DNA of 64,000 nt from positions 1 through 64,000 of the forward strand of contig NZ_QMKQ01000020.1 of assembly GCF_003287975.1 (NCBI RefSeq), read 5' to 3'. Positions 1 through 64,000 of this stretch are shown here, one piece after another. Below the pieces are notes generated by a model that saw only the letters and a list, made by a program, of their open reading frames with translations, was not told the origin of the DNA and searched no databases. Every line of letters begins with the position of its first letter. Positions within the stretch are counted from its first letter, which is position 1. The stretch comes from Arthrobacter sp. AQ5-05 (GTDB lineage: Bacteria; Actinomycetota; Actinomycetes; Actinomycetales; Micrococcaceae). Both the position numbers and the translations under genes were made by a program.

Positions 1-150
1 GCCACGAAAGGTGCCTCCAACGGCCCAACCGAAGCGATCAACGGTGTCATCGAAACCACCCGGAGGATCGCCCGTGGATTCCGTAACTTCGAGAATTACC
101 GCATCCGCTCACTGCTCTCCGCCGGCGGCCACCGGCACTACCGAACTTAG
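1..150 (+). CDS. ISL3-family transposase, C-terminal fragment
   Basis: Open from the first base and ending with TAG at 148-150. The visible 49 residues include the segments SNGPTEAINGVIETTRRIAR and RGFRNFENYRIR. These are characteristic of the end of ISL3 DDE transposases; the glutamate in PTEAING is probably near the last catalytic acid. The remainder lies upstream of the window, so integrity cannot be judged. Family assignment rests on recognition of this conserved tail. Confidence 0.8.
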   Translation, partial: ATKGASNGPTEAINGVIETTRRIARGFRNFENYRIRSLLSAGGHRHYRT

Positions 151-184
151 GGGAGACTCACCACGTTCAATTCCGTAGAGCCCC
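1..184 (+). mobile_element. Right end of an ISL3-family insertion sequence (partial)
   Basis: The window opens inside an insertion sequence. It shows the last 50 codons of an ISL3-type transposase, then about 34 bp of non-coding DNA. The likely terminal inverted repeat lies at about 166-184 and, read inwards from the tip on the opposite strand, begins GGGGCTCTACGGAATT. ISL3 elements usually have tips of this kind and make 8-bp target duplications, but the left end is outside the window, so neither can be confirmed. The boundary coincides with the point where the neighbouring dehydrogenase loses its family sequence. Confidence 0.75.
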
Positions 185-967
185 GTTAAGGGTGAGCAGC
201 TGGAGGAAGGCGCTGATGTCGATGCCGGCGCTGACGGTGTTGACGATCAGGTCGAAGGAACCGGCCAGCACCTCGAACGTTTCGGGGTCTTCCGTGGCGA
301 AGTAGTTCTCGGCACCGAGCTTCAGTCCGTCCTCCTGCTTCTTGAGCGTCCGCGACAGCACCGTGACCTCCGAGCCCATGGCATGGGCGATCTTGACCGC
401 CATGTGCCCGAGCCCGCCGAGCCCGATCACCGCGACCTTCTTGCCCGGTCCGACGCCCCAGTGGCGCAGCGGGGAGTAGGTGGTGATCCCGGCGCACAGC
501 AGTGGCGCGGCGACGTCGAGCTCGAGGGCCGCGGGGATGTTCACCACGAAGTCCTCGTTCACCACCACGGCCGCGGCGTAGCCGCCCTGGGTAATGGTTC
601 CGTCGACGTCCGCGGCGCCATAGGTGCCGATGTTGCCCTTCAGGCAGTACTGCTCCTCGCCTGCCAGGCAGTGGACGCACTCGCGGCAGGAATTGACCAT
701 GCAGCCAACGCCCACGCGGTCGCCCACGGCGTGCCGGGTGACCGATGCGCCGATCTCGGTGACGATCCCGGCGATCTCGTGCCCCGGAACCAGCGGGTAC
801 TGCTGTGGGCCCCATTCCCCGCGCACGGTATGGATGTCGGAGTGGCAGATCCCGGAGTACTTGATACCGATCAGCACATCGTGTTCCCCGACCTCGCGGC
901 GGTCGATGCGGGTGGGGACGAGGTCTTCCGTGGCGGACGGTGCGGCGTAGGCGTTGACTTGAAGCAT
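167..967 (-). pseudogene. Zinc-dependent alcohol dehydrogenase, C-terminus removed by an IS
   Basis: Medium-chain NAD(P)-dependent alcohol dehydrogenase of the YahK/cinnamyl-alcohol type, which interconverts primary alcohols and aldehydes. The chosen ATG gives [10 protein letters not shown]; longer reading frames lack homology. GICHSDIH and PGHEIAG mark the catalytic zinc site, four cysteines near residues 95-115 form the structural zinc lobe, and [13 protein letters not shown] is the cofactor-binding loop. The family is about 350 residues long, but this frame has 266. It stops at LQLLTLNG and then reads into the insertion-sequence tip, so about 80 residues, including the end of the cofactor domain and the final catalytic-domain strands, are missing. 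Probably inactive. Confidence 0.8.
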
Positions 968-1127
968 GGTTCTCCGTAGTGCGATAGGAAGTTTTTCACT
1001 GCGGGACGGATCCGGCGCGGGACCGTGCGTACCTGCCGTGTGGCGGTGCCGGCGGCACGGTCCCACGTGGGCACCGCGTGGTGCGTCGAAGCGTCCCAGT
1101 CCATCAAACCACCATGGGGCCGGCCGA

Positions 1128-1165
1128 GGGATGCCCTGTTGATACATGTACCGGCAGGGCATCCC
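1128..1165. promoter_or_regulatory. 38-bp bipartite palindrome between adh and the iclR gene
   Basis: Outer arms GGGATGCCCTG (1128-1138) and CAGGGCATCCC (1155-1165) are perfect 11-bp inverted repeats. An inner perfect palindrome TACATGTA (1143-1150) has exactly the same centre. The element lies between the divergent dehydrogenase start and the regulator start. This nested symmetry suits a dimeric or tetrameric repressor operator; a transcribed hairpin is the alternative. No flanking T-run favours a terminator. Nothing else is evident in the 356-bp gap at 968-1323. Confidence 0.5.
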
Positions 1166-1323
1166 TGGGTGCTGCCGCGATGCCTGTCGTTGATGCCGTC
1201 TGCAACAACGACGCGGGGGAAACCACGCGACGCCGGCCCCGCGCGCGGGGAGGGGAATGTGGGTATCGAGACCCGAGGCAAGGTGATTGGACGCGCCCGG
1301 TCCGATGGTCTAGCGTCAAATTC

Positions 1324-2127
1324 ATGTCGAAGGCCGAAGCACCAACGAAAAACCAGAACCCGCTGCTCGTGCTGGGCAAGATCAGCGCAATCCTTGATTC
1401 ATTCTCGCTTCGCCAGCCGGTCCTTACGCTCTCGGACATTCGGGAAACCACCGGGATGCCCACCTCCACGGTGCAACGCCTGGTGGCGAACCTGGTCGGG
1501 CAGGGATTCCTGGATCGGGACGGTGATGCCTTCCGCATTGGCATGAAAATGGCCTACTGGGCCGCCCCGGCCACGCGTGGCAAGGAAATCCTTGACGTGA
1601 TCAACCCGCTGCTGGCGGACCTCCGGGACGCCACGGGAGAAACCGCCTGCCTGTTCCGCGCCGAGCAACAGTACCGGGTCTGCGTGGGAATGGCCGAAAC
1701 CAGGCATGCGCTGCGCCGCGAAATGCACCTCGGAAAGCTTGCGCCGCTTCATGCCGGATCCGCCGGGCGGGTACTTCTGGCATGGAACCCCGACCTGTTG
1801 GGCACGGTGCTGGATGCCCCGCTGGAGCACTTCACCGACGCGACCATCACCAGCACCGAGGATCTTCGCGACGCGATTTCCCGCACGCGCGCGGACGGTT
1901 TTGCGATCACCACCGGGGAACGGGAAAGCGGCGCCTCGGGCCTCTCCGCCCCGGTGTTCGATGCGGCCGCGGGGCTCGTCGCGGCGGTGACCATCAGCGG
2001 CCCGACGATGCGCATGCCCCGCTCCGTGTGCGAGGGGTGGATCGAGCCGCTGTTGGAGACCGCGGAGCGCATGACCCGGCTCATCGGCGGACGGTTCCCC
2101 GGGGAAACCGTGGCCTCGCGCAGCTAG
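1324..2127 (+). CDS. IclR-family transcriptional regulator
   Basis: A 267-residue regulator with an N-terminal winged helix (around residues 20-75, TLSDIRETTGMPTSTVQRLV as recognition region) and a C-terminal effector-binding domain. That domain ends with the usual pattern of a small-residue loop (GASGLSAPVFD) before the final strand. IclR proteins sense small organic acids and usually control adjacent catabolic genes. The ATG at 1324 gives a family-typical length; upstream in-frame sequence is low-complexity. Its stop overlaps the glycerate kinase stop by four bases, tail to tail. It is therefore the natural candidate regulator of the convergent operon; near-palindromes upstream of the permease may be its operators. 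Confidence 0.88.
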   Translation: MSKAEAPTKNQNPLLVLGKISAILDSFSLRQPVLTLSDIRETTGMPTSTVQRLVANLVGQGFLDRDGDAFRIGMKMAYWAAPATRGKEILDVINPLLADLRDATGETACLFRAEQQYRVCVGMAETRHALRREMHLGKLAPLHAGSAGRVLLAWNPDLLGTVLDAPLEHFTDATITSTEDLRDAISRTRADGFAITTGERESGASGLSAPVFDAAAGLVAAVTISGPTMRMPRSVCEGWIEPLLETAERMTRLIGGRFPGETVASRS

Positions 2128-3110
2128 AAGGGCGGCCGCGGCAGCGCGGCCTGGACCTGGATACCGGCCCTGGCCATGTCCTCCGGCGCGGAGGCCACCA
2201 GCACATCGGCAAAGAGATCACGGGCCGCACCCAGGTCCTCGCCGAGCGACCCCACCACGGCAAAGACCGGCACGTGGGGTGCAAGCGCAGCCACGCGCTG
2301 CAGGATCACCGAGATGATCTTCCCGCCCATGCTTTGCCCGTCGAGCCGGCCCTCGCCGACCACCACGGCGGTGGCCCGGGCCAGATGCGTGTCGAAATCC
2401 ACCGCGTCGAGGACGAACTCCGCCCCGGAGACTAGGTCGGCACCGTAGTGCGCCCACATCCCGCCGGAAAATCCGCCCGCGGCTCCGGTTCCGGGTGTCC
2501 CGGACGGGTCGCGGGGGAAGGAGCTCGCCTGCTGCCTCAGTCTTTCGGCCAGCAGCTCCACGGTGGCCGGGTCCGCGCCCTTTTGCGGGCCAAAGATTCG
2601 CGCGGCATCCAGGAACCCGGTGGTGACATCCGAGAGCACGGTGATTTCCGCGCCGCGCAGGCCCCCGGACTCCTCGATGGCGCGCACGGCGCCGGTCCCG
2701 CCGTCGGTCGTGGCCGATCCGCCGGCCGCCACCAGGATGCGCCGGGCGCCGCGGGCCACGGCCTGAGCGACCAGCTGGCCGGTGCCGTAGGTGTCGGCGG
2801 TGAAAGGGTCGCGGTCCCCGGAGTGGGGGACATGCAGCCCGGAGGCCTGGGCCAGCTCGACCACGGCGGTGGAGCCGGCCAGGCCCAGGGTTGCGGTGAT
2901 CGGTTCTCCCCAAGGGTTGCGGACCCGGACCTGGACCGGCATCGCGTCGAGTCCCGCGCACAGCGCGTCGAAGGTTCCCTCGCCGCCGTCGGCCACGGGG
3001 ATTTCCAGCGCCGACCCTCCGGCACGCCTGACGCCGGTGGCGATGTGCCCGGCCACCTCCGCCGCGCTGAAGGTTCCCTTGAAGCTGTCCGGGACGACGA
3101 GCACGCTCAT
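2124..3110 (-). CDS. Glycerate kinase
   Basis: A 328-residue glycerate kinase of the GarK/GlxK type, phosphorylating D-glycerate to phosphoglycerate (2-phosphoglycerate in most members). The N-terminus VVPDSFKGTFSAAEVA and the segment PVADGGEGT are family signatures, and the length is typical. It is the last gene of the five-gene operon; its start overlaps the end of the hydroxyacid dehydrogenase gene by four bases, implying translational coupling. The pairing suggests that a 2-keto three-carbon acid (hydroxypyruvate or tartronate semialdehyde) is reduced to glycerate and then trapped by phosphorylation. Which hydroxyl is phosphorylated cannot be told from sequence. Confidence 0.9.
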   Translation of the reverse strand: MSVLVVPDSFKGTFSAAEVAGHIATGVRRAGGSALEIPVADGGEGTFDALCAGLDAMPVQVRVRNPWGEPITATLGLAGSTAVVELAQASGLHVPHSGDRDPFTADTYGTGQLVAQAVARGARRILVAAGGSATTDGGTGAVRAIEESGGLRGAEITVLSDVTTGFLDAARIFGPQKGADPATVELLAERLRQQASSFPRDPSGTPGTGAAGGFSGGMWAHYGADLVSGAEFVLDAVDFDTHLARATAVVVGEGRLDGQSMGGKIISVILQRVAALAPHVPVFAVVGSLGEDLGAARDLFADVLVASAPEDMARAGIQVQAALPRPPF

Positions 3111-4096
3111 CCGTAGACCTCCGGGTTCACCGGGTGCGCGGGAACCTGGCCTGCGGCCATGGCGATGGCGTTCAGGGCGCTCAGCCGGGCCATTTCGGCG
3201 CGCACCGGAACCGTCGCGCTGCCCACATGCGGCAACAGTACGGTGTTGGGCAGCTGCGCCAGTCCGGCGGCCAGCAGGGGCTCGCTCTCGAACACGTCCA
3301 GCCCGGCCCCGGCGATCCGGCCCGTGGATAGGGCCGCCACCAGCGCCTCCTCATCGACGAGGGGGCCGCGGGCCGTGTTGATGAGGATGGCTGAGGGCTT
3401 CATCCGCCCCAGCACGTCCGCGTCCACCACGTGGTGCGTGTCGGCGTTCAGCGGAACATGCAGGGACAGGTAATCGCTGGAGGCCACCAGCTCGGACCAG
3501 GGAACCTGGCGCACCTTGCCCGCGAACTCGCCCAGCTCTTCCTGGCTGACAACCCGGTCCCCGGGTGGCCGCGGGGCAAAGAGGATTTCCATGCCGAAAC
3601 CCAGCGCCCGCCGGGCCGTGGCCCGGGCAATGCGACCGAACCCGGCCAGTCCCAGGGTCTTTCCGGAGACGTCGGAGCCGAGCATCAGCTCCGGTTCCCA
3701 GCCGGTGAAGCGTCCCTCGCGGACCAGACGGTCCGCCTCGATCACGCGCCGCGCGGTGCCCAGAATGAGCAGCATGGCGATGTCTGCCGTGGCGTCGGTG
3801 AGCACCCCGGGGGTGTTGGCCACCGCAATCCCGTGCTTGGTGGCCGCGGAGATATCGATGTTGTTGTGGCCGACCGCGTAGTTGGAGATTCCCTTGACCC
3901 GGGCCCGGGCCAGCAGCGGCCCGTCGATCCTGTCGCGAAGCTGGGTGAGCACCACGTCAAAGTCCCCGCTCGAGCACAGCGCGTCGAGTTCCTCGTAGCT
4001 GGGCGGATCCGCAAGCACGGTGATTTCTCCGGCTGCGGCCAGCAGTTCCGGTGCGGGGTGCGGGAGGTCGGTGGTGAGCAGGATCCGTACCCCCAC
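3107..4096 (-). CDS. D-2-hydroxyacid dehydrogenase (glyoxylate/hydroxypyruvate reductase type)
   Basis: NAD(P)-dependent reductase of 2-keto acids, 329 residues. The cofactor loop GLAGFGRIARATARRALG is central. The catalytic triad is visible as Arg in NTARGPLVDEEAL, Glu in GLDVFESEP and His in LLPHVGSAT. The GTG start was chosen because it overlaps the upstream stop (TAGTG) and gives VRILLTTDLP, a normal first strand. Adjacent glycerate kinase makes hydroxypyruvate or glyoxylate the likely substrate, giving D-glycerate or glycolate. The exact substrate is inferred from context. Confidence 0.88.
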   Translation of the reverse strand: MGVRILLTTDLPHPAPELLAAAGEITVLADPPSYEELDALCSSGDFDVVLTQLRDRIDGPLLARARVKGISNYAVGHNNIDISAATKHGIAVANTPGVLTDATADIAMLLILGTARRVIEADRLVREGRFTGWEPELMLGSDVSGKTLGLAGFGRIARATARRALGFGMEILFAPRPPGDRVVSQEELGEFAGKVRQVPWSELVASSDYLSLHVPLNADTHHVVDADVLGRMKPSAILINTARGPLVDEEALVAALSTGRIAGAGLDVFESEPLLAAGLAQLPNTVLLPHVGSATVPVRAEMARLSALNAIAMAAGQVPAHPVNPEVYG

Positions 4097-5058
4097 TACA
4101 GCGTTCCTTCGCACGAGGGGACCCGGTCCGAGGCGATGACCCAGTCAAAGGCGGCGGCCTTGGACCGCGCGCCCTGGGCCGACTTCGAGCGGTTGGGTTC
4201 GCCAAGTTCTTCCAGCAGGGCCTCGGAGAGTTCCACCAGCCCGGCGAAGGCGCGCGGGTCCAGCCATGCGGGGCGGGTGGCGAAGAGGATGTCCTCGCTG
4301 GAGGTGTTGCCGCTGGCCCCGGGGGCGAAAGGGCAGCCGCCCAGCCCGCCGAGGGCCCCGTCCACTACCCCGGCTCCCGCGCCGATTGCAGCGAGCGTGT
4401 TGGCCACGCCCAGGCCCCAGGTGTCGTGGCCGTGGTAGACGATGCGCCGGTCCGGGGTTTCCTCGCGCACGCGGGAGATCAGGCTTGCCACCTGCGCGGG
4501 GACGGCCTGGCCCAGGGTGTCGCAGATGACGATGTCGCTGGTGCCCTCGGCGCGCGGGTCGTTGGCGATGTCCAGGACCCGCTGCTCGGGCACCTGACCG
4601 TCGAACGGGCAGGTGAAGGACGTGGCGATGCACAGCTGGATGCGGCCGTCCACGGCCCGCGCGTACTCGATGGCCTGCGGCAGGGCGGCGAGGCTGGCCT
4701 CGGTGCTGCGGCCGATGTTCGCCTGGTTGTGGGCGTCGGAGGCCGAAAGGCAGTACTGGAAGTTGCGGATGCCTGCCGCCGCGGCCTTCGCGACGTGTCC
4801 GGGGGTCGCCACCCAGATCCAGCACCTCTCCAGTTCCTGGGGGGTCAGCTTTGCGGCGACCTCCAGCGTGTTGGCCATCGGCGGGACGAGGTCGGCCCGG
4901 GCCATGGAGCCCAACTCGATTTCCGGCACGCCCAGGCGGATCAGCTCGCGCACGGTTTCCACCTTGCGATCGGTGGAGAGCATCTTGCCGGTCAGTTGCA
5001 GCCCGTCGCGCAAGGTCACGTCGCGCAGCACGGCGCGGGATTCAAGGATGTGGTTCAT
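4096..5058 (-). CDS. Hydroxymethylglutaryl-CoA lyase-type enzyme
   Basis: DRE-TIM metallolyase of 320 residues that cleaves a 3-hydroxy-3-substituted acyl-CoA in a retro-Claisen manner. The catalytic start RDVTLRDGLQ (residues 12-21) carries the Arg-Asp pair. HGHDTWG near residue 210 supplies the metal-binding histidines, and GLGGCPFAPGASGN near 240 holds the active-site cysteine loop. The classical product pair is acetoacetate plus acetyl-CoA. Here, next to a CoA-transferase and enzymes handling glycerate, a different substrate is plausible, for example an itatartaryl- or citramalyl-type CoA ester. No other leucine-degradation genes are nearby, which argues against a dedicated leucine role. 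Confidence 0.85.
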   Translation of the reverse strand: MNHILESRAVLRDVTLRDGLQLTGKMLSTDRKVETVRELIRLGVPEIELGSMARADLVPPMANTLEVAAKLTPQELERCWIWVATPGHVAKAAAAGIRNFQYCLSASDAHNQANIGRSTEASLAALPQAIEYARAVDGRIQLCIATSFTCPFDGQVPEQRVLDIANDPRAEGTSDIVICDTLGQAVPAQVASLISRVREETPDRRIVYHGHDTWGLGVANTLAAIGAGAGVVDGALGGLGGCPFAPGASGNTSSEDILFATRPAWLDPRAFAGLVELSEALLEELGEPNRSKSAQGARSKAAAFDWVIASDRVPSCEGTL

Positions 5059-6299
5059 GCCGGGGTCCTTTCGGGGTTTGAAGCGGCGGTGATCTGGTCT
5101 TCGTCCATGCCCAGCAGGCCTCCGAGCACCTCTTGGGTGTGTTCTCCGAGGTCGGGTCCAAGGGTGCGGATCGGGAGCGAGGTGCCGCCGATGACCGGAA
5201 CAATGCCGGGGAACCCGACGCCCGTGAGGATCTCCTCTCCCGTGGAGACGTCGAAGGACTGGATCATGTTGCGGGCGGCGTATTGCGGTTCGTTGACGAT
5301 GTCTTCGGCGGTGTAGATAGGCCCGGCGGGTACGCCGGCGGCGTCGAGAAGTTCCAGGGCCTGTTGCGAGGGCAGTGTTGCCGTCCACACGCCGATGGCC
5401 GCATCGAGTTCGATGCGCCGTTCCCACCGCTGTGCGTTGGATTGCAGGGTCGGGTCGGTGCCCAGGTCCGGGCGTCCGATGGTGTCCATGTAGCGTCGGA
5501 AGATCGCATCCCCGTTGCCGGCCACCACGATGCTGGCACCGTCCTTGCAGACGTAGGCGTTGGACGGGGCGATGCCCTCCATGCGTCCGCCCACCCGGGT
5601 GCGCTTGTCGCCGTAGGCGCCGAGGTCGGGGATGAGGGATTCCATCATGGAGAACATCGCTTCGTGCAGGGCCACGTCAATGACGCGTTCGTCCAAGGGC
5701 ACCTTCGCGGCGGTGCCGCGCCGGGTTTCTCGTTGGAACAGCGACATGACCGAGCCGAAGGCAGCGTAGAGTCCGGCGATCGAGTCGCCGATTGACACCC
5801 CTACGCGCACAGGGGCGCGGTCGGGGTCCCCGACCAAATTGCGGAATCCGCTGAAGGCTTCGGCGACTGCAGCGAATCCCGGACGTTCAGAGAGCGGACC
5901 CGTCTGGCCGAAGGCGGAGATTCGGGTGATCACCAGGTCGGGGTTCGCCGCGTTGAGGACCTCGGGACCGAGGCCCCACTTCTCCAGGGTTCCGGGGCGG
6001 AAATTTTCCAGCAAGATGTCGCACTGCTTGACCATTTCCAGGACGGCCGCTCGTCCGGCGTCGCTGCGCAAATCCAGCACGACCGACTTCTTGTTGCGGT
6101 TGATCGTGCGGTACAGCATGGATACGCTGCCCTTCTTCAGCCGCCAGTTGCGCAGCTCGTCGCCGGTTCCGGGACGTTCGACCTTGATGACTTCGGCGCC
6201 GAAATCGGCCAGCAATCGGCCGGCGGTGGGTGCGGCAATGTAGTTTCCGAGTTCCAGGACCCGGACTCCGGCCAGAGGGGCAATAGCTTTTTCAGGCAA
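5055..6299 (-). CDS. Class III (CaiB/BaiF) CoA-transferase
   Basis: A 414-residue formyl-CoA transferase-like enzyme that moves CoA between carboxylic acids through an aspartyl-CoA intermediate. The N-terminus APLAGVRVLELGNYIAAPTA and DFGAEVIKVE are standard for the family. Asp172 in VGVSIGDSIAG is the likely catalytic nucleophile. The gene overlaps the lyase start by four bases, so the two proteins are probably co-produced. It would activate the imported acid as a CoA ester for the lyase; donor and acceptor cannot be inferred from sequence. Confidence 0.88.
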   Translation of the reverse strand: MPEKAIAPLAGVRVLELGNYIAAPTAGRLLADFGAEVIKVERPGTGDELRNWRLKKGSVSMLYRTINRNKKSVVLDLRSDAGRAAVLEMVKQCDILLENFRPGTLEKWGLGPEVLNAANPDLVITRISAFGQTGPLSERPGFAAVAEAFSGFRNLVGDPDRAPVRVGVSIGDSIAGLYAAFGSVMSLFQRETRRGTAAKVPLDERVIDVALHEAMFSMMESLIPDLGAYGDKRTRVGGRMEGIAPSNAYVCKDGASIVVAGNGDAIFRRYMDTIGRPDLGTDPTLQSNAQRWERRIELDAAIGVWTATLPSQQALELLDAAGVPAGPIYTAEDIVNEPQYAARNMIQSFDVSTGEEILTGVGFPGIVPVIGGTSLPIRTLGPDLGEHTQEVLGGLLGMDEDQITAASNPERTPA

Positions 6300-6325
6300 T
6301 GGGGACTTCCTTGGGTGTGCGGAGA

Positions 6326-7771
6326 CTAGATGAAAATGGACAGGACCAGGACAACGAGCATGGCCACGACCGAGGCAACGGAGACCCCGAAGGTGACCGT
6401 CTTCAATGCGCCCCTGACCGATTGGCCCAGTAGCGATTGCAGCAGCCAGAAGGTGTTCGAGGTGACGTGGACCATGAACAGCGATCCGGCGCCGGCGGCC
6501 AGGGCGATGAGCACCGGGTCGATTCCCAGGACCGGGGCGATTGGTGCAAGCAGGCCCGCGGCGGTGATGGCGGAAAGGGTCACGGATCCAACGGCGATGT
6601 GCAGGACGGCGGCGATGGCCCAGACCACCAGCAGCGGGGCCACCGCGCTCGCGGAAAAGAATCCACCCAGGATGTCGCCGAGCCCTGCGGCTGCGACGGT
6701 GGCAGCCAGGGAACCGCCCACACCGGTGAGCAGCAGGATCTGGCCGCTTTCCTTGAAGCCGGAGGCAATGGCGTTCTCCACGCTCTTTTGGCCGACGGTG
6801 TAGCGGCCAACCAGGGTGGTGCCGATCAAGCCGATCAGCAGCGCGACCACCGGGTTGCCCATCAATTGCAGCGGGGCGAATTCCGCACCGAGGATCTCCA
6901 CCAGTGCGCCGCCGGCAATGAGGGCCAACGAGAGCAGCAGTGGGGTGAAGAGCAGGAGCAGGGGAGCTTCACGTTGCGTGCGCTCGGCCACTGCCACGGA
7001 GCCCGGGTTCTGCCGTGGCTCCGTGGCAGTGGGCCCGGGGCCGGCGGTCGTGGAGGAAATCCCGTAGGCGCCGGGACCGTGGGGCTCGCTTGACTGGGCC
7101 TGCGGGAAGTCCTCTTCTTCGAAGATGTGCTGTTCATCGCGGTCCGATTTCCAAAATCCGCGCTTGAACAGGAACGTCATGATGGCAATGGAAATAATGA
7201 TTGTGGGCACGACGACAAGGAACCCGAAAATCAGCATTTTGCCCAGGGGGACCCCAAGCAGGCCGGCCAGGGCCAGTGAAGCTACGCCGGGAACCATGAA
7301 GACGATGCCGCACTCCAGCGCGATGGCCATGGCCGCGGCCATGCGGGCCGTGCCGTGCTTGCCGATTTTCGGCGCCATGCGTCGGGCCAGCGGCGCGGAG
7401 ATGACCAGCAGCACGTCAAGGAAGATCGACTGCAGCGCAGTGCCGATGGCCAGGGCCATGGTGTAGGGAAGGGCCTTGGGGCCGAATGCGCGCAAGAGGT
7501 GCTCCACGAGGCGCCTGATGGCTCCCGTCTCATTCAGGATCGAGCCCATCAGGACACCGAATGCGATCAGTAGTCCGACCTCGACCATGATCTCGCCGAA
7601 GCCGCCGGTGATGGTTTCGATGGTCTTGGTGATGCCCAGTCCCGTCGACAGACCCAGGTACAGGGATCCGAGGACCAGGGCTATGACGGGATTGACCTTG
7701 AATCTAACGATCAGCAGCACGGTGGCCAGGACGGCCACCGCGGTGTTGATCAGAATCGCAGTTTCTGACAT
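6326..7771 (-). CDS. GntP-family permease
   Basis: A 481-residue integral membrane protein, about 12 hydrophobic segments, of the gluconate:proton symporter (GntP) family. Recognisable parts are FKVNPVIALVLGSLYLGLS near the N-terminus, a conserved FGVLMGSI segment, and LLQSLLGQSV near the end. A charged hydrophilic loop around residues 205-265 is longer than the family norm. It is the first gene of the operon, 26 bp before the CoA-transferase, preceded by an AGGAGG-like ribosome site and candidate operators. The role is uptake of the hydroxy-acid substrate, the exact compound being unknown. Confidence 0.85.
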   Translation of the reverse strand: MSETAILINTAVAVLATVLLIVRFKVNPVIALVLGSLYLGLSTGLGITKTIETITGGFGEIMVEVGLLIAFGVLMGSILNETGAIRRLVEHLLRAFGPKALPYTMALAIGTALQSIFLDVLLVISAPLARRMAPKIGKHGTARMAAAMAIALECGIVFMVPGVASLALAGLLGVPLGKMLIFGFLVVVPTIIISIAIMTFLFKRGFWKSDRDEQHIFEEEDFPQAQSSEPHGPGAYGISSTTAGPGPTATEPRQNPGSVAVAERTQREAPLLLLFTPLLLSLALIAGGALVEILGAEFAPLQLMGNPVVALLIGLIGTTLVGRYTVGQKSVENAIASGFKESGQILLLTGVGGSLAATVAAAGLGDILGGFFSASAVAPLLVVWAIAAVLHIAVGSVTLSAITAAGLLAPIAPVLGIDPVLIALAAGAGSLFMVHVTSNTFWLLQSLLGQSVRGALKTVTFGVSVASVVAMLVVLVLSIFI

Positions 7772-7834
7772 GAGTTGATCCGATCGTGAAGGAGGGAGGA
7801 ATCTGCCTTGATGGTGAGCTGCACCACTTTGCTC

Positions 7835-7879
7835 AACTCATAGTATGGGTTGAAGCTCACTATGTAAACCAATGGGTTT
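7835..7879. promoter_or_regulatory. Two near-palindromes upstream of the permease operon
   Basis: AACTCATAGTATGGGTT (7835-7851) pairs at seven of eight positions about a central G. AAACCAATGGGTTT (7866-7879) pairs at six of seven. Their centres are about 30 bp apart, close to three helical turns, and they lie 60-110 bp before the permease start on the minus strand. This suits paired IclR-dimer operators. Divergent panD begins at 8178. Nothing else stands out in the 7772-8177 gap. Confidence 0.45.
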
Positions 7880-8177
7880 GGATTGATCGCAGGACCGGAC
7901 AAGGTGAAGACCGTTCTGGGGCCAAACGACCGCAGGATTCACGCCCTCAGCAATCAGTGGACCCGGGACCCGTATGTTGGTGTGAGTCGCGGGATGCGGG
8001 CGGCGATCCCCGCTTCCTGGCCACACCGGCACTCCAAATGCGTCACAGACAACCGTGGGGCTGCCCGTCTAGAATGGCTTAGGCGCCGGGACATACCCCT
8101 GCATGAATCCGGCGCGACGAGGCAGGCACTCAAGGACGATTGCCGGCCCCTGCGCTACCCCTCCAGGAGATCCCCCC

Positions 8178-8600
8178 ATGCAGCGAACCATGTTCAAGTC
8201 CAAGATCCACCGTGCCACGGTCACCCATGCGGACCTGCACTACGTCGGATCCATCACCATCGACGCGGACCTGCTCGACGCTGCGGACATCCTGCCCGGC
8301 GAGCTGGTCTCGATCGTCGATGTCACCAACGGCGCCCGGCTGGAAACGTACACGATCGCCGGGGAACGCGGCTCGGGAGTCATTGGCATCAACGGTGCCG
8401 CGGCCCACCTGGTCAACGTGGGAGACCTGGTCATCATCATCACCTATGCCTCCATGACCAACGCCGAGGCCCGCGCCTACAAGCCGGCCGTGGTGCACGT
8501 GGATGAAAACAACGCCATCTGCGCGCTGGGAACCAACCCGGCCGAGGCGTTTGCCGACGGCCTGGAAACCCCGCCGTTCGCCATCTTCGCCGACGCCTGA
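8178..8600 (+). CDS. panD: Aspartate 1-decarboxylase proenzyme
   Basis: Pyruvoyl-dependent enzyme making beta-alanine from aspartate for pantothenate synthesis. The 140-residue proenzyme shows [20 protein letters not shown]; self-cleavage between Gly24 and Ser25 creates the pyruvoyl cofactor. [10 protein letters not shown] and [11 protein letters not shown] are also typical. The ATG has a clear AGGAGA ribosome site. It stands alone here rather than with panC, a common arrangement in actinobacteria. Confidence 0.95.
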
Positions 8601-8648
8601 AAAGCGCCCCGGTCGTTCCTGCACCCTGAATGGCGGCATGATGGAACC

Positions 8649-10337
8649 ATGGAAAACACTGCCGCGCACTCCTGGACCAAGAACTACCAGCCGGGCGTCC
8701 CGGCCGAGATCGAGCTGCCCACCGAATCGCTGAGCGCGATGTTCGAGCGATCCGTCGCCGAAGCCGGGGATAGCCCCGCCACCGAATTCTTCGGCCGGCG
8801 CACCAGCTACCGCGAGCTCGGCGAGCAGGTGGAACGCGCCGCCGAGGGCCTGCGCAAGCTCGGGGTTCGCGCCGGAGACCGGGTCGCGCTGATCCTGCCG
8901 AACTGCCCGCAGCACGTCATTGCGTTCTACGCGGTGCTGCGTCTGGGCGCGGTGGTCGTGGAGCACAATCCGCTGTACACCTCCCGCGAACTGCGCCACC
9001 AATTCGAGGACCACCAGGCCCGAATTGTCATCGCCTGGGACAAGGCGGTCGAATCCGTGCGCGAGTTCCCGAAGGATGTGCGCATCGACACCGTCATCTC
9101 GGTCAACCTGCTAGAGGCCTTCCCGACAGTGAAGCGCCTGGCACTGAACCTGCCGCTGAAGAAACTCCGCGCATCCAAGGCGGCACTGACGGCTGCGGCA
9201 CCGGGGACCATGCCCTGGAAGGATCTGCTCAAGGCCGAGCGACTCGATGCGGCCCACCCGCGCCCGGGCGTGGAGGACCTGGCGGTCATCCAATACACCT
9301 CCGGAACCACGGGCAACCCCAAGGGCGCGATGCTCACCCACTACAACCTGTACGCCAACGCGCTGCAGGGCGAGGCCTGGATGGCCGGGGCCCGGGAACG
9401 CAAGGAAATCCTCTACGCGATCCTGCCCATGTTCCACGCCTTCGGCATGACCCTTTACCTGACCTTCGGGGTGAAGAAGCAGGGCCTGCTGGTGCTTTTC
9501 CCGAAGTTCGACCCGGACCTCGTCCTGGAGGCCATGAAGAAATCCCCGGCCACCGTGTACTGCGCGGTCCCTCCGATCTACGAGCGCACCGCCATGGCAG
9601 CCAAGGAAAAAGGCGTCTCGCTGCGCTCGGCCAAGTACTGCATCTCCGGGGCCATGAACCTACCCGACCACGTCGTCGAGCTCTGGGAATCGGTGTCCGG
9701 CGGCCTGCTGGTCGAGGGGTATGGCATGACCGAATCCTCCCCGGTGGCCCTGGGCAACCCGTTCCACCCGACCCGGCGCACCGGCACCATCGGGGTGCCG
9801 TTCCCCTCCACCCTGATGAAGGTCGTTGATCTGGACGACCCTGACCTGGAAGTGGCCCAGGGGGAACCGGGCGAGTTGCTGCTCAAGGGCCCGCAGGTGT
9901 TCTCCGGGTACTGGAACAACCCGGAGGAAACCGCCAAGACGCTCACCACGGACGGCTGGTTGCGCACCGGGGACGTGGTGACCGTCGATGCCGACGGCTT
10001 CGCCACGATCGTGGACCGCGCCAAGGAACTGATCATCACCGGCGGCTTCAACGTCTCGCCGACCGAGGTCGAGTCCGTGCTGCGCGCCCACCCGGAGGTG
10101 AAGGACGCCGCGGTGTTCGGCAAGGCGCTGGAACGCGGCGGGGAAATGGTGGTTGCCGCGGTGGAGCTGGAGCCCGGGACGGAGCTGGACGAAGAGGCGC
10201 TGCGCGAGCACTGCCGCACGCAGCTGGCCGGGTACAAGGTGCCCAAGCGGATCGTGGCCATTGAGGACCTGCCCCGCTCGATGCTCGGCAAGATCCTGCG
10301 CAAGCAGGTCCGGGAACAGGTCAATCCGGGCTTGTAA
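8649..10337 (+). CDS. Long-chain fatty-acid-CoA ligase (AMP-forming)
   Basis: A 562-residue acyl-adenylate-forming enzyme. The P-loop YTSGTTGNPKGAML lies near residue 220, EGYGMTESSP near 357 is the A5 motif, GWLRTGDVV precedes the hinge, and VSPTEVE plus the final GKILRK lysine form the C-terminal subdomain. It activates fatty acids with ATP and CoA for beta-oxidation or lipid synthesis. Length and N-terminal linker fit FadD-type ligases. It follows panD by 48 bp and may be co-transcribed. Chain-length preference is unknown. Confidence 0.9.
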   Translation: MENTAAHSWTKNYQPGVPAEIELPTESLSAMFERSVAEAGDSPATEFFGRRTSYRELGEQVERAAEGLRKLGVRAGDRVALILPNCPQHVIAFYAVLRLGAVVVEHNPLYTSRELRHQFEDHQARIVIAWDKAVESVREFPKDVRIDTVISVNLLEAFPTVKRLALNLPLKKLRASKAALTAAAPGTMPWKDLLKAERLDAAHPRPGVEDLAVIQYTSGTTGNPKGAMLTHYNLYANALQGEAWMAGARERKEILYAILPMFHAFGMTLYLTFGVKKQGLLVLFPKFDPDLVLEAMKKSPATVYCAVPPIYERTAMAAKEKGVSLRSAKYCISGAMNLPDHVVELWESVSGGLLVEGYGMTESSPVALGNPFHPTRRTGTIGVPFPSTLMKVVDLDDPDLEVAQGEPGELLLKGPQVFSGYWNNPEETAKTLTTDGWLRTGDVVTVDADGFATIVDRAKELIITGGFNVSPTEVESVLRAHPEVKDAAVFGKALERGGEMVVAAVELEPGTELDEEALREHCRTQLAGYKVPKRIVAIEDLPRSMLGKILRKQVREQVNPGL

Positions 10338-10438
10338 CCCGCACCTGCGGTCCGGCACCAAAGTGCTGGTGGCTTATCTGACCATGTCAGGGACTTGTCC
10401 CTGGCGTGCTGCCTGTGCGACCTTGAAAGTATTCCCCC

Positions 10439-10504
10439 ACAAGACGGGGAATCCGGACGATGGGTGCCGTACCCGGTGCCCTCGAAGCCGTCTGGGCGAC
10501 GGCG
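10439..10504 (+). promoter_or_regulatory. Guanidine-III-like riboswitch sequence, rearranged, overlapping the SMR start
   Basis: At 10453-10477 the sequence reads CCGGACGA, a 5-nt variable block, then GCCGTACCCGGT. Both conserved blocks match the 5' part of the guanidine-III (ykkC-III) aptamer as known from actinobacteria. The P1 arms CCGG (10453-10456 and 10473-10476) are intact. The usual 3' half, containing ACAAGACGG, is not downstream; an exact ACAAGACGG sits upstream at 10439-10447 instead. ACGGCG at 10499-10504, inside coding sequence, could supply a substitute P2 strand. The aptamer block contains the only in-frame ATG of the exporter gene. Confidence 0.6.
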
Positions 10505-10765
10505 TTGGGCAAGTCAGAGGGCTTCTCCAAACTGGCCCCGTCCGCGGTGTTTGTGGCGGGGCTGGCCCTGGGCATGGCCGGGCTGGCGATTGCGATGAAG
10601 GAATTGCCGCTGGGTACCGCCTATGCGGTGTGGGTCGGAATCGGTGCGACGCTGACAGTCGTCTACGCGATGATCACCGGTGCTGAAACTGTTTCCGTCC
10701 TTGAAGTGCTCTTCCTGCTGATGATCGTTGGCGGTGTCGTGGGCATCAAGTCGCTCCACGCCTGA
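10460..10765 (+). CDS. SMR-family guanidinium exporter (Gdx/SugE type), shortened N-terminus
   Basis: A 101-residue four-helix small multidrug resistance protein. GALEAVWATALGKSEGF carries the essential membrane glutamate, here residue 9, and LPLGTAYAVWVGIG is the Gdx/SugE signature of helix 3. Family members place the glutamate near residue 13, so about four residues of helix 1 are missing, and MGAVP is encoded by riboswitch-like sequence. It probably exported guanidinium as a proton antiporter dimer. Whether the shortened first helix works is uncertain; the gene may be a deletion derivative. Confidence 0.65.
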   Translation: MGAVPGALEAVWATALGKSEGFSKLAPSAVFVAGLALGMAGLAIAMKELPLGTAYAVWVGIGATLTVVYAMITGAETVSVLEVLFLLMIVGGVVGIKSLHA

Positions 10766-10798
10766 CGGTGAAATCGTGGCGCCCCCACGAAGAATGAG

Positions 10799-10834
10799 CG
10801 GACCCCCGGGCGCCCCATGGCCGCCGGGGGTCCG
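10799..10834. terminator. Hairpin terminator after the SMR gene
   Basis: Perfect 11-bp arms CGGACCCCCGG (10799-10809) and CCGGGGGTCCG (10824-10834) with a 14-nt loop, 34 bp after the SMR stop. No strong T-run follows, as is common in high-GC actinobacteria. Confidence 0.65.
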
Positions 10835-10914
10835 ATCTCAGTCCCACCCCTTGATTAAGCCCCGGGTTCATCGAATACTTGGGAAGGTCGTGACATGTTC
10901 TTGGGGGAGAAGCT

Positions 10915-12183
10915 TTGGATCACTATGAGTTCTTGGGGGTGGGGCGTTCCGCATCGCCCAATCAGATCAACGCGGCCGCAAGGTTGGCGATCTGGCGCAA
11001 TCGAAGCGACGTCCAGCTGACCGAGCGGATCATGGGCGCCTGGTACATCGTGGGGGACCCGGACAGGCGCTTCGATTACGACTACTGGTTGCTGACCAAC
11101 CCGTCGTCAGTGGAGCAGTACCCGCCGATCGACCATGGTGCTGCCACCCAGGACGTTCCCGAGCCCGAGGTGCCGCCTGCGATCCCTGAGGTACCTGCGG
11201 CAGCTGTGGCTGCACCGCCGCGCCGGGTGATGGGCCCGTTGCCGCCCGAACGGGTGTCCGGCAATCCGACCCGGCAGCTGCGCGAGGCCGAACCCGAGCC
11301 GCCTGCAACGCCTGGGCCAACCGGCGGGCCGACCCCGCCAAGCGAAGCACCGGTCGCGGCGGCGCCGCGATTCGACCCGGAGCAGTTGTCCTGGTGGGAA
11401 GAAACCCTGGGACGCGAGGAAAGGATCGGGTCGGGCCACGGCCTGCTGCGATTATTGGTGGTCCTGGGTCTCGTGGCCGGGGTGCTGGGATCGATGCTCG
11501 TGCTGGTTGCCGCCCCGGCTCCCGTCGCGTTGGTGCCCATCGGGCTGTGCGGCGTAGGGCTGGTGTTGGTCAACCGCCTCTGGCCGTATGCGGCGACTCG
11601 GCGGGCGGTGGCGCAGCGGGTGTTTGGCGTGGGCGGCGGGGCGTTGGCCAACGGGTGGAGCCGGTTCAGGAAGGAAAATATCGCCAAGGGCGTGATCGGG
11701 GAACGGCGCACCGCCCTGGCACTTGAATCGCTATTGCGGATCCCGGGAACCCGGATTTTCCACGGGCTGCGCTTTCCGGGCAGCACCGTCGCAGACATCG
11801 ACCATGCGGTGGTCAACGGGGACCGGGTGCTCTTCATTGATTCGAAGTTCTGGAAACCGGGGGAATACCGGTGGCTGGATGCCGACAAACTCGGATATGT
11901 CCGTGGACGGCGCATCGACCGGCGGGACATCCACATGGACCACGTACAGCGCCACCCCCTGACGGCCAAGGCCGCGGCCGAGGTCGGCTGCCACGTGCTG
12001 ATCCACCCCAATGATGAGGGCGCGATAACGTTCACCGCCGGGGCGCTCATTTCCCCGACGGGGATACCGGCAACAGGCGTCCAGGACGGGATCGAGATGA
12101 TTGGGCGCTGGCTGTTGCAGGGGCAAAAATGCGGGTTGGTCGACCGCTACGTGATGGCCCGGATGATCGCACTGCTGAAATAG
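10915..12183 (+). CDS. J-like domain / NERD nuclease-related membrane protein
   Basis: A 422-residue protein with an unusual architecture. Residues 1-55 resemble a DnaJ J-domain (DHYEFLGVGRSASPNQI and GDPDRRFDYD), but the HPD tripeptide needed to stimulate Hsp70 is absent. A proline-rich linker (about 70-150) leads to two hydrophobic segments (about 176-220). Residues about 255-360 form a NERD domain, with GVIGERRTALALESLL, DIDHAVV and LFIDSKF giving the Glu/Asp-x-Lys-like nuclease core. The TTG start has a GGGGGAGA ribosome site. The function is unknown: DNA or RNA processing at the membrane is possible. Confidence 0.7.
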   Translation: MDHYEFLGVGRSASPNQINAAARLAIWRNRSDVQLTERIMGAWYIVGDPDRRFDYDYWLLTNPSSVEQYPPIDHGAATQDVPEPEVPPAIPEVPAAAVAAPPRRVMGPLPPERVSGNPTRQLREAEPEPPATPGPTGGPTPPSEAPVAAAPRFDPEQLSWWEETLGREERIGSGHGLLRLLVVLGLVAGVLGSMLVLVAAPAPVALVPIGLCGVGLVLVNRLWPYAATRRAVAQRVFGVGGGALANGWSRFRKENIAKGVIGERRTALALESLLRIPGTRIFHGLRFPGSTVADIDHAVVNGDRVLFIDSKFWKPGEYRWLDADKLGYVRGRRIDRRDIHMDHVQRHPLTAKAAAEVGCHVLIHPNDEGAITFTAGALISPTGIPATGVQDGIEMIGRWLLQGQKCGLVDRYVMARMIALLK

Positions 12184-12194
12184 TCGTTAAAGTG

Positions 12195-12233
12195 GTCCGG
12201 GCTGGATGCCGCACTGCGTCATCCAGCCCGGAC
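12195..12233. terminator. Bidirectional terminator
   Basis: Perfect 14-bp stem, GTCCGGGCTGGATG at 12195-12208 and its complement at 12220-12233, loop of 11 nt. It lies between the convergent NERD gene and the secreted-protein gene, ending 8 bp before the latter's stop, and can serve both. Confidence 0.75.
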
Positions 12234-12241
12234 GAAGGTGG

Positions 12242-12781
12242 CTACTCGGCCACGGCGTGCGCCAGGATCTGGACCTGGTCGGCAAAACTGACGGACAGTG
12301 CCGACTCCCCGCCGGCGACGGTGGTGCCCAGACTGCCCTCGACGAACGACCACGGGCCATTGGGACAGGATCCCAGCTTCGGCCCGTCGGACTCGGTCAC
12401 GGAACTCGAACCCTCGGCAAGACCGGTGAGCAGGAATCCGGTGACCTTGTTCTGCGGGTTGGTGCGGGCCTCATAGAGCAGCTCGCCGGTGGTGTCGGCC
12501 AGGACGACATGTTCGCGATCCTGGAACTTCCCGTTCTTCGAGTTGAAGCACGACCATGTCGTGGTTGACGTCGTTTTCACGGCCAGGGCGAATGACACGC
12601 CCTCGTGGTTGGCCTGCAAGTCGTGGTCATTCCAGCCGAATGCGTCCTGCACGTCGCCCTTGCCGACGAATCCGACGCCGGTGGACGGATCCACCGTCCA
12701 GTCGGCCGATGCCGGGGCAGCGACAAACAAGGCCGCTGCAGCGAATCCGGACATGGCAAATAGAGCCATGGATTTCTTCAT
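12242..12781 (-). CDS. Secreted protein of unknown function
   Basis: A 179-residue protein starting at MKKSMALF, with a signal peptide cleaved after AAPASA (about residue 27). The mature part is about 150 residues with two cysteines that could form one disulphide and GFVGKGDVQDAFGWNDHDLQ near its start. Similar small secreted proteins occur in soil actinobacteria without assigned function. The ATG was chosen because signal peptide and ribosome site fit it; the longer frame is non-coding. It faces away from the DUF302 remnant. Confidence 0.65.
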   Translation of the reverse strand: MKKSMALFAMSGFAAAALFVAAPASADWTVDPSTGVGFVGKGDVQDAFGWNDHDLQANHEGVSFALAVKTTSTTTWSCFNSKNGKFQDREHVVLADTTGELLYEARTNPQNKVTGFLLTGLAEGSSSVTESDGPKLGSCPNGPWSFVEGSLGTTVAGGESALSVSFADQVQILAHAVAE

Positions 12782-12982
12782 GGTTTCCCCCAAGATTAAG
12801 TTGTTTCCCCAGTAACGCGGCCAAAAATGGCCGCTGAGTTGGACATTAGCAGAGAGGCTTCGAGCATGTAAAGGGACGGCTTCCTTGGGCGGGAAAGTGG
12901 CCGCACTGGTTCCCTGCGCGAGACAGACAGCTGCCACGAACGCGGCCGGGCTTGGCCGCAAACACCGACACTTCGACGCGCG

Positions 12983-13382
12983 ATGCGCAGCAGGAGGACC
13001 AGGGACACGGGCTACACACAGCATCACCGTTTCGCTGGCATGGGAGGAAGCTGTGGCCAAAACGAAGGATGCCTTGGGTCGCCAGGGGGTCGGGGCGCTG
13101 ACCGAGATTGACGGGCATGCGGTCTTGGCGGCGAACATCAGCCCGGAATCGGCCGACAGGATCGGTCGCTACCTGGGTTTGGGTGCATGGAATCCGCATC
13201 TTGCCACTCGGGGGCTCCTGACCGAACCCAAGTTCGGGGCACGGTTGCCCTTGAACGGGTTCATCCATCGGGCAGCGGACGCGACCGAAACCACCACCGA
13301 GACCATCGACGCGCAGCTGCTGGCCCAGTTGCGCGACGCCCGAAAGGGTGCGTTTGCGGCGGTGGGTGCGCACCACCATTGA
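12983..13382 (+). pseudogene. DUF302 domain gene with a damaged start
   Basis: From about 13018 the frame encodes THSITVSLAWEEAVAKTKDA, LTEIDGHAVLAANI and FGARLPLNGFIHR, a DUF302 domain (small alpha/beta fold, function unknown) reaching TGA at 13380-13382. The frame has no ATG near the domain. An AGGAGG site at 12991-12996 is followed at normal spacing by ACG GGC TAC ACA in another frame. This resembles an original ATG GGC TAC ACA CAC start that has lost its T and one CA unit of a CACA run. Translation from a TTG at 12885 is the alternative and would add 45 unlikely residues. Confidence 0.5.
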
Positions 13383-13436
13383 ATGCGTGTCCCGGGGGGC
13401 CTACCCTGTAGGTGTCTCGCGAGAGGGGAGCACAAC

Positions 13437-14102
13437 ATGAAGCGCTCGTTGGCCGTGGTTGCGGTCTTGGCATTGGTGCCGCTGGGGGCCGGTCCGGCGA
13501 CTGCGGCGCCGAACATCTACCATGTGATTTCCTCCACGCATGGGGGTGCGTATGTTGCCGTGGAGGACGGCTGTGAACTGACGGAGGTGTTTCTCTCCTC
13601 GAGCACCGGCATGTTTGCCTCGCAGCCGGGACCTGTCAACAAGCAAGGCCTGACAGATGTCGCCGTGCGCATCTCCGACACCTGCGCAGAACCGTCAGCA
13701 GCAGCAGCCGGCGGCGGCGGGGGAATCATGTTCGAGGCCAGGAGCATGGCCGAACTGGTGGCAGACCCGAGGCTGCGCAACGCCTCGGTGTCAACCACCA
13801 TGGAGGGCACGGACGCCGACGGCAATCCGGTCACCATGGAACTGGATGCTGCCTGGATCGGGACCGGCGAGCTGGAGCACACCGTCATCAGCAACCCGGA
13901 CCACTTCCCGGAGGGCAATGTCGTGGCGGTCGACAACAACCTGCGCCGCGATGCGGTCGCCGACATCAGCGTCAAGGTCGCTGGACGCTCGGTGTCGGGG
14001 ACAGATCCGGCCGCCAGCCTGGAACTGGTCAAGGCGAATTGCGTGGAGGTGGCCCGGCCGGGCGTCGAGGGCTTCTTCCCCTGCTTCGGTTTCCCCGGCT
14101 GA
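13437..14102 (+). CDS. Secreted protein of unknown function
   Basis: A 221-residue exported protein. MKRSLAVVAVLALVPLGAG ending in TATA|APN is a signal peptide of about 24 residues. The mature part contains a glycine run (AAAAGGGGGIMFEA), several beta-type segments, and four cysteines (two near the start, two near the end) that suggest disulphides. The ATG has a GAGAGGGGAG ribosome site. No known family was recognised. It is convergent with the matrixin protease gene 16 bp away, which gives no functional link. Confidence 0.7.
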   Translation: MKRSLAVVAVLALVPLGAGPATAAPNIYHVISSTHGGAYVAVEDGCELTEVFLSSSTGMFASQPGPVNKQGLTDVAVRISDTCAEPSAAAAGGGGGIMFEARSMAELVADPRLRNASVSTTMEGTDADGNPVTMELDAAWIGTGELEHTVISNPDHFPEGNVVAVDNNLRRDAVADISVKVAGRSVSGTDPAASLELVKANCVEVARPGVEGFFPCFGFPG

Positions 14103-14118
14103 CCTTGCTGCGTGGCTG

Positions 14119-15105
14119 CTACAGCTGCGGCACGCAGGCCCCGGTGCCCAGTAGGGCCAGCCCCGCACGGTCCCCGTCGGCCAGCGTCGTCAGGTTGTTT
14201 CCGTCGCCGTACATCAGCTGGCTCGGGTCCTCCACATGCGCCAGCCCCACCACATGGCTGAGCTCGTGCATGATGACGGCGCGGACCAATGTGGCGCCGC
14301 CGGGGTATGCGAGGAACCGGGACATGTCAGGTGCATCCAGCATCACCTGGCCGGCCACGTAGACCACCGGATGCCCCGGGATGTGGGCGTAGTCGCTGCC
14401 GCCCAGCCCGCCCACGTCCCCGGCAAGGTCGGGGGTTTCCTCCGGGGTCGACCAGGCGATCAGTACCGGTGCCCAGCGCTTGCCGTAGCGCTCGGGCTGG
14501 TACTTTTTGCGTTGCTCGGTGGGGGCCTCGGTGGTGGAACCGTCGTAGACGAACCGCAACCCCGTGGCGGCGGAAATCTCGGCAACGGCCTGGTGGATCA
14601 GATCCTCGCCGCCGGGCGGGGAATCCTGGGTGCGGATCACGTAGCGTATGGGGCGGCAGGGATCGTAGGCGACGAAGTCCTGGCCGGGGTCCGGGGACTC
14701 CTGCAGCCGGAATGACCCGGACCCTGTTCCGGCTGGCGGCGTGCCCAAAGGCGCGGCAGCCGCATCGACGCCGCGCGGGGGAACGTTGGAGCCGGGAACC
14801 AGCGGGGTGAGCGCCGGCATGATGTGGCGATCCAGGACCACGGGGCTGTAGTAGAGCCCGACCAGAAGTGCGATGACCACGCCAAGGTTCCAGCTGCGCC
14901 GTGGACGTCGCCGGCGAGGGCGCCTGTACGAGCTGCGCGCAGGTCTTTTCAGTGGAACAGGGCGGGTACCGGGTTCCTGGCCTGCCGCCCGACGTGCCGC
15001 CTCGTCAAGTGCCCATTGCGGAACCCTCCCGCTGGGCGAGCGCAGTGGTTGCCCGGCCCGGCTCCCGAATCCGGGTTCCTGGTTCCACGGTTTCTGATGC
15101 GGCAT
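14119..15105 (-). CDS. Matrixin-like metalloprotease, membrane-anchored
   Basis: A 328-residue protein with a basic N-terminus, one transmembrane segment near residues 72-90 (NLGVVIALLVGLYYSPVV), a linker, then a metzincin domain. The zinc motif HELSHVVGLAH is followed by the Met-turn SQLMYGDG. The predicted topology puts the protease outside the cell. Start ATG at 15105 was chosen since upstream codons show no conservation. Related actinobacterial proteins carry a matrixin domain after a single membrane anchor; substrates are unknown. Confidence 0.82.
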   Translation of the reverse strand: MPHQKPWNQEPGFGSRAGQPLRSPSGRVPQWALDEAARRAAGQEPGTRPVPLKRPARSSYRRPRRRRPRRSWNLGVVIALLVGLYYSPVVLDRHIMPALTPLVPGSNVPPRGVDAAAAPLGTPPAGTGSGSFRLQESPDPGQDFVAYDPCRPIRYVIRTQDSPPGGEDLIHQAVAEISAATGLRFVYDGSTTEAPTEQRKKYQPERYGKRWAPVLIAWSTPEETPDLAGDVGGLGGSDYAHIPGHPVVYVAGQVMLDAPDMSRFLAYPGGATLVRAVIMHELSHVVGLAHVEDPSQLMYGDGNNLTTLADGDRAGLALLGTGACVPQL

Positions 15106-15178
15106 TTTCCCCCCAAGGTTGGTGCCCGTGCGGGGCTCCCCAGCCCTGCAACACCAAGCATAGGCGGAAGACGCAAAC

Positions 15179-15211
15179 GGGGTGGGCGGGAATCGTCTTC
15201 CCGCCCACCCC
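15179..15211. terminator. Terminator after the ClpC-type gene
   Basis: Perfect 14-bp stem (15179-15192 with 15198-15211) and a 5-nt loop TCGTC, just beyond the ClpC-type stop codon at 15224. The arms begin GGGGTGGGCGGG. Confidence 0.75.
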
Positions 15212-15223
15212 GATCCCCGACGG

Positions 15224-17785
15224 CTATGCCGCGAGCGCTGCTTCCTGCCGTGCCGAGACCCGCAGGCCCGACCCGTCGGCGGTGACCGCAACGGTCCCGC
15301 CTTCGGCGAGCTCGTCGGTGACCAGCAGGTCCGCGACCCTGTCGTCGAGCTCGCGGGAGATCACCCGGCGCAGCGGCCTGGCACCGAACTCCGGCTCGTG
15401 GCCGGCCTCGGCGATCCAGGCGACCGCCGCCTCGTCGACCTCAAGTCCGATGCCGTGGGCGGCGAGCCGGGCCTCGGTGCGGCGCAGCTGCAGCCGCACG
15501 ATCGCACGCAGCTGCTCGGCCTCGAGCTTGCGGAACAGCACCGTCTCGTCGATCCGGTTCAGGAATTCCGGACGCATGGTCTCGCGCAGCCGGCCCATCA
15601 CCTTGGCGCGCAGCTCGCGCTCGGACCCTGCCCCGGAGTCGGACCCGAAGCCCAGCGGGGCACCGCGGCTGGCCAGGAACTCCGAACCCAGGTTGGAGGT
15701 CATGACGATGACCGTGTTCCGGAAGTCCACGGTGCGGCCCTGCCCGTCGGTGAGCCGGCCGTCGTCGAGCACCTGCAGCAGCAGGTTGAACACGTCCGGG
15801 TGCGCCTTCTCCACCTCGTCCAACAGCACCACCGAGTAGGGGCGCCGGCGCAAGCGCTCGGTCAGCTGCCCGGCCTCGTCGTAGCCGACGTAGCCCGGAG
15901 GGGCACCAACGAGCCGCGAGACCGTGTGGCGCTCGCCGAACTCGCTCATGTCGAACCTGACCATGGCCGACTCGTCGCCGAAGAGCGAGGCCGCCAGGGC
16001 CTTGGCCAGCTCGGTCTTGCCCACGCCCGTGGGTCCGAGGAACAGGAAGCTGCCCACCGGCTTGCCCTCGTCGCCCAGTCCGGTGCGGGAACGCCGCACC
16101 GCCCTGGCGACGGCAGCCACGGCGTCGTCCTGCCCGACGACCCGCTCGTGCAGCTCCTCTTCGAGACGGGCCAGGCGCCCCTTCTCGTCCTCGGTCAACC
16201 GCGCGGCGGGAATGCCGGTGGCACGGGCAATGACCTCGGCGATCTGGGTTTCGTCGACCACCGCCGACGAGGTGCCCGCGGCACCCTCCCGTGCCTCGGC
16301 CAGGCGCGCGGAAAGTTCCTCGGCCTCGTCGCGCAGCCTCGAGGCGTCCTCGTAGCGTTCCTCGGCGACCGCTTGGTCCTTGTCGGCGCCGAGCTCGGCG
16401 ATCCGAGCTTCCAGCGCCTCGGTGTCCACGCCGGCGGGTCGCTTCAGGCTCAGCCGGGCACCGGCGGTGTCGATCAGGTCGATGGCCTTGTCCGGCAGGA
16501 ACCTGTCGGTCACGTAGCGTGCCGATATTTCCACCGCGGCGCGGATTGCTTCGTCGGTGTAGGTCACCTGGTGGTGCCGGGCGTAGCGCTCCTTGAGCCC
16601 GTGCAGGATTGCCACGGCATCCTCGATCGAGGGCTCGCCGATGGTCACCGGCTGGAAGCGGCGCTCCAAGGCCGGATCCTTTTCGACCTTCCGGTACTCG
16701 GCCAGCGTGGTGGCACCGATCAGGTGCAGCTCGCCGCGGGCCAGTCGCGGCTTGAGGATGTTGCCGGCGTCCATGGACCCCTCGCCCCCGCCGCCTCCGG
16801 CGCCGACCACGGTGTGCAGCTCGTCGATGAAGACGATCACCTCGCCGTCCTGGGCGGCGATCTCGTCCAGGGTCTGGGTCAGGCGTTCCTCGAAGTCGCC
16901 GCGGTAGCGGGTGCCGGCGACCATGGCGGGCAGGTCGAGGGAGACCACGCGCTTGCCGGAAAGCTGGTCCGGGACCTCGCCTGAGACGATGGCGCGGGCG
17001 AGTCCCTCGACGACGGCGGTCTTGCCGACGCCGGCCTCACCGATCAGCACCGGGTTGTTCTTGGTTCGGCGGGCCAGGATCTCGATGGCCTGCTCGATCT
17101 CCTTTTCGCGGCCGATCACCGGATCCAGCCCGTCCTCGGCGGCCCGGGCAGTCAAGTCCATGCCGAACTTCTCCAACATCGGGGTCTGTCCCTTGGTGGC
17201 CGGCCCGCTCTTGGCGGCAGAGCCGGGTTCCGGTGCTGTGCCCCGGCCGGGCTGTTCAGCGCCCTCGGCGGCCTCCTGCAGTGATTGCGGGGTGACCCCG
17301 GCGGCGCCCAGCACCTGCCCGGCGGGGGATTCGGTGTTGAGCACGAATGCCAGGAACAGGTGCTCGGGATCGATGTAGGTCGAGCCGAAGGCGCGGGCCA
17401 CCTGGTAGGCATCCAGCAGCGCACGCTGGGCCGATGGGGTCAGCGCGGGACTGGAACCGGAGCGCTGCGGCCCGGTCTCGGGCAGGCGCTGCTCGGCGTC
17501 GCGGGCAATTGCCGCGGCGTCCGCGCCCGAGCGGCGCAGCGCCTCGCCGACGGGTTCGGTTTCGAGCATCACGCGCAGCAGGTGCAGCGCGTCGATGTCG
17601 CTGTGGCCGTGTTCGACGGCGAATTGCGCGGCACGGGTCAACACCTCGTGCGTGTGGCGACTAAGCAGCCGGGTGATGTCGACGGGACGCCCGAAGCGGC
17701 TGGTGCGCTGGCCTTGCAGGTAGCGCGCCAGGAAGTCCTCGAAAGAGCCGTTGCCGGCGTCGGATGGGCCAAAGAATGCTGGCAT
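15224..17785 (-). CDS. Clp AAA+ ATPase, ClpC-type, HspR-controlled
   Basis: An 853-residue Hsp100 unfoldase. It has a Clp-N double repeat (to about residue 150), AAA domain 1 with GEAGVGKT and VIVFIDEL, a short middle region with a UVR-like segment ([17 protein letters not shown]) instead of the long ClpB coiled coil, and AAA domain 2 with GPTGVGKTE and [10 protein letters not shown]. An APLGF loop before [10 protein letters not shown] resembles the [LIV]-G-[FL] element by which ClpA/C/X bind ClpP, suggesting a protease partner. A HAIR element 18 bp upstream of the start indicates HspR repression and heat induction. Whether it disaggregates or feeds ClpP is inferred. Confidence 0.88.
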
Positions 17786-17802
17786 GTTTCCTCCTATGGA
17801 TA

Positions 17803-17823
17803 CTTGAGTGCCATTGACTCAAG
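17803..17823. promoter_or_regulatory. HAIR element (HspR operator)
   Basis: CTTGAGT at 17803-17809 and ACTCAAG at 17817-17823, separated by exactly seven bases, match the HspR-associated inverted repeat without mismatch. It lies just upstream of the ClpC-type gene on the minus strand. In actinobacteria HspR with DnaK represses dnaK, clpB and similar genes until heat stress. Confidence 0.92.
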
Positions 17824-18324
17824 TTAACGCGGATGCCAACAGGATATTCCCGAACACCTTCCCGCTCGGGTCGTGTTCGCCGACGGCGAGATGTCAGGAA
17901 GGCAAACAACTGCCCCTAAGCTCCTTCAGTCTTTTCGGTGCGTCTGGGCGTTTTCGGTCTACTCCAGTGGGCAGGTTCAAGCTATCGCCGACAAGCGTCG
18001 CATCAAAGAATCGTTTGCCGAGACCCTGCGATTTGTTCCGGCAGGATAAAAAGTAGGAGTGAGCGATGACGATGCGGTCTCAACAAAGTGTCTCTTGGCA
18101 TCAGATGCAGGGAAGGATGGACTGAACGTTTGTTGAGACATCTGTCGATATAGGGATCTCTGAGGGTCGCCCACGGTGTAATTGGGCACTCGCTGACATC
18201 GACCCATAATGTTGGGGCCGCCCGTTACTGATGCTTCAGCTTCGACCAGTGAAGACGTTGGCGTTTCCTCAGCGAAGGTAGTACCCGTTGGCCCGGGGCT
18301 CGTCACAGGGCCCCAAGGACGGTG
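17824..18324. other. Gene-poor junction at the left edge of the island, with an inverted repeat
   Basis: About 500 bp with no convincing gene. It is less GC-rich than its surroundings. A 10-bp inverted repeat, TCTCAACAAA (18078-18087) and TTTGTTGAGA (18129-18138), encloses 41 bp and may be a remnant of a mobile-element end or recombinase site. A 109-codon minus-strand frame (17977-18306) resembles nothing recognised. Confidence 0.4.
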
Positions 18325-18678
18325 TTAATTCATCGGCTTGTAGGAGCGGTCGTCAAGCATCTCGAAAAGTTTGGGCGCGTTTTCCTCGGCTGCGATGGCT
18401 TCCATGAAGAGGCGATCCAGGTTTCCGGACAGATTCACCATGTACGGGCGGTTGCGGCCAAGACGCTCGAAGATCTTATGCATCATGTCACTTGCGATGC
18501 CATGCTTCCGGTACTCGTTATCGACGAAGAAGCCACTGAGATACGTGAGCTCTGGTTTCTGCTCCCAGCGCTTGTAGGTCGCCTGGCCGACAATGCTCCC
18601 GTCCTTGGTAAAGGCCGCAAGCTGGCCCCATGAATCGGTCGGTGTTTCCCCTATCCAGCGAATAGTAATGTCCTCCAT
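18325..18678 (-). CDS. GNAT-family N-acetyltransferase
   Basis: A 117-residue protein starting at MEDITIRWIGE. The order is strand-helix (WGQLAAFTKDGSIVGQATYK), LTYLSGFFVDNEYRKHGIASDMM as the acetyl-CoA loop (R-K-H-G-I-A in place of Q/RxxGxG/A), then a short C-terminal half. It ends FEMLDDRSYKPMN. The fold is recognisable, but the acceptor substrate is not. It lies in the accessory island with a lower GC than the flanking core genes, so it may have arrived with it. Confidence 0.65.
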   Translation of the reverse strand: MEDITIRWIGETPTDSWGQLAAFTKDGSIVGQATYKRWEQKPELTYLSGFFVDNEYRKHGIASDMMHKIFERLGRNRPYMVNLSGNLDRLFMEAIAAEENAPKLFEMLDDRSYKPMN

Positions 18679-18752
18679 GCCCGCATTATGGCAGGACGGA
18701 ATGGGACAAGACAAGATCAATTGTTGGTCCATATCATCCTGGGGTGTACCCC

Positions 18753-18850
18753 AACCTGACGTACAGAGCCTATGCCGAATAATGTCAGAATAGGATTAGA
18801 TTTCTTATTTGTGGACATACTACCGCGGAACTCTCAGACTCTAACCTGAC
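18753..18850. repeat. res-like repeats upstream of the resolvase
   Basis: AACCTGAC occurs at 18753-18760 and again at 18843-18850, with an inverted partial copy GTCAGAAT at 18784-18791, all within 130 bp before the recombinase start. Serine resolvases of the Tn3 type act at a res site of two or three inverted half-site pairs placed like this. The assignment is by position and repetition only. Confidence 0.4.
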
Positions 18851-18886
18851 AGATAACAGTGATCTTCGAAAACATGGGGTGGTTTC

Positions 18887-19459
18887 GTGGCGGGACAGCG
18901 AATTGGGTACGCGCGGGTCAGCACGCCGGACCAAAACGAGCAACGCCAGCTCGAAGGCCAAACCCTGGACCAGGTGTTCACCGATCGTGCCTCGGGGAAA
19001 AGCACCCAACGGCCGAAGCTGGAAGAGCTGATCCGTTTCGCCCGCGCCGGGGATACCGTCGTGGTGCATTCCATGGACCGGTTGGCCCGCAACCTTGATG
19101 ATCTGCGTGCGGTGGTGCAAACCCTGACCGGCAAGGGTGCCCGGGTCGAGTTCGTGAAGGAGAGCCTGGTGTTCACGGGGGAGGATTCCCCGATGGCGAA
19201 CCTGATGCTCTCGGTCATGGGGGCTTTTGCCGAATTTGAGCGGTCCCTGATCAAGGAACGCCAGCGCGAGGGCATCGCCCTGGCGAAAACCCGTGGAGTC
19301 TACAAAGGGCGTAAACGTGCGCTGGGGCCGGAGAAGATTGCTGAGCTGGTTGCCAGGGCTGCTGCGGGGGTTCCCAAGACCCAGTTGGCCAAGGACTGCG
19401 GGTTGAGTCGGGAGACGGTGTACCAGTACCTCCGACGCTCGGATCAGTCCACCGCATAG
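18887..19459 (+). CDS. Serine recombinase, Tn3 resolvase/invertase family
   Basis: A 190-residue site-specific recombinase. RIGYARVSTPDQN contains the nucleophilic serine (residue 12). VVHSMDRLARNLDDL and GAFAEFERSLIKERQREGI give the catalytic arginines and E-helix. The C-terminal HTH (KTQLAKDCGLSRETVYQYLR) binds the res site. It starts at GTG 18887 after a GGGGTGG site. No Tn3 transposase is present, so this is either a domesticated or a stranded resolvase. Confidence 0.92.
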   Translation: MAGQRIGYARVSTPDQNEQRQLEGQTLDQVFTDRASGKSTQRPKLEELIRFARAGDTVVVHSMDRLARNLDDLRAVVQTLTGKGARVEFVKESLVFTGEDSPMANLMLSVMGAFAEFERSLIKERQREGIALAKTRGVYKGRKRALGPEKIAELVARAAAGVPKTQLAKDCGLSRETVYQYLRRSDQSTA

Positions 19460-19804
19460 AGGGAGCCCTGCCCCATCCTTCCCGGGCTCGTAGTCGCCGA
19501 TGTCCGCACGCACGTATGCCGGCGGGGATGCCTGGGTATCGCCCCCTAAACTGCCACCATCAAGGACAGCGCATCGAAGACCAGTCGTCAGGATGTCTTC
19601 ACACTCCTGCTGCGACGGGCGTCGGTCGGTGAGGTGAATCGGTTGGTGCACACCAGCTCCAATCAAAGGTGGTTCCGTTGCTAGTACTGACCGCAAGGAA
19701 CTGCCTCGGGCGTCGTGACGACGACAAGATCCAGCTTGATTCATGGTGAATCACTGGCGTAGGCTCTCAGTACAGGATCTGCACGAGAATAGGAGCTGAT
19801 CGAA
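19460..19804. other. Gap between resolvase and antitoxin
   Basis: A 345-bp stretch. No gene could be supported: frames are short and unlike known families. The last 60 bp before 19805 presumably hold the promoter for the toxin-antitoxin pair (TAGGCTCTCAG and GAATAGGAGC lie there, the latter serving as ribosome site). Confidence 0.35.
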
Positions 19805-20242
19805 ATGCTCGTCATGGACTCAAACCTTCAAGCCCTCCACCACCAAGCGCTTCAACGGCAGGCGCGCAAACTCGTGGATGACCTAGATGAACTGAGGGCT
19901 GCTCAAAACGCGGCAAGCCGCGGCCTTTCCCAGAGAGAAATCGCAGGACTGCTGGAAACCAGTCAAGCCAAGGTGCACCGCTTGCTCAAGGCGCTTGAGC
20001 GCCGCGGCGGCAACTTAGAAGCCGGTCCCGAGGAGATCGCCCTCAGGGCTTTCGCCTACGACACCAGCCGACCAAAACTCATCCGAACCCTCAAGGCTTT
20101 TCCCTACACCGAGGGCCAGGACGCCCCCTACCCTCATGAGGGACGCATCCCCGGCACGTGGGATCAAGTGGTGACCTCGTTCGCCAAGGGACTACTGAGC
20201 GCCGAAGAGTTCGAAGAGATCAAGGAAGCAGTTGGTAGATAA
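19805..20242 (+). CDS. HTH antitoxin of a zeta-type toxin pair
   Basis: A 145-residue protein with a helical N-terminus and a helix-turn-helix at about residues 40-62 (GLSQREIAGLLETSQAKVHR), then an acidic C-terminal half. It precedes the zeta-like kinase and overlaps its start by 11 bases, the order usual for antitoxin-toxin operons in which the HTH partner autoregulates. It is not homologous by eye to the epsilon protein. A second ATG nine bases downstream (MDSNL) is an equally possible start. AGGAGC precedes it. Confidence 0.7.
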   Translation: MLVMDSNLQALHHQALQRQARKLVDDLDELRAAQNAASRGLSQREIAGLLETSQAKVHRLLKALERRGGNLEAGPEEIALRAFAYDTSRPKLIRTLKAFPYTEGQDAPYPHEGRIPGTWDQVVTSFAKGLLSAEEFEEIKEAVGR

Positions 20243-21074
20243 GCAAGAGCTGGTTCATCAAGAACTCACCCAGCTCACCAGCCCCGGGAACCCGCTGCAC
20301 CAAGCGCCGCCTCATCTGCTCGCGTACTTCAATGATCGAATGGTTGTTGATTTGGCCAACAGGTACTTGGCCTTGCAGACAGAGGTCAAGGTCGAAGGCC
20401 GGGCCGTGGTTTACAGTGCCGGGCCTCCGGGTGCCGGGAAGTCCTCAGCCCTTCAATCACTCAATCTTGAGGGCTACCGCAAGATCGATCCCGACGAAGC
20501 CAAGGATCTGATCCTCGACGAAGCCAAGGATCTGATCCTCGACGAAGCACACCGGCATGGGCTTCTGACGTATCGTGAGAGTTTCATGCTCGCTGACGGC
20601 AATGCCGTGAGCATCCGGGAGCTGGTCGCCCATGTTCATAGCATTTCCAATCGGGTCACCGATCTTGTGAGGAAGTTGTCCTTGGGCGCAGGGGAGAACC
20701 TCATTATTGATGGAACTCTCTCTTGGGCGCCGTTGGGAAGCCTGTACGTGGATGAGCTTTACACGGCTGGTTATGAGGGGCTTACGGTCGTTGACGTGGA
20801 ACTTCCCCTTGAGGAGACCTTGCGGCGCGCCAAGAAGCGCTGGTGGGATGGGCGGCAGAGCGACTCGATATGGGGCGGTCGGTTCATGCCAGAATCAGCG
20901 ATCCGAACCTGTTATCAAGCAGGGAATGACGAGGAATCTGTGTGTGCACTGAACGCGGCAAATCTCGCCATCCAAGCTGCAGATGAACTGGGTAACGGCA
21001 CTTTGATGCGGTTCGAAGTAGATCAAAGCACCGGAAGTCCGATCAAGAAATCAGAAACCCACTACGGTCACTAG
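20232..21074 (+). CDS. Zeta-like toxin kinase with a tandem 8-residue duplication
   Basis: A 280-residue P-loop kinase of the zeta toxin family, which phosphorylates UDP-N-acetylamino sugars or other nucleotides and blocks wall synthesis. GPPGAGKSS (about residues 61-69) is the Walker A loop, and KIDPDEAKD supplies the probable catalytic aspartate. Immediately after, DEAKDLIL is repeated twice because of an in-frame 24-bp duplication. ENLIIDGTLS and the arginines in LRRAKKRWWDGR are later active-site candidates. The start TTG overlaps the antitoxin end. Activity with the duplication is uncertain. Confidence 0.72.
   Translation: MVDKQELVHQELTQLTSPGNPLHQAPPHLLAYFNDRMVVDLANRYLALQTEVKVEGRAVVYSAGPPGAGKSSALQSLNLEGYRKIDPDEAKDLILDEAKDLILDEAHRHGLLTYRESFMLADGNAVSIRELVAHVHSISNRVTDLVRKLSLGAGENLIIDGTLSWAPLGSLYVDELYTAGYEGLTVVDVELPLEETLRRAKKRWWDGRQSDSIWGGRFMPESAIRTCYQAGNDEESVCALNAANLAIQAADELGNGTLMRFEVDQSTGSPIKKSETHYGH
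20493..20540 (+). repeat. Perfect 24-bp tandem duplication in the toxin gene
   Basis: Two identical 24-bp units (20493-20516 and 20517-20540, each starting GACGAAGCCAAGG) plus a partial third copy GACGAAGC (20541-20548). The frame is kept. The unit encodes DEAKDLIL. Perfect identity suggests a recent slippage or recombination event. Confidence 0.9.
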
Positions 21075-22286
21075 GCATGGCGCCGACAACGCGGCACCCT
21101 ACGTTGGCGCTGGGGAGCCACCGGAGTGGCCGAGGTCTTCGACGAAAACCGCGCCGAGCATGCCAACGACCGAGCCGAGTTGCGCGAACTACTCACCGAG
21201 GCCGAATACCGGGCGGCGAACCGCACGGTCATCACTGCCCTCTACACCGACCCGGCACTGGCCACCGAAATCTGGCAGACCCTGCAAACCCTGGGCTTTG
21301 AGGCCGGACAGGTCTTGGAGCCGGGCTCCGGGGCAGCCGCCTTCATTGGCCTGGCCCCCGGGGGAACCATCATGACCGGGGTGGAGCTTGACCCCATCAC
21401 CGCTGGTATCTCCCAAGCCCTGTACCCCCAGGCCACGATCCGCACCGAGTCCTTCGCGGACTCGCAGTTCGGCTCGGCACGTTTTGATGCCGCGGTGGGC
21501 AACGTGCCCTTTGGCCGGAACATCTTGCACGATACGACCCACAACCAGGGCCGACACTCGATGCACAACCACTTCATCATCAAGTCCCTGGACCTCACCC
21601 GCCCCGGCGGTGTGGTCGGGGTGGTTTCCTCGGCCTTCACCCTGGATGCACAAAACCCGGCCGCACGACGGGAAATCTACGAAAACGCGGACCTCCTGGG
21701 CGCGGTGCGCCTGCCCAACGGGGCACACCGCAGGGCAGCCGGCACGGACGCACTGACCGATGTCCTGGTCTTCCGTCGCCGCCTGCCGGGAGAGGAACCA
21801 GGGAATGGCGCCTGGTTGGAAACACGTCCCGTCGCCACCGCATCCGGGGCCGAAGCACGCATCAATGACTACTTCACCCGGAACCCCGACAATATCCTGG
21901 GAACGATTGAAGTGGGCAACGGCATGTATGGCAACGCGACGGTGAACGTGCGCACCGATGACCTGCGGGCAGTCCCCGCACAACTGCATGAGCAGTTGCA
22001 GGAGATTGCCACCACCGCCGTGGCCGCAGGCCGGGGGATGGGCGAAGACCAACGCACCGCCGAGGTGCAAGCCGCAGCCCGGATGCCGCAAACCCCAGCC
22101 AGCGAACAGGTCGGACACATCGCCGCGCTCGAGGATGGAACCTTCACCCAGGTCGGCACCAACAGGGTCGCCGAGCCGTTGAAAGTCCCCGCCAGTCAAC
22201 AAGCCGAACTGCGTTCCCTCCTGGGTTGCGGACGAACCGGGCGGAGAACATTTCGCGCAGCGATGGGCATGTGCCGCTTGCCATAG
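21075..22286 (+). pseudogene. Fragment of a large plasmid/ICE-type DNA methylase-helicase
   Basis: From about 21105 (RWRWGATGVAEVFDE) the frame matches the N-6 methylase region of the giant methylase-SNF2 helicase proteins found on actinobacterial plasmids. LEPGSGAAAFIGLAP is SAM motif I, and DAAVGNVPFG is the catalytic NPPF-type motif IV in the variant NVPF. Homologous sequence ends near RSLLG (about 22220), where a helicase part of more than 1,000 residues should follow; the last 20 residues are unrelated. The front is also incomplete, the frame running back to the toxin stop at 21072-21074. Both ends are therefore lost. GTG at 21126 is the first plausible start. Confidence 0.72.
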
Positions 22287-22369
22287 TGGTGTCGGGAATC
22301 GGGAGACCTGCTCCGCGGCCGAAACTAGCTGATTTAACAGTCATTGCCGAAAAACAGGAGAGTTCCTTC

Positions 22370-22924
22370 ATGGCAACCACAGTCCTCACCCTCGTCGGTT
22401 CATTGCGCAACGGCTCGACCAACCGCCAGCTGGCCGAAGCCACGGCCCTGAACGCCCCCGCCGGCGTCGAGATCAACGTCTTCTCGGGCCTGGAAAACAT
22501 TCCGTTCTACAACGAGGACCAGGACATCGAGGGCCAGGTACCGGCCGCCGCACTTGAGCTGCGCGCCGCGGCCGCCGAGGCCGACGCCCTGCTGCTGGTC
22601 TCCCCGGAATACAACGGCACCATGCCCGCGGTCCTGAAGAACGCCATCGACTGGCACTCGCGCCCGTTCGGCAACAGCGTTGCCAAGGACATGCCCGCAG
22701 CTGTCATCGGCACCGCCTTTGGCCAGTACGGTGGGGTCTGGGCCCAGGACGAGGCCCGCAAGGCACTGAACATCGCCGGCGCCAACGTCCTTGAAGACGT
22801 CAAGCTGTCGATCCCGAACTCGGTGGTCCGCTTCGCCGACCTCCACCCGAAGGACGACGCCGAGGTCGCCGGCCAGGTCGCAGCCGTGCTCGAAGGCATC
22901 CGCGCGGTGGCCGAGAGCAACTGA
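22370..22924 (+). CDS. NADPH-dependent FMN reductase
   Basis: A 184-residue flavodoxin-like reductase. LVGSLRNGSTNRQLAEA is the FMN phosphate loop (residues 7-23), SPEYNGTMPAVLKNAIDW is the hallmark segment, and GQYGGVWAQ follows. It reduces FMN or azo/quinone substrates using NADPH. ATG follows an AACAGGAGAG ribosome site; the longer upstream frame reads island-junction DNA. It is the first core-type gene after the island. Confidence 0.9.
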   Translation: MATTVLTLVGSLRNGSTNRQLAEATALNAPAGVEINVFSGLENIPFYNEDQDIEGQVPAAALELRAAAAEADALLLVSPEYNGTMPAVLKNAIDWHSRPFGNSVAKDMPAAVIGTAFGQYGGVWAQDEARKALNIAGANVLEDVKLSIPNSVVRFADLHPKDDAEVAGQVAAVLEGIRAVAESN

Positions 22925-23078
22925 TTTCCGATTTTCCGCATTGACCCGCCAGGGGTCGATGCGCTGCGCGTGGCGGGCACCATTTCCCAAGGTGCCCGCC
23001 ACGGCTGCCTTCGGCGCGGCTCTTGCCCAAGACCAAGGCAAGTAACCGTGGGGGCCGGCGCCCGGGCCGCTGGCTAGG

Positions 23079-24041
23079 ATGAACCCCATGAACGATGTGA
23101 TGACGCTGCGCTTCTTGGCTGCCCCGACGGACGTTTCCGAGGACGGCGCCACTGTCCAGGCCGGGCGCGTGCTCGAATGGATCGACAAGGCCGCATACGC
23201 CTGCGCCGTCGGATACTCCGGCGGGTACTGCGTCACCGCCTACGTCGGGAACGTGCACTTCACCAGGCCCATCGAGAACGGCGACCTGATCGAGGTCACC
23301 GCCCGGATCGTGCACACCGGGCGCAGCAGCATGCAGGTGGTCGTCACGGTCGACGCCGCGGACGTACGCGAACGGATCTTCCGCCCCGCCATGGACTGCA
23401 TCCTGGTCTTCGTGGCCATGGACGAACAACGGCGGCCCAAGGCCGTCCCGCAGTGGACGCCCGCCGACGCCGAATCGGAACAGCTGGCCGCCGGGGCCGC
23501 GGCACGCATCGAGGCGCGCGCCCAGATCCGCGACGCCATGAACGCCCAGGACTACACGGATGCCGGCACCACGCTGCGGGAGACCTTCAGGTTCCTGGCC
23601 GCGCCGAACGACGTGAACTGGGGCGGCAACGCCCACGGTGGGATCGTGATGCGCTGGATCGACGAGGTCGCCCGGGCCTGCGCCATGTCGTGGTGCAAGC
23701 AGGACGCCGTGGCCGTGTACTCCGGCGGCATCCACTTCCTGAACCCGATCCACATCGGGGACATTGTCGAACTCGAGGCCCGGCTGATCCACACCGGACC
23801 GCACTCCATGCACATCGCGGTGCACGTCAGGGCCAAGGACCCGCGCGAAAGCAGCTGGCGCGACACAACCCGGTGCATGACCATCTTCGTGACCCGCGAC
23901 GAGTCGGGGCACGCTTCCGAGGTGCCGCAGCTGGTGCTCACCAGCGACGAGGACAGGCGGCTCGATGCCCACGCCGTGGACCTGGTGCGGCGGCGTGCCG
24001 CGCTGCCCCCGATGCGCTTCGCCGAGGCCCGGGTGTACTGA
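23079..24041 (+). CDS. Double-hotdog acyl-CoA thioesterase
   Basis: A 320-residue protein of two hotdog domains (about residues 5-125 and 160-290). Each contains a helix segment of the type RVLEWIDKAAYACA or NAHGGIVMRWIDEVARACA and a following GNVHFTRPI / GGIHFLNPI strand. The second domain keeps the GGNAHGG motif of BFIT/ACOT thioesterases; the first is more diverged. It hydrolyses acyl-CoA to free acid and CoA. ATGs at 23079 and 23088 are both possible. Confidence 0.87.
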   Translation: MNPMNDVMTLRFLAAPTDVSEDGATVQAGRVLEWIDKAAYACAVGYSGGYCVTAYVGNVHFTRPIENGDLIEVTARIVHTGRSSMQVVVTVDAADVRERIFRPAMDCILVFVAMDEQRRPKAVPQWTPADAESEQLAAGAAARIEARAQIRDAMNAQDYTDAGTTLRETFRFLAAPNDVNWGGNAHGGIVMRWIDEVARACAMSWCKQDAVAVYSGGIHFLNPIHIGDIVELEARLIHTGPHSMHIAVHVRAKDPRESSWRDTTRCMTIFVTRDESGHASEVPQLVLTSDEDRRLDAHAVDLVRRRAALPPMRFAEARVY

Positions 24042-24114
24042 GGCACCTGCCTGTCGCCATGCGCCGCGGAACCGCGCCCCGCACTGCCGACCGGCAAGTA
24101 GGCCGGGGGAGTGG

Positions 24115-25845
24115 TCATCTCGGTCCCGGCGGGTTCTCCCGATGCATTTCGTCCCGGCGGGTCCCGAGGGATGCGACGGCGACGGTGTCCAGCCCGGGGT
24201 TCGCCGGGTCCCCGTCCCGAGCCACCCCGGTGAGCCAGCTCAGTGCCAGTCCGTCGCCGGTGTCCTCCAGGATGGCCAGGTTGTTGTCGAACCAGGGACC
24301 CTTGATTAGGCTCCAGCCAAACGGCGGGTTTGGCACGTGCGCCTTGCGCGCCATCCAGGCGCCAAACGGGACCGCCGGCCCAAAGGCCAGGGCCGCGGCA
24401 AAGTAGCGCAGGAACCGGGGAAGCGGGTTGCGGATCGGCGAACAGACCGCCTGCAGGATCCTGCTGCCGCCCTCGCGTTCGACCTCGGAGACGTAGGAGA
24501 AGTGCACGTCGCCGGAGAGGAACGTGACGGTCTGCGGGGCGGGTCCGCGCTTGCCGTCGGCGACCTCGGTGGCGATGCGGGCCACTTCCTGGAAGCTGCG
24601 CTGGAACGCGGCCCAATGCTCAAGGTCAAGACGCCGGCGCAGCCGCTCGCCCAGCCACTCACCGAGTCGCCTGCGGCTCCCGCTGGAGATGGCCTCGTCC
24701 CAGGATTCCACGTGGTGCAGGCCCATGGGCAGCAGGAAGGGCAGCGAGGTGCCGATGATCAGGTGGCGGAATCCGCCGCGCATGCGCTCGTCGAGCCAGG
24801 CAAGTTCCGCCGCGTCGAGCAGGGCGCGCCGTTCGGGTTCGAGCTTGCGGGCCGCCCGGGAGTCCACCACGATCAGGCGCACCGCATCCCAGTCGCGGCA
24901 GTAGCTCCAACTGTAGCTTTCCGGCACGGCATCGACGCGCTCGGCAAACTCGTCCAGATCCGCGGTCAGGTCCAGCTCTCCGGGACCGGTGTGGGTCACG
25001 ATGCGTTGCCACAGCGGATCGGCCGCACGCTGGTCGGGCGAGAGGTTTCCGAGATGCTGGTAGATCCAGTACGAGCCGAGCCCGGAAACAATGCGCTCGT
25101 GCCACCAGCTGGTCTTCTGCATCTTTTGTTTCCAGCTCAGCGAGGAGTTCCAGTCGTCGCGAATGTCGTGGTCGTCGAAGATCATGGCGCTGGGCAGGGT
25201 CGAGAGCAGCCAGCGGTTGGCCGGGTCCGACCAGGCCAACCGGTACAGGTGGGCGTATTCCTCGAAGTCCTTCAGTTCGGCCCCGGGTGCCTCCTTGATG
25301 TTGCGGCGGCTGCGGATGAACTCCTGCATCTCGTCGCTGGTGGAGTCCGCATAGACCTGGTCGCCGAGGAAGAGTGCCACATCGGGCCAGCGGTCGTGCC
25401 CGGGTGCTGCCATGGCCAGGGCGTAGGCGCGCATGGCGTCGATCCCGTGGGTGCGATTGCCGGCTTCGTCATGCGAAACACTGGTGCGGCAGGAGCCAAA
25501 GGCCAGCCGTGGTTCCTTGGCCGGGTCCAGGGTGGCGATCACCGGGTCGGGAAACCCGTCCGAAACGGGCCAGGCAAGGATCCCGTCCAGGTGCACCGTG
25601 TAGGGGCGTACACTGCCCGATTCCAGTCCCGAGACCTCGACCAGGGCGTAGTGGTGGCCATGCGCGGCAAAGGTCCCGGCCTGCCAGGCGTCCGCGCCGG
25701 AACGCACCTCGACGCTGCAGGCCGCGGCGGTCTCCACCCAAATGCTGGCGGAGGCTTCGTCAACGTGGCGGAGCATCGGGCCGAGCACCAGGCCCCGATC
25801 GGGCCGGGGGCCGGAGCCGGCCGGCGTGCTTCCAATGCTCATCAT
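24115..25845 (-). CDS. PhoD-like phosphodiesterase/alkaline phosphatase
   Basis: A 576-residue metallophosphoesterase of the PhoD type. The N-terminal beta domain (about 20-110) precedes the catalytic core. Metal-binding blocks are LAFGSCRTS, ALFLGDQVYADST, IFDDHDIRDDWN and FLSGDVHFSYV. No signal peptide or Tat motif is visible at the ATG chosen (MMSIGSTPAG), so it may be cytoplasmic, unlike secreted PhoD. A longer upstream frame is non-coding. It hydrolyses phosphate mono- or diesters, substrate unknown. Confidence 0.85.
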   Translation of the reverse strand: MMSIGSTPAGSGPRPDRGLVLGPMLRHVDEASASIWVETAAACSVEVRSGADAWQAGTFAAHGHHYALVEVSGLESGSVRPYTVHLDGILAWPVSDGFPDPVIATLDPAKEPRLAFGSCRTSVSHDEAGNRTHGIDAMRAYALAMAAPGHDRWPDVALFLGDQVYADSTSDEMQEFIRSRRNIKEAPGAELKDFEEYAHLYRLAWSDPANRWLLSTLPSAMIFDDHDIRDDWNSSLSWKQKMQKTSWWHERIVSGLGSYWIYQHLGNLSPDQRAADPLWQRIVTHTGPGELDLTADLDEFAERVDAVPESYSWSYCRDWDAVRLIVVDSRAARKLEPERRALLDAAELAWLDERMRGGFRHLIIGTSLPFLLPMGLHHVESWDEAISSGSRRRLGEWLGERLRRRLDLEHWAAFQRSFQEVARIATEVADGKRGPAPQTVTFLSGDVHFSYVSEVEREGGSRILQAVCSPIRNPLPRFLRYFAAALAFGPAVPFGAWMARKAHVPNPPFGWSLIKGPWFDNNLAILEDTGDGLALSWLTGVARDGDPANPGLDTVAVASLGTRRDEMHRENPPGPR

Positions 25846-25992
25846 TCTCTCCTGATGGTGCCAGTCACCCCAGAATGGCATACCTGAATCGTTGGGGATA
25901 GACCGCATGGCGCACCGATGCCCTGCGTCGTGGCCCGCACGCAAATGCCCTCCCGGCGCCGCTCCCGGGGGTGGACTGCATAAGATGGGCTG

Positions 25993-26439
25993 ATGAACCC
26001 CTCCGCATACCTGCAGTCCCGCCGACGATACATCGCCGCAGCTCCGCACGAGGTCTTCGAGCTACTGGCGAATCCGGCGATGCACCCGGTCATCGACGGA
26101 TCCGGAACGGTGCGGGCAACAAGCGGGCAGGCACAAAGGCTCGCCCTCGGGAGTGAGTTCGGCATGCAGATGCGCCGGGGTGTGCCCTATCGGATCAGCA
26201 ACACCGTGGTCGAATTCGAGCAGGACAGGTTGATTGCGTGGCGGCACTTCAGCGGGCACCGCTGGCGCTACGAACTGGAACCCGACGGATCCGGGACAAC
26301 GGTGCGCGAAACCTGGGATGCCAGCCGGTTGCGGCACAAATGGCTGATTCGGGCGCTGGGCTTCACCCGGACCACGGGCCCGAACATGGAACGGACGCTC
26401 GAGCGGCTTGCCGCGCAGTTCCCCGAAGGCGAACGATAG
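25993..26439 (+). CDS. SRPBCC-family protein (polyketide cyclase-like)
   Basis: A 148-residue START-like protein: SRRRYIAAAPHEVFELLANP opens the fold, WRHFSGHRWRYELEPDGSGTTV forms the central strands, and the long C-terminal helix TTGPNMERTLERLAAQF closes the cavity. Such proteins bind hydrophobic ligands or act as cyclases; the ligand is unknown. It has its own start and no clear operon partner. Confidence 0.78.
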   Translation: MNPSAYLQSRRRYIAAAPHEVFELLANPAMHPVIDGSGTVRATSGQAQRLALGSEFGMQMRRGVPYRISNTVVEFEQDRLIAWRHFSGHRWRYELEPDGSGTTVRETWDASRLRHKWLIRALGFTRTTGPNMERTLERLAAQFPEGER

Positions 26440-26526
26440 GGCAGAGGCGGGTTCGTCGTCCCTGTCGCCATCGCGCCGCGGGTCCGGGGCCAGGGCTTTG
26501 GCCGCTTGACCTACTAGGCTGATTTC

Positions 26527-27966
26527 ATGAGCCAGCCACCGAACCAAGGTCCGCCGAAACCGCGGCTCGCCCCGATACGCATCACCGTGCCGAGCCGCAG
26601 CGACGCGTTCCTGCGCAAGTTCACCGAGGTCATCGGCGGCCCGCTGGGCAGGCACAGCAGCCCGGGGCGGACCAGCCCCGGATTCTTCACCGTCGAACGC
26701 GTGCTGGTCATCCTCACCGTCATCGCCGCGCTGCTCGCGGTGGTCTCCAAGAACGCTTGCCGGCTCAACGGCTGGGGCGGGACCAATTCGTATGCCTGGG
26801 CCTGCTATTCGGACTGGACCGCGCTCTTCTACGCCCGAGGCTTCGCCGACAACGCCTTCGCGCCCTTCGCCTCCGGCGCCCAGTTCGAGTACCCGGTGCT
26901 GATGTCGGTCGTCGCCTCCTTGACCGCCGTGCTCATCCCGAAAGGTGAATTCGACCGGGCCCTGGCCTTCTTCGACCTGAACTTCTTCCTGGTGGCCGGG
27001 CTGTGGCTGCTGGTGGTCATAGCCACCGCACGCACCGCCGGGCGCCGGCCCTGGGATGCGGCAATGGTGGCCGTGGCCCCGGGTCTGATCCTGGCCTCCA
27101 CCATCAACTGGGACATGTGGGCCGTGGCCTTCCTGGCCCTGGCCATGCTGGCCTGGTCGCGGCAGGCAGTCTTCCTGGCCGGGGTGCTCATCGGACTGGG
27201 CACCGCGATGAAGGTCTTCCCGCTGCTCTTCTTCGGGGCCGTGATCGTGCTGGCCATCCGCACCGGGCGCTACAAGCCGCTGTGGGTTTCCCTGGCCGGG
27301 GCAGCGATGTCGTGGCTGGCGGTGAACCTGCCGCTGGCGGTGATGAACTTCGACGCGTGGAGGCACTTCTTTTCCTTCACCGAGGACCGCGGAGCCGGGC
27401 TGTCCTCCTTCTGGCACATCTGGAACGTCACCGCCGGCGTGGTGCCGGGGATGCTGGCCCTGGGAGCCGGAGCCATCAACGCCCTGGCCTTGGGGCTCTT
27501 TGTGGCCAGTTGCGCGGGGATCGCCTACCTGGGGTTGCGCGCGCCGGTGGCCCCGCGGCTGAGCCAGCTGGTGTTCCTCATCGTCGCCTCCTTCATCCTG
27601 TTCAACAAGGTCTACTCCCCGCAGTTCGTGGTGTGGCTGATCCCGCTGGCGGCACTGGCCTGGCCCAAGTGGAAGGATTTCCTCATCTGGCAGCTCTTCG
27701 AGGTGCTGCACTTCTGGGCCATCTGGATGTACCTCTACGCCACCACCGCCGACATCAAGGCCTCCAACACGTTCCCCACCTCCTTCTACGTGTTTGCCGT
27801 GCTGGGGCACATGATCGCCACCGGATACCTGATGTACCGGGTGGGCCAGTCGATGTTCGACCCCGATCTGGACCCGGTGCGCCGGGTGGGACAGGAAGAC
27901 CCGCAGGCCGGTGCGTTCGCCGGGGCGGAAGACAGGTTCGTGTTGGGAGCAAGACATGGCGCATGA
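26527..27966 (+). CDS. Polytopic membrane glycosyltransferase, GT87-like
   Basis: A 479-residue protein with a cytoplasmic N-terminus of about 55 residues and around 11-12 transmembrane helices. FEYPVLM, ASTINWDMWAV and GLGTAMKVFPLLF resemble the GT-C fold GT87 mannosyltransferases, which use polyprenyl-phosphate-linked sugars for wall glycolipids. The first external loop (TNSYAWACYSDWTALFYARG) should hold the catalytic aspartate. The end overlaps the next gene by 11 bases. Sugar and acceptor are unknown. Confidence 0.75.
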   Translation: MSQPPNQGPPKPRLAPIRITVPSRSDAFLRKFTEVIGGPLGRHSSPGRTSPGFFTVERVLVILTVIAALLAVVSKNACRLNGWGGTNSYAWACYSDWTALFYARGFADNAFAPFASGAQFEYPVLMSVVASLTAVLIPKGEFDRALAFFDLNFFLVAGLWLLVVIATARTAGRRPWDAAMVAVAPGLILASTINWDMWAVAFLALAMLAWSRQAVFLAGVLIGLGTAMKVFPLLFFGAVIVLAIRTGRYKPLWVSLAGAAMSWLAVNLPLAVMNFDAWRHFFSFTEDRGAGLSSFWHIWNVTAGVVPGMLALGAGAINALALGLFVASCAGIAYLGLRAPVAPRLSQLVFLIVASFILFNKVYSPQFVVWLIPLAALAWPKWKDFLIWQLFEVLHFWAIWMYLYATTADIKASNTFPTSFYVFAVLGHMIATGYLMYRVGQSMFDPDLDPVRRVGQEDPQAGAFAGAEDRFVLGARHGA

Positions 27967-29368
27967 CGCCGCAGTGATCGGGGCCGGACCCAACGGGTTG
28001 GCCGCCGCGGTGACGCTGGCCCGGGCAGGGCTCTCGGTGCGGCTCATCGAGCGCAACGCGACCGTCGGCGGGGCCGCGCGCACCCAGGAACTTGGCTACC
28101 CCGGCGCCTTCCACGACCTGGGCTCGGCGGTGCACCCGATGGCGCTGGTGTCTCCGTTCTTCAGGGAAATCGGGTTGCACGAGCACGTTGGCTTCGTGGT
28201 TCCCGAGATCTCTTTCGCGCACCCCCTTGCCGACGGACGGGCCGGTATTGCCTGGCGGGACCTGGAGCGGACCGTTGCGGCGTTGGGCAGCGAGGGTCCG
28301 GGGTACCGGCGGATCCTGGGACCCGTCGTCGAACGCATGGAAGGGACCGCGGAGCTGTTGCTGAACCCGCTGCTGCGCATCCCGCGGCAGCTTGGTCCGC
28401 TGACCGTCTTCGGGCTGCGCGCCGCCCAGCTCATGGTGCCGGGCCTGGGCACCGGGCGGATCGCCGCGGCGATGATCGCCGGTTGCGGGGCCCACACCGC
28501 TGGCGGCGGGCGCGGACCGGCGGCCACCGGGGCCGGGCTCTTTCTGGCGGCCGCGGCGCACGCGGGCGGCTGGCCGATTCCGATCGGTGGCTCGCAGGCG
28601 ATCTCCGACGCGCTGGCGGGCATGCTCGTCTCGGCAGGCGGCAGCATCGAACTGGACGCCGAGGTCACCGACCTGGCCCAACTCCCCGAAAAGACCATCC
28701 TGTTCGATACCTCGCCCGAGGCCATGGCCGCCATCGCCGGCAGCATCCTGCCGCAGAAGTACACCAAGATCCTCACCGCCACGCGCCGGCCCCCTGGTTC
28801 CTGCCTCATCCACTACGTGCTCAATGCGCCGGTGCCGTGGCGCAACCCGGAGCTTGCCGATGCCGGAACCATCCACCTGGGCGGCACCGCAGCACAGATC
28901 GGGCGGGAGGAACGCCGGGTGCGAACCGAAGTCTCGGCCGCGCCCTACGCGATCGTGTCCCAACCCAGCCGCTTCGATGCCAGCCGGGCCCCGGAGGGCA
29001 AGCATGTGCTCTGGGCCTATTGCCACGTGCCCAACGGAAACCCTGCGGACCTCACCGAAGCGATGAACCACCAGCTGGAGGCAGTGGCCCCGGGATTCAC
29101 AGACACCATCGAATATTCCCAGGCGGTCACCGCCCCGGGACTGGCCGCACAGAACCCCAACCTGGTCGGCGGGGACCTCTCGGGCGGGGCAACAGACATG
29201 CGGGGCATGCTGATCCGCCCCACGCTGTCCACCGATCCGTGGCGGACCCCGGCCAAGGGAATCTACCTGGCCTCCAGCTCGACCCCGCCGGGGCCCTCCG
29301 TGCACGGAATGAGCGGCCACCTGGCGGCGCTGAGCGCCCTGCGCCACGAGTTCGGAATCCAGCGTTAA
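27956..29368 (+). CDS. FAD-dependent oxidoreductase, phytoene dehydrogenase-like
   Basis: A 470-residue flavoprotein. GAGPNGLAAAVTLARAGLSV (residues 8-27) is the dinucleotide-binding fold, ERNATVGGAARTQEL follows it, and PSVHGMSGHLAALSAL near the end closes the FAD site. This is the CrtI/phytoene desaturase-related NAD(P)/FAD protein group, many of which are not involved in carotenoid synthesis. No carotenoid genes are nearby. It overlaps the GT87 gene, so the two may work on one lipid. The start ATG was fixed by the fold. Confidence 0.85.
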   Translation: MAHDAAVIGAGPNGLAAAVTLARAGLSVRLIERNATVGGAARTQELGYPGAFHDLGSAVHPMALVSPFFREIGLHEHVGFVVPEISFAHPLADGRAGIAWRDLERTVAALGSEGPGYRRILGPVVERMEGTAELLLNPLLRIPRQLGPLTVFGLRAAQLMVPGLGTGRIAAAMIAGCGAHTAGGGRGPAATGAGLFLAAAAHAGGWPIPIGGSQAISDALAGMLVSAGGSIELDAEVTDLAQLPEKTILFDTSPEAMAAIAGSILPQKYTKILTATRRPPGSCLIHYVLNAPVPWRNPELADAGTIHLGGTAAQIGREERRVRTEVSAAPYAIVSQPSRFDASRAPEGKHVLWAYCHVPNGNPADLTEAMNHQLEAVAPGFTDTIEYSQAVTAPGLAAQNPNLVGGDLSGGATDMRGMLIRPTLSTDPWRTPAKGIYLASSSTPPGPSVHGMSGHLAALSALRHEFGIQR

Positions 29369-29550
29369 GCCGCGGGAGTCCGCGGAGAAAATGCCCAAGG
29401 AAAAACCTGGATTCCCTTACGCATCCATGGGCTTTGCCGGATTCGGCCTTGAACCGGTGAGGCCCCGGCCGTTCCCGGGAGAACGCTGACGCCTGGACTC
29501 AACCATTCGGTGGAGCCGGCCCGCCAGTGGGCGGCGCTACGCTGGGTGAT

Positions 29551-30852
29551 GTGATCATTCCCGCCGCGCAACCGAGACCAGGTGCCGAACCGCGTTCCCT
29601 TGAAACCCAAGCGGGCTCGGCCGGCGAGATGGTGCTGCGCGTCTTGCGCGTGGGGCTGCACGTCGGGTTCGCCGCGCTGCTGGGCGTCGGACTCATCCGA
29701 GTGTTGCTCTCCGAACCGAGCATGGCCCGGCGGATCACGGCAATCGCCTTGACCGCCCTGCTTGCCGGCCTCTACCTGGCGGGGACCGTCCAGGAGAAGC
29801 GGCATTCCGCCGGCCGCGCACCGAGCACCGTGCGCTGGGCCAAGTGGTGGCTGGCCGGAGTCGTGGTGCTGTGGCTGGTGCTGCTCTACCTGCACGCCGA
29901 CTATTCCTGGTTGGCGTTCCCGCTCTTCTTCCTGCACCTGCACATCCTCGGACCCCGGCACTCGCTCTTTGCCGTCGGCATGCTGACGGCCGCGGTCGTT
30001 GCCGCCGGCTGGTACCACTCCGGATCGCTCGCGCTGCCCCAGGTCCTGGGCCCGGTGGTCGGGGCGATCTTCGCGGTCATCATGGGCATGGCCTACCGGG
30101 CGCTGTACACCGAGGGCGTGAACCAGGCCCTGGCCCTGGACGAGCTGCGCGCCACCCGGGCGGCGCTCGCCGAGGAACAGCACCGCGCCGGGACCCTGGC
30201 CGAGCGCACCCGCCTGGCCCGCGAAATCCACGACACCCTGGCCCAGGGACTCTCCAGCATCGTATTGGTCTCCCGCTCCGCATCGGCGGCCCTGGCCGCG
30301 GGGGACACCCAGGCCGCGGCGGAACGGCTCGAAACCATCGGGGCCACGGCCTCCGAGAACCTGGCCGAGGCGCGCGACTTCGTCGCCGACTTGTCCTCGG
30401 CCGGCGACGGAGCACGCTCCCTGGCCGGGCGGTTGCGCCGGCTCTGCGCTTCCACCGAACGCACCGCAGTGGCCGCCGGCCGCGGATTCGAGGTGGTCTT
30501 CCGGCAGGACGGTACCGCAGCCTCGCTGCCCACGGAGGTCTCGGCCGCACTCTGGCGTGCGGCCCAGTCCGGCTTGGCCAACGTCTCCGCCCACGCCCAC
30601 GCCTCCCGTGCCGTCGTCAGCCTGGGCTACCTGCCCGACGCCGTCACCCTGGACATCTTCGACGACGGGGACGGCATGGACACCGGCGACATCCCGGCCA
30701 AGCCGCGCGCCGACGGCACCGGGTACGGCCTGGCCGGCCTGCGCGAGCGCCTTGGCCTGCTCGGCGGATCCCTGGAGATCGAATCCGTACCCGGGGAGGG
30801 GACGGTATTGGCCGTCCGCATCCCGCTCACCACCGCAGAAAGCAGCTTGTGA
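29551..30852 (+). CDS. Sensor histidine kinase, NarL/DesK type (pair 1)
   Basis: About 433 residues: five or six transmembrane helices (to about residue 195), a HisKA_3 dimerisation region with phospho-accepting His in RLAREIHDTLAQGLS, and a C-terminal ATPase domain with DDGDGMD and GTGYGLAGLRERLG. The stop overlaps the response-regulator ATG (TGATG). GTG 29551 was preferred to GTG 29527 because the extra residues look like leader DNA; either is possible. It probably senses envelope stress, as related DesK-like kinases do. Confidence 0.85.
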   Translation: MIIPAAQPRPGAEPRSLETQAGSAGEMVLRVLRVGLHVGFAALLGVGLIRVLLSEPSMARRITAIALTALLAGLYLAGTVQEKRHSAGRAPSTVRWAKWWLAGVVVLWLVLLYLHADYSWLAFPLFFLHLHILGPRHSLFAVGMLTAAVVAAGWYHSGSLALPQVLGPVVGAIFAVIMGMAYRALYTEGVNQALALDELRATRAALAEEQHRAGTLAERTRLAREIHDTLAQGLSSIVLVSRSASAALAAGDTQAAAERLETIGATASENLAEARDFVADLSSAGDGARSLAGRLRRLCASTERTAVAAGRGFEVVFRQDGTAASLPTEVSAALWRAAQSGLANVSAHAHASRAVVSLGYLPDAVTLDIFDDGDGMDTGDIPAKPRADGTGYGLAGLRERLGLLGGSLEIESVPGEGTVLAVRIPLTTAESSL

Positions 30853-31487
30853 TGCCCAACCTGAAGATCATGCTCGTCGATGACCACCCCGTGGTGCGCG
30901 CGGGCCTGCGCGCGGTCCTCACCGAGCAGGGCGGGTTGTCGGTGCTGGCCGAGGCCGGTGACGGGGCTGCCGCCCTGGCACAGCTCGAACGGCTCAAGAC
31001 CCTGGGCCAGCACGTGGATGTGGTGCTCATGGACCTGCAGATGGACGGCATGGACGGGGTCACCGCCACCGCGAAGATCCGCGCCCAAGGGGGGCCGCCG
31101 GTGTTGATCCTGACCACCTACGACTCGGACGCGGACATCCGGGCGGCGCTGGATGCCGGGGCGGCCGGCTACCTGCTCAAGGATGCCCCGCTGCCCGATG
31201 TGCTGGCGGCGGTCGAAGCAGCGGCGGCCGGGGAACAGGTCCTCTCGGCGGACATTGCCGCACGCATCACCCCCGAGGCGCGTGCCAACTCCACCGACCT
31301 GAGCCCGCGTGAACTCGAGCTGCTGCAGTTGCTGGCCCGTGGGCAGAGCAACAAGGAGATCGCCGGCGAACTGTTCATCTCCCAGTCAACGGTCAAGACG
31401 CACCTGATCCACATCTACGACAAGCTCGGGGTCGATAACCGCACCGCGGCCATCGACAGGGCCCGGGGCAGCCGGCTGATCCGCTAG
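30852..31487 (+). CDS. LuxR/NarL-type response regulator (pair 1)
   Basis: A 211-residue regulator. The receiver domain has DDHPVVRAGLR, the phosphorylated Asp in VVLMDLQMDGMDG, the switch residues LTTYD and the Lys in YLLKDAP. The C-terminal LuxR HTH is LSPRELELLQLLARGQSNKE through STVKTHLIHIYDKLG. It is translationally coupled to its kinase by a TGATG overlap. Targets are not evident. Confidence 0.92.
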   Translation: MPNLKIMLVDDHPVVRAGLRAVLTEQGGLSVLAEAGDGAAALAQLERLKTLGQHVDVVLMDLQMDGMDGVTATAKIRAQGGPPVLILTTYDSDADIRAALDAGAAGYLLKDAPLPDVLAAVEAAAAGEQVLSADIAARITPEARANSTDLSPRELELLQLLARGQSNKEIAGELFISQSTVKTHLIHIYDKLGVDNRTAAIDRARGSRLIR

Positions 31488-31542
31488 GACGGTACGCGGG
31501 CGTCGGCCCCGGATGAGGGCTGTGGCATGCAAGGATGTGGGA

Positions 31543-31989
31543 ATGTGTGCAACCGTCCTGTGGGCCGTCAACCAGGCCGGCTGCACCCCGCGGTTCCGGG
31601 AATGGACCAAGTCGCGTCTCGGGGTCGACCCGGAGCCCAGCCGACGGCATCTCGAGGTACCCGAGCTGGTGGGAAAGACCGCGCGCCTCTTCACGTTGCC
31701 GCTTCAGGTGTGCGACTGCAGCTCGGCCGTGGGTCACGGCAGGGGCAAACCCGACCCGGGGGGCCCGGGCGTCGGGGACCATGTCGACTGGCTGCACGGT
31801 TTGCCGGGGCATTCCCGTTTCACCAGCAGGGTCGCCGTCGTGCGCACCTGGAATCCCGAGGAAACGATTTTCCCGGCAGGAACCACGCGTGTGGACTCCG
31901 CCGAACCAACCGACGAAAAAATCCTGCTGCTTCCCGAGGAAAATCCTTTGGCCATCGATTTCCCTGCGCCCGTCGACTGGTGGTCCTGA
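31543..31989 (+). CDS. Hypothetical protein
   Basis: A 148-residue frame with strong third-position GC and an AAGGA ribosome site seven bases before ATG 31543, which support it as a real gene. It contains ARLFTLPLQVCDCSSAVGHG and RVAVVRTWNPEETIFPAGTT, and ends FPAPVDWWS. Five cysteines are present. No signal peptide or known domain was recognised. It is convergent with the SGNH lipoprotein gene, with only three bases between the stops. Confidence 0.55.
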   Translation: MCATVLWAVNQAGCTPRFREWTKSRLGVDPEPSRRHLEVPELVGKTARLFTLPLQVCDCSSAVGHGRGKPDPGGPGVGDHVDWLHGLPGHSRFTSRVAVVRTWNPEETIFPAGTTRVDSAEPTDEKILLLPEENPLAIDFPAPVDWWS

Positions 31990-31992
31990 CGC

Positions 31993-32802
31993 CTATCGGC
32001 CGGTGCCAGCGGCCTTCGTGCGCAGCGCCTCCAGCATGAGCGGTTCCATCTTGTCCCGCAGATGGTGGTTTCCCGCCACCGAGGGATGCAACCCGTCCGG
32101 TCCCACGAACCGGTCGAGGTCCTCGACGAGCCAGCTCTCGGCGATGGGATCAACGAAACGGGCCCCGGCTGCGTGCGCCGCCTTCTCGAGAACGTCCCGC
32201 AGGGCCAGTCGCCGGGCCTCGGGACGGGTGCTGTAGGCCGGCGGCCCGACCACCAGGAAGGTCGCGTTCGGGGCCTGCTGCCGGGCGGAGGCGTAGATTG
32301 CGGCGATGACCGGGGCCAGGTCCGCAGGGTCGTGTCGCAGGTCGTTGACCGAACCGAAGAACAGCACGAGGTCGGCCTTCGGCGTCACCGCCTGCTCCAC
32401 CTGCCACGCGAAGGTGGTGCCGGTGAGGCCGACGTTCAGGTAGCCGCTTCCGTTCTGTGCGGTGTTGAGGATCTCCAGCGGAGGAGTGTCGTCCCGGTGC
32501 GAGGTGGCGATGAGTTGTGGCCAGGCGTTCGCGGGGCTGGTGCCGAATCCGGTGCTCAGCGAATCGCCAATGACGACCACGTTGCGCACGGGTGACGGCA
32601 ATGCCGAGGTGCGTGTAGACGACGGTGTGGCGGGACCGACCGCTTGGCAGCCGGTGAGGACCAACGCCGCAAACAGGGCCAGCAGCCCAAGGACCGCTGG
32701 CCCTTGCCTGTTCTTTCGGCGGGCCGCGACCTTGTCCTTTTCCAGGCCGACGGGTTCCCGGGAACTTCCGCCCACGATGAACCGCCTCAGCCCCTTGGAC
32801 AA
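31993..32802 (-). CDS. SGNH/GDSL hydrolase lipoprotein
   Basis: A 269-residue protein with a lipobox LVLTGCQ near residue 50, so it is likely anchored outside the membrane. The SGNH blocks are VVVIGDSLSTGFG (Ser nucleophile), GSGYLN (Gly), LFFGSVNDLRHD (Asn) and DGLHPSVAG (Asp/His pair). Such enzymes remove acyl groups from polysaccharides or lipids. The start TTG 32802 has GGGAAGAA before it and overlaps the upstream gene by 16 bases; GTG 32775 is an alternative. Confidence 0.82.
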   Translation of the reverse strand: MSKGLRRFIVGGSSREPVGLEKDKVAARRKNRQGPAVLGLLALFAALVLTGCQAVGPATPSSTRTSALPSPVRNVVVIGDSLSTGFGTSPANAWPQLIATSHRDDTPPLEILNTAQNGSGYLNVGLTGTTFAWQVEQAVTPKADLVLFFGSVNDLRHDPADLAPVIAAIYASARQQAPNATFLVVGPPAYSTRPEARRLALRDVLEKAAHAAGARFVDPIAESWLVEDLDRFVGPDGLHPSVAGNHHLRDKMEPLMLEALRTKAAGTGR

Positions 32803-33434
32803 TATTCTTCCCGAGCCAATGCCGCCGGGGAACCGGCCGGCTCTTCGGGAGCCAAGGTGCAGTCGAGGATGCCGGACTCGGTGTTGTTCCAGGTGTGGAG
32901 CGTTCCGCGGGCTTCTTCGGTCCCGCAGGCCAAGGTGAAGGGCAGACTCGCCTCCTCGACGGCACGGTAGGTCACGATCCTGCCCTCTCCTTCGACGTCC
33001 TGGAAGGTCGTTTCCAGCGATTCAACCCCGGACAGGAGGCCGTCCACGGGAAAACCTATGTCCTCGCTGATCGTCCCGGTGAAACGAGCCATGTCTTGGG
33101 GGCCTTCGTCTTCGAAAGTGATGAGCGGGCTGTAGGCTCCGTCCAGGAGTGTGGTGCCGGAGATCCCTCCCGGACCCGTATCCACAGCCATGACTGCGAA
33201 GACCTTCCAGCCTTCGACGAGTGCCTCTCCTGCCGTGGCGACGGGATCCCGGCAGTCCTCCCAACCGGGGGGAATCGCGGAGGCCGACTGGATTGGTGCG
33301 GGGACCGAGGGGCTCGGGATCGCCACGGGTTCGGGTGCATCCAGCGGGACGCAGCCGGCAAGCAGCAGGGCTGCTGCCCCGAGCCAGGGGATGACCAGGG
33401 CAGGCCTTGCCGCGCCGCGATCAGTTGCCTTCAT
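32787..33434 (-). CDS. Putative lipoprotein
   Basis: A 215-residue protein: MKATDRGAARPALVIPWLG leads into the lipobox LLLAGC at about residue 30. The mature part starts with a proline/serine linker, then a globular region of about 170 residues with three or four cysteines (WEDCRDP, LACGTEE, GILDCTL). No family was recognised. It overlaps and is probably co-transcribed with the SGNH lipoprotein, which suggests both act at the cell surface. Confidence 0.7.
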   Translation of the reverse strand: MKATDRGAARPALVIPWLGAAALLLAGCVPLDAPEPVAIPSPSVPAPIQSASAIPPGWEDCRDPVATAGEALVEGWKVFAVMAVDTGPGGISGTTLLDGAYSPLITFEDEGPQDMARFTGTISEDIGFPVDGLLSGVESLETTFQDVEGEGRIVTYRAVEEASLPFTLACGTEEARGTLHTWNNTESGILDCTLAPEEPAGSPAALAREEYCPRG

Positions 33435-33505
33435 CGATATCCCCCTGATATGGCTCGTTGGCCCCAACCTATACCGCGGATGCCGGCGAACCCCGCAAGG
33501 TGCCC

Positions 33506-34579
33506 TCAGTGTTGGTGCGGAGCGTCCCACGGCCCGGGCTGCACCCAGGGTCCGGGTGCGGCGGGCACCGGTGCCGGTGCCGGCGGAACGGACCGGCGCT
33601 GGATGTTGCGCTTGTTCGCCAGCTTCACGATGACCAGGACGAACACCGAGGTGGTGATGATCGAGGCGATCAGGCTTGGCAGGTCGCTTTCGGTGGCGCT
33701 GACATCGACCAGCCCGATGGCACCCAGGGCGAAGATGACGGAGTTGTTCACCACGTGCAGCGCGATGGCTGCCTCCAGCCCCCCGGTGCGCCAGGCCAGC
33801 CAGCCGGCTGCCAAGGCGAAGAAGCCCACGTCCAGCTGCCCGTAGATGTCATACATGTGCCCGGCCATGAACAACGGGATGGGCAGGAGGATCGCGAAGG
33901 CGGGGTGGCGCAGCCAGCCGCCGATCAGCTGCATCAGGTATCCGCGGAACACGTACTCCTCGGCCGTGGCCTGGAACGGAACCAGGAGCAAGGTCAGGAC
34001 CAGCATGAGCCACATGTCGGGTGCGTTGAAGTCCGGGGCGATGCCGTTCCCCGCCACTGCATCAACGGCGAAGGAGAGCCCGAAGCCCAGTGCCAGGACC
34101 GCCAGGGCCACGGCCATGCACCGGCCCAGCCAACCCCAGCGCATGCGCCCGGCGACCGAGGTCATCGAGCCGACCTTCTGCACGTTCATCATCCGGGTGG
34201 CCAACAGGATCACCGGCAGCATCACGATCAGGGTGGCCATGGAGAATATGAAGATGGCCGGGTCGGACATGTCGATGTTGGTCGTGTCCATGACGACCGC
34301 ATCCATGGCGGCCTCCAATTCCGGGTTGTCGAGCACGACGACAACGAAAACGATCCCCGCCAGCAGCATGATGCCCACGTACAGGCCCAGGGCGATGAGC
34401 CCCACCATCAGCGGCTTCCACCAGCGATAGGCGCCATAGGTGCGGGCCATCCGGTGGTACTCCAGCGGCTCGGCCGGGACGGGTGCAGGGGCCGGGACCA
34501 CCGGACCCCGGTAGGCGGGGTGGGCTCCGGGCAGCGGGCCGTGGGCCGGCGGCGGATACGGCGGTGGAATGGTGTTCAT
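33506..34579 (-). CDS. CPBP-family intramembrane metalloprotease
   Basis: A 357-residue membrane protein with a proline-rich N-terminus (about 40 residues) and about eight helices. The Abi/CPBP motifs are EEYVFRG (Glu pair and Arg), FMAGHMYDIYG (His), and IALHVVNNS (His...Asn). These place it with Rce1-like glutamate proteases. The C-terminus is again proline/alanine-rich. Substrates are unknown. In actinobacteria such genes often sit beside regulators of envelope stress, and two kinase pairs flank this region. Confidence 0.85.
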   Translation of the reverse strand: MNTIPPPYPPPAHGPLPGAHPAYRGPVVPAPAPVPAEPLEYHRMARTYGAYRWWKPLMVGLIALGLYVGIMLLAGIVFVVVVLDNPELEAAMDAVVMDTTNIDMSDPAIFIFSMATLIVMLPVILLATRMMNVQKVGSMTSVAGRMRWGWLGRCMAVALAVLALGFGLSFAVDAVAGNGIAPDFNAPDMWLMLVLTLLLVPFQATAEEYVFRGYLMQLIGGWLRHPAFAILLPIPLFMAGHMYDIYGQLDVGFFALAAGWLAWRTGGLEAAIALHVVNNSVIFALGAIGLVDVSATESDLPSLIASIITTSVFVLVIVKLANKRNIQRRSVPPAPAPVPAAPGPWVQPGPWDAPHQH

Positions 34580-34712
34580 GCCACCATTCTGTATCAGCCG
34601 GTGCCCTGTTGGCCTCGACAATTCGGACGATCTTTGCGCTTTGGCCGGGGCAGCGGAATGTGGTCCTTTCGGCCGATACCCGCGCGTTCGCGCCGCCGGT
34701 AACGTTAAGCCA

Positions 34713-35948
34713 ATGACCACAGTGAATGCAGCAACCACCAAGGCATCGATGCTGCGCGCAATCCTCGCGCATTCGTGGCGCCTGGGCCTGGGGCTGCTGC
34801 TGGGGTTCCTGGGTTTCGGGATGGTCTACGAGGAGTATTCCCCCGACAACCCCGCGGACGTGGATGCGGTGGGGCTCGTGATCGGGTTGGACATCCTCTG
34901 CGGGCTGGCGGCATTCGTGCTGTACCCGTTCCGCCACCGATTCCCCGTGCCCGTGGTGGCGGCCCTCGTACTGCTTTCCATCCCCTCCGCATTCGCCGCC
35001 GGCATCACCATGATGGGGGTGGTGTCCCTGGCCACCCGGCGCAAGCCGTGGGAAATCGCAGGGTTCTGCGCATTGTTTCTCGGTTCGATGCTGGTCGGCG
35101 AACGCCTGGCCGCAACGGTGCTGATTCCGGTGGGCGAGGCCTTGGCTTGGTGGGAAACCGTCCTCACGGCACTGGTGCTGATCGCCGTCATGGTGCTCAG
35201 CGGCATGTACATCGGGGGACGGCGGCAACTGGCTGCCGCGCAGCGCGAGCAGCTGCACAGCGCCCAGCGGGAGCGGGAGGCGCAGATCCACGCGGCCAAG
35301 GCGGACGAGCGCACCCGCATTGCCCGGGAGATGCATGACGTCCTGGCGCACCGGCTCTCGCTGGTTGCCCTGCATTCCGGTGCCCTGGAATACCGCAGCG
35401 ACCTATCGCCGGAGGAAACCCGGCAAACGGCCGGCGTCATCCGGGAGAACTCGCACCTGGCCCTGGGCGAGCTGCGCGAGGTGCTGGGCATGTTGCGCGA
35501 CCCCAACACGCTGTGCGAGGACGAAGCGGCCAGGCCGCAACCCACGCTGGACCAGCTGGAACAGGTCCTGGCCGACAGCCGGGCCGCCGGCACCGCAGTC
35601 AACCTCGAGCTGGAGCCCGAAACCCGGGAACGGCTGGGCACCCTGCCGCAGAGCACCGGGCGCCACCTGTACCGGATCATCCAGGAGGTGCTGACCAACG
35701 CCCGCCGCCACGCGCCCCGGGACGCGGTCAGGCTTCAGATCAGCGGCGGGGAGAGGTTGTTCCTGCGGGCATCCAACAGGCTGGCCGTCGGGCAGCGGGA
35801 CGCTTCCGGGGCGGGGAACCTGCCCGGATCGGGCCTGGGGTTGACCGGCCTCGCCGAGCGGGTCCGGCTGGCCGGCGGGGAATTGCTGATCGAGCCGAAG
35901 AACCAGGGTGAATTCGTGTTGAAGGTGTGGTTGCCGTGGGGAACGTAG
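34713..35948 (+). CDS. Sensor histidine kinase, NarL/DesK type (pair 2)
   Basis: A 411-residue kinase with four or five transmembrane segments (to about residue 160), a linker coiled coil rich in Gln/Arg/Glu (RRQLAAAQREQLHSAQRERE), the phospho-His in RIAREMHDVLAHRLS, and an ATPase domain ending GSGLGLTGLAERVRLAGG. ATG 34713 gives MTTVNAATTK. The response regulator starts five bases after its stop. The coiled coil between membrane and H-box is the typical DesK signal-relay part. Confidence 0.87.
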   Translation: MTTVNAATTKASMLRAILAHSWRLGLGLLLGFLGFGMVYEEYSPDNPADVDAVGLVIGLDILCGLAAFVLYPFRHRFPVPVVAALVLLSIPSAFAAGITMMGVVSLATRRKPWEIAGFCALFLGSMLVGERLAATVLIPVGEALAWWETVLTALVLIAVMVLSGMYIGGRRQLAAAQREQLHSAQREREAQIHAAKADERTRIAREMHDVLAHRLSLVALHSGALEYRSDLSPEETRQTAGVIRENSHLALGELREVLGMLRDPNTLCEDEAARPQPTLDQLEQVLADSRAAGTAVNLELEPETRERLGTLPQSTGRHLYRIIQEVLTNARRHAPRDAVRLQISGGERLFLRASNRLAVGQRDASGAGNLPGSGLGLTGLAERVRLAGGELLIEPKNQGEFVLKVWLPWGT

Positions 35949-35953
35949 GCGAA

Positions 35954-36604
35954 GTGATCCGGATCGTGCTGGTCGATGACGAGAACCTGGTGCGTGCCGG
36001 GCTGCGCATGATCCTGGAATCCGATCCGCGCATTGAGGTCGTCGGCGAATGCGCCGACGGCAGGGCGGCGGTGTCCCTGGTGGCGTCGCTGGCGCCGGAT
36101 CTGGTGCTGATGGACATCCGGATGCCTGTCATGGACGGGCTATCGGCCAGCGAGGCGATCCTGCGGGCCAATCCCGGCCAAAAGATCCTGGTCCTGACCA
36201 CCTTCAACACCGACGAGATGGTGCTTTCCGCGCTGAAGATGGGCGCCTGCGGCTTCCTGCTCAAGGACACCCCGCCGGCAGACCTGATGAACGCCATCAA
36301 CCAGGTGGCCGCCGGGCGCACGATGCTCTCCGAATCGGTCACCAAGCAGCTGATCTCGGTGGCCGGCTCGCGGCCCGAAAGCTCGCGGCGCAACCTGGCC
36401 CTGGAGAAATTGGGCGTGCTCACCGGGCGGGAACGGGAGATCGCGGTGGCGATGGCCCGCGGCTACTCCAACCAGGAGATCGCGCAGCAGCTGTTCATCT
36501 CGCTGGCGACCGTGAAAACCCACATTGGCCGGGTGCTGGAGAAGCTGGGCATGGACAACCGCGTCCAGGTGGCGCTGTGCGTCTTCGAATCCGAGGCCGG
36601 CTGA
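35954..36604 (+). CDS. LuxR/NarL-type response regulator (pair 2)
   Basis: A 216-residue regulator: receiver with VLVDDENLVRAGLR, Asp in LVLMDIRMPVMDG, LTTFN and the Lys of FLLKDTP; DNA-binding part GREREIAVAMARGYSNQEI and LATVKTHIGRVLEKLG. GTG 35954 gives VIRIVLVDDE; earlier GTGs would overlap the kinase gene. It may control the downstream ABC exporter. Confidence 0.9.
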   Translation: MIRIVLVDDENLVRAGLRMILESDPRIEVVGECADGRAAVSLVASLAPDLVLMDIRMPVMDGLSASEAILRANPGQKILVLTTFNTDEMVLSALKMGACGFLLKDTPPADLMNAINQVAAGRTMLSESVTKQLISVAGSRPESSRRNLALEKLGVLTGREREIAVAMARGYSNQEIAQQLFISLATVKTHIGRVLEKLGMDNRVQVALCVFESEAG

Positions 36605-36629
36605 TTCCGGGCCCGCGGTATGCGCCGCC

Positions 36630-36649
36630 GGTGCCGGAACTCCGGCACC
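36630..36649 (+). terminator. Short hairpin after response regulator 2
   Basis: GGTGCCGG (36630-36637) and CCGGCACC (36642-36649) with a 4-nt AACT loop, 25 bp after the regulator stop. It is possibly a terminator or attenuator separating the two-component pair from the ABC exporter. Confidence 0.45.
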
Positions 36650-36752
36650 CCCCCAGGGGGAAACCCGTACGCCGAAAGATTGACTGGATTGATGGCAAAG
36701 ATCATCCACTTGGGCGGCGACGCACCGAGGGAAACTCCGTACCGTTGGAGAC

Positions 36753-37703
36753 ATGATCACAGCAGAGGCACTGACCAAGAACTACGGCACCAAGCGTGCG
36801 GTGGACGGGGTTACCTTTACCGTCCAGCCGGGCAAGGTCACCGGCTTCCTCGGCCCGAACGGCGCGGGAAAATCCACGACCATGCGCATGATCGTCGGCC
36901 TTGACAGGCCATCGTTCGGCAACGTGACGGTCAACGGCCGCAGGTACGCCGAACACGCCGCACCGTTGCGCGAGGTCGGCGCCCTGCTGGAAGCCAAATC
37001 CGTGCACCGCTCGCGCAGCGCACGCACCCACCTGCGGGCCCTGGCGGCAACGCACTCGATCCCCAACACCCGGGTCGACGAGGTCATCGAACTCACCGGC
37101 CTGGGGGCCGTCGCCACCAAGAAGGTCGGCGGCTTCTCCCTGGGCATGGGCCAGCGCCTGGGCATCGCGGTCGCCCTGCTGGGGGACCCGCAAACCCTGA
37201 TCCTCGACGAACCGGTCAACGGACTGGACCCCGAGGGAGTGCTGTGGGTCCGCAACCTCGCCCGCCACCAGGCATCCCAGGGCAAGACGGTGTTCATCTC
37301 CTCGCACCTGATGAGCGAGATGGCCCTGACCGCCGACCACCTGATCGTCATCGGGCGCGGGCGCATCATTGCCGACGCCCCCATCGATGCGGTCATCGGC
37401 GGGGGCAACGTGCCCACCTGCATGGTCAAGACCGACTCGGCCGAAGACCTGATGAACGCGCTGGCCGCCGAAAACGTGCAATTGACGCGGATGGATGCGC
37501 AAACCATCCAGGTCGCCGGGCTCGATGGCCGGGCGATCGCGACCCGTGCCCTGGACCGGCAGATCCTGCTCTACGAGTTGACGCCCGTGAAGCAGTCCCT
37601 CGAAGAGGCCTACATGGCACTGACCCAGGACGAGGTCGAATACCGCTCCCACGCCGGCACCGACATGGATGCCGCGATTTCCGGAAAGCAGGCCCAGCGA
37701 TGA
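36753..37703 (+). CDS. ABC transporter ATP-binding protein (drug/bacitracin export type)
   Basis: A 316-residue ATPase: Walker A GPNGAGKSTT, signature GGFSLGMGQRLGIA, Walker B TLILDEPVNGLDPEG, and switch His in FISSHLMSE. The C-terminal 80 residues are typical of BcrA/DrrA-type export ATPases. It overlaps the permease start (ATGA). Lying between a two-component pair on each side, it could be an antibiotic or lantibiotic self-defence exporter induced by one of them; this is inference. Confidence 0.9.
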   Translation: MITAEALTKNYGTKRAVDGVTFTVQPGKVTGFLGPNGAGKSTTMRMIVGLDRPSFGNVTVNGRRYAEHAAPLREVGALLEAKSVHRSRSARTHLRALAATHSIPNTRVDEVIELTGLGAVATKKVGGFSLGMGQRLGIAVALLGDPQTLILDEPVNGLDPEGVLWVRNLARHQASQGKTVFISSHLMSEMALTADHLIVIGRGRIIADAPIDAVIGGGNVPTCMVKTDSAEDLMNALAAENVQLTRMDAQTIQVAGLDGRAIATRALDRQILLYELTPVKQSLEEAYMALTQDEVEYRSHAGTDMDAAISGKQAQR

Positions 37704-38563
37704 GCACCGAAACCATGAAACGGCCACGTTCTGCAGCACCCGGGGCCGCCGGGGCCGGAAAGCTCAGCTTCCACGGAGTGCTGCGCAGCGAATTCATCAA
37801 GTTCTTCTCGCTGCCCTCCACCATGATCCTGATCCTGGCCACCCTCGTGGTGATGGTGGGATTCTCCGCCCTCGGTGCCTGGGGCATCGGCCGGTCCATG
37901 GCCATGTTCGCCTCCAACCCGGAGATGGCGGCGCAGATGGGGGACGTCAACGAGCTGTCAGCCTCGCTGCCGGCCAGCGGCCTGGTCTTCGCCCAGCTGA
38001 TCATCGGCGCCCTGGCTGTCATGGTGATGAGCTCGGAATTCGCCACCGGATCGGCACGCTCGACCTTCGTCGCGGCCCCCACCCGGCAGCCGGTGTTCTG
38101 GGCCAAGATGCTCCTGGTCACCGTCGTCTCGGCCGTGGTCGCCCTCGCCTCGATCCTGCTGGCCTATCTGATGGCCAAGCCCATCGCCGAGAACTACAAG
38201 CTGCCGCTGGACTTTGCCTCCGAGGCCTTCCAGCGCAACCTCTGGTTCGGGGTGCTGTACGTGGTCATGGTGTCGTTGATCGGCCTGGCGCTGGGGACGT
38301 TACTGAAGAACTCGGCCGGCGGCATCGTGGTGCTCGCCGCACTGTTCTTCGTGCTTCCCATCGCCATCGGCGGGCTTTCGGGCATCATCTCGTGGCTCGC
38401 CGACGCCGCGCGCTTCCTGCCCGACAGCGCCGGAAGCGCGCTGATGAAGATGCCCGGTGCCGCCAACGCCCTGGAACCCTTGGCCGCCGGGCTCGTGGTC
38501 GGGGCCTGGATCGTGGTTCCGTTGGCCGCCGCGGCCGTGCTGCTGCAGCGCCGCGACATCTAG
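37700..38563 (+). CDS. ABC-2 type permease subunit
   Basis: A 287-residue protein with six predicted helices. The N-terminal part GVLRSEFIKFFSLPSTMILI and the segment VMSSEFATGSARSTFVAAPT are characteristic of ABC-2/BcrB-like permeases, which pair with the DrrA/BcrA-type ATPase. A long external loop lies between helices 1 and 2. ATG 37700 overlaps the ATPase stop, so translation is coupled. Substrate unknown. Confidence 0.85.
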   Translation: MSTETMKRPRSAAPGAAGAGKLSFHGVLRSEFIKFFSLPSTMILILATLVVMVGFSALGAWGIGRSMAMFASNPEMAAQMGDVNELSASLPASGLVFAQLIIGALAVMVMSSEFATGSARSTFVAAPTRQPVFWAKMLLVTVVSAVVALASILLAYLMAKPIAENYKLPLDFASEAFQRNLWFGVLYVVMVSLIGLALGTLLKNSAGGIVVLAALFFVLPIAIGGLSGIISWLADAARFLPDSAGSALMKMPGAANALEPLAAGLVVGAWIVVPLAAAAVLLQRRDI

Positions 38564-38592
38564 AACACCCCAATGCTCGCTAGGCTCATGGC

Positions 38593-39933
38593 ATGAGTGA
38601 AAACACGGCGCCGCCGGCTTCCGGGACCCCGGAGGCCAGCTTCGCCGAGATCTCGGCGCAACGCATCGGGCCCCTGCGTGCCTACATGCGCCGGAACCCG
38701 GTGCTGGTCAACGCCTCCGTGGTGCTGCTCTACTTCCTGCTGACCATTGTGAGCCTGGTCGAATCGGTGCTCTCGGAGCACTGGGCCACCACCGCCCTGT
38801 TGACGATCACCGGTGCCTGGCTGTACTTCCGGCGCCGCTGGCCGATGTTCGTGCTGATCATGGTGGTGCTCTTCGACTCGGCCGCAACGCTGCTGGATTC
38901 CTCGTATTTCGGCGGCAGCGCCGGGTTGTGGATCGCGCTGTATGCCGCCTCCACAAAATATGCCGCCAGGCGCATGTTTGCGCTGACTGCCCTGATCACC
39001 GCGCTGCAGGGGCTGATTTTCGTGATCATCGGCCTGCCGGCGATGTTCACGGATTCCGCAGAGGACCAGGCCGCGCTGGCGGAAATCGGCGGGCGCAACC
39101 TGACCATCACGCTGTCCCTGGTCTTCCTGCTCGGGTCCAATGCCGCGGCCGTGGCGATCGGTGCGGCGGTGCGCAACCACCGGCTGCACGAGGCCGAGCT
39201 GAACAACTGGGCCAAGCGCGTCCAGACCCTGGCACAGGTGCGCGAACGAACCCGCATCGCCCGGGAGATGCACGACGTGGTCGCGCACTCGCTCTCGGTG
39301 ATGATCGCCCTGTCCGACGGGGCGGCGGTGGTGCTCAAGCGCGATCCCGTCCGGGCCGGGGAGGTGCTGGCGGAGCTCTCCGGCACCGGACGGCGCGCGT
39401 TGGGGGACATGCGACGGGTCATCGGGGTGCTGCGCACCGGGGACGACGGGGCATCCCTGGAACCGCAACCCGCCGGAGGGTCGCTGGAGGAAATGCTCGC
39501 CGGGTTCAAGGTGGCCGGGCTGCCGCTGCGCTATTCCACCTCAGGCCCGGCGCTGCCGGACGACGCCACCTTCCAGCTGACCGTCCACCGCATCATCCAG
39601 GAATCGCTGACCAACGTGCTGCGCTACGGACGCAACGTCACCGCGGTCGAGGTGTCCGTGGCCCGGGTGCAGCAGGACGTCACGGTGCGCATCCACGACG
39701 ACGGCACGCACCAGGAAGCACGCCGCGAACTGGTCGGGTCCACCCAGGGCATCCGCGGCATGAAGGAACGCGCCGCGCTCTTCGACGGCACGCTGTACGC
39801 CGGGCCCGCCCCCGCCGGCGGTTGGAGCGTGCTGGCCAAACTCAGGCTGCCGCACCCGACCCGCTGCCCCGAAAAAACGCCTGGGGGCACCGACACGCAA
39901 ACCGAACCCAAGACCCAACACCAAGGATCGTGA
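38593..39933 (+). CDS. Sensor histidine kinase, NarL/DesK type (pair 3)
   Basis: A 446-residue kinase following the permease by 29 bp. It has about five transmembrane helices, the linker NNWAKRVQTLAQVRE, the phospho-His in RIAREMHDVVAHSLS, and an ATPase domain with HDDGTHQ and GSTQGIRGMKERAALFDG. The first Gly box is weaker than in pairs 1 and 2. With its regulator it is the third such pair in 11 kb and the one most closely placed after the ABC exporter, so it is the likeliest controller of it. Confidence 0.87.
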   Translation: MSENTAPPASGTPEASFAEISAQRIGPLRAYMRRNPVLVNASVVLLYFLLTIVSLVESVLSEHWATTALLTITGAWLYFRRRWPMFVLIMVVLFDSAATLLDSSYFGGSAGLWIALYAASTKYAARRMFALTALITALQGLIFVIIGLPAMFTDSAEDQAALAEIGGRNLTITLSLVFLLGSNAAAVAIGAAVRNHRLHEAELNNWAKRVQTLAQVRERTRIAREMHDVVAHSLSVMIALSDGAAVVLKRDPVRAGEVLAELSGTGRRALGDMRRVIGVLRTGDDGASLEPQPAGGSLEEMLAGFKVAGLPLRYSTSGPALPDDATFQLTVHRIIQESLTNVLRYGRNVTAVEVSVARVQQDVTVRIHDDGTHQEARRELVGSTQGIRGMKERAALFDGTLYAGPAPAGGWSVLAKLRLPHPTRCPEKTPGGTDTQTEPKTQHQGS

Positions 39934-39941
39934 GCAAAACC

Positions 39942-40655
39942 ATGCCCGAAACCACCGACCAAACCACCGCGCGCATCGGGGTGCTGCTGGTCGACGACCA
40001 GCCGCTGCTGCGCATGGGATTCCGGCTCATCCTCGAGGGCGAGGACGACCTGGCGGTTCTCGGCGAAGCTTCCGACGGGGCCGAGGGCGTGGCCCTGGCC
40101 GCCGCGCTGAAGCCCGACGTGGTGCTCATGGACGTGCGGATGCCGGTCATGGACGGCATCGAGGCCACCGGACGCATCGTGCGCGAACACCCGGAGGCGA
40201 AGGTCATCATCCTGACCACCTTCGACCTGGACGAGTACGCCTTCGCCGGGCTGCAGGCCGGGGCCAGCGCCTTCCTGCTCAAGGACGTCGCGCCCGAGGA
40301 ACTGGTCAATGCGGTGCGCCTGGTGGCCTCCGGCGATGCGGTGGTCGCCCCCCGCGTCACCGCCAGGTTGCTGGAAACCTACGTGCGCGCCGGCGGGGCC
40401 AACCGTCCGGCCCCGGCCCCGGAACGCGACCCGCTGCTGGGGGACCTGACCCCGCGCGAGCTCGAGGTGCTCGGGGCCATGGCCGAGGGGCTGTCCAACG
40501 CGGAGATCGCGCACCGCTTTTTCCTCTCCGAGGCCACCGTGAAGACCCACGTGCGCCGGATCCTGACCAAGCTGCACCTGCGCGACCGCGTGCAGGCAGT
40601 GGTCTACGCGTACGAAACCGGGCTGGTCATCCCCAGCCAAGGGCTGGACTACTAA
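39942..40655 (+). CDS. LuxR/NarL-type response regulator (pair 3)
   Basis: A 237-residue regulator: VLLVDDQPLLRMGFR, phospho-Asp in VVLMDVRMPVMDG, LTTFD, FLLKDVA; HTH in LTPRELEVLGAMAEGLSNAE and ATVKTHVRRILTKLHLRDR. ATG 39942 is used; GTG 39930 (GTGA overlap with the kinase stop, AAGGA three bases before) would add four residues and is equally plausible. Confidence 0.9.
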   Translation: MPETTDQTTARIGVLLVDDQPLLRMGFRLILEGEDDLAVLGEASDGAEGVALAAALKPDVVLMDVRMPVMDGIEATGRIVREHPEAKVIILTTFDLDEYAFAGLQAGASAFLLKDVAPEELVNAVRLVASGDAVVAPRVTARLLETYVRAGGANRPAPAPERDPLLGDLTPRELEVLGAMAEGLSNAEIAHRFFLSEATVKTHVRRILTKLHLRDRVQAVVYAYETGLVIPSQGLDY

Positions 40656-40661
40656 GGACAC

Positions 40662-40832
40662 ATGCCCATGAACCCCGAATTCCTGCGCAGCCCCTGGCTG
40701 CTGTTGGCAGTGGTGCTGGGGGTGCTCGGCGCCTTCCTGATCATGATCTTCGGGCTGCCCATCCCCGGTTGGGCTAGCATCGTGCTGGGGGTCGGCGCCC
40801 TCGTGGTGGCACTTCTCCGCACCCGCTACTAG
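40662..40832 (+). CDS. Small two-helix membrane protein
   Basis: A 56-residue frame just after response regulator 3. It begins MPMNPEFLRSPW, then two hydrophobic stretches (WLLLAVVLGVLGAFLIMIFG and IVLGVGALVVALL) separated by LPIPGWAS, and ends RTRY. An AAGGA ribosome site lies four bases before it. Third-position GC is high. It may be a small regulator or partner of the exporter or kinase; no family was recognised. Confidence 0.55.
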   Translation: MPMNPEFLRSPWLLLAVVLGVLGAFLIMIFGLPIPGWASIVLGVGALVVALLRTRY

Positions 40833-40913
40833 GGCCGGGTCCCCGGTCCCACGCACCTTTTTCGGCACCGCAACGCCGGAGCCCCCGCCCGCCTCCTACG
40901 TCAAGGGAATCGA

Positions 40914-42191
40914 ATGTCCAGCGCAGCCATCGAACACATCAATGACCTCTCCGCCTTCGTCGCGGCCTCGCCCTCGTCCTTCCACGCCGCCGCGGAGGCG
41001 GCCCGCCGGCTGGACGCGGCCGGGTTCACGGCCCTTTCCGAGGCCGACGCCTGGGAGCCGGCCCCCGGCGGGCACTATGTCATCCGCGACGGGGCGATCA
41101 TCGCCTGGGTGCAGCCCGAATCCGCCGGCGCGACCACCGGCTTCCACATCCTGGGCTCGCACACCGATTCGCCCTCCTTCAAGCTCAAGCCCAAGCCCAC
41201 CACCGGCGCGCACGGCTGGCTGCAGGCAGGCGTCGAGATCTACGGCGGCCCGCTGCTGAATTCCTGGCTGGACCGCGAGCTGGTGCTCGCCGGGCGCCTG
41301 GTGCTGCATGACGGCACCGAAGTGCTGGCGCGCACCGCCCCGATGCTGCGCTTCCCGCAGCTGGCCATCCACCTGGACCGCGCCGTGAACGACGGCCTGG
41401 CCCTGGACAAGCAGCAGCACATGAACCCGGTGTGGGGGATCGGGGACCCTGCCGAATCCGACGTTCTCGCCGTGCTGGCCGCGTCCGCCGGGGTGGACGC
41501 GGCCGACATCGGCGGCTACGACGTGGTGGTGGCCGACGCACAGGAAGGGCAGGTCTTCGGCGGGGCCAACGAGTTCTTCGCCTGCGGCCGGCTGGACAAC
41601 CTCTCCTCGATGCACGCCTCGCTGGCCGCGCTCATCTCCCGCGCGGCCACCGGCAGCGGCGAGCACATCGCCGTGCTGGCCGCCTTCGACCACGAGGAGA
41701 TCGGCTCGGCTTCCCGCTCCGGGGCCTGCGGCCCCCTGCTGCAGGACGTGCTCGAACGCATCGGGCACACCCTGGGCGCCACGGGCGAGGACCGCAACCG
41801 CGCCTACGCGGATTCGTTCTGCCTCTCCGCGGACGCCGGGCACTCGGTGCACCCCAACTACCCCGGCCGCCACGACCCGGCCAACCGGCCGCTGGTGGGA
41901 GCCGGCCCGCTGCTGAAGATCAATGCCAACCAGCGCTATGCCACCGACGCGGTGGGAGCGGCGCTCTTTGCCCGGCTCTGCGCGCAGGCGGATGTCCCGT
42001 ATCAGGAATTCGTCTCCAACAACCAGATGCCGTGCGGTTCGACCATCGGCCCGCTGACCGCCACCCGGCTGGGCATCCGCACCGTGGACGTTGGCATCCC
42101 GCTGCTTTCCATGCACTCGGCCCGCGAGCTGTGCGGCGTGGCGGACCCACTGCGCCTGGCCAAGATCTCCGCCGCGTTCTTCGCCGCCTGA
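40914..42191 (+). CDS. M18-family aminopeptidase
   Basis: A 425-residue aspartyl aminopeptidase-like enzyme. Zinc ligands are expected in GSHTDSPSFKLKP, CGRLDNLSSMHAS, FDHEEIGSAS, SADAGHSVHPNY and the final LLSMHSARELCG. It removes N-terminal acidic or hydrophobic residues in the cytosol as a dodecameric shell. Length fits the family. ATG 40914 follows AAGGGAA. It is likely the first gene of its own unit. Confidence 0.9.
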   Translation: MSSAAIEHINDLSAFVAASPSSFHAAAEAARRLDAAGFTALSEADAWEPAPGGHYVIRDGAIIAWVQPESAGATTGFHILGSHTDSPSFKLKPKPTTGAHGWLQAGVEIYGGPLLNSWLDRELVLAGRLVLHDGTEVLARTAPMLRFPQLAIHLDRAVNDGLALDKQQHMNPVWGIGDPAESDVLAVLAASAGVDAADIGGYDVVVADAQEGQVFGGANEFFACGRLDNLSSMHASLAALISRAATGSGEHIAVLAAFDHEEIGSASRSGACGPLLQDVLERIGHTLGATGEDRNRAYADSFCLSADAGHSVHPNYPGRHDPANRPLVGAGPLLKINANQRYATDAVGAALFARLCAQADVPYQEFVSNNQMPCGSTIGPLTATRLGIRTVDVGIPLLSMHSARELCGVADPLRLAKISAAFFAA

Positions 42192-42214
42192 TCGGCTTCG
42201 GGAAGCTGCTGACG

Positions 42215-42835
42215 ATGGGCGGGGAGACGGAGAACACCGAGGCCGGGGCGGGACTTGGAACCAAGCCCGTGCTGGTGGGGGAGCGGGTCGTCCTGCGCCC
42301 CTTCACCGAGGCGGACATCCTGGCCATGGGCCCGATCCTCGCGGATCCCGAGGTCTTGCGGCTGACCGGGTCGGTGCATTCGACCCGGGACGCCGAGTCG
42401 GCCGACCCGCGCCTCGACGCCGCCACCAGGGCTTGGTATGAGGGGCTCGCCACGCGCAGCGACAGGCTGGACCTGGCGGTGGTGGATGCGGCCGGAGGCC
42501 GCTGCGTGGGCGAGGTGGTGCTCAACGACCTGGATGCGGAAAACCGCTCGTGCAACTTCCGGATCCTGCTCGGCCCCGCCGGCCGGAACCGGGGACTGGG
42601 TTCGGAAGCGACGGCGCTGCTGCTGGAGCATGCCTTCACCAATACGGCCCTGCACCGCATTTCCCTGGAGGTCTACGACTTCAACCCGCGGGCCCGGCGC
42701 GTCTACGAGCGCGCCGGGTTCGGTCTCGAGGGCACGGCGCGGGCCGCGCTGCTCTTTGACGGGCAGTTCATCGATGCACACATGCTCGCCATCTTGGCCG
42801 CGGACCCCCGCCCGGGCCCCGCTGCCCGCTCCTGA
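42215..42835 (+). CDS. GNAT acetyltransferase, RimJ/RimL-like
   Basis: A 206-residue enzyme. VVLRPFTEADILAMGPILAD begins the fold, RNRGLGSEATALLLEHAF is the acetyl-CoA loop, and LHRISLEVYDFNPRARRVYE carries the typical Asn-x-Arg-A region of ribosomal-protein or aminoglycoside-like N-acetyltransferases. Start ATG 42215 has GGGAAG before it. The acceptor is unknown. Confidence 0.82.
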   Translation: MGGETENTEAGAGLGTKPVLVGERVVLRPFTEADILAMGPILADPEVLRLTGSVHSTRDAESADPRLDAATRAWYEGLATRSDRLDLAVVDAAGGRCVGEVVLNDLDAENRSCNFRILLGPAGRNRGLGSEATALLLEHAFTNTALHRISLEVYDFNPRARRVYERAGFGLEGTARAALLFDGQFIDAHMLAILAADPRPGPAARS

Positions 42836-42903
42836 GCCCCCCATGGCCTGCCGGCCACCCGCGCGTCACCCGGTGTTCACCCGCCCGTGCTTTGCTCGCG
42901 GAC

Positions 42904-45027
42904 ATGATCGCCGAGCAAAGCACGCCACGCCGTTTCCTGCCCGAGGTCCAATCCCTGCGCGCCGTGGCGGTGCTGCTGGTCCTCGCCTACCACCTCGAGC
43001 CGCGGCTGGTGCCCGGCGGGTTCATCGGCGTCGACGTGTTCTTCGCGATCTCCGGCTTCCTGATCACCGGGCACCTGCTGCGCGAGGTGCGCCGCACCGG
43101 AAGCATCGACCTGCCCGGGTTCTGGGCGGCGCGGGTGCGACGGATCCTGCCCGCCGCGTTCGCGGTGATCCTGGCGGTGCTGGTCGCCACGCTGGTGCTG
43201 CTGCCGGCCACGGCGTGGAAGGACGTGGGCGCCGCGGCGCTGGCCTCGGCGTTCTCGGTCGAGAACTGGCGGCTGGCAGCAAGCTCCGTGGACTACCTGG
43301 CCGCCGAGGAGGCACCCACCGCGCTGCAGCACTTCTGGTCCCTGGGGGTCGAGGAGCAGTTCTACCTCTTCTGGCCGCTGCTGGTGCTGCTGGCCGTGTG
43401 GCTCGGAAACCGGTGGGCGAAGGGCGGGTTGCACCGCCCGGTGGGCCGGAGGGAAGCAGCCGCCGGGTTGCCGCGCACCGCGCTGCTGCTGGCCTTCGGG
43501 ACCGTCGTCCTGGCTTCCCTGGCCTACTCGATGGTGCTGGTTGCCGCGGGGAACCCCGCGGCCTACTTCGTGACCGGCACCCGGGTCTGGGAACTTGCCG
43601 CGGGAGGATTGCTGGCGCTGTTTCTTGCCCCGCCCGAGCCCGGCACACAGCCACCCGGCACCCGCTGGTTCGAGGCCAGCCGGCCCCGCACCGCGCTGGC
43701 CTGGGCCGGATTCGCCGCGATCGGATTTGCGGCCTTCGGCTACGGGGCTGCAACTGCGTTCCCGGGAGTTTCCGCGGCCCTGCCGGTGGCAGGAACGCTG
43801 GCGGTGATCCTGGCCGGTGAAACCCGCGGCGCCCTGGCCCCGCAAAAACTTCTCGAGGCCCGGCCCGTGCAATGGGTCGGTGACATTTCCTACTCGCTGT
43901 ACCTGTGGCACTGGCCGGCGCTCACCTTCTTCCTCTACCTGGCCGGCCGGGAACCGGGACCCGCCCAGAGCCTCGGGCTGCTGGCGCTCTCGCTGCTGCT
44001 CGCCGCTGCCTGCCACCGCTGGATCGAAACCCCGGCACGCACCCTGGCCCCGCTTGCCGTCTCGAAATGGCGGGCGCTGGGTGCCGGTGCGGCCGCGGTC
44101 GCGCTGGTCGCCGCGCTGGCCCTGGCACCCGGAACCCTGGCCGACCGCCAGGTCGCTGCACAGGAACGCGCTGCCGCCACGCTGCTTGCAGCCCCGCCGC
44201 CCGGCTTCGGCGCCGCGTCGATTGCCTCCGGCGCGCCCGCCTACCTGCAGGGCATGAACCAGATCGTCCCGGTGCCCGCCGAAGCCGAGAGCGACCTGCC
44301 CGACCTGGGCGATTGCGTCCAGAAACCGCAGTCGCCGAGCACCCGCGAATGCACCAGGGGAGCGAAGGACGGATCCCTGACCATCGCCCTGGTCGGCGAC
44401 TCGCACGCCACGCACTGGTACCGGGCGCTGGAGGCCACCGCCAAGCGGCACGGGTGGACACTGCTGACCTACCTGAAGAACTCCTGCCCGTTTTCCGCCA
44501 CCAAGCGTGTCGCCGAGACCGACGGCAGCATCTCCTGCCACCGGGCCAACGAGGACACGCTCGAGCGCATCCTGGAACGCGGGGACGTGGACGCGGTGGT
44601 GACCAGCCATTGGGCCGGTTCCACCTTCGAAAAGGGGGCAGCCGAGGGCTTTGCCAACTATTGGGGCCGGCTCGAGGACGCTGGCATCCGGGTCTACCCG
44701 ATCATCGACACCCCGCGCCCCGGGACCAGGAACTATGCACGGGATTGCGTGGCGGAGCACCCGGCGGACCTGGTGTCCTGCGGGGCACCCGCGGCCAGGG
44801 CCTTCGAGGCCGGCGACACCACCCGAGCCGCTGCAGCACTCGAGCAACGTGTCGACGTGCTGGATTTCTCCGACCAGTTCTGTGCCGATGGATTCTGCCC
44901 GGCGGTGATCGGCAACGTGCTGCTGTACCGGGACAAGCACCACGTCTCGGACACCTACATGCGCACCCTCGCCCCGGTCTTCGACGCCCGACTGGGCGCG
45001 TTGATGCGTGCGGATGGATTTGGCTGA
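42904..45027 (+). CDS. OafA/YrhL-type membrane acyltransferase with SGNH domain
   Basis: A 707-residue protein. The N-terminal acyltransferase-3 domain has about ten transmembrane helices (to about 390), opening [20 protein letters not shown], with [17 protein letters not shown] and [17 protein letters not shown] linker leads to an extracytoplasmic SGNH domain with [16 protein letters not shown] and, near the end, [10 protein letters not shown]. It transfers acyl groups to cell-wall or exported polysaccharides. ATG 42904 was chosen over a TTG twelve bases upstream. Confidence 0.88.
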
Positions 45028-45090
45028 GGGCCCCGCAAGGGGCGTGATGCACCGCACCGGGCACGGTCGGGAGAATCCCTGGTTTTCCGC

Positions 45091-45208
45091 TAGAATGGTT
45101 GAGGCTGTTTCTGCCGCGCCCGGCAATCGGGTTGTGGCGACAGCAAATGCAAAGAACCTCCTGTTGCGGAAATGCCGTGACCGTTTAGCCCAAAGGAGGT
45201 GGGTTCAC
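45091..45208 (+). promoter_or_regulatory. rpsF leader: -10 box, small uORF and SD-sequestering hairpin
   Basis: TAGAAT at 45091-45096 is a good -10 box. A 13-codon frame (45147-45188, [13 protein letters not shown]) ends just before the rpsF ribosome site. ACCTCCT at 45156-45162 is a perfect complement of AGGAGGT at 45194-45200, so the Shine-Dalgarno could be sequestered in a hairpin that ribosomes on the small frame would open. A nested hairpin (GCCGC...GTGGC around CCCG...CGGG) lies at about 45110-45140. Confidence 0.4.
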
Positions 45209-45514
45209 ATGCGTGCTTATGAATTGATGGTGCTGATCGACCCCGAGGTCGACGAGCGAACCGTTGAACCAACCCTCGGTAAGTTCCTGGACGTTGTCCG
45301 TAACGATGGTGGAACCATCGAGAACGTTGACATCTGGGGCCGTCGCCGCCTGGCCTACGACATTCAGAAGAAGAATGAGGCCATTTACGCGGTAGTTAAC
45401 TTCACCGCCACCCCCGCTACTTCCGCAGAGCTTGACCGCCAGCTGGGCCTCAATGAGACCATCATGCGCACCAAGATCACCCGCCCGGAAGAGGCAAAGG
45501 TCGTTGCAGAGTAA
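45209..45514 (+). CDS. rpsF: 30S ribosomal protein S6
   Basis: A 101-residue S6 protein, [20 protein letters not shown] to the acidic end, with [19 protein letters not shown] as the RNA-binding core. It binds 16S rRNA with S18, whose gene follows ssb in this operon. A strong AAAGGAGGTG site precedes the ATG. The order rpsF-ssb-rpsR-rplI is conserved in actinobacteria. Confidence 0.97.
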
Positions 45515-45558
45515 TTCTGCTCTTCGATCTTCGTAGAACAACACTTTAGGAGGCTCCA

Positions 45559-46152
45559 ATGGCAGGCGAGACAGTCATTACGGTTATTGGTAATTTGACC
45601 GCTGACCCGGAACTGCGTTTCACCCCGTCAGGATCGGCCGTGGCGAACTTCACCATTGCTTCGACCCCGCGAACCTTCGACCGCCAGACCAATGAATGGA
45701 AGGACGGCGACACGCTGTTCCTCCGTGCGTCGGTGTGGCGTGAGGCAGCCGAAAACGTCGCTGAGACGTTGACCAAGGGCATGCGCGTCATCGCCCAGGG
45801 CCGCCTCAAGTCGCGTTCCTACGAAACCAAGGAAGGCGAAAAGCGTAACGTCACCGAGCTTGAGGTCGATGAAATCGGCCCGTCGCTGCGTTACGCCTCC
45901 GCAAAGGTCACCCGTACCCAGCGCTCCGGCGGTGGCGGTGGCGGCTTTGGTGGTCAACAGCAGAACGCCGGCGCCAACGCCGGTGGATTCGGTGGCGGCA
46001 ACCAAGGCGGCGGCGGTGGATTCGGTGGCGGCAACGCCGGCGGAAACACCGGTGGCGGCTGGAATGCACCCGCGGCCGATCCATGGGGAGCTCCTGCCGG
46101 AGGAAACAACGGCGGATGGGGCAACCCGGGTTCCGACGAACCACCTTTCTAA
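45559..46152 (+). CDS. ssb: Single-stranded DNA-binding protein
   Basis: A 197-residue SSB: OB fold in residues 1-110 ([54 protein letters not shown]), then a glycine/asparagine-rich tail (about 115-190) and the acidic tip DEPPF that recruits replication and repair enzymes. Good AGGAGG site. It serves replication with DnaB encoded 3.5 kb downstream. Confidence 0.97.
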
Positions 46153-46214
46153 ACAAATTTATTCACCATCCCGCAGAAAATTCTGCGGGCTCCACCTGAT
46201 AAAGGAGCTCCACG

Positions 46215-46454
46215 ATGGCTAAGGCTGAACTCCGTAAGCCCAAACCAAAGTCCAACCCCTTGAAGGCCGCTGACATCACTGTCATCGACTACAAGGACGT
46301 AGCATTGCTGCGCAAGTTCATTTCCGATCGCGGAAAGATCCGTGCCCGTCGCGTTACCGGTGTTTCCGTACAGGAACAGCGCAAGATCGCACAGGCCATC
46401 AAGAACGCGCGTGAAGTGGCATTGCTGCCTTACTCCGGCGCTGGCCGCGGCTAA
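46215..46454 (+). CDS. rpsR: 30S ribosomal protein S18
   Basis: A 79-residue S18: [36 protein letters not shown] and [19 protein letters not shown] match the family. There are no zinc-binding cysteines, so this is the zinc-independent form. It heterodimerises with S6. Operon spacing is 62 bp after ssb and 15 bp before rplI. Confidence 0.97.
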
Positions 46455-46469
46455 GGAAGGTATACCAAC

Positions 46470-46925
46470 ATGGCAAAGCTCATTCTGACCCACGAAGTTA
46501 CCGGCCTCGGTGCCGCAGGCGACATCGTCGAGGTGAAGACCGGTTACGCACGTAACTACCTTCTCCCGCGCGCCTTCGCCATCACCTGGAGCAAGGGCGG
46601 TGAGAAGCAGGTTGAGTCGATCAAGGCCGCCCGTGCTGCTCGCGCTGTTGCTTCCCTGGAAGAGGCACAGGCACTTGCCGCTTCGATCTCGGCCAAGCCG
46701 GTCAAGCTGACCGTCAAGGCCGGCGCTACCGGTCGCCTCTTCGGCACCGTGAAGACCGAGGACATTGCCAAGGCTGTTGCAGCCGCTGGCCTGGGCTCGA
46801 TCGACAAGCGCAACATCGAGATCAACGACCACATCAAGTCGACGGGTAACTACTCGGCGACCGTGCGTCTGCACACCGATGTCTCCGCGACCGTTGCACT
46901 GCAGGTTGTTGCCGCCAAGAAGTAA
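46470..46925 (+). CDS. rplI: 50S ribosomal protein L9
   Basis: A 151-residue L9: [39 protein letters not shown], the long connecting helix, and the C-terminal domain [16 protein letters not shown]. It binds 23S rRNA. Last gene of the operon; a strong terminator follows. Confidence 0.97.
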
Positions 46926-46957
46926 TTTCTTGCGAATCTGCCGTCTTGGCTGACGGC

Positions 46958-47000
46958 AAAGCACTGTGGACCCCGCCAATGGCGGGGTCCACAGTGCTTT
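46958..47000 (+). terminator. Strong terminator after rplI
   Basis: A perfect 20-bp stem (46958-46977 with 46981-47000) and 3-nt loop AAT, arms beginning AAAGCACTGTGG and ending CCACAGTGCTTT. It closes the rpsF-ssb-rpsR-rplI operon. Confidence 0.92.
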
Positions 47001-47161
47001 AACGCCCACATTGGACCCCTATCCCGCGGATCGGCCGGCCGGGGGCCTGGCGCATGGTGCCGGTGTCCAGTAGCTTTGCGGCAGGAAGCCGCATCCCTCC
47101 GGTTTCTCAGTGGGACCCGGGCCATGGACGCTGCAGGGCGCTGCAACAGGAAGGCGCGAGC

Positions 47162-47788
47162 ATGAAGCTGACACTGACCGAATTCGTGAGCTTGGACGGG
47201 GTCTGCCAGGGCCCCGGATCTGCCGACGAAGATACCACCGATGGGTTCACGCAGGGCGGCTGGTTCGTTCCGCACATGGATGCGGGGTTCATCGACCTGG
47301 CTGCGCAATGGCTGGCGCAGGCCGACGGGCTGCTGCTGGGCCGGCGCACCTACGAGGCCTTCGCGCGGGACTGGCCGCAGATCACCGACCCGGACGACCC
47401 CTTTACCGTCCTGATGAACTCGCTGCCGAAGTACGTTGCCTCGCAGACGCTGGCCGAGGGCACGTGGAACCCGACCACGGTCCTCTCCGGCGACGTCGCC
47501 GCCCGGGTTGCGCAGCTCAAGGCCCGGCCCGGCAGGGAACTGCAGATCCACGGCAGCGCCAGGCTTGCCGGGTCGATGCTCGCCGCGGGGCTGATCGACG
47601 AAATCCGGCTCGTGGTGGCTCCCGTCGTCCTTGGACACGGGCGGCGGCTCTTCCCCGACGGCGGCTCCCCGGCGGGACTGCGGTTGACCGGCAGCAAGTC
47701 CACCCGTGGGGGACTTGCCATCCTGCTCTATGAAAACACCGGAGTCCCGAGCTATGCGACCTACACGGGCGCCTCGGACGTGGGCTAG
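47162..47788 (+). CDS. Dihydrofolate reductase-family protein (RibD C-terminal domain)
   Basis: A 208-residue protein: MKLTLTEFVSLDGVCQGPGS opens, LLLGRRTYEAFARDWP, ELQIHGSARLAGSMLAAGLI and LVVAPVVLGHGRRLFP follow. This is the DHFR-like fold of RibD reductase domains; many such actinobacterial proteins have no proven substrate. It starts at ATG 47162 after GGAAGG. It is separate from riboflavin genes. Confidence 0.88.
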   Translation: MKLTLTEFVSLDGVCQGPGSADEDTTDGFTQGGWFVPHMDAGFIDLAAQWLAQADGLLLGRRTYEAFARDWPQITDPDDPFTVLMNSLPKYVASQTLAEGTWNPTTVLSGDVAARVAQLKARPGRELQIHGSARLAGSMLAAGLIDEIRLVVAPVVLGHGRRLFPDGGSPAGLRLTGSKSTRGGLAILLYENTGVPSYATYTGASDVG

Positions 47789-47892
47789 GCGGCGACCCGC
47801 CCCCATGATCGTTCCATGACGCCCATATCGTGCCATGCGGCCGCAGGATCTTCGATTCTTACGCTGCATTACCCAGTGTGTCGAAACAAACT

Positions 47893-47922
47893 TTGACGGA
47901 GTCGCAATATTTCTCCTAACGT
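47893..47922 (+). promoter_or_regulatory. Promoter for the SAM-IV riboswitch transcript
   Basis: TTGACG (47893-47898) and TAACGT (47917-47922) are spaced 18 bp, giving a start near 47929, exactly where the riboswitch P1 helix begins. Confidence 0.6.
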
Positions 47923-47929
47923 TAGTGGT

Positions 47930-48045
47930 GAATCAAGAGTGTCAACTTACAAGCCCTGGCTTGTTGACCGGCAACCCTCTCACGGTGGTGGGGTGCTCCA
48001 GGTGATGATTCGGCCTTCCGGAACCCCGGAGGCAAGTACCGCACA
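47930..48045 (+). ncRNA. SAM-IV riboswitch
   Basis: The sequence follows the actinobacterial SAM-IV fold. P1 is formed by GAATCA (47930-47935) and TGATTC (about 48006-48011). CAAGCCCTGGCTTG is the P2 region, CCGGCAACCCTC and GTGGGGTGCTCCAGGTGATG hold the conserved SAM pocket, and the later hairpin CCTTCCGG/CCGGAGG plus GGCAAGTACCGC fits the second domain. It binds S-adenosylmethionine. About 70 bases later comes a flavin reductase; expression is probably turned off when SAM is abundant. Confidence 0.87.
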
Positions 48046-48112
48046 CCTCGCTGTTCTGCGCGTGCATTTCACGCAGCTGCGAAGGTGGGCCGAAGCCGAA
48101 GGATTGAGCACC

Positions 48113-48622
48113 ATGACACTCACCTCTGACCTCACACCCGATACCCTGCGCAACGTCTTTGCCCAGCATCCATCCGGCATTGCAGCACTCTGCTCCATCG
48201 TCGACGGACAGCCGCAGGGAATTGTGGCCTCGTCCTTCACGGTCGGGGTGTCCATGGATCCGCCGCTGGTGATGTTTGCGGTCCAGAACACCTCCAAGAC
48301 CTGGCCGCTGGTGCGTACCAGCGGGCGCATCGGTGTTTCGGTGCTCAGTGAAAAGAACGAGGGTGTGTGCCGACAGATCGCCTCCAAATCCGGGGACCGC
48401 TTTGCCGGGCTTCGCCTGGATTCGACCGACGAGGGCGCGCTGTTCCTGCATGACGCCACGCTCTGGCTCGACTGCTCGATCGAGCAGGAGATCCCGGCCG
48501 GCGACCACCATGTGGTGCTCCTGCGCGTGCACGGCCACCAGACGCACGACGAGACCAACCCTCCGCTGGTATTCCACGGCTCGGCCTTCCGCCGCCTGGA
48601 GGCCGAGCAGCTGGTCTCCTGA
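48113..48622 (+). CDS. Flavin reductase family protein under a SAM-IV riboswitch
   Basis: A 169-residue flavin reductase-like domain protein: FAQHPSGIAALCSIVDGQPQ, GIVASSFTVGVSMDPPLVMF, GRIGVSVLSEKNEGVCRQIA. It binds FMN or FAD and supplies reduced flavin to a monooxygenase. The ATG at 48113 follows AAGGA. Control by SAM suggests a role in sulphur supply, for example reduced flavin for a sulphonate or methionine-related monooxygenase; no such partner is nearby, so this is inferred from the riboswitch. Confidence 0.87.
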   Translation: MTLTSDLTPDTLRNVFAQHPSGIAALCSIVDGQPQGIVASSFTVGVSMDPPLVMFAVQNTSKTWPLVRTSGRIGVSVLSEKNEGVCRQIASKSGDRFAGLRLDSTDEGALFLHDATLWLDCSIEQEIPAGDHHVVLLRVHGHQTHDETNPPLVFHGSAFRRLEAEQLVS

Positions 48623-48640
48623 AGGCCACTGAAGCGCAAG

Positions 48641-48696
48641 GGCTCCCCGCCCCCACCCCGAACACATGATTCGGCGTGGCAGGCGGGGAGCCTTCT
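48641..48696. terminator. Bidirectional terminator
   Basis: GGCTCCCCGCC (48641-48651) and GGCGGGGAGCC (48682-48692), followed by TTCTT. It lies between the convergent flavin reductase and DUF1801 genes. Confidence 0.75.
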
Positions 48697-48711
48697 TAGT
48701 TGTTGAAGCGT

Positions 48712-49143
48712 TCAGCCCTGCGGCTGGACGTGGACGACGTCCATCATGTGCCTGTACCCGTATCGGGCAAGCTGGGCCAGGATCTCGACATCGACGTCGG
48801 CGAGCTTGTTCACGTACAGGCAACCGGCACCACGCTTGTGCTTGCCCAGTTTCGCCAGGAGTGCGGGGGCCATTGGGGCGACGGTCAGCCCGTAGAGGGC
48901 CAGGTTCGCGGAGCGCGGTGAAAAGCCGATGGCGAGAGCATCTCCCTCGCGGCCGGACTCGTACTTGTAGTGGTAGGTGCCGAAGCCGACGATCGTGGGC
49001 CCCCACATGGTGGCGGGCTGGACGCTGGCCTCTTCCATCATCTCCAGCAGGAGCCCGGCGTCCGCGCGCCGCCTCGGGTGCGGCACCGCCGCGATGAACT
49101 CGTGTGGATCAACGGGGGTCGGTGCGGTCTTGTTGGCGGCCAT
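48712..49143 (-). CDS. DUF1801 domain protein
   Basis: A 143-residue protein: RRRADAGLLLEMMEEA, MWGPTIVGFGTYHYKYESG, IGFSPRSANLALYG and KLGKHKRGAGCLYVNKLADV are typical of the small YdhG-like/DUF1801 fold. The function is unknown; it is cytosolic. ATG 49143 gives MAANKTAPTP. It is divergent from dnaB across a DnaA-box-rich gap. Confidence 0.83.
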   Translation of the reverse strand: MAANKTAPTPVDPHEFIAAVPHPRRRADAGLLLEMMEEASVQPATMWGPTIVGFGTYHYKYESGREGDALAIGFSPRSANLALYGLTVAPMAPALLAKLGKHKRGAGCLYVNKLADVDVEILAQLARYGYRHMMDVVHVQPQG

Positions 49144-49220
49144 GCGGCCCAGTATGTCAGGGCATGGTGATGTGCATCAATGCCCGCAATCCCCAGATCC
49201 ATGGGAAGCCTCGGCGTGTC

Positions 49221-49475
49221 TGTGGATAGCTTGTGGGTAACTGTGGAAACGGACGTGGATTAACCGCGGAATCTCGGGGTTTTTGTATGTATAACCCGCT
49301 TTTACGCCTGTGGAGGATGTGGATAACTAGTTTGTATCCACAGACAGTGAATTGCATAATGCCTAGTCAAGAGCGTGTAATTGTCAAACATGACCTTTAA
49401 TCCACAACGTTCTCCCCAGACTGTGCACACAACACGCCGTGAGGTTCACAGGTTATCCACATGCCCTGTGGATAA
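49221..49475. promoter_or_regulatory. Cluster of DnaA boxes upstream of dnaB
   Basis: Three perfect TTATCCACA boxes, at 49318-49326 (reverse), 49453-49461 and 49467-49475 (reverse), the last two forming a close inverted pair. Four more have one mismatch: TGTGGATAG 49221-49229, TGTGGGTAA 49232-49240, GTATCCACA 49334-49342, TAATCCACA 49398-49406. The surrounding DNA is unusually AT-rich for this genome. No gene is visible in 49144-49658. DnaA may regulate dnaB or be titrated here. Confidence 0.7.
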
Positions 49476-49658
49476 CCGTGTTGGGTTTGGCGGAAATCAG
49501 GTCTATGGTGACAGTGTTCCCCACCTATTTCCACAGGTTCGTGGTGCCTTACGGCACGTGTGAGCTTGGACCTAACGAATCGTCCGTGCTCCTTGAGACA
49601 CTGGAAAGGTAATGAAGCGGAAAACTTGGGAACCCGCGCAGCTTGAAGGGAAAAGCCC

Positions 49659-51032
49659 GTGTCGCTAGCCAGCACCGCAACCAGCTCCGATTCACAGGGA
49701 TCGGACTATGGACGCACTCCACCGCAGGACCTTGTAGCAGAGCAGAGCGTCTTGGGCGGCATGATGCTTTCCAAGGACGCCATCGCCGACTGCGTCGAGG
49801 TGCTGCGAGGCCTCGATTTCTATCGCCCGGCACACGAGGCAATCTATGAAGCCATCATCGACCTCTACGGCCGCGGCGAGCCCGCCGACGCCGTCACCGT
49901 CTCGGACCTGCTGACCAAGCGCGGCGAGATCACCCGCATTGGCGGCCCGGCCTACCTCCACACGCTCATCCAGTCGGTGCCCACCGCCGCCAACGCCGGC
50001 TTCTACGCCGAGATCGTTCGCGAACGCGCGGTGCTGCGCCGTCTGGTCGATGCCGGAACCAAGATCGTGCAGCTCGGCTACTCGCAGGACGGCGAGGTCG
50101 ACGCCATCGTCAACGAGGCCCAGGCCGAGGTCTACAAGGTCGCCGAACGACGCACCGCCGAAGACTACGTGCCGCTGCGCGACATCATCGAGGGCACCGT
50201 CGATGAGATCGAGTCGGCCGGCAGCCGAGGCGAGGGCGTGATCGGTGTTCCCACCGGGATCTTTGAACTCGACGAGCTGACCCAGGGCCTGCACGGCGGC
50301 CAGATGATCGTTATCGCCGCCAGACCGGCCGTTGGCAAAAGTACGTTTGCATTGGATTTTGCCAGGTCAGCGTCCATTAAGAACAATCTGACATCCGTTT
50401 TCTTCTCCCTGGAAATGGGACGCAACGAAATCGCCATGCGCCTGCTGTCGGCCGAAGCGAGCATCGCGCTGCAAAACCTGCGTAAGGGCACGATCCAGGA
50501 CGAAGAATGGTCGAAGATCGCCACCACAATGGGCAGGCTCAACGACGCCCCGCTGTTCATCGACGATTCGCCGAACATGTCGCTGATGGAAATCCGCGCC
50601 AAGTGCCGACGGCTCAAGCAGAAGCACGACCTCAAGCTCGTGGTCCTCGACTACCTGCAGCTGATGAGCTCCGGCAAGAAGGTCGAATCCCGCCAGCAGG
50701 AAGTCTCCGAGTTCTCTCGTGCGCTGAAGCTGCTGGCCAAGGAACTCGACGTTCCGGTCATCGCCCTGTCGCAGCTGAACCGTGGTTCGGAGCAGCGCAC
50801 CGACAAGAAGCCGATGATCTCCGACCTTCGCGAATCCGGATCCATTGAGCAGGATGCTGACATGGTCATCCTCCTGCACCGTGAAGACATCTACGACAAG
50901 GAATCGGCACGTGCCGGCGAGGCCGACGTGATCGTGGCCAAGCACCGTAACGGACCCACCAAGACCATCGTTGTCGCGTTCCAGGGCCACTACTCGCGCT
51001 TCAACAACATGGCCCAGGACGGCATGGGCTAG
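49659..51032 (+). CDS. dnaB: Replicative DNA helicase
   Basis: A 457-residue hexameric helicase: N-terminal domain with PQDLVAEQSVLGGMMLSKDA, linker, then RecA-like domain with Walker A RPAVGKSTFALDF, SVFFSLEMG (H1a), LVVLDYLQLMS (Walker B) and RESGSIEQDADMVILLHRED. It has no intein, although some actinobacterial dnaB genes do. GTG 49659 follows a GAAGGG site. It unwinds DNA ahead of the replisome. Confidence 0.97.
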   Translation: MSLASTATSSDSQGSDYGRTPPQDLVAEQSVLGGMMLSKDAIADCVEVLRGLDFYRPAHEAIYEAIIDLYGRGEPADAVTVSDLLTKRGEITRIGGPAYLHTLIQSVPTAANAGFYAEIVRERAVLRRLVDAGTKIVQLGYSQDGEVDAIVNEAQAEVYKVAERRTAEDYVPLRDIIEGTVDEIESAGSRGEGVIGVPTGIFELDELTQGLHGGQMIVIAARPAVGKSTFALDFARSASIKNNLTSVFFSLEMGRNEIAMRLLSAEASIALQNLRKGTIQDEEWSKIATTMGRLNDAPLFIDDSPNMSLMEIRAKCRRLKQKHDLKLVVLDYLQLMSSGKKVESRQQEVSEFSRALKLLAKELDVPVIALSQLNRGSEQRTDKKPMISDLRESGSIEQDADMVILLHREDIYDKESARAGEADVIVAKHRNGPTKTIVVAFQGHYSRFNNMAQDGMG

Positions 51033-51571
51033 TCCCCTTCGGGTCGTCGTATTCGGGCGGTTGTGCCCCTCTCGCAGGGGAACGCAACCGCCCGAACCAT
51101 TTTCCGGCCCTGCCCGGGCCGAGGTCTGACGACCTGGGTGCGGGCTTCGGCGAAATCCTTGAAGGCCGTCATCATCTTGAAGCTCTGCTTCTTGAACATG
51201 GGGCCGAACAGCAACGCGAGGATCCGCATGAAGCCTGTGAACCCAAAGACATTGTGGGCCACCCAGCGCGTGGTGCTCCCGTCGGGGTCACGGAATGCGT
51301 TCCGGCAAGCATTGTGCACGCACTTGGCGTCGTAGCTGCCGTCGAAAGCCTCGGGAAGGTCGCGCCGGGTCACGGTCTTGATCATCTCCATGGTGCCGCG
51401 CCCCTGCCGGTACGTCAGACGCGAGGTCGCGCCGGGCTCCCCGGGCGTGCCGGTGACGCCCTCGAAGGAGACCAGACCCGTCTGCCACTCCTTGAGGTTT
51501 TCCGGATCATCGAAGAGCCCGATAAAGCGCTGGCGAGGCAGGTTGACGGTGGGTTCCTGGGTGAATTCCAT
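51029..51571 (-). CDS. SRPBCC-family protein
   Basis: A 180-residue START-like protein: MEFTQEPTVNLPRQRFIGLF, DDPENLKEWQTGL, then central strands and the helix FGPMFKKQSFKMMTAFKDFA. The last about 30 residues (QGRKMVRAVAFPCERG...) are encoded by the hairpin that also serves as dnaB terminator and look non-conserved. Its stop overlaps the dnaB stop. It probably binds a hydrophobic ligand. Confidence 0.72.
   Translation of the reverse strand: MEFTQEPTVNLPRQRFIGLFDDPENLKEWQTGLVSFEGVTGTPGEPGATSRLTYRQGRGTMEMIKTVTRRDLPEAFDGSYDAKCVHNACRNAFRDPDGSTTRWVAHNVFGFTGFMRILALLFGPMFKKQSFKMMTAFKDFAEARTQVVRPRPGQGRKMVRAVAFPCERGTTARIRRPEGD
51052..51096. terminator. Terminator after dnaB, inside the SRPBCC gene
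   Basis: Arms TTCGGGCGGTTG (51052-51063) and CAACCGCCCGAA (51085-51096), then CCATTTT. It lies 20 bp after the dnaB stop and is part of the convergent gene's 3' coding end. Confidence 0.7.
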
Positions 51572-51646
51572 GCCCGCAACGTATCGGTGCACACCACCGG
51601 TTCGGCCCCTGTGGTGGAGCCGTGCGCCAGACCTTACGCTCGAGGT

Positions 51647-53196
51647 ATGTCGCGCCAGCCAAACGCATCCACCAGCGGGTCCCCGGCGGGCCTTTCCGCG
51701 CCGCTATACCGTTGGGTCACCGCCGGGATGTTCGCGCTGGTCGTCCTGGTCGCGTTCGAGTCCCTGGCCGTCACCACCGTGATGCCGCTGGTCAGTGAGG
51801 AACTGGATGGCGCGTCGCTGTATGCCCTGGCTCTTGCCGCGCCCATGGCCAGCGGGGTGATCGGCATGGTGGCCGTGGGGAGCTACTCCGACCGCCATGG
51901 GCCCTCCGTCCCGCTGTACGCGTCCGCTGCGCTCTTCGTGCTGGGGCTGCTGGTGTGCGGCCTGGCCCCGGGCCTGGAGGTGCTGGTGGCGGGGCGACTG
52001 GTGCAGGGGCTTGGGGGCGGGGGCATCACCGTGGCCCTGTATGTGGTGGTGGCCCGGGTTCTTGTCCCGCGCCTGCACCCGCAGATCTTTGCGGCCTTCG
52101 CCGTCGCCTGGGTGGTTCCCTCGCTTGTCGGCCCGTTCGCCGCAGGGCTCGTGGCGCAAACCATCGGTTGGCGCTGGGTGTTCCTCGGGGTGGTGGGCCT
52201 GGTGGTCCTGGCGATGGCCGCGGTCATGCCTTCGGTGCACGCGATGGGAGGTGCTCAGAATCCCGCGGCGGACTTCAGCTGGAGGGCGCTGGGCTGGGCC
52301 GGGTTGGCGGCCGCAGCCGTGCTGGGCATGAACCTGCTGGCCCGGGTTCCGGCGCTGGGCCTGGTGCTCATGGGCATCGCGGTGCTGGTGGTGCTGGTTG
52401 CGGTGCGGCCGCTGGTGCCGGACCGGACGCTGCTGGCCGGGCGCGGGCTGCTGGCCACGATCCTGGTGCGCGGCCTGGCCGCCGCAGCGTTCTTCGGCAC
52501 CGAGGTTTATCTTCCATATCTCTTGATGGACCGCTTCGACCTGTCCCCGGCGGTTGCCGGCCTCTCGCTGACCGGCGGTGCCGTCTGCTGGTCCGTGGGT
52601 TCGGCCATCCAGGGGCGCATGGGGGAGTCGTTGGACAATGCCCGGGCCATGTTCATCGGCTCGGCGCTCGGAGTGGGCGCGATCTTGCTGGTGCTGGGCA
52701 CCGCGGCGTTCCACCTGCCGGCGATTGTCGCGATCCTCGCGTGGGCCATGGGCGGGGGAGGCATGGGGCTGGTGTATCCGCGGCAGAACGTGCACATGAT
52801 CGCGCTGTCCACCACCGTGAACCAGGGCTTCAATTCCTCGGCGCTGGCCGTGTCCGACTCGCTGGGCTCCGCCATGGACCTGGCCGCGGGCGGGCTGGTC
52901 TTCGGGGCCTTCAGCGGCAACGACTCCTTCGTGGCGGTCTTCGTGTTCACCGCCGCCATCGGCGTGGCACTGCTGGTGCTCACCCCAAGGGTGCGCAGCA
53001 GCACCGAGGCTTCCACCCGCTGCCGAAGATCTCCGCACCCGCCTCCCGCGCCCTGGCCGCGGCCGGGATCACGACCCTGGAACAGGCAGCCGCATACGGC
53101 CAGGCCGCGCTGCTTCAGCTCCATGGCTTCGGGCCCAGGGGCATCGGGATCCTGCGCGAGGCCCTGGCCGGGCTGGGGATGGAGCTGGCGGACTGA
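51647..53196 (+). pseudogene. MFS transporter fused or adjoining to an HhH domain, with a frameshift
   Basis: From ATG 51647 (MSRQPNASTSG) the frame encodes a 12- to 14-helix major facilitator protein, with GSYSDRHGPSVPLY as motif A and GRLVQGLGGGGI. After LTPRVRSSTEA (about 53010) it runs on out of register to 53632 with no sensible protein. One frame away, GFHPLPKISAPASRALAAAG to GMELAD (stop 53194-53196) is a helix-hairpin-helix domain with LHGFGPRG and no start codon. One G inserted in GAGGC at about 53007 would join the two. It is either a real frameshift, an assembly error, or two genes fused by deletion. Confidence 0.65.
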
Positions 53197-53209
53197 TCCG
53201 TCCTGCGGG

Positions 53210-53542
53210 CTATTCCTGCGGCAGGATCCGCAGGTGCTCGCTGGTGGGCTTCACCAGGTCGGCGTCGAACTCGTGGTGCTTGAGCAGCCAGGCCTTGATG
53301 TAGGGGCAGACGGCCACGATCTTGTGCCCCTGGCCCACGGTGTCCTTCAGTGCCTCGGCGGCCAGCTTGGAGGCCAGGCCCTGTCCGGCGTAGGACTCGT
53401 CGACGAGCGTGTGGAAGAAGACCCGATCGATGCCGCCGGTGGTTTCCAGCTCGCGGTAGTGGGCCGCCCCGATGGTCTTTTCGCCGTCCAGCAGCGCATA
53501 GCGCTGGCGTTCCGGGCGGTGTTCGATGCGGATCTCGCTCAT
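53210..53542 (-). CDS. GNAT-like acetyltransferase (YjdJ type)
   Basis: A 110-residue single-domain protein: YALLDGEKTIGAAHYRELET, FFHTLVDESYAGQGLASKLA (Gly-x-Gly-x-Ala acetyl-CoA loop) and VAVCPYIKAWLLKHHEF. It belongs to the short GNAT-like group; substrate unknown. Good GAAGCAAAG ribosome site. It heads a likely pair with no overlap to the RraB-like gene. Confidence 0.85.
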   Translation of the reverse strand: MSEIRIEHRPERQRYALLDGEKTIGAAHYRELETTGGIDRVFFHTLVDESYAGQGLASKLAAEALKDTVGQGHKIVAVCPYIKAWLLKHHEFDADLVKPTSEHLRILPQE

Positions 53543-53570
53543 GCTTTGCTTCCTTGCGGTGTGGTGGTTT

Positions 53571-53954
53571 TCAGGGGGTGCCGAAGAGCCTGCCGAAGAA
53601 GCCCTTGGGCTCGCTGCCATCGGGGTCGATGAACACGGCCCCGAACCCGTCGTAGGTGCCGCCGTGTTTTTCGGTGATGGCGTGCACGCCGCGCAACGCT
53701 TGTTCCGCGCTCTCGACGTCCAGCGGTTGTTCCCGGTAGACCCGCAACAGGTACCGGGAGTTGGCGTCCTGGCCGCCGGACCGGTCGACGTCCCAGCCGG
53801 AACGCTCGTAGTGGTCCGCGGCCTCGGTGACCTCGCGCAGCGAGCGGAAGGAAACGAAATGCTCCATCTCGCGCTTGGCGTCGAGCTGGTCGCCCAGCGC
53901 GGCGCGTTCGGCCAGGGCTCGGCGCAGCTTGGCCAGTTCCTCGATCAATGACAT
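53571..53954 (-). CDS. RraB-like ribonuclease E inhibitor domain protein
   Basis: A 127-residue protein: helical N-terminus MSLIEELAKLRRALAERAAL, then MEHFVSFRSLREVTEAADHY, GWDVDRSG and YDGFGAVFIDPDG of the RraB fold. In proteobacteria RraB binds RNase E; the actinobacterial function is unproven. The divided layout (helix plus RraB domain) may reflect a distinct partner. It stands between the GNAT gene and a pirin. Confidence 0.72.
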   Translation of the reverse strand: MSLIEELAKLRRALAERAALGDQLDAKREMEHFVSFRSLREVTEAADHYERSGWDVDRSGGQDANSRYLLRVYREQPLDVESAEQALRGVHAITEKHGGTYDGFGAVFIDPDGSEPKGFFGRLFGTP

Positions 53955-54031
53955 GTGGGTTTCCCTCCTCTCCTTCTGCTCTTTGTGCTGCCTGCGTGCG
54001 CCCGCGGCCCGCCGCATGGCCGGCTTTTAAC

Positions 54032-55039
54032 TCAGTCGCGGGGTCGCAACCTCACCATGGGCAGAACCGGTGCCGGCAACGGATCGGGTTCGCCCGCCGG
54101 GAAGTCCCCGAAGCGCCTGGAGGTGGTGTCCCCGGGCTCCGCGCCGATCTCCGCCTGCCACTGCCTGCGGTACTCGACAACTTCCTCGTGGGTGCGACCC
54201 ACGAAGTTCCACCACATCAGGATCTGTTCGTTGAGCGGTTCCCCGCCAATGAGCAGGGCCCGCACGGGCTGGGCGCCGGCGCTCAAGGTGATTTCCTGGG
54301 AGCCCGGCGGCAGGTAGGCCAGGTGGTCCACGGGGAGCTCGTCGACCCCGACGCTCAGGGTCCCGGAGTCCAGCAGCACCCCGTGCTCATGGTGTGCCTT
54401 CACAGCCAGCCGGATGGAGGTGCCGGGCTGCAGCAGGATCTCGGCACCCACCAGCTCGGTGTGGGTGTCCACCGGGGAATGCGAGTGCAGGTCGGCGCCG
54501 CGCGGGTTCAGCGCGGTCAGTCCGCCGAGGAACACGCTGACGCTGAAGCCGTCACCGACAAGCGGCTCGGGCCGGTAGTGCGCGAAGGTCGGTGGCATGT
54601 GCCGCGCCGAATCGGGCAGCGCGACCCACAACTGGGCGCCGTGTAGCACCGTGGTGTCGGGAGTTGAGAACTCGGAGTGGCTGATCCCGCGGCCGGCCGT
54701 CATCAGGTTCACCTCGCCGGGGCGCACCATGGCATGGAAACCGGCCGAATCGCGGTGCTCGATCTCCCCGGTGAACAGCCAGGACACGGTCTGCAGGCCG
54801 GTGTGCGGGTGGCGGGGGACCTTCATCCCGCCGGATTCGCCCACCGGGTCGGGACCGTAGTGGTCAAGGAAGCACCAGGCGCCGATGAGGCTGCGCTGTT
54901 TTTGCGGCAGGGTGCGGCGCACATCCATGGCGCGCGGCCCGCCGAGCGGGACGTTGCGCGGAACCAACAGCTCGATCCCGGCATGGGTCTTGTCTGCCCC
55001 GCAAACCATCTCGTCGGGGGCGGCCTCGAGGTTACTCAT
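54032..55039 (-). CDS. Pirin-family protein
   Basis: A 335-residue bicupin. The iron-binding histidines are in HPHTGLQTVSWLFTGEIEHRD (first cupin), with GLQTVS as family signature; VNLMTAGRGISHSE follows. The C-terminal cupin begins near residue 190. Some pirins have quercetinase activity, others act as redox-dependent co-regulators. ATG 55039 gives MSNLEAAPDE. The role here is not evident. Confidence 0.88.
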   Translation of the reverse strand: MSNLEAAPDEMVCGADKTHAGIELLVPRNVPLGGPRAMDVRRTLPQKQRSLIGAWCFLDHYGPDPVGESGGMKVPRHPHTGLQTVSWLFTGEIEHRDSAGFHAMVRPGEVNLMTAGRGISHSEFSTPDTTVLHGAQLWVALPDSARHMPPTFAHYRPEPLVGDGFSVSVFLGGLTALNPRGADLHSHSPVDTHTELVGAEILLQPGTSIRLAVKAHHEHGVLLDSGTLSVGVDELPVDHLAYLPPGSQEITLSAGAQPVRALLIGGEPLNEQILMWWNFVGRTHEEVVEYRRQWQAEIGAEPGDTTSRRFGDFPAGEPDPLPAPVLPMVRLRPRD

Positions 55040-55144
55040 GTCCCCAGCGTAGTGCCGGGGCAGGCTTTAGGCATCCCCTGCGCCGCGGTGCCGGGCAGGT
55101 GCGGCGCAGGTACTCGGTGACGGGCATCGGGTGCCCCGGCGTAG

Positions 55145-56242
55145 CTACGCCGCCGGGACCGTTTGCTTCCCGGCGCGCAGCCAGCGCACCAGGCCGGCGA
55201 GCATCAACACCGTGGTGCCGGCCCAGGCCGCTGACGCGACCCACACCCCGACCTCGCCGACGCCCACCATCACCGCGACGGATTCGCCGCGGCCAAAGGC
55301 GACGGACGCGGCAGACATCATGCCCAGCGGGAAGACGATGGCCCACAGCCCGGTCTCGTAGCGCACCGGGTAGCGGCGCATCCCGTGCCGCCAGATCCCG
55401 AAGACCACCAGCAGCGGGATCCACCACAGGCCCAGCGCCCACAGCATGTAGCTGGCGCCGGCGACGAACACCGCGGTGCGCACCATCACCGGCAGGTCGG
55501 CGGGCATGGCCAGCACCTTCGCCCCGGCCAGCACCGTGATCGCTGTGGCTCCCATGAAGATCCAGTAGGTCGGACTCAGGTTCTCGGGGCGGTTGGGAAG
55601 GGTCAGCAGCCGCAGGGTCACCAGGGTGCCCACCAGCAGGTACAGCACCAGCCCGATGCCCCAGGCAGCGACGGCCGCGGCCCCGGCCAGCTCGTTGTGG
55701 GTGTTGCGGGCGATGACCGCCAGGGCGTTGGCCATGGACTGGGTGGCGACCACCCAGAGGAACCAACTGCCGTTGGCGTCCTGCAGGATCGGGGTGGAGC
55801 GGTCGCGCAGCAGCATCGAGGACGGGATCCCGTAGTTCAATCCCACCCAGAACACCCCGGCCACGATGGCCAGGGCCACCGCCACGGAAGGCGTCCCGGC
55901 CATGTCGAAGCCCAGGCCCAGCACGTTGGCCCCGGCCACGATGGTGAAGAACCCGAAGGTCTTGGCCGGGTTCGCGAGGTCCTTGAGCAGGGGGCCGGGG
56001 TGGGCGATCGCGCGCCAGGCCAGTCCCGCGCAGAGCAGTGCCCCGGCGGCCGCGGCGATCCACAGCAGCACCGAGGCGGAGGTTTCGCGGCCCACCAGGG
56101 ACAGCGCGGCGGACAGGATGCCGGTGGCCATGACGAAGGAGAACGCTGCCGGCGGGAAGTCCTTGATGACCGCATCCAGCCGCCGGTGCGCGCGCCGCAG
56201 GTGCCCGTCCGGTGCGGCGGCGGCGGGCGGTGGTGGGTTCAT
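55145..56242 (-). CDS. TDT/SLAC1-family membrane transporter
   Basis: A 365-residue membrane protein with ten helices: FPPAAFSFVMATGILSAALS is the first, AKTFGFFTIVAGANVLGLGF follows, and the C-terminal region is GMMSAASVAFGRGESVAV. This is the tellurite-resistance/dicarboxylate/SLAC1 anion channel family. It may export sulphite, malate or similar anions. ATG 56242; a GTG nine bases upstream is possible. Confidence 0.83.
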   Translation of the reverse strand: MNPPPPAAAAPDGHLRRAHRRLDAVIKDFPPAAFSFVMATGILSAALSLVGRETSASVLLWIAAAAGALLCAGLAWRAIAHPGPLLKDLANPAKTFGFFTIVAGANVLGLGFDMAGTPSVAVALAIVAGVFWVGLNYGIPSSMLLRDRSTPILQDANGSWFLWVVATQSMANALAVIARNTHNELAGAAAVAAWGIGLVLYLLVGTLVTLRLLTLPNRPENLSPTYWIFMGATAITVLAGAKVLAMPADLPVMVRTAVFVAGASYMLWALGLWWIPLLVVFGIWRHGMRRYPVRYETGLWAIVFPLGMMSAASVAFGRGESVAVMVGVGEVGVWVASAAWAGTTVLMLAGLVRWLRAGKQTVPAA

Positions 56243-56310
56243 GGGCGGCACGTGGGCTCCTTCGGGCAAGACACCCTGCCAGATTATCGCGGACGCGCGC
56301 CCCGGGGCGG

Positions 56311-56598
56311 CTATCCGCCGGCGACCGACTGCATGATCAACACGTCCTGCCCCGGAGATACGGTCGAATCCAGGCCTTTGAGCCTGCGGATGTTGTCCGG
56401 CCCGACGAAGATGTTCACATAGCGGCGCACCTGGCCGCGCTCGTCGCGCACCCGGCGGGCAAAGAGCGGGTAGCGCTCGCCGAGCGCATCCAGGATCGAC
56501 CCCACGGTCCCGTCCTCGGGGAGCGGGACCTGCAGGCTGCGTTGGCCCTCCAGCGCGTTGGCCAGCACCGAGGGCACCTCGACCGTCACCATCGTCAT
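56311..56598 (-). CDS. MoaD/ThiS-family ubiquitin-like sulphur carrier
   Basis: A 95-residue beta-grasp protein: VTVEVPSVLANALEG opens, and SVAGG ends it. The terminal GG is the residue pair that an E1-like enzyme adenylates and thiocarboxylates. It has an acidic central patch (LPEDGTVG). No moeB, moaE or thiF is near. Its ATG overlaps the BNR gene stop (ATGA), so the two are co-translated and may work together. Confidence 0.8.
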   Translation of the reverse strand: MTMVTVEVPSVLANALEGQRSLQVPLPEDGTVGSILDALGERYPLFARRVRDERGQVRRYVNIFVGPDNIRRLKGLDSTVSPGQDVLIMQSVAGG

Positions 56599-57704
56599 TG
56601 CGCGGCCCCGGCGAATTGCGCGGCGCGGACGCTGAGCACGTCGGGCAGGCGCGTCGCGACGGTGGCAAAGTGCGCGCCCTCGTCGTTGCTGGCGAAGACC
56701 TCCCCGCCGCGGGTGCCGAAGTAGACGCCCACGGAGCCGGGATGCTCGTCCACCGCGGCCGCGTCGCGCAGCACGACGTTGTATTCCGCGTCGGGCAGCC
56801 CGTTGTGCTGCTCGCGCCAGCTGTTCCCGGCATCGGTGGAACGGTAGACCGACAGGCGCCCGCCCACCGGGATGCGCTCGCCCTCGCCCTGCAGGGGGAT
56901 GGTCCACACGGTGCCGCCGGTGCGCGGGTGGGACAGGAAGACGAAGCCGAAGTCGGCGGGCAGCCCGTCGGCGATGCTGATCCATTCATCGCCCGAGTTG
57001 TCGGTGCGGTACACCCCGCCGTGGTTCTGGGCGTAGAGCCGGTTCGGGTCCTGCGCGTCGGCGGTGATGTGGTGGACGCATTGGCCGAATTCCGGGTACG
57101 GATCGGGGTCGAATCCCACCCGAATGCCCTTGTTGCGCGGCTCCCAGGAGGTTCCGCCGTCGGTGCTTCGGTACACCCCGCCGGTGCTCATGGCAGCGTG
57201 GATGGTGTTCTCGTCCCGCACGTTGGGGACGATGCTGTGCACCGCGGCGCCGCCGAAGCCGGCGCCCCACTGGCTGCGGTGCGGGTGGTCCCACAGCCCG
57301 CGGTTGAGCTCAAAGCTTTCCCCGGAGTCGGTGGACCTGAAGACGGAGATCGGTTCGCAGCCGGCCCACACCACCCCGGGGCGTTCGGCGGTGTCGGGGC
57401 GCAGATGCCAGATCCGGGCCAGCGCGGTGTCGGTGTCGGCGGGGAACTTGATGGCACCCTGCTCGGGTTCGGACCAGGTGGCGCCCGCGTCGTCGCTGTA
57501 GACGACGGTCGGTCCCCAGTGCCAGTCGTTGACCCCGGCCAGGATGCGGGTCCGCCCCTCCCGGGTGTCGATGGCGACGGAGGGGACCTCGAGGTTCAGG
57601 AAATGGGGTCCGTTCAGCGTCCAGGTCTCGCGGTCGGTGCTTTCGGCGAGCCAAAGGCCCTTCTTGGTGCCGATGGCCATGATGGTTCGTTGGTCGTTGT
57701 CCAT
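56595..57704 (-). CDS. BNR/Asp-box beta-propeller protein (sialidase-like)
   Basis: A 369-residue propeller with Asp-box repeats: SDDAGATW, STDSGESF, STDGGTSW, TDNSGDEW and STDAGNSW, about 60-70 residues apart. No signal peptide is present, and the sialidase arginine triad is not evident, so a glycosidase role is doubtful. Proteins of this type are annotated as exo-alpha-sialidase or glycosyl hydrolase. Coupling to the MoaD-like protein suggests it is a structural scaffold or substrate of that system. Confidence 0.78.
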   Translation of the reverse strand: MDNDQRTIMAIGTKKGLWLAESTDRETWTLNGPHFLNLEVPSVAIDTREGRTRILAGVNDWHWGPTVVYSDDAGATWSEPEQGAIKFPADTDTALARIWHLRPDTAERPGVVWAGCEPISVFRSTDSGESFELNRGLWDHPHRSQWGAGFGGAAVHSIVPNVRDENTIHAAMSTGGVYRSTDGGTSWEPRNKGIRVGFDPDPYPEFGQCVHHITADAQDPNRLYAQNHGGVYRTDNSGDEWISIADGLPADFGFVFLSHPRTGGTVWTIPLQGEGERIPVGGRLSVYRSTDAGNSWREQHNGLPDAEYNVVLRDAAAVDEHPGSVGVYFGTRGGEVFASNDEGAHFATVATRLPDVLSVRAAQFAGAAQ

Positions 57705-58035
57705 GGCAAACAGTGCAACACCGCAGCGGGCTTGATTCAAGGCCTGGAGCCCACCGCTTCTGCACAAGATGATTCACCTTTAGTTTCACGGTGATGCGGT
57801 TCCGCCCGTCACGGAAGTGACACATTCGGGTCGATTTCAGGGGCCCGATCACCATGGGTGGGCAGCGGAGGGCCGAGGGATCGTCGATCCGCGCCGGGAG
57901 GAAGGGCCTCGGCGGGCGGGGATCGCTCTGGGCGGTGCGGAATACCGGCCATGCCGCAGATGAACTGGATTTCGGCTGATGTAAATTCCATCAACATTCC
58001 GCTGTGTGAAAACTAAATACTCCCTTGTGAAAGAA

Positions 58036-58051
58036 TGTGATCCGGGTTACG
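58036..58051. promoter_or_regulatory. CRP/GlxR-like site upstream of the symporter gene
   Basis: TGTGATCCGGGTTACG (58036-58051) follows the TGTGA-N6-TCACA pattern in eight of ten positions and is nearly identical to the site before uraD. Two more TGTGA copies are nearby (58012-58030). The 57705-58088 gap shows no gene. Confidence 0.4.
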
Positions 58052-58088
58052 TTACTTGGGAGCTTCCCGCCGTGGGGATTCTTCAGGA

Positions 58089-59594
58089 ATGGATGAAACC
58101 GTGAGAATAACGTCAGGTGCCAATGTGGCACGATCGGATGTCCGGCAGAAAAGGGCGCCGATCTACAAGTCGCTCTTTTTCCAGCTTGCACTTGCCGTTG
58201 TAGCAGGGGTGCTCATCGGGCACTTCTGGCCCACGGTGGGTTCGGCCCTGCGGCCGCTTGGCGACGGCTTCATCATGCTGATCAAGATGATCATTGCCCC
58301 GCTGATCTTCCTGGTGATCGTCACCGGCATCGCCGCCGTCGGCGACGTCAAGGCCGTGGGCCGCGTCGGGGTCAAGGCGCTGATCTACTTCACCGGCGCA
58401 ACGCTCTTCGCCCTGGTCTTCGGACTGATCATCGGCAACATCGTCCAGCCGGGTGTCGGGCTCAACATCGACCCCGCCACCCTGGACGGCGGGGCCCTGG
58501 CGGAAAAGACCGGCGAGGCCAAGGACGCTGCCAGCTTCATCCTCGGCATCATCCCGGTCAGCGTCATCGGCGCCTTCGCCGACAACATCCTGCTCCAGGT
58601 CCTGTTCTTCTCCGTGTTCTTCGGCGCCGCCATCGTGGTCGTCGGCCAGGAACGCTGCGCACCGGTGCTGAGCCTGTTCGAGATCATCCTGGAACTCATC
58701 TTCAAGATCATGAGCTGGATCATGCGGGTTGCCCCGCTGGGCGCACTGGGGGCCATGGGCTTCATCATCGGCCAGTACGGCATCGAAACCCTGGGCACCT
58801 ACGCCAAGCTCATCGTTGCCTGCTACGTGGCCGCCCTGCTGTTCATCGGCATTCTGTTCATCATTGCCTGGATCGTGGCACGGGTTCCGCTGTGGCAGTT
58901 CATCCGCTACACCCGCGAGGAATTCCTGCTGGCACTGGGCACGGCCTCGACCGAGGCTGTCATGCCGCGCATCATGACGAAGCTGACCAACGCCGGTTGC
59001 TCGCGTGCAACCACGGGCCTGGTTGTCCCCACCGGATACTCCTTCAACCTCGACGGCGCGGCAATCTACCTCTCCATCTCGTTGCTCTTCCTGGCCCAGG
59101 CCTTCGGCCACGACCTGACCTTCGGCCAGCAGCTCGGAGCGCTCGGAGTCCTGCTGCTGACCTCCAAGGGTATGGCCGGGGTCCCCGGCTCGTCCTTCCT
59201 CGCCCTCTCGGCCACGGCCGCAGCACTCGGGATCTTCCCGGTTGCCGGTGTCGCCCTGCTGCTCGGTGCCGACCGCATCATGGACTCCATGCGCGTGGCA
59301 GTGAACCTGCTGGGCAACTGCGTGGCAACCTTCGTGGTGGCCAAGTGGGAAGGCCAGTTCGACCGCGAGGCCATGGTTCGTGCCTTCGCCGGGGAGATCA
59401 CCAACGAGGACAGCGCCATCATGCTCGGCGAAGAAGACGAGTTCCACGTCGAAGAAGAGCTGCGCCTGGCCGAGGGCGGGGAGCCGTCGCCGAAGTTCGC
59501 CGGCGGACCCACCCGGGGCTCGGCTCCAAGTATCCAGATGTCCCACGCAGAACGCCTTCTGGCGGCCAGCGGGGCACCGGAACGCACGGAGTAG
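58089..59594 (+). CDS. Dicarboxylate:cation symporter (DctA/DAACS family)
   Basis: A 501-residue SLC1-type transporter: FQLALAVVAGVLIGHFWPTV, FIMLIKMIIAPLIFLVIVTG, HP1 region, TGLVVPTGYSFNLDGAAIYL with the family motif, and GVPGSSFLALSATAAALG. It imports C4-dicarboxylates (succinate, fumarate, malate) or acidic amino acids with sodium or protons. A hydrophilic 60-residue tail follows the last helix. ATG 58089 chosen; GTG 58101 possible. CRP-like site upstream. Confidence 0.9.
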   Translation: MDETVRITSGANVARSDVRQKRAPIYKSLFFQLALAVVAGVLIGHFWPTVGSALRPLGDGFIMLIKMIIAPLIFLVIVTGIAAVGDVKAVGRVGVKALIYFTGATLFALVFGLIIGNIVQPGVGLNIDPATLDGGALAEKTGEAKDAASFILGIIPVSVIGAFADNILLQVLFFSVFFGAAIVVVGQERCAPVLSLFEIILELIFKIMSWIMRVAPLGALGAMGFIIGQYGIETLGTYAKLIVACYVAALLFIGILFIIAWIVARVPLWQFIRYTREEFLLALGTASTEAVMPRIMTKLTNAGCSRATTGLVVPTGYSFNLDGAAIYLSISLLFLAQAFGHDLTFGQQLGALGVLLLTSKGMAGVPGSSFLALSATAAALGIFPVAGVALLLGADRIMDSMRVAVNLLGNCVATFVVAKWEGQFDREAMVRAFAGEITNEDSAIMLGEEDEFHVEEELRLAEGGEPSPKFAGGPTRGSAPSIQMSHAERLLAASGAPERTE

Positions 59595-59611
59595 CGCCGA
59601 CTCCTGGCAGC

Positions 59612-59670
59612 AAGAAGCCATCCATGCAGTGGACCGAGGCATTGGTGTCCGCTGCATGGATGGCTTTCTT
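59612..59670 (+). terminator. Terminator after the symporter gene
   Basis: GCCATCCATGCAG (59617-59629) and CTGCATGGATGGC (59652-59664), followed by TTTCTT. The 3' arm contains the ATG of the damaged SnoaL-like gene. Confidence 0.88.
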
Positions 59671-60088
59671 AACGACGGCCCCGCCCTGGTTCCTGGCGCC
59701 TATGCCTCCGCGGTGAACGCCCAGAACCTTGCGGCGTCCACGGACCGGTATGCCCCCAGATGTCCACGTCTACGATGCGTCGGGAAAATTTGAATTCGTG
59801 GGTGCCGGGACCTGGCGGGCGATGGCGGCCGACTGGTTCGGTTCCCGGGGCGCCGAAGCGGTGCGGGTGGATTTCTCCGATGTCCGGGTGCTTGCCGGGG
59901 AGAAGGTGGCGATGCTTTCGGCCGCGGCAACGTTTACCGCATTCTCTGCCGATGGCAGGAAGCTGCGCTCGTTGACCAACAGGATGACCATGGGACTGGA
60001 ACTGCGCGATTCGAGGTGGCTGGTCGTGCACGAGCATTCGTCCCTGCCGGTCGACATGGAAACCGGCCGGGGGATCTTCGGGGAATAG
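59656..60088 (+). pseudogene. SnoaL-like (NTF2-fold) protein, frameshifted at a C5 run
   Basis: Two frames join into one SnoaL/DUF4440-type protein. Upstream, ATG 59656 gives GAYASAVNAQNLAASTDRYA (first helix); downstream, DVHVYDASGKFEFVGAGTWR and RDSRWLVVHEHSSLPV complete the fold. The break is at CCCCC (59753-59757): with four Cs the frame reads YAPDVHVYD, the usual active-site strand. Either a frameshift mutation, phase variation or a sequence error. If unshifted, an ATG at 59750 would give only the truncated 112-residue protein. Confidence 0.68.
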
Positions 60089-60243
60089 CCCCCTGTCGCA
60101 CGAGGCGACCTGTTGCCCGGGACAAGGACTGGTTGGCCCCCCGGGGAGCTTTTTCGGGGCCCTGTTTTCGGGTCTTGCGTTGTGTCCCCTGCGGCGTGGG
60201 TGCGGTGTGGCGGATGGGGGCGCCGGTATGGAAAGCTGGATCA

Positions 60244-60969
60244 ATGATGCCGCAGAACCCGGACAATGCCCGACGGCGGTTTGCCACCGCAGCCATGGCC
60301 GGCGTCGCCGTTTATGTCCTGGTCGACGTGGTGCTCCAGTTCCTGCCCCCGCACTACAGCGTGGTCAGTGACGCCGAAAGCAACCTGGCGGTGGGTCCGT
60401 TCGGGTGGATCATGAACCTGAATTTCCTCGGCCGGGCCGTCACCACCCTGTGTGCCATCGTGGCCATCAACAGGATCGATCCAGCCTCCGGGTTTCGACG
60501 GACCGGGGCGCTCCTGATGGCCGCCGGGGGCCTGTGCTCGGCGGCACTGGCCTTCTTCCCGACCGACGTTGATGCCGGGTCCGGCCTGCACGCGGTGACG
60601 ACGGCGGGCACCGTGCATCTCTATGTGGCCGGCGCCGGATTCCTGGCCGCGCTGGCCGGCATTCTCGTGCTGACCCGCTGGATGCGCTCCGCCCCGGAGC
60701 TGGAAAATGCCTACCCTGTGGCGTTGATTCTTGCGGCGGTTACTGCCGTCGGGCTCGCATCGTTGGGGCTGGCCGCCGCCGTTGGGCAGGATTTGCTGGG
60801 GTTCGCCGAGCGGTTCTGTCTGGCCGGACTGCTCGGCTGGGTGCTGGTGGTGTGCAGGGCCATCAGGAGGTTGCCCCTGGGGACCTGGCCGGCACCCACG
60901 GTTCTTCCGGGAGGGGATCCTCTGTCCGAGGGGACGGTCGATCCCGGCCGGGGGATCTTCGGTTCCTAG
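60244..60969 (+). CDS. DUF998 membrane protein
   Basis: A 241-residue protein with six or seven transmembrane helices. [20 protein letters not shown] and [20 protein letters not shown] match the DUF998 pattern, and [20 protein letters not shown] is the second conserved block. The function is unknown. The last residues GRGIFGS echo GRGIFGE of the preceding SnoaL-like gene, by a shared 19-bp sequence. Confidence 0.8.
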
Positions 60970-61301
60970 CCCCCGCGCGGACCGTACATGATCAACCCGA
61001 CCCCGGCCAGGGCGATGGCGGCCCCGGCGATGTCCCAGCGATCCGGGCGGAAACCATCCAGGAGCACCGCCCAGAGCAGGGATCCGGCGATGAAGACCCC
61101 GCCGTAGGTCGCCAGGATGCGGCCGAAGTTGGCGTCGGGCTGGAACGTGGCGACGATTCCATACAGTCCCAGGGCGATGGCTCCGCCGCCGATCCAGAGC
61201 CAGCCGCGGTGCTCGCGGATGCCCTGCCACACCAGCCAGGCGCCGCCGATTTCCAGCAAAGCGGCAACGCCGAAGAGCACGATTGATTTCAACACGGTCA
61301 T
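60966..61301 (-). CDS. YnfA-family membrane protein
   Basis: A 111-residue protein with four helices: [30 protein letters not shown]-like third segment, [20 protein letters not shown] and [16 protein letters not shown]. It belongs to UPF0060/YnfA, an SMR-related group proposed to export drugs. It overlaps the DUF998 end by four bases tail to tail. Confidence 0.88.
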
Positions 61302-61397
61302 GCCCGCAATCCTTTCATCTTCTTCCAAGGGGTGTTTGCCCCCACAGAAGGGGCCCGCCATTCGGCTCGCGGCCCGAATCGAGGTAACCTCGTGCGC

Positions 61398-61844
61398 ATG
61401 GATATGGGCGAACTGGTTATTGAACGTGAATTTTCCGCTCCCCGCGGTGCGGTGTGGGCGGCCTTTACCGAGCCGGAAATCCTGGCCGAATGGTTTGGCC
61501 CCGAGGGCTGGGGCGTGCACGTGGATACCGTGACCATCGACCCGCGCGTGGGTGGCCTCCAGAAGTTCGTGATGCACCTGCTGGAGGACCCGACCAAGAC
61601 CTCTCCGGTGCACGCGACGTTCACCGAGGTCCGTGAGCACGAGCTGCTGGTCGGGGAGGACGGGCCGCACGAGATGACCCTGAACCTGGTCATTGAAATG
61701 CGTGTCGAGTTCGCCGACTGCCCCACGGGCACCGCGCTGCGGATCACCCAGGGCCCGCTCCCGGCCGAGGTCCTGGAACCGGCACGTGCCGGCTGGGAAT
61801 CCTCGTTCACCAAGCTTGACCGCCTGTTCGCCCTGCACCTTTAG
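61398..61844 (+). CDS. SRPBCC/AHSA1-domain protein
   Basis: A 148-residue AHA1-like protein: [40 protein letters not shown] and the closing helix [18 protein letters not shown]. This group binds lipids or small metabolites. ATG 61398. It is convergent with the SDR gene. Confidence 0.87.
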
Positions 61845-61856
61845 CAGGCGCCGTTC

Positions 61857-62633
61857 CTAGCCGCGACCGACAAACGGCATTCCGGCCGCGGTGATCGTGA
61901 CCTGGTTGACGGACACCTCGGCGGGGGCGGAGGCCATGAACTCAATGGCTGCCGCGGCATGGTCCATGTCGAAAGTGGGCTCCACCTTGCGGCTGCCGTC
62001 GGACTGCAGCGCCCCCGAGGTGGCACCGACATCCTTCATCATGTCCGAGGCGGCATTGCCGATGTCGATCTGCGAGCAGGTGATGCCGTAGGGGCGGCCA
62101 TCCAATTCAATGGACTTGGTCAGACCCGTGATTGCGTGCTTGGTCACCGCATATGCGACAGATGCCGGACGAGGCACCTGGGCACTGATTGAACCGTTGT
62201 TGATGACACGCCCGCCGCCGGTATCCTGCATGTGCCTGAACGCGGCTCCGGCGCAGTACATGGCGCCGCTGAGATTGACGGCGCAGACTTCCTGCCACTG
62301 CTGCGCGGTGAGCTCACCGATGGTTGCGGACGGCCCAAAGATCCCGGCATTGTTGAAGAGCACATCGATCTTGCCAAAACGCTCGATTCCCGCGTTGAAA
62401 AGCTGCTCGACTGCTACCGGGTCGGTGATGTCGGCGGGCACCACAAGGGCATTGGGGTGCCCGGCGGCACTTTGCTCCAGCTGGAGTTTGCGGCGACCTG
62501 CCAAGACGACATTCCACCCCGCGTTGAGCATCCGTCCGCTGAGGGCCTTGCCGATTCCGGAACCGGCCCCGGTGACCAGGATGGTTCGAGCGGAGGGTGC
62601 GGCAAGTTCCTTGGGTGCGGTCAACGGGATCAT
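61857..62633 (-). CDS. Short-chain dehydrogenase/reductase
   Basis: A 258-residue classical SDR: TILVTGAGSGIGKALSGRML (cofactor loop, TGxxxGIG), NNAGIFGP, catalytic Ser in INNGSISAQ, and YAVTKHAITG with the Tyr-x-x-x-Lys pair. It oxidises or reduces an alcohol/ketone with NAD(P). ATG 62633; the preceding longer frame is leader. Substrate unknown. Confidence 0.9.
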   Translation of the reverse strand: MIPLTAPKELAAPSARTILVTGAGSGIGKALSGRMLNAGWNVVLAGRRKLQLEQSAAGHPNALVVPADITDPVAVEQLFNAGIERFGKIDVLFNNAGIFGPSATIGELTAQQWQEVCAVNLSGAMYCAGAAFRHMQDTGGGRVINNGSISAQVPRPASVAYAVTKHAITGLTKSIELDGRPYGITCSQIDIGNAASDMMKDVGATSGALQSDGSRKVEPTFDMDHAAAAIEFMASAPAEVSVNQVTITAAGMPFVGRG

Positions 62634-62917
62634 CCTTTGGAAATAAAGTTGTCGTTTTTGGTGGTTGCGGGCAGGGATCTGCCCGTGGGAGGACTTTGGT
62701 TTCCAGACTACCGAAGCCGCAGCCGAGGCGGCTGGATGGCTGAAGCCATGCACAACGAACGGTGACGGCTTTTCGCAGCATTTCGGGACATGCCAACGGT
62801 GGGATTCCGTGGCTGTGCCTGGAATCCCACCGTGGTGTTCATGATGCCTGGAGGTCGTGCGTCGGGGCCCACGGGGACCGGAGCGACCGCTCGGATGGCC
62901 CAGGCCGGGACCGGCGG

Positions 62918-63109
62918 TTAGCTGCGTGCGGTGCGGAAACGCGACCAGAAACCGATGCGCGTCTTGGAGCCTCGCGGACCGCGGCTCATGTCGGGGTCGA
63001 GACCACCGATGGGGTGGAACATCCCTGTGCTTAGCGCCGTCGAGAGCTCCGGAACGACGCGCGGGGTATTCTCGCTGGTTGCTTCAACGATGGGCTGGGT
63101 GATCTTCAT
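62918..63109 (-). CDS. Orphan 63-residue peptide
   Basis: A small frame with a strong AGAGGAGGAAC ribosome site: MKITQPIVEATSENTPRVVP, then GMFHPIGGLDPDMSRGPRGS and a basic aromatic tail. No signal peptide, cysteines or known family. The acidic-to-basic layout resembles a precursor or a nucleic-acid-binding microprotein. No modification enzymes are nearby, so a RiPP role is not supported. Confidence 0.55.
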   Translation of the reverse strand: MKITQPIVEATSENTPRVVPELSTALSTGMFHPIGGLDPDMSRGPRGSKTRIGFWSRFRTARS

Positions 63110-63291
63110 GCGTTCCTCCTCTAAACGGCGAGATTCCAAGATATGAAATCTTAATATTGCTTGGTGAAATTAAGTATGTAGGTGATTCGGCGGAAAGGCA
63201 AGGGGTCGGCGTAATTTATTTCACACCCGGGCCGGCGCCGATGCTGCGGGGCGAACCGAAAGATTTTCGACAGACCCCTTGACGGAACGGC

Positions 63292-63307
63292 TGTGATGCG
63301 GGTTACA
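63292..63307. promoter_or_regulatory. CRP/GlxR-like site upstream of uraD
   Basis: TGTGATGCGGGTTACA (63292-63307) fits TGTGA-N6-TCACA at nine of ten positions. TTGACG (63279-63284) and TTACAT (63303-63308), spaced 18 bp, could form the promoter, so the site overlaps the -10 box. The gap 63110-63434 holds no other feature. Confidence 0.45.
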
Positions 63308-63434
63308 TGGTGTGAACACGAAGTTCCACCATCCAGAAACATCGAGTCGAATCCGATTTCCAAAATCGGTTGTAAGGGTGTTCAGCCCTGGATGGTGCAA
63401 GCAACTCAAGCAGGATGAAAGAGCTGACCACCCC

Positions 63435-63941
63435 ATGAACATTTCCCGTTTCAATGCACTCGACTCGAACGCCGCGGCTGCTGTCCTTCAACCATGTGCC
63501 GACATTGCTCGCTGGGTTGAAGCCATTGTTGCTGCCCGTCCGTTTGCTTCGGCCAACGAACTCCTGGAAACCGCCGCAACGGCCGCATTCCCCTTCACCG
63601 AAGCGGAAATCGACGCAGCCCTGGCCCGTCACCCCCGCATCGGGGAACGTGCCGCCGGCTCCTCGGCCGAAGCCACGCTCAGCCGCGGCGAACAATCCGG
63701 CCTGGACATCGACGAGCGGATAGCAGCAGATCTTCTGGTTGGAAACCGCGCCTACGAAGAGCGGTTTTCCCGCGTCTTTCTCATCCGGGCAGCGGGACGA
63801 ACCAGCGAAGAAATCCTTGCCGAACTGCACCGGCGCCTCGACAACGACCCCGCCACCGAGGTGGCGGAAGTCGGCGAACAGCTGCGTGCCATCGCGCTGT
63901 TGCGCCTCACCTCGGCCTTCGACGCCGTCCCCGCGCCCTAG
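63435..63941 (+). CDS. uraD: 2-oxo-4-hydroxy-4-carboxy-5-ureidoimidazoline decarboxylase
   Basis: A 168-residue OHCU decarboxylase, which converts the hydroxyisourate hydrolysis product to S-allantoin in urate catabolism. RFNALDSNAAAAVLQPCADI opens; the active-site block ARHPRIGER carries the catalytic His, and AYEERFSRVFLIRAAGRTSE is the second signature. ATG 63435. Urate genes usually follow. Confidence 0.92.
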   Translation: MNISRFNALDSNAAAAVLQPCADIARWVEAIVAARPFASANELLETAATAAFPFTEAEIDAALARHPRIGERAAGSSAEATLSRGEQSGLDIDERIAADLLVGNRAYEERFSRVFLIRAAGRTSEEILAELHRRLDNDPATEVAEVGEQLRAIALLRLTSAFDAVPAP

Positions 63942-63997
63942 AAAGCGCCCCTGAACATTCTTCACTTCCACTCATCGAACCCCAAAGGAGTCTTTTG

Positions 63998-64000
63998 ATG
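63998..64000 (+). CDS. Start of the next gene (only the ATG is visible)
   Basis: AAAGGAG at 63984-63990 followed by ATG at 63998-64000 marks a gene start at the edge of the window, 57 bp after uraD. By context it is probably hydroxyisourate hydrolase (uraH) or a uricase, but no coding sequence is visible. Confidence 0.5.

Follow-up and report, generated by a model that had tools for sequence, protein, structure and literature searches.

The window, meaning the whole 64,000-nucleotide stretch of Arthrobacter sp. AQ5-05 that was analysed (contig NZ_QMKQ01000020.1, positions 1 to 64,000), contains an SMR-family open frame of the Gdx/SugE type that begins within what is left of a guanidine-III riboswitch aptamer. 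Upstream of this gdx remnant, at 8181-10337, lie genes for aspartate 1-decarboxylase (panD) and for a long-chain fatty-acid CoA ligase. When the window was scanned with Rfam at curated cut-offs, a guanidine-III match was absent; the sole entry returned was a SAM-IV riboswitch aptamer on the plus strand (47931-48044, 85.5 bits). The features of the locus are as follows.

10431 to 10452, plus strand: optional 5' hairpin of the guanidine-III element, from the RNA fold and the RF01763 alignment of the 5' hairpin; its loop varies among congeners
10453 to 10477, plus strand: 5' part of the guanidine-III aptamer core, CCGGACGA + TGGGT + GCCGTACCCGGT, from the RF01763 alignment
10460 to 10765, plus strand: SMR-family (Gdx/SugE type) open frame of 101 aa whose starting ATG falls within what is left of the aptamer, from PF00893 and alignments
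10473 to 10478, plus strand: deletion junction, inside the one copy of the direct repeat CCGGTG that is left, from pairwise and multiple alignment
10499 to 10504, plus strand: ACGGCG, a coding sequence that is identical in the congener G010, which has an intact aptamer
10571 to 10573, plus strand: Gly codon at the position of Ser42 of Gdx-Clo, from comparison of 108 distinct loci

The original prediction placed the 5' conserved blocks of the guanidine-III riboswitch, with the correct 5-nt spacing, at the start of an exporter gene, and these blocks are present: CCGGACGA occupies 10453-10460 and GCCGTACCCGGT 10466-10477, with a spacer of 5 nt between them, and both 5' blocks expected of family RF01763 (guanidine-III, ykkC-III), CCGGACGA and GCCGTACCCGG, are found at 10453-10477. 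The first 24 bases of this core are identical in all eight aligned congener loci. The covariance search proposed as a check returned an RF01763 match under relaxed thresholds, covering 10428-10508 (E 2.1e-4 in the window scan), but its score of 30 bits lies below the gathering score of 36 bits. The alignment carries a 17-nt insert before the 3' strand, which is matched only to the coding bases GACGGCG and leaves the ACAA of the 3' block unmatched; the downstream 3' strand ACAAGAC, which pairs in P2, is missing relative to G010. In the RNA fold, 10431-10437 are paired with 10446-10452, and ACAAGACGG at 10439-10447 makes up the loop and 3' arm of this 5' hairpin. Compared with the family, the locus has the 5' hairpin, CCGGACGA, GCCGTACCCGGT and a place upstream of an SMR gene; however, apart from its low score, it differs in the deletion of the 3' strand ACAAGACGG and of the ribosome-binding site.

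The 101-aa frame can start only at the ATG at 10460, the codons that extend it upstream to the nearest stop encoding KYSPTRRGIRT, and, as had been claimed, this only start of the exporter lies inside the aptamer element. A first helix lacking about four residues was likewise predicted correctly: the conserved Glu is residue 9 in the window frame and residue 13 in G010, so four residues are missing, and the native ATG has been deleted. The PF00893 profile is matched at 64.6 bits against a cut-off of 23.7, which places the protein in the SMR family, while the top NCBIfam match, SugE, reaches 75 bits and remains below the equivalog cut-off of 126. A review of the family (PMC9574504), from which the list of binding-site residues was taken, describes Trp16, Ser42 and Trp62 of Gdx as holding the central Glu13, and in that description removing the hydrogen-bonding capacity of Trp16, Ser42 or Trp62 substantially impairs transport. 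These positions were compared in 110 loci (30 together with the best 80 of at least 539, and so a sample of the most similar), which reduce to 108 distinct cores with the window included. Glu13, Trp16 and Trp62 are present in all 108 and Tyr59 in 107, and the window keeps all four; the Ser42 position is occupied by Ser in 107 and by Gly in the window alone, leaving it with four of the five binding-site residues. The window gene therefore resembles Gdx/SugE exporters (PF00893) in its overall family match and in its equivalents of the central Glu, Trp16, Tyr59 and Trp62, but differs from them in the shorter helix 1, the lost native start, the Gly for Ser42 and the score under the SugE cut-off. 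A promoter scan of 10330-10900 did not find a consensus site.

The closest congener compared, G010 (locus L010), aligns with the window over 3307 columns with 2923 identities. The alignment has one large gap, of 61 nt, between the aptamer and the gene, and the remaining gaps are of 2-9 nt. In G010 the order is CCGTACCCGG, the 3' block with ACAAGACGG, a ribosome-binding site, the ATG, and then TCCGGTGTCC inside gdx, whereas in the window CCGTACCCGG is joined directly to TGCCCTCGAAGCC. The aptamer of G010 is intact (56.2 bits) and is followed by the ribosome-binding site, start codon and a full-length gdx. In each of the eight congener gdx loci (L010-L017) the aptamer is complete, at 56.2-63.3 bits, and a native ATG stands 12 codons before the Glu codon; this ATG is missing in the window, and in the alignment of SMR N-termini that had been suggested the window start is shorter by four residues. 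The sequence CCGGTGT is found at both ends of the deletion in G014, G009, G002, and G013, while in G010 only CCGG is shared. Of the explanations originally offered, fusion of riboswitch and gene by a deletion is supported: there is a single large gap, of 61 bp, relative to G010, and it is flanked by a short direct repeat. We infer that the congener form is ancestral, and the short repeat fits a loss of the 61 bp by replication slippage or short-repeat recombination.

With considerable confidence, then, the locus can be read as an ordinary guanidine-III/gdx unit broken by a 61-bp deletion. The starting state would have been a guanidine-III riboswitch and the guanidinium exporter gene gdx in their ordinary arrangement, with one copy of CCGGTG(T) in the aptamer and the other in gdx codons 9-11. 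A deletion between the two copies would have taken out the 3' conserved strand of the aptamer together with the ribosome-binding site, the native start codon and the codons that begin helix 1; an ATG within the aptamer remnant would, by chance, have come into frame with what remained of gdx. The remnant RNA would no longer be able to form the guanidine-III pseudoknot core, and the gene would most likely be a recent loss-of-function allele. The arrangement had been expected to be unusual whatever its origin; it is instead most likely the remnant of an ordinary switch. Some observations count against parts of this reading. What is left of the frame contains neither stop nor frameshift, and the aptamer core shows no change over its first 24 bases, which makes the decay, if real, a young one; retention of the Glu13, Trp16, Tyr59, and Trp62 equivalents counts against loss of function; and the junction has been seen in one draft assembly only.

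Other explanations, which are not strictly exclusive of one another, also have to be considered. The main rival to a dead allele is weak constitutive translation of a short Gdx: the deletion would have freed gdx from riboswitch control, and a short working exporter would be made constitutively from the ATG at 10460. The frame is open from this ATG, the upstream leader is nearly identical to that of G010, and the protein retains the central Glu, the two Trp and the switch Tyr. The laboratory strain Escherichia coli ZX-1 provides a precedent, since in the published account of that strain (PMC13064478) a 20-bp riboswitch deletion upstream of gdx is presumed by the authors to be the cause of the observed constitutive gdx expression. 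Both cases involve a small deletion that breaks a guanidine riboswitch ahead of gdx; however, the 20 bp deleted in E. coli lie outside the gdx frame, from 30 to 11 bp in front of it, and expression was raised, whereas the window has lost the start of the gene together with its ribosome-binding site. Ahead of the window ATG, the strongest anti-SD duplex (-5.7 kcal/mol) is weaker than those of the eight congeners (-6.4 to -8.2 kcal/mol), and its GGGG is paired in the 5' hairpin of the predicted RNA fold. A helix 1 short by four residues and a Gly at Ser42 also argue against a working protein, and constitutive production of a short Gdx is considered unlikely. The draft consists of a single assembly of 116 contigs and the junction was present in no other genome searched, as might be expected of an assembly or sequencing error; however, short-read assembly errors do not typically take the form of a clean 61-bp loss at a repeat of 6-7 bp, the Gly at the Ser42 position sits outside the junction, and an error of this kind is quite improbable.

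Two of the rivals concern the aptamer itself. The original prediction allowed for a compact guanidine-III aptamer overlapping the coding sequence, with ACGGCG at 10499 closing P2; in its strongest form, the fusion would have made a working compact element in which the remnant and coding bases sense guanidinium and which carries the start codon of the short exporter. The 30-bit alignment of coding GACGGCG to the 3' strand, with its 17-nt insert, is what such an aptamer would predict, but the score is below the cut-off and the ACAA is unmatched; in the description of the core given by the crystal-structure paper (PMC5696562), every nucleotide between P1 and P2 is >97% conserved, and G28, A30, C31, A32, and A33 stack before the entry to P2. 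An identical ACGGCG is present in G010 beside an intact aptamer with its true 3' block, and the minimum-energy fold, from a method that cannot show pseudoknots, instead pairs GCCGUC (10487-10492) locally with GACGGC (10498-10503). The apparent closure of P2 by ACGGCG is therefore probably due to chance, and the compact form, like the guanidinium-sensing fusion built on it, is very improbable and was not favoured. A circularly permuted aptamer, in which the 3' block has moved upstream, is scarcely tenable. The claim behind it was accurate in that ACAAGACGG is present upstream, but these bases belong to the ordinary 5' hairpin rather than to a displaced 3' block. G010 has ACGAGACGG at the same place in the hairpin in addition to a normal downstream 3' block, and the other seven aligned congeners have different loops; these congener hairpins, together with the true 3' block in G010, indicate that there has been no permutation.

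For the preferred reading, a recent loss-of-function allele, selection on the gene was also examined. With four outgroups, two of which are nearly identical to each other, a script assigned 8 nonsynonymous and 5 synonymous changes to the window branch since its split from G010; this count is small, includes ties (one nonsynonymous change in codon 83 and one synonymous change in codon 45), has the junction codon among the 8, and leaves two further changes unplaced. For the G010 branch the script gave 3 nonsynonymous and 2 synonymous changes; reading by hand altered these counts to 1 and 4, since in the codons of two of the three it is the window branch that carries the amino-acid change. The probability of at least 8 nonsynonymous changes out of 13 is 0.003 at an omega of 0.1 and 0.021 at 0.15, with approximate numbers of sites, while the comparison between the two branches is not significant even with the hand-read G010 counts (Fisher p = 0.29). 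Omega between window and G010 is 0.353 over 95 codons and 0.315 over 94. Among the neighbours, the upstream ligase has an omega of 0.066 in the same comparison, but the downstream flanking gene (10915-12183) is likewise high at 0.277, which counts against the preferred reading. Against more distant congeners, omega is 0.066-0.149 for the window and little lower for G010 (0.067-0.123); equal-length congener pairs without the window give 0.041-0.123, except for G014-G009 at 0.376, a pair only two changes apart. Taken together, the branch counts, probabilities, Fisher result and omegas suggest, but do not prove, relaxed selection on the window gdx.

Among the window's own genome and those of relatives, an SMR match at E <= 0.001 was found in 42 of 59. 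An RF01763 match at E <= 0.01 was found in 12 of the 15 genomes of the genus; 11 are above the cut-off, and the twelfth is the window's genome. Three of the 14 congeners (G001, G003, and G006) have neither an RF01763 match nor a close gdx, so the aptamer/gdx unit is dispensable in the genus. The Rfam scan covered 15 of the 29 relative loci fetched, the window's own apart, and found a guanidine-III aptamer above the cut-off in 14; it was not found in L022. In the set of 108 distinct loci, CCGGACGA lies no more than 400 nt upstream of the Glu codon in 90, with 18 lacking it in that range. The exact ACAAGAC is kept in 77 of the 90, and the other 12 loci without it (L018 and 11 more, the window apart) all score above the Rfam cut-off. 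The distance from CCGGACGA to the Glu codon is 89-101 nt in most of the 90 loci and 31 nt in the window alone. Across 396 genomes of the order, the exact fused pattern was found only in that of the window; the denominator here counts genomes rather than gdx carriers. A search of titles and abstracts found no report of a guanidine-III aptamer fused to gdx by deletion. In a Nocardia colli contig (L081, 2921-3276), a complete guanidine-III aptamer (56.3 bits) precedes a gdx frame that is shortened at its start, with the Glu codon 61 nt from CCGGACGA, compared with about 90 in most loci, and a nearby ATG out of frame; judged from the sequence, the beginning of gdx seems to have been lost there independently.

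Within the genome of AQ5-05, the match at 10428-10508 is the best found for RF01763 (30 bits, E 4.1e-4, with 150 of 1305 first-look candidates scored). The only other match under E 0.01, at 25.7 bits, was rejected as a second aptamer. It lies at 15598-15675 of contig C1 (L002 1501-1578), and is probably a chance match because it has no ACAAGAC block and falls within a 613-aa open frame. A search of the genome for guanidine-I riboswitches found none at E <= 0.001. Besides the window gene, the PF00893 search found only one tandem pair of SMR genes (L135/L136, contig C1 376258-376889). By eye, the pair lacks the EAVWATALG stretch of the gdx set and was rejected as a second gdx, and the genome scans found no guanidine-III or guanidine-I match beside it; the two genes are a possible backup exporter.

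The window locus is a case of ordinary decay and of low general interest; for it to gain greater significance, either the RNA of the fusion or the shortened protein would have to be active. It clearly illustrates, in a natural setting, that a riboswitch and the start of its gene can be lost together through one small deletion. It also serves as a warning that an aptamer fragment of high identity, lying in frame with a gene, can mimic a new regulatory design.
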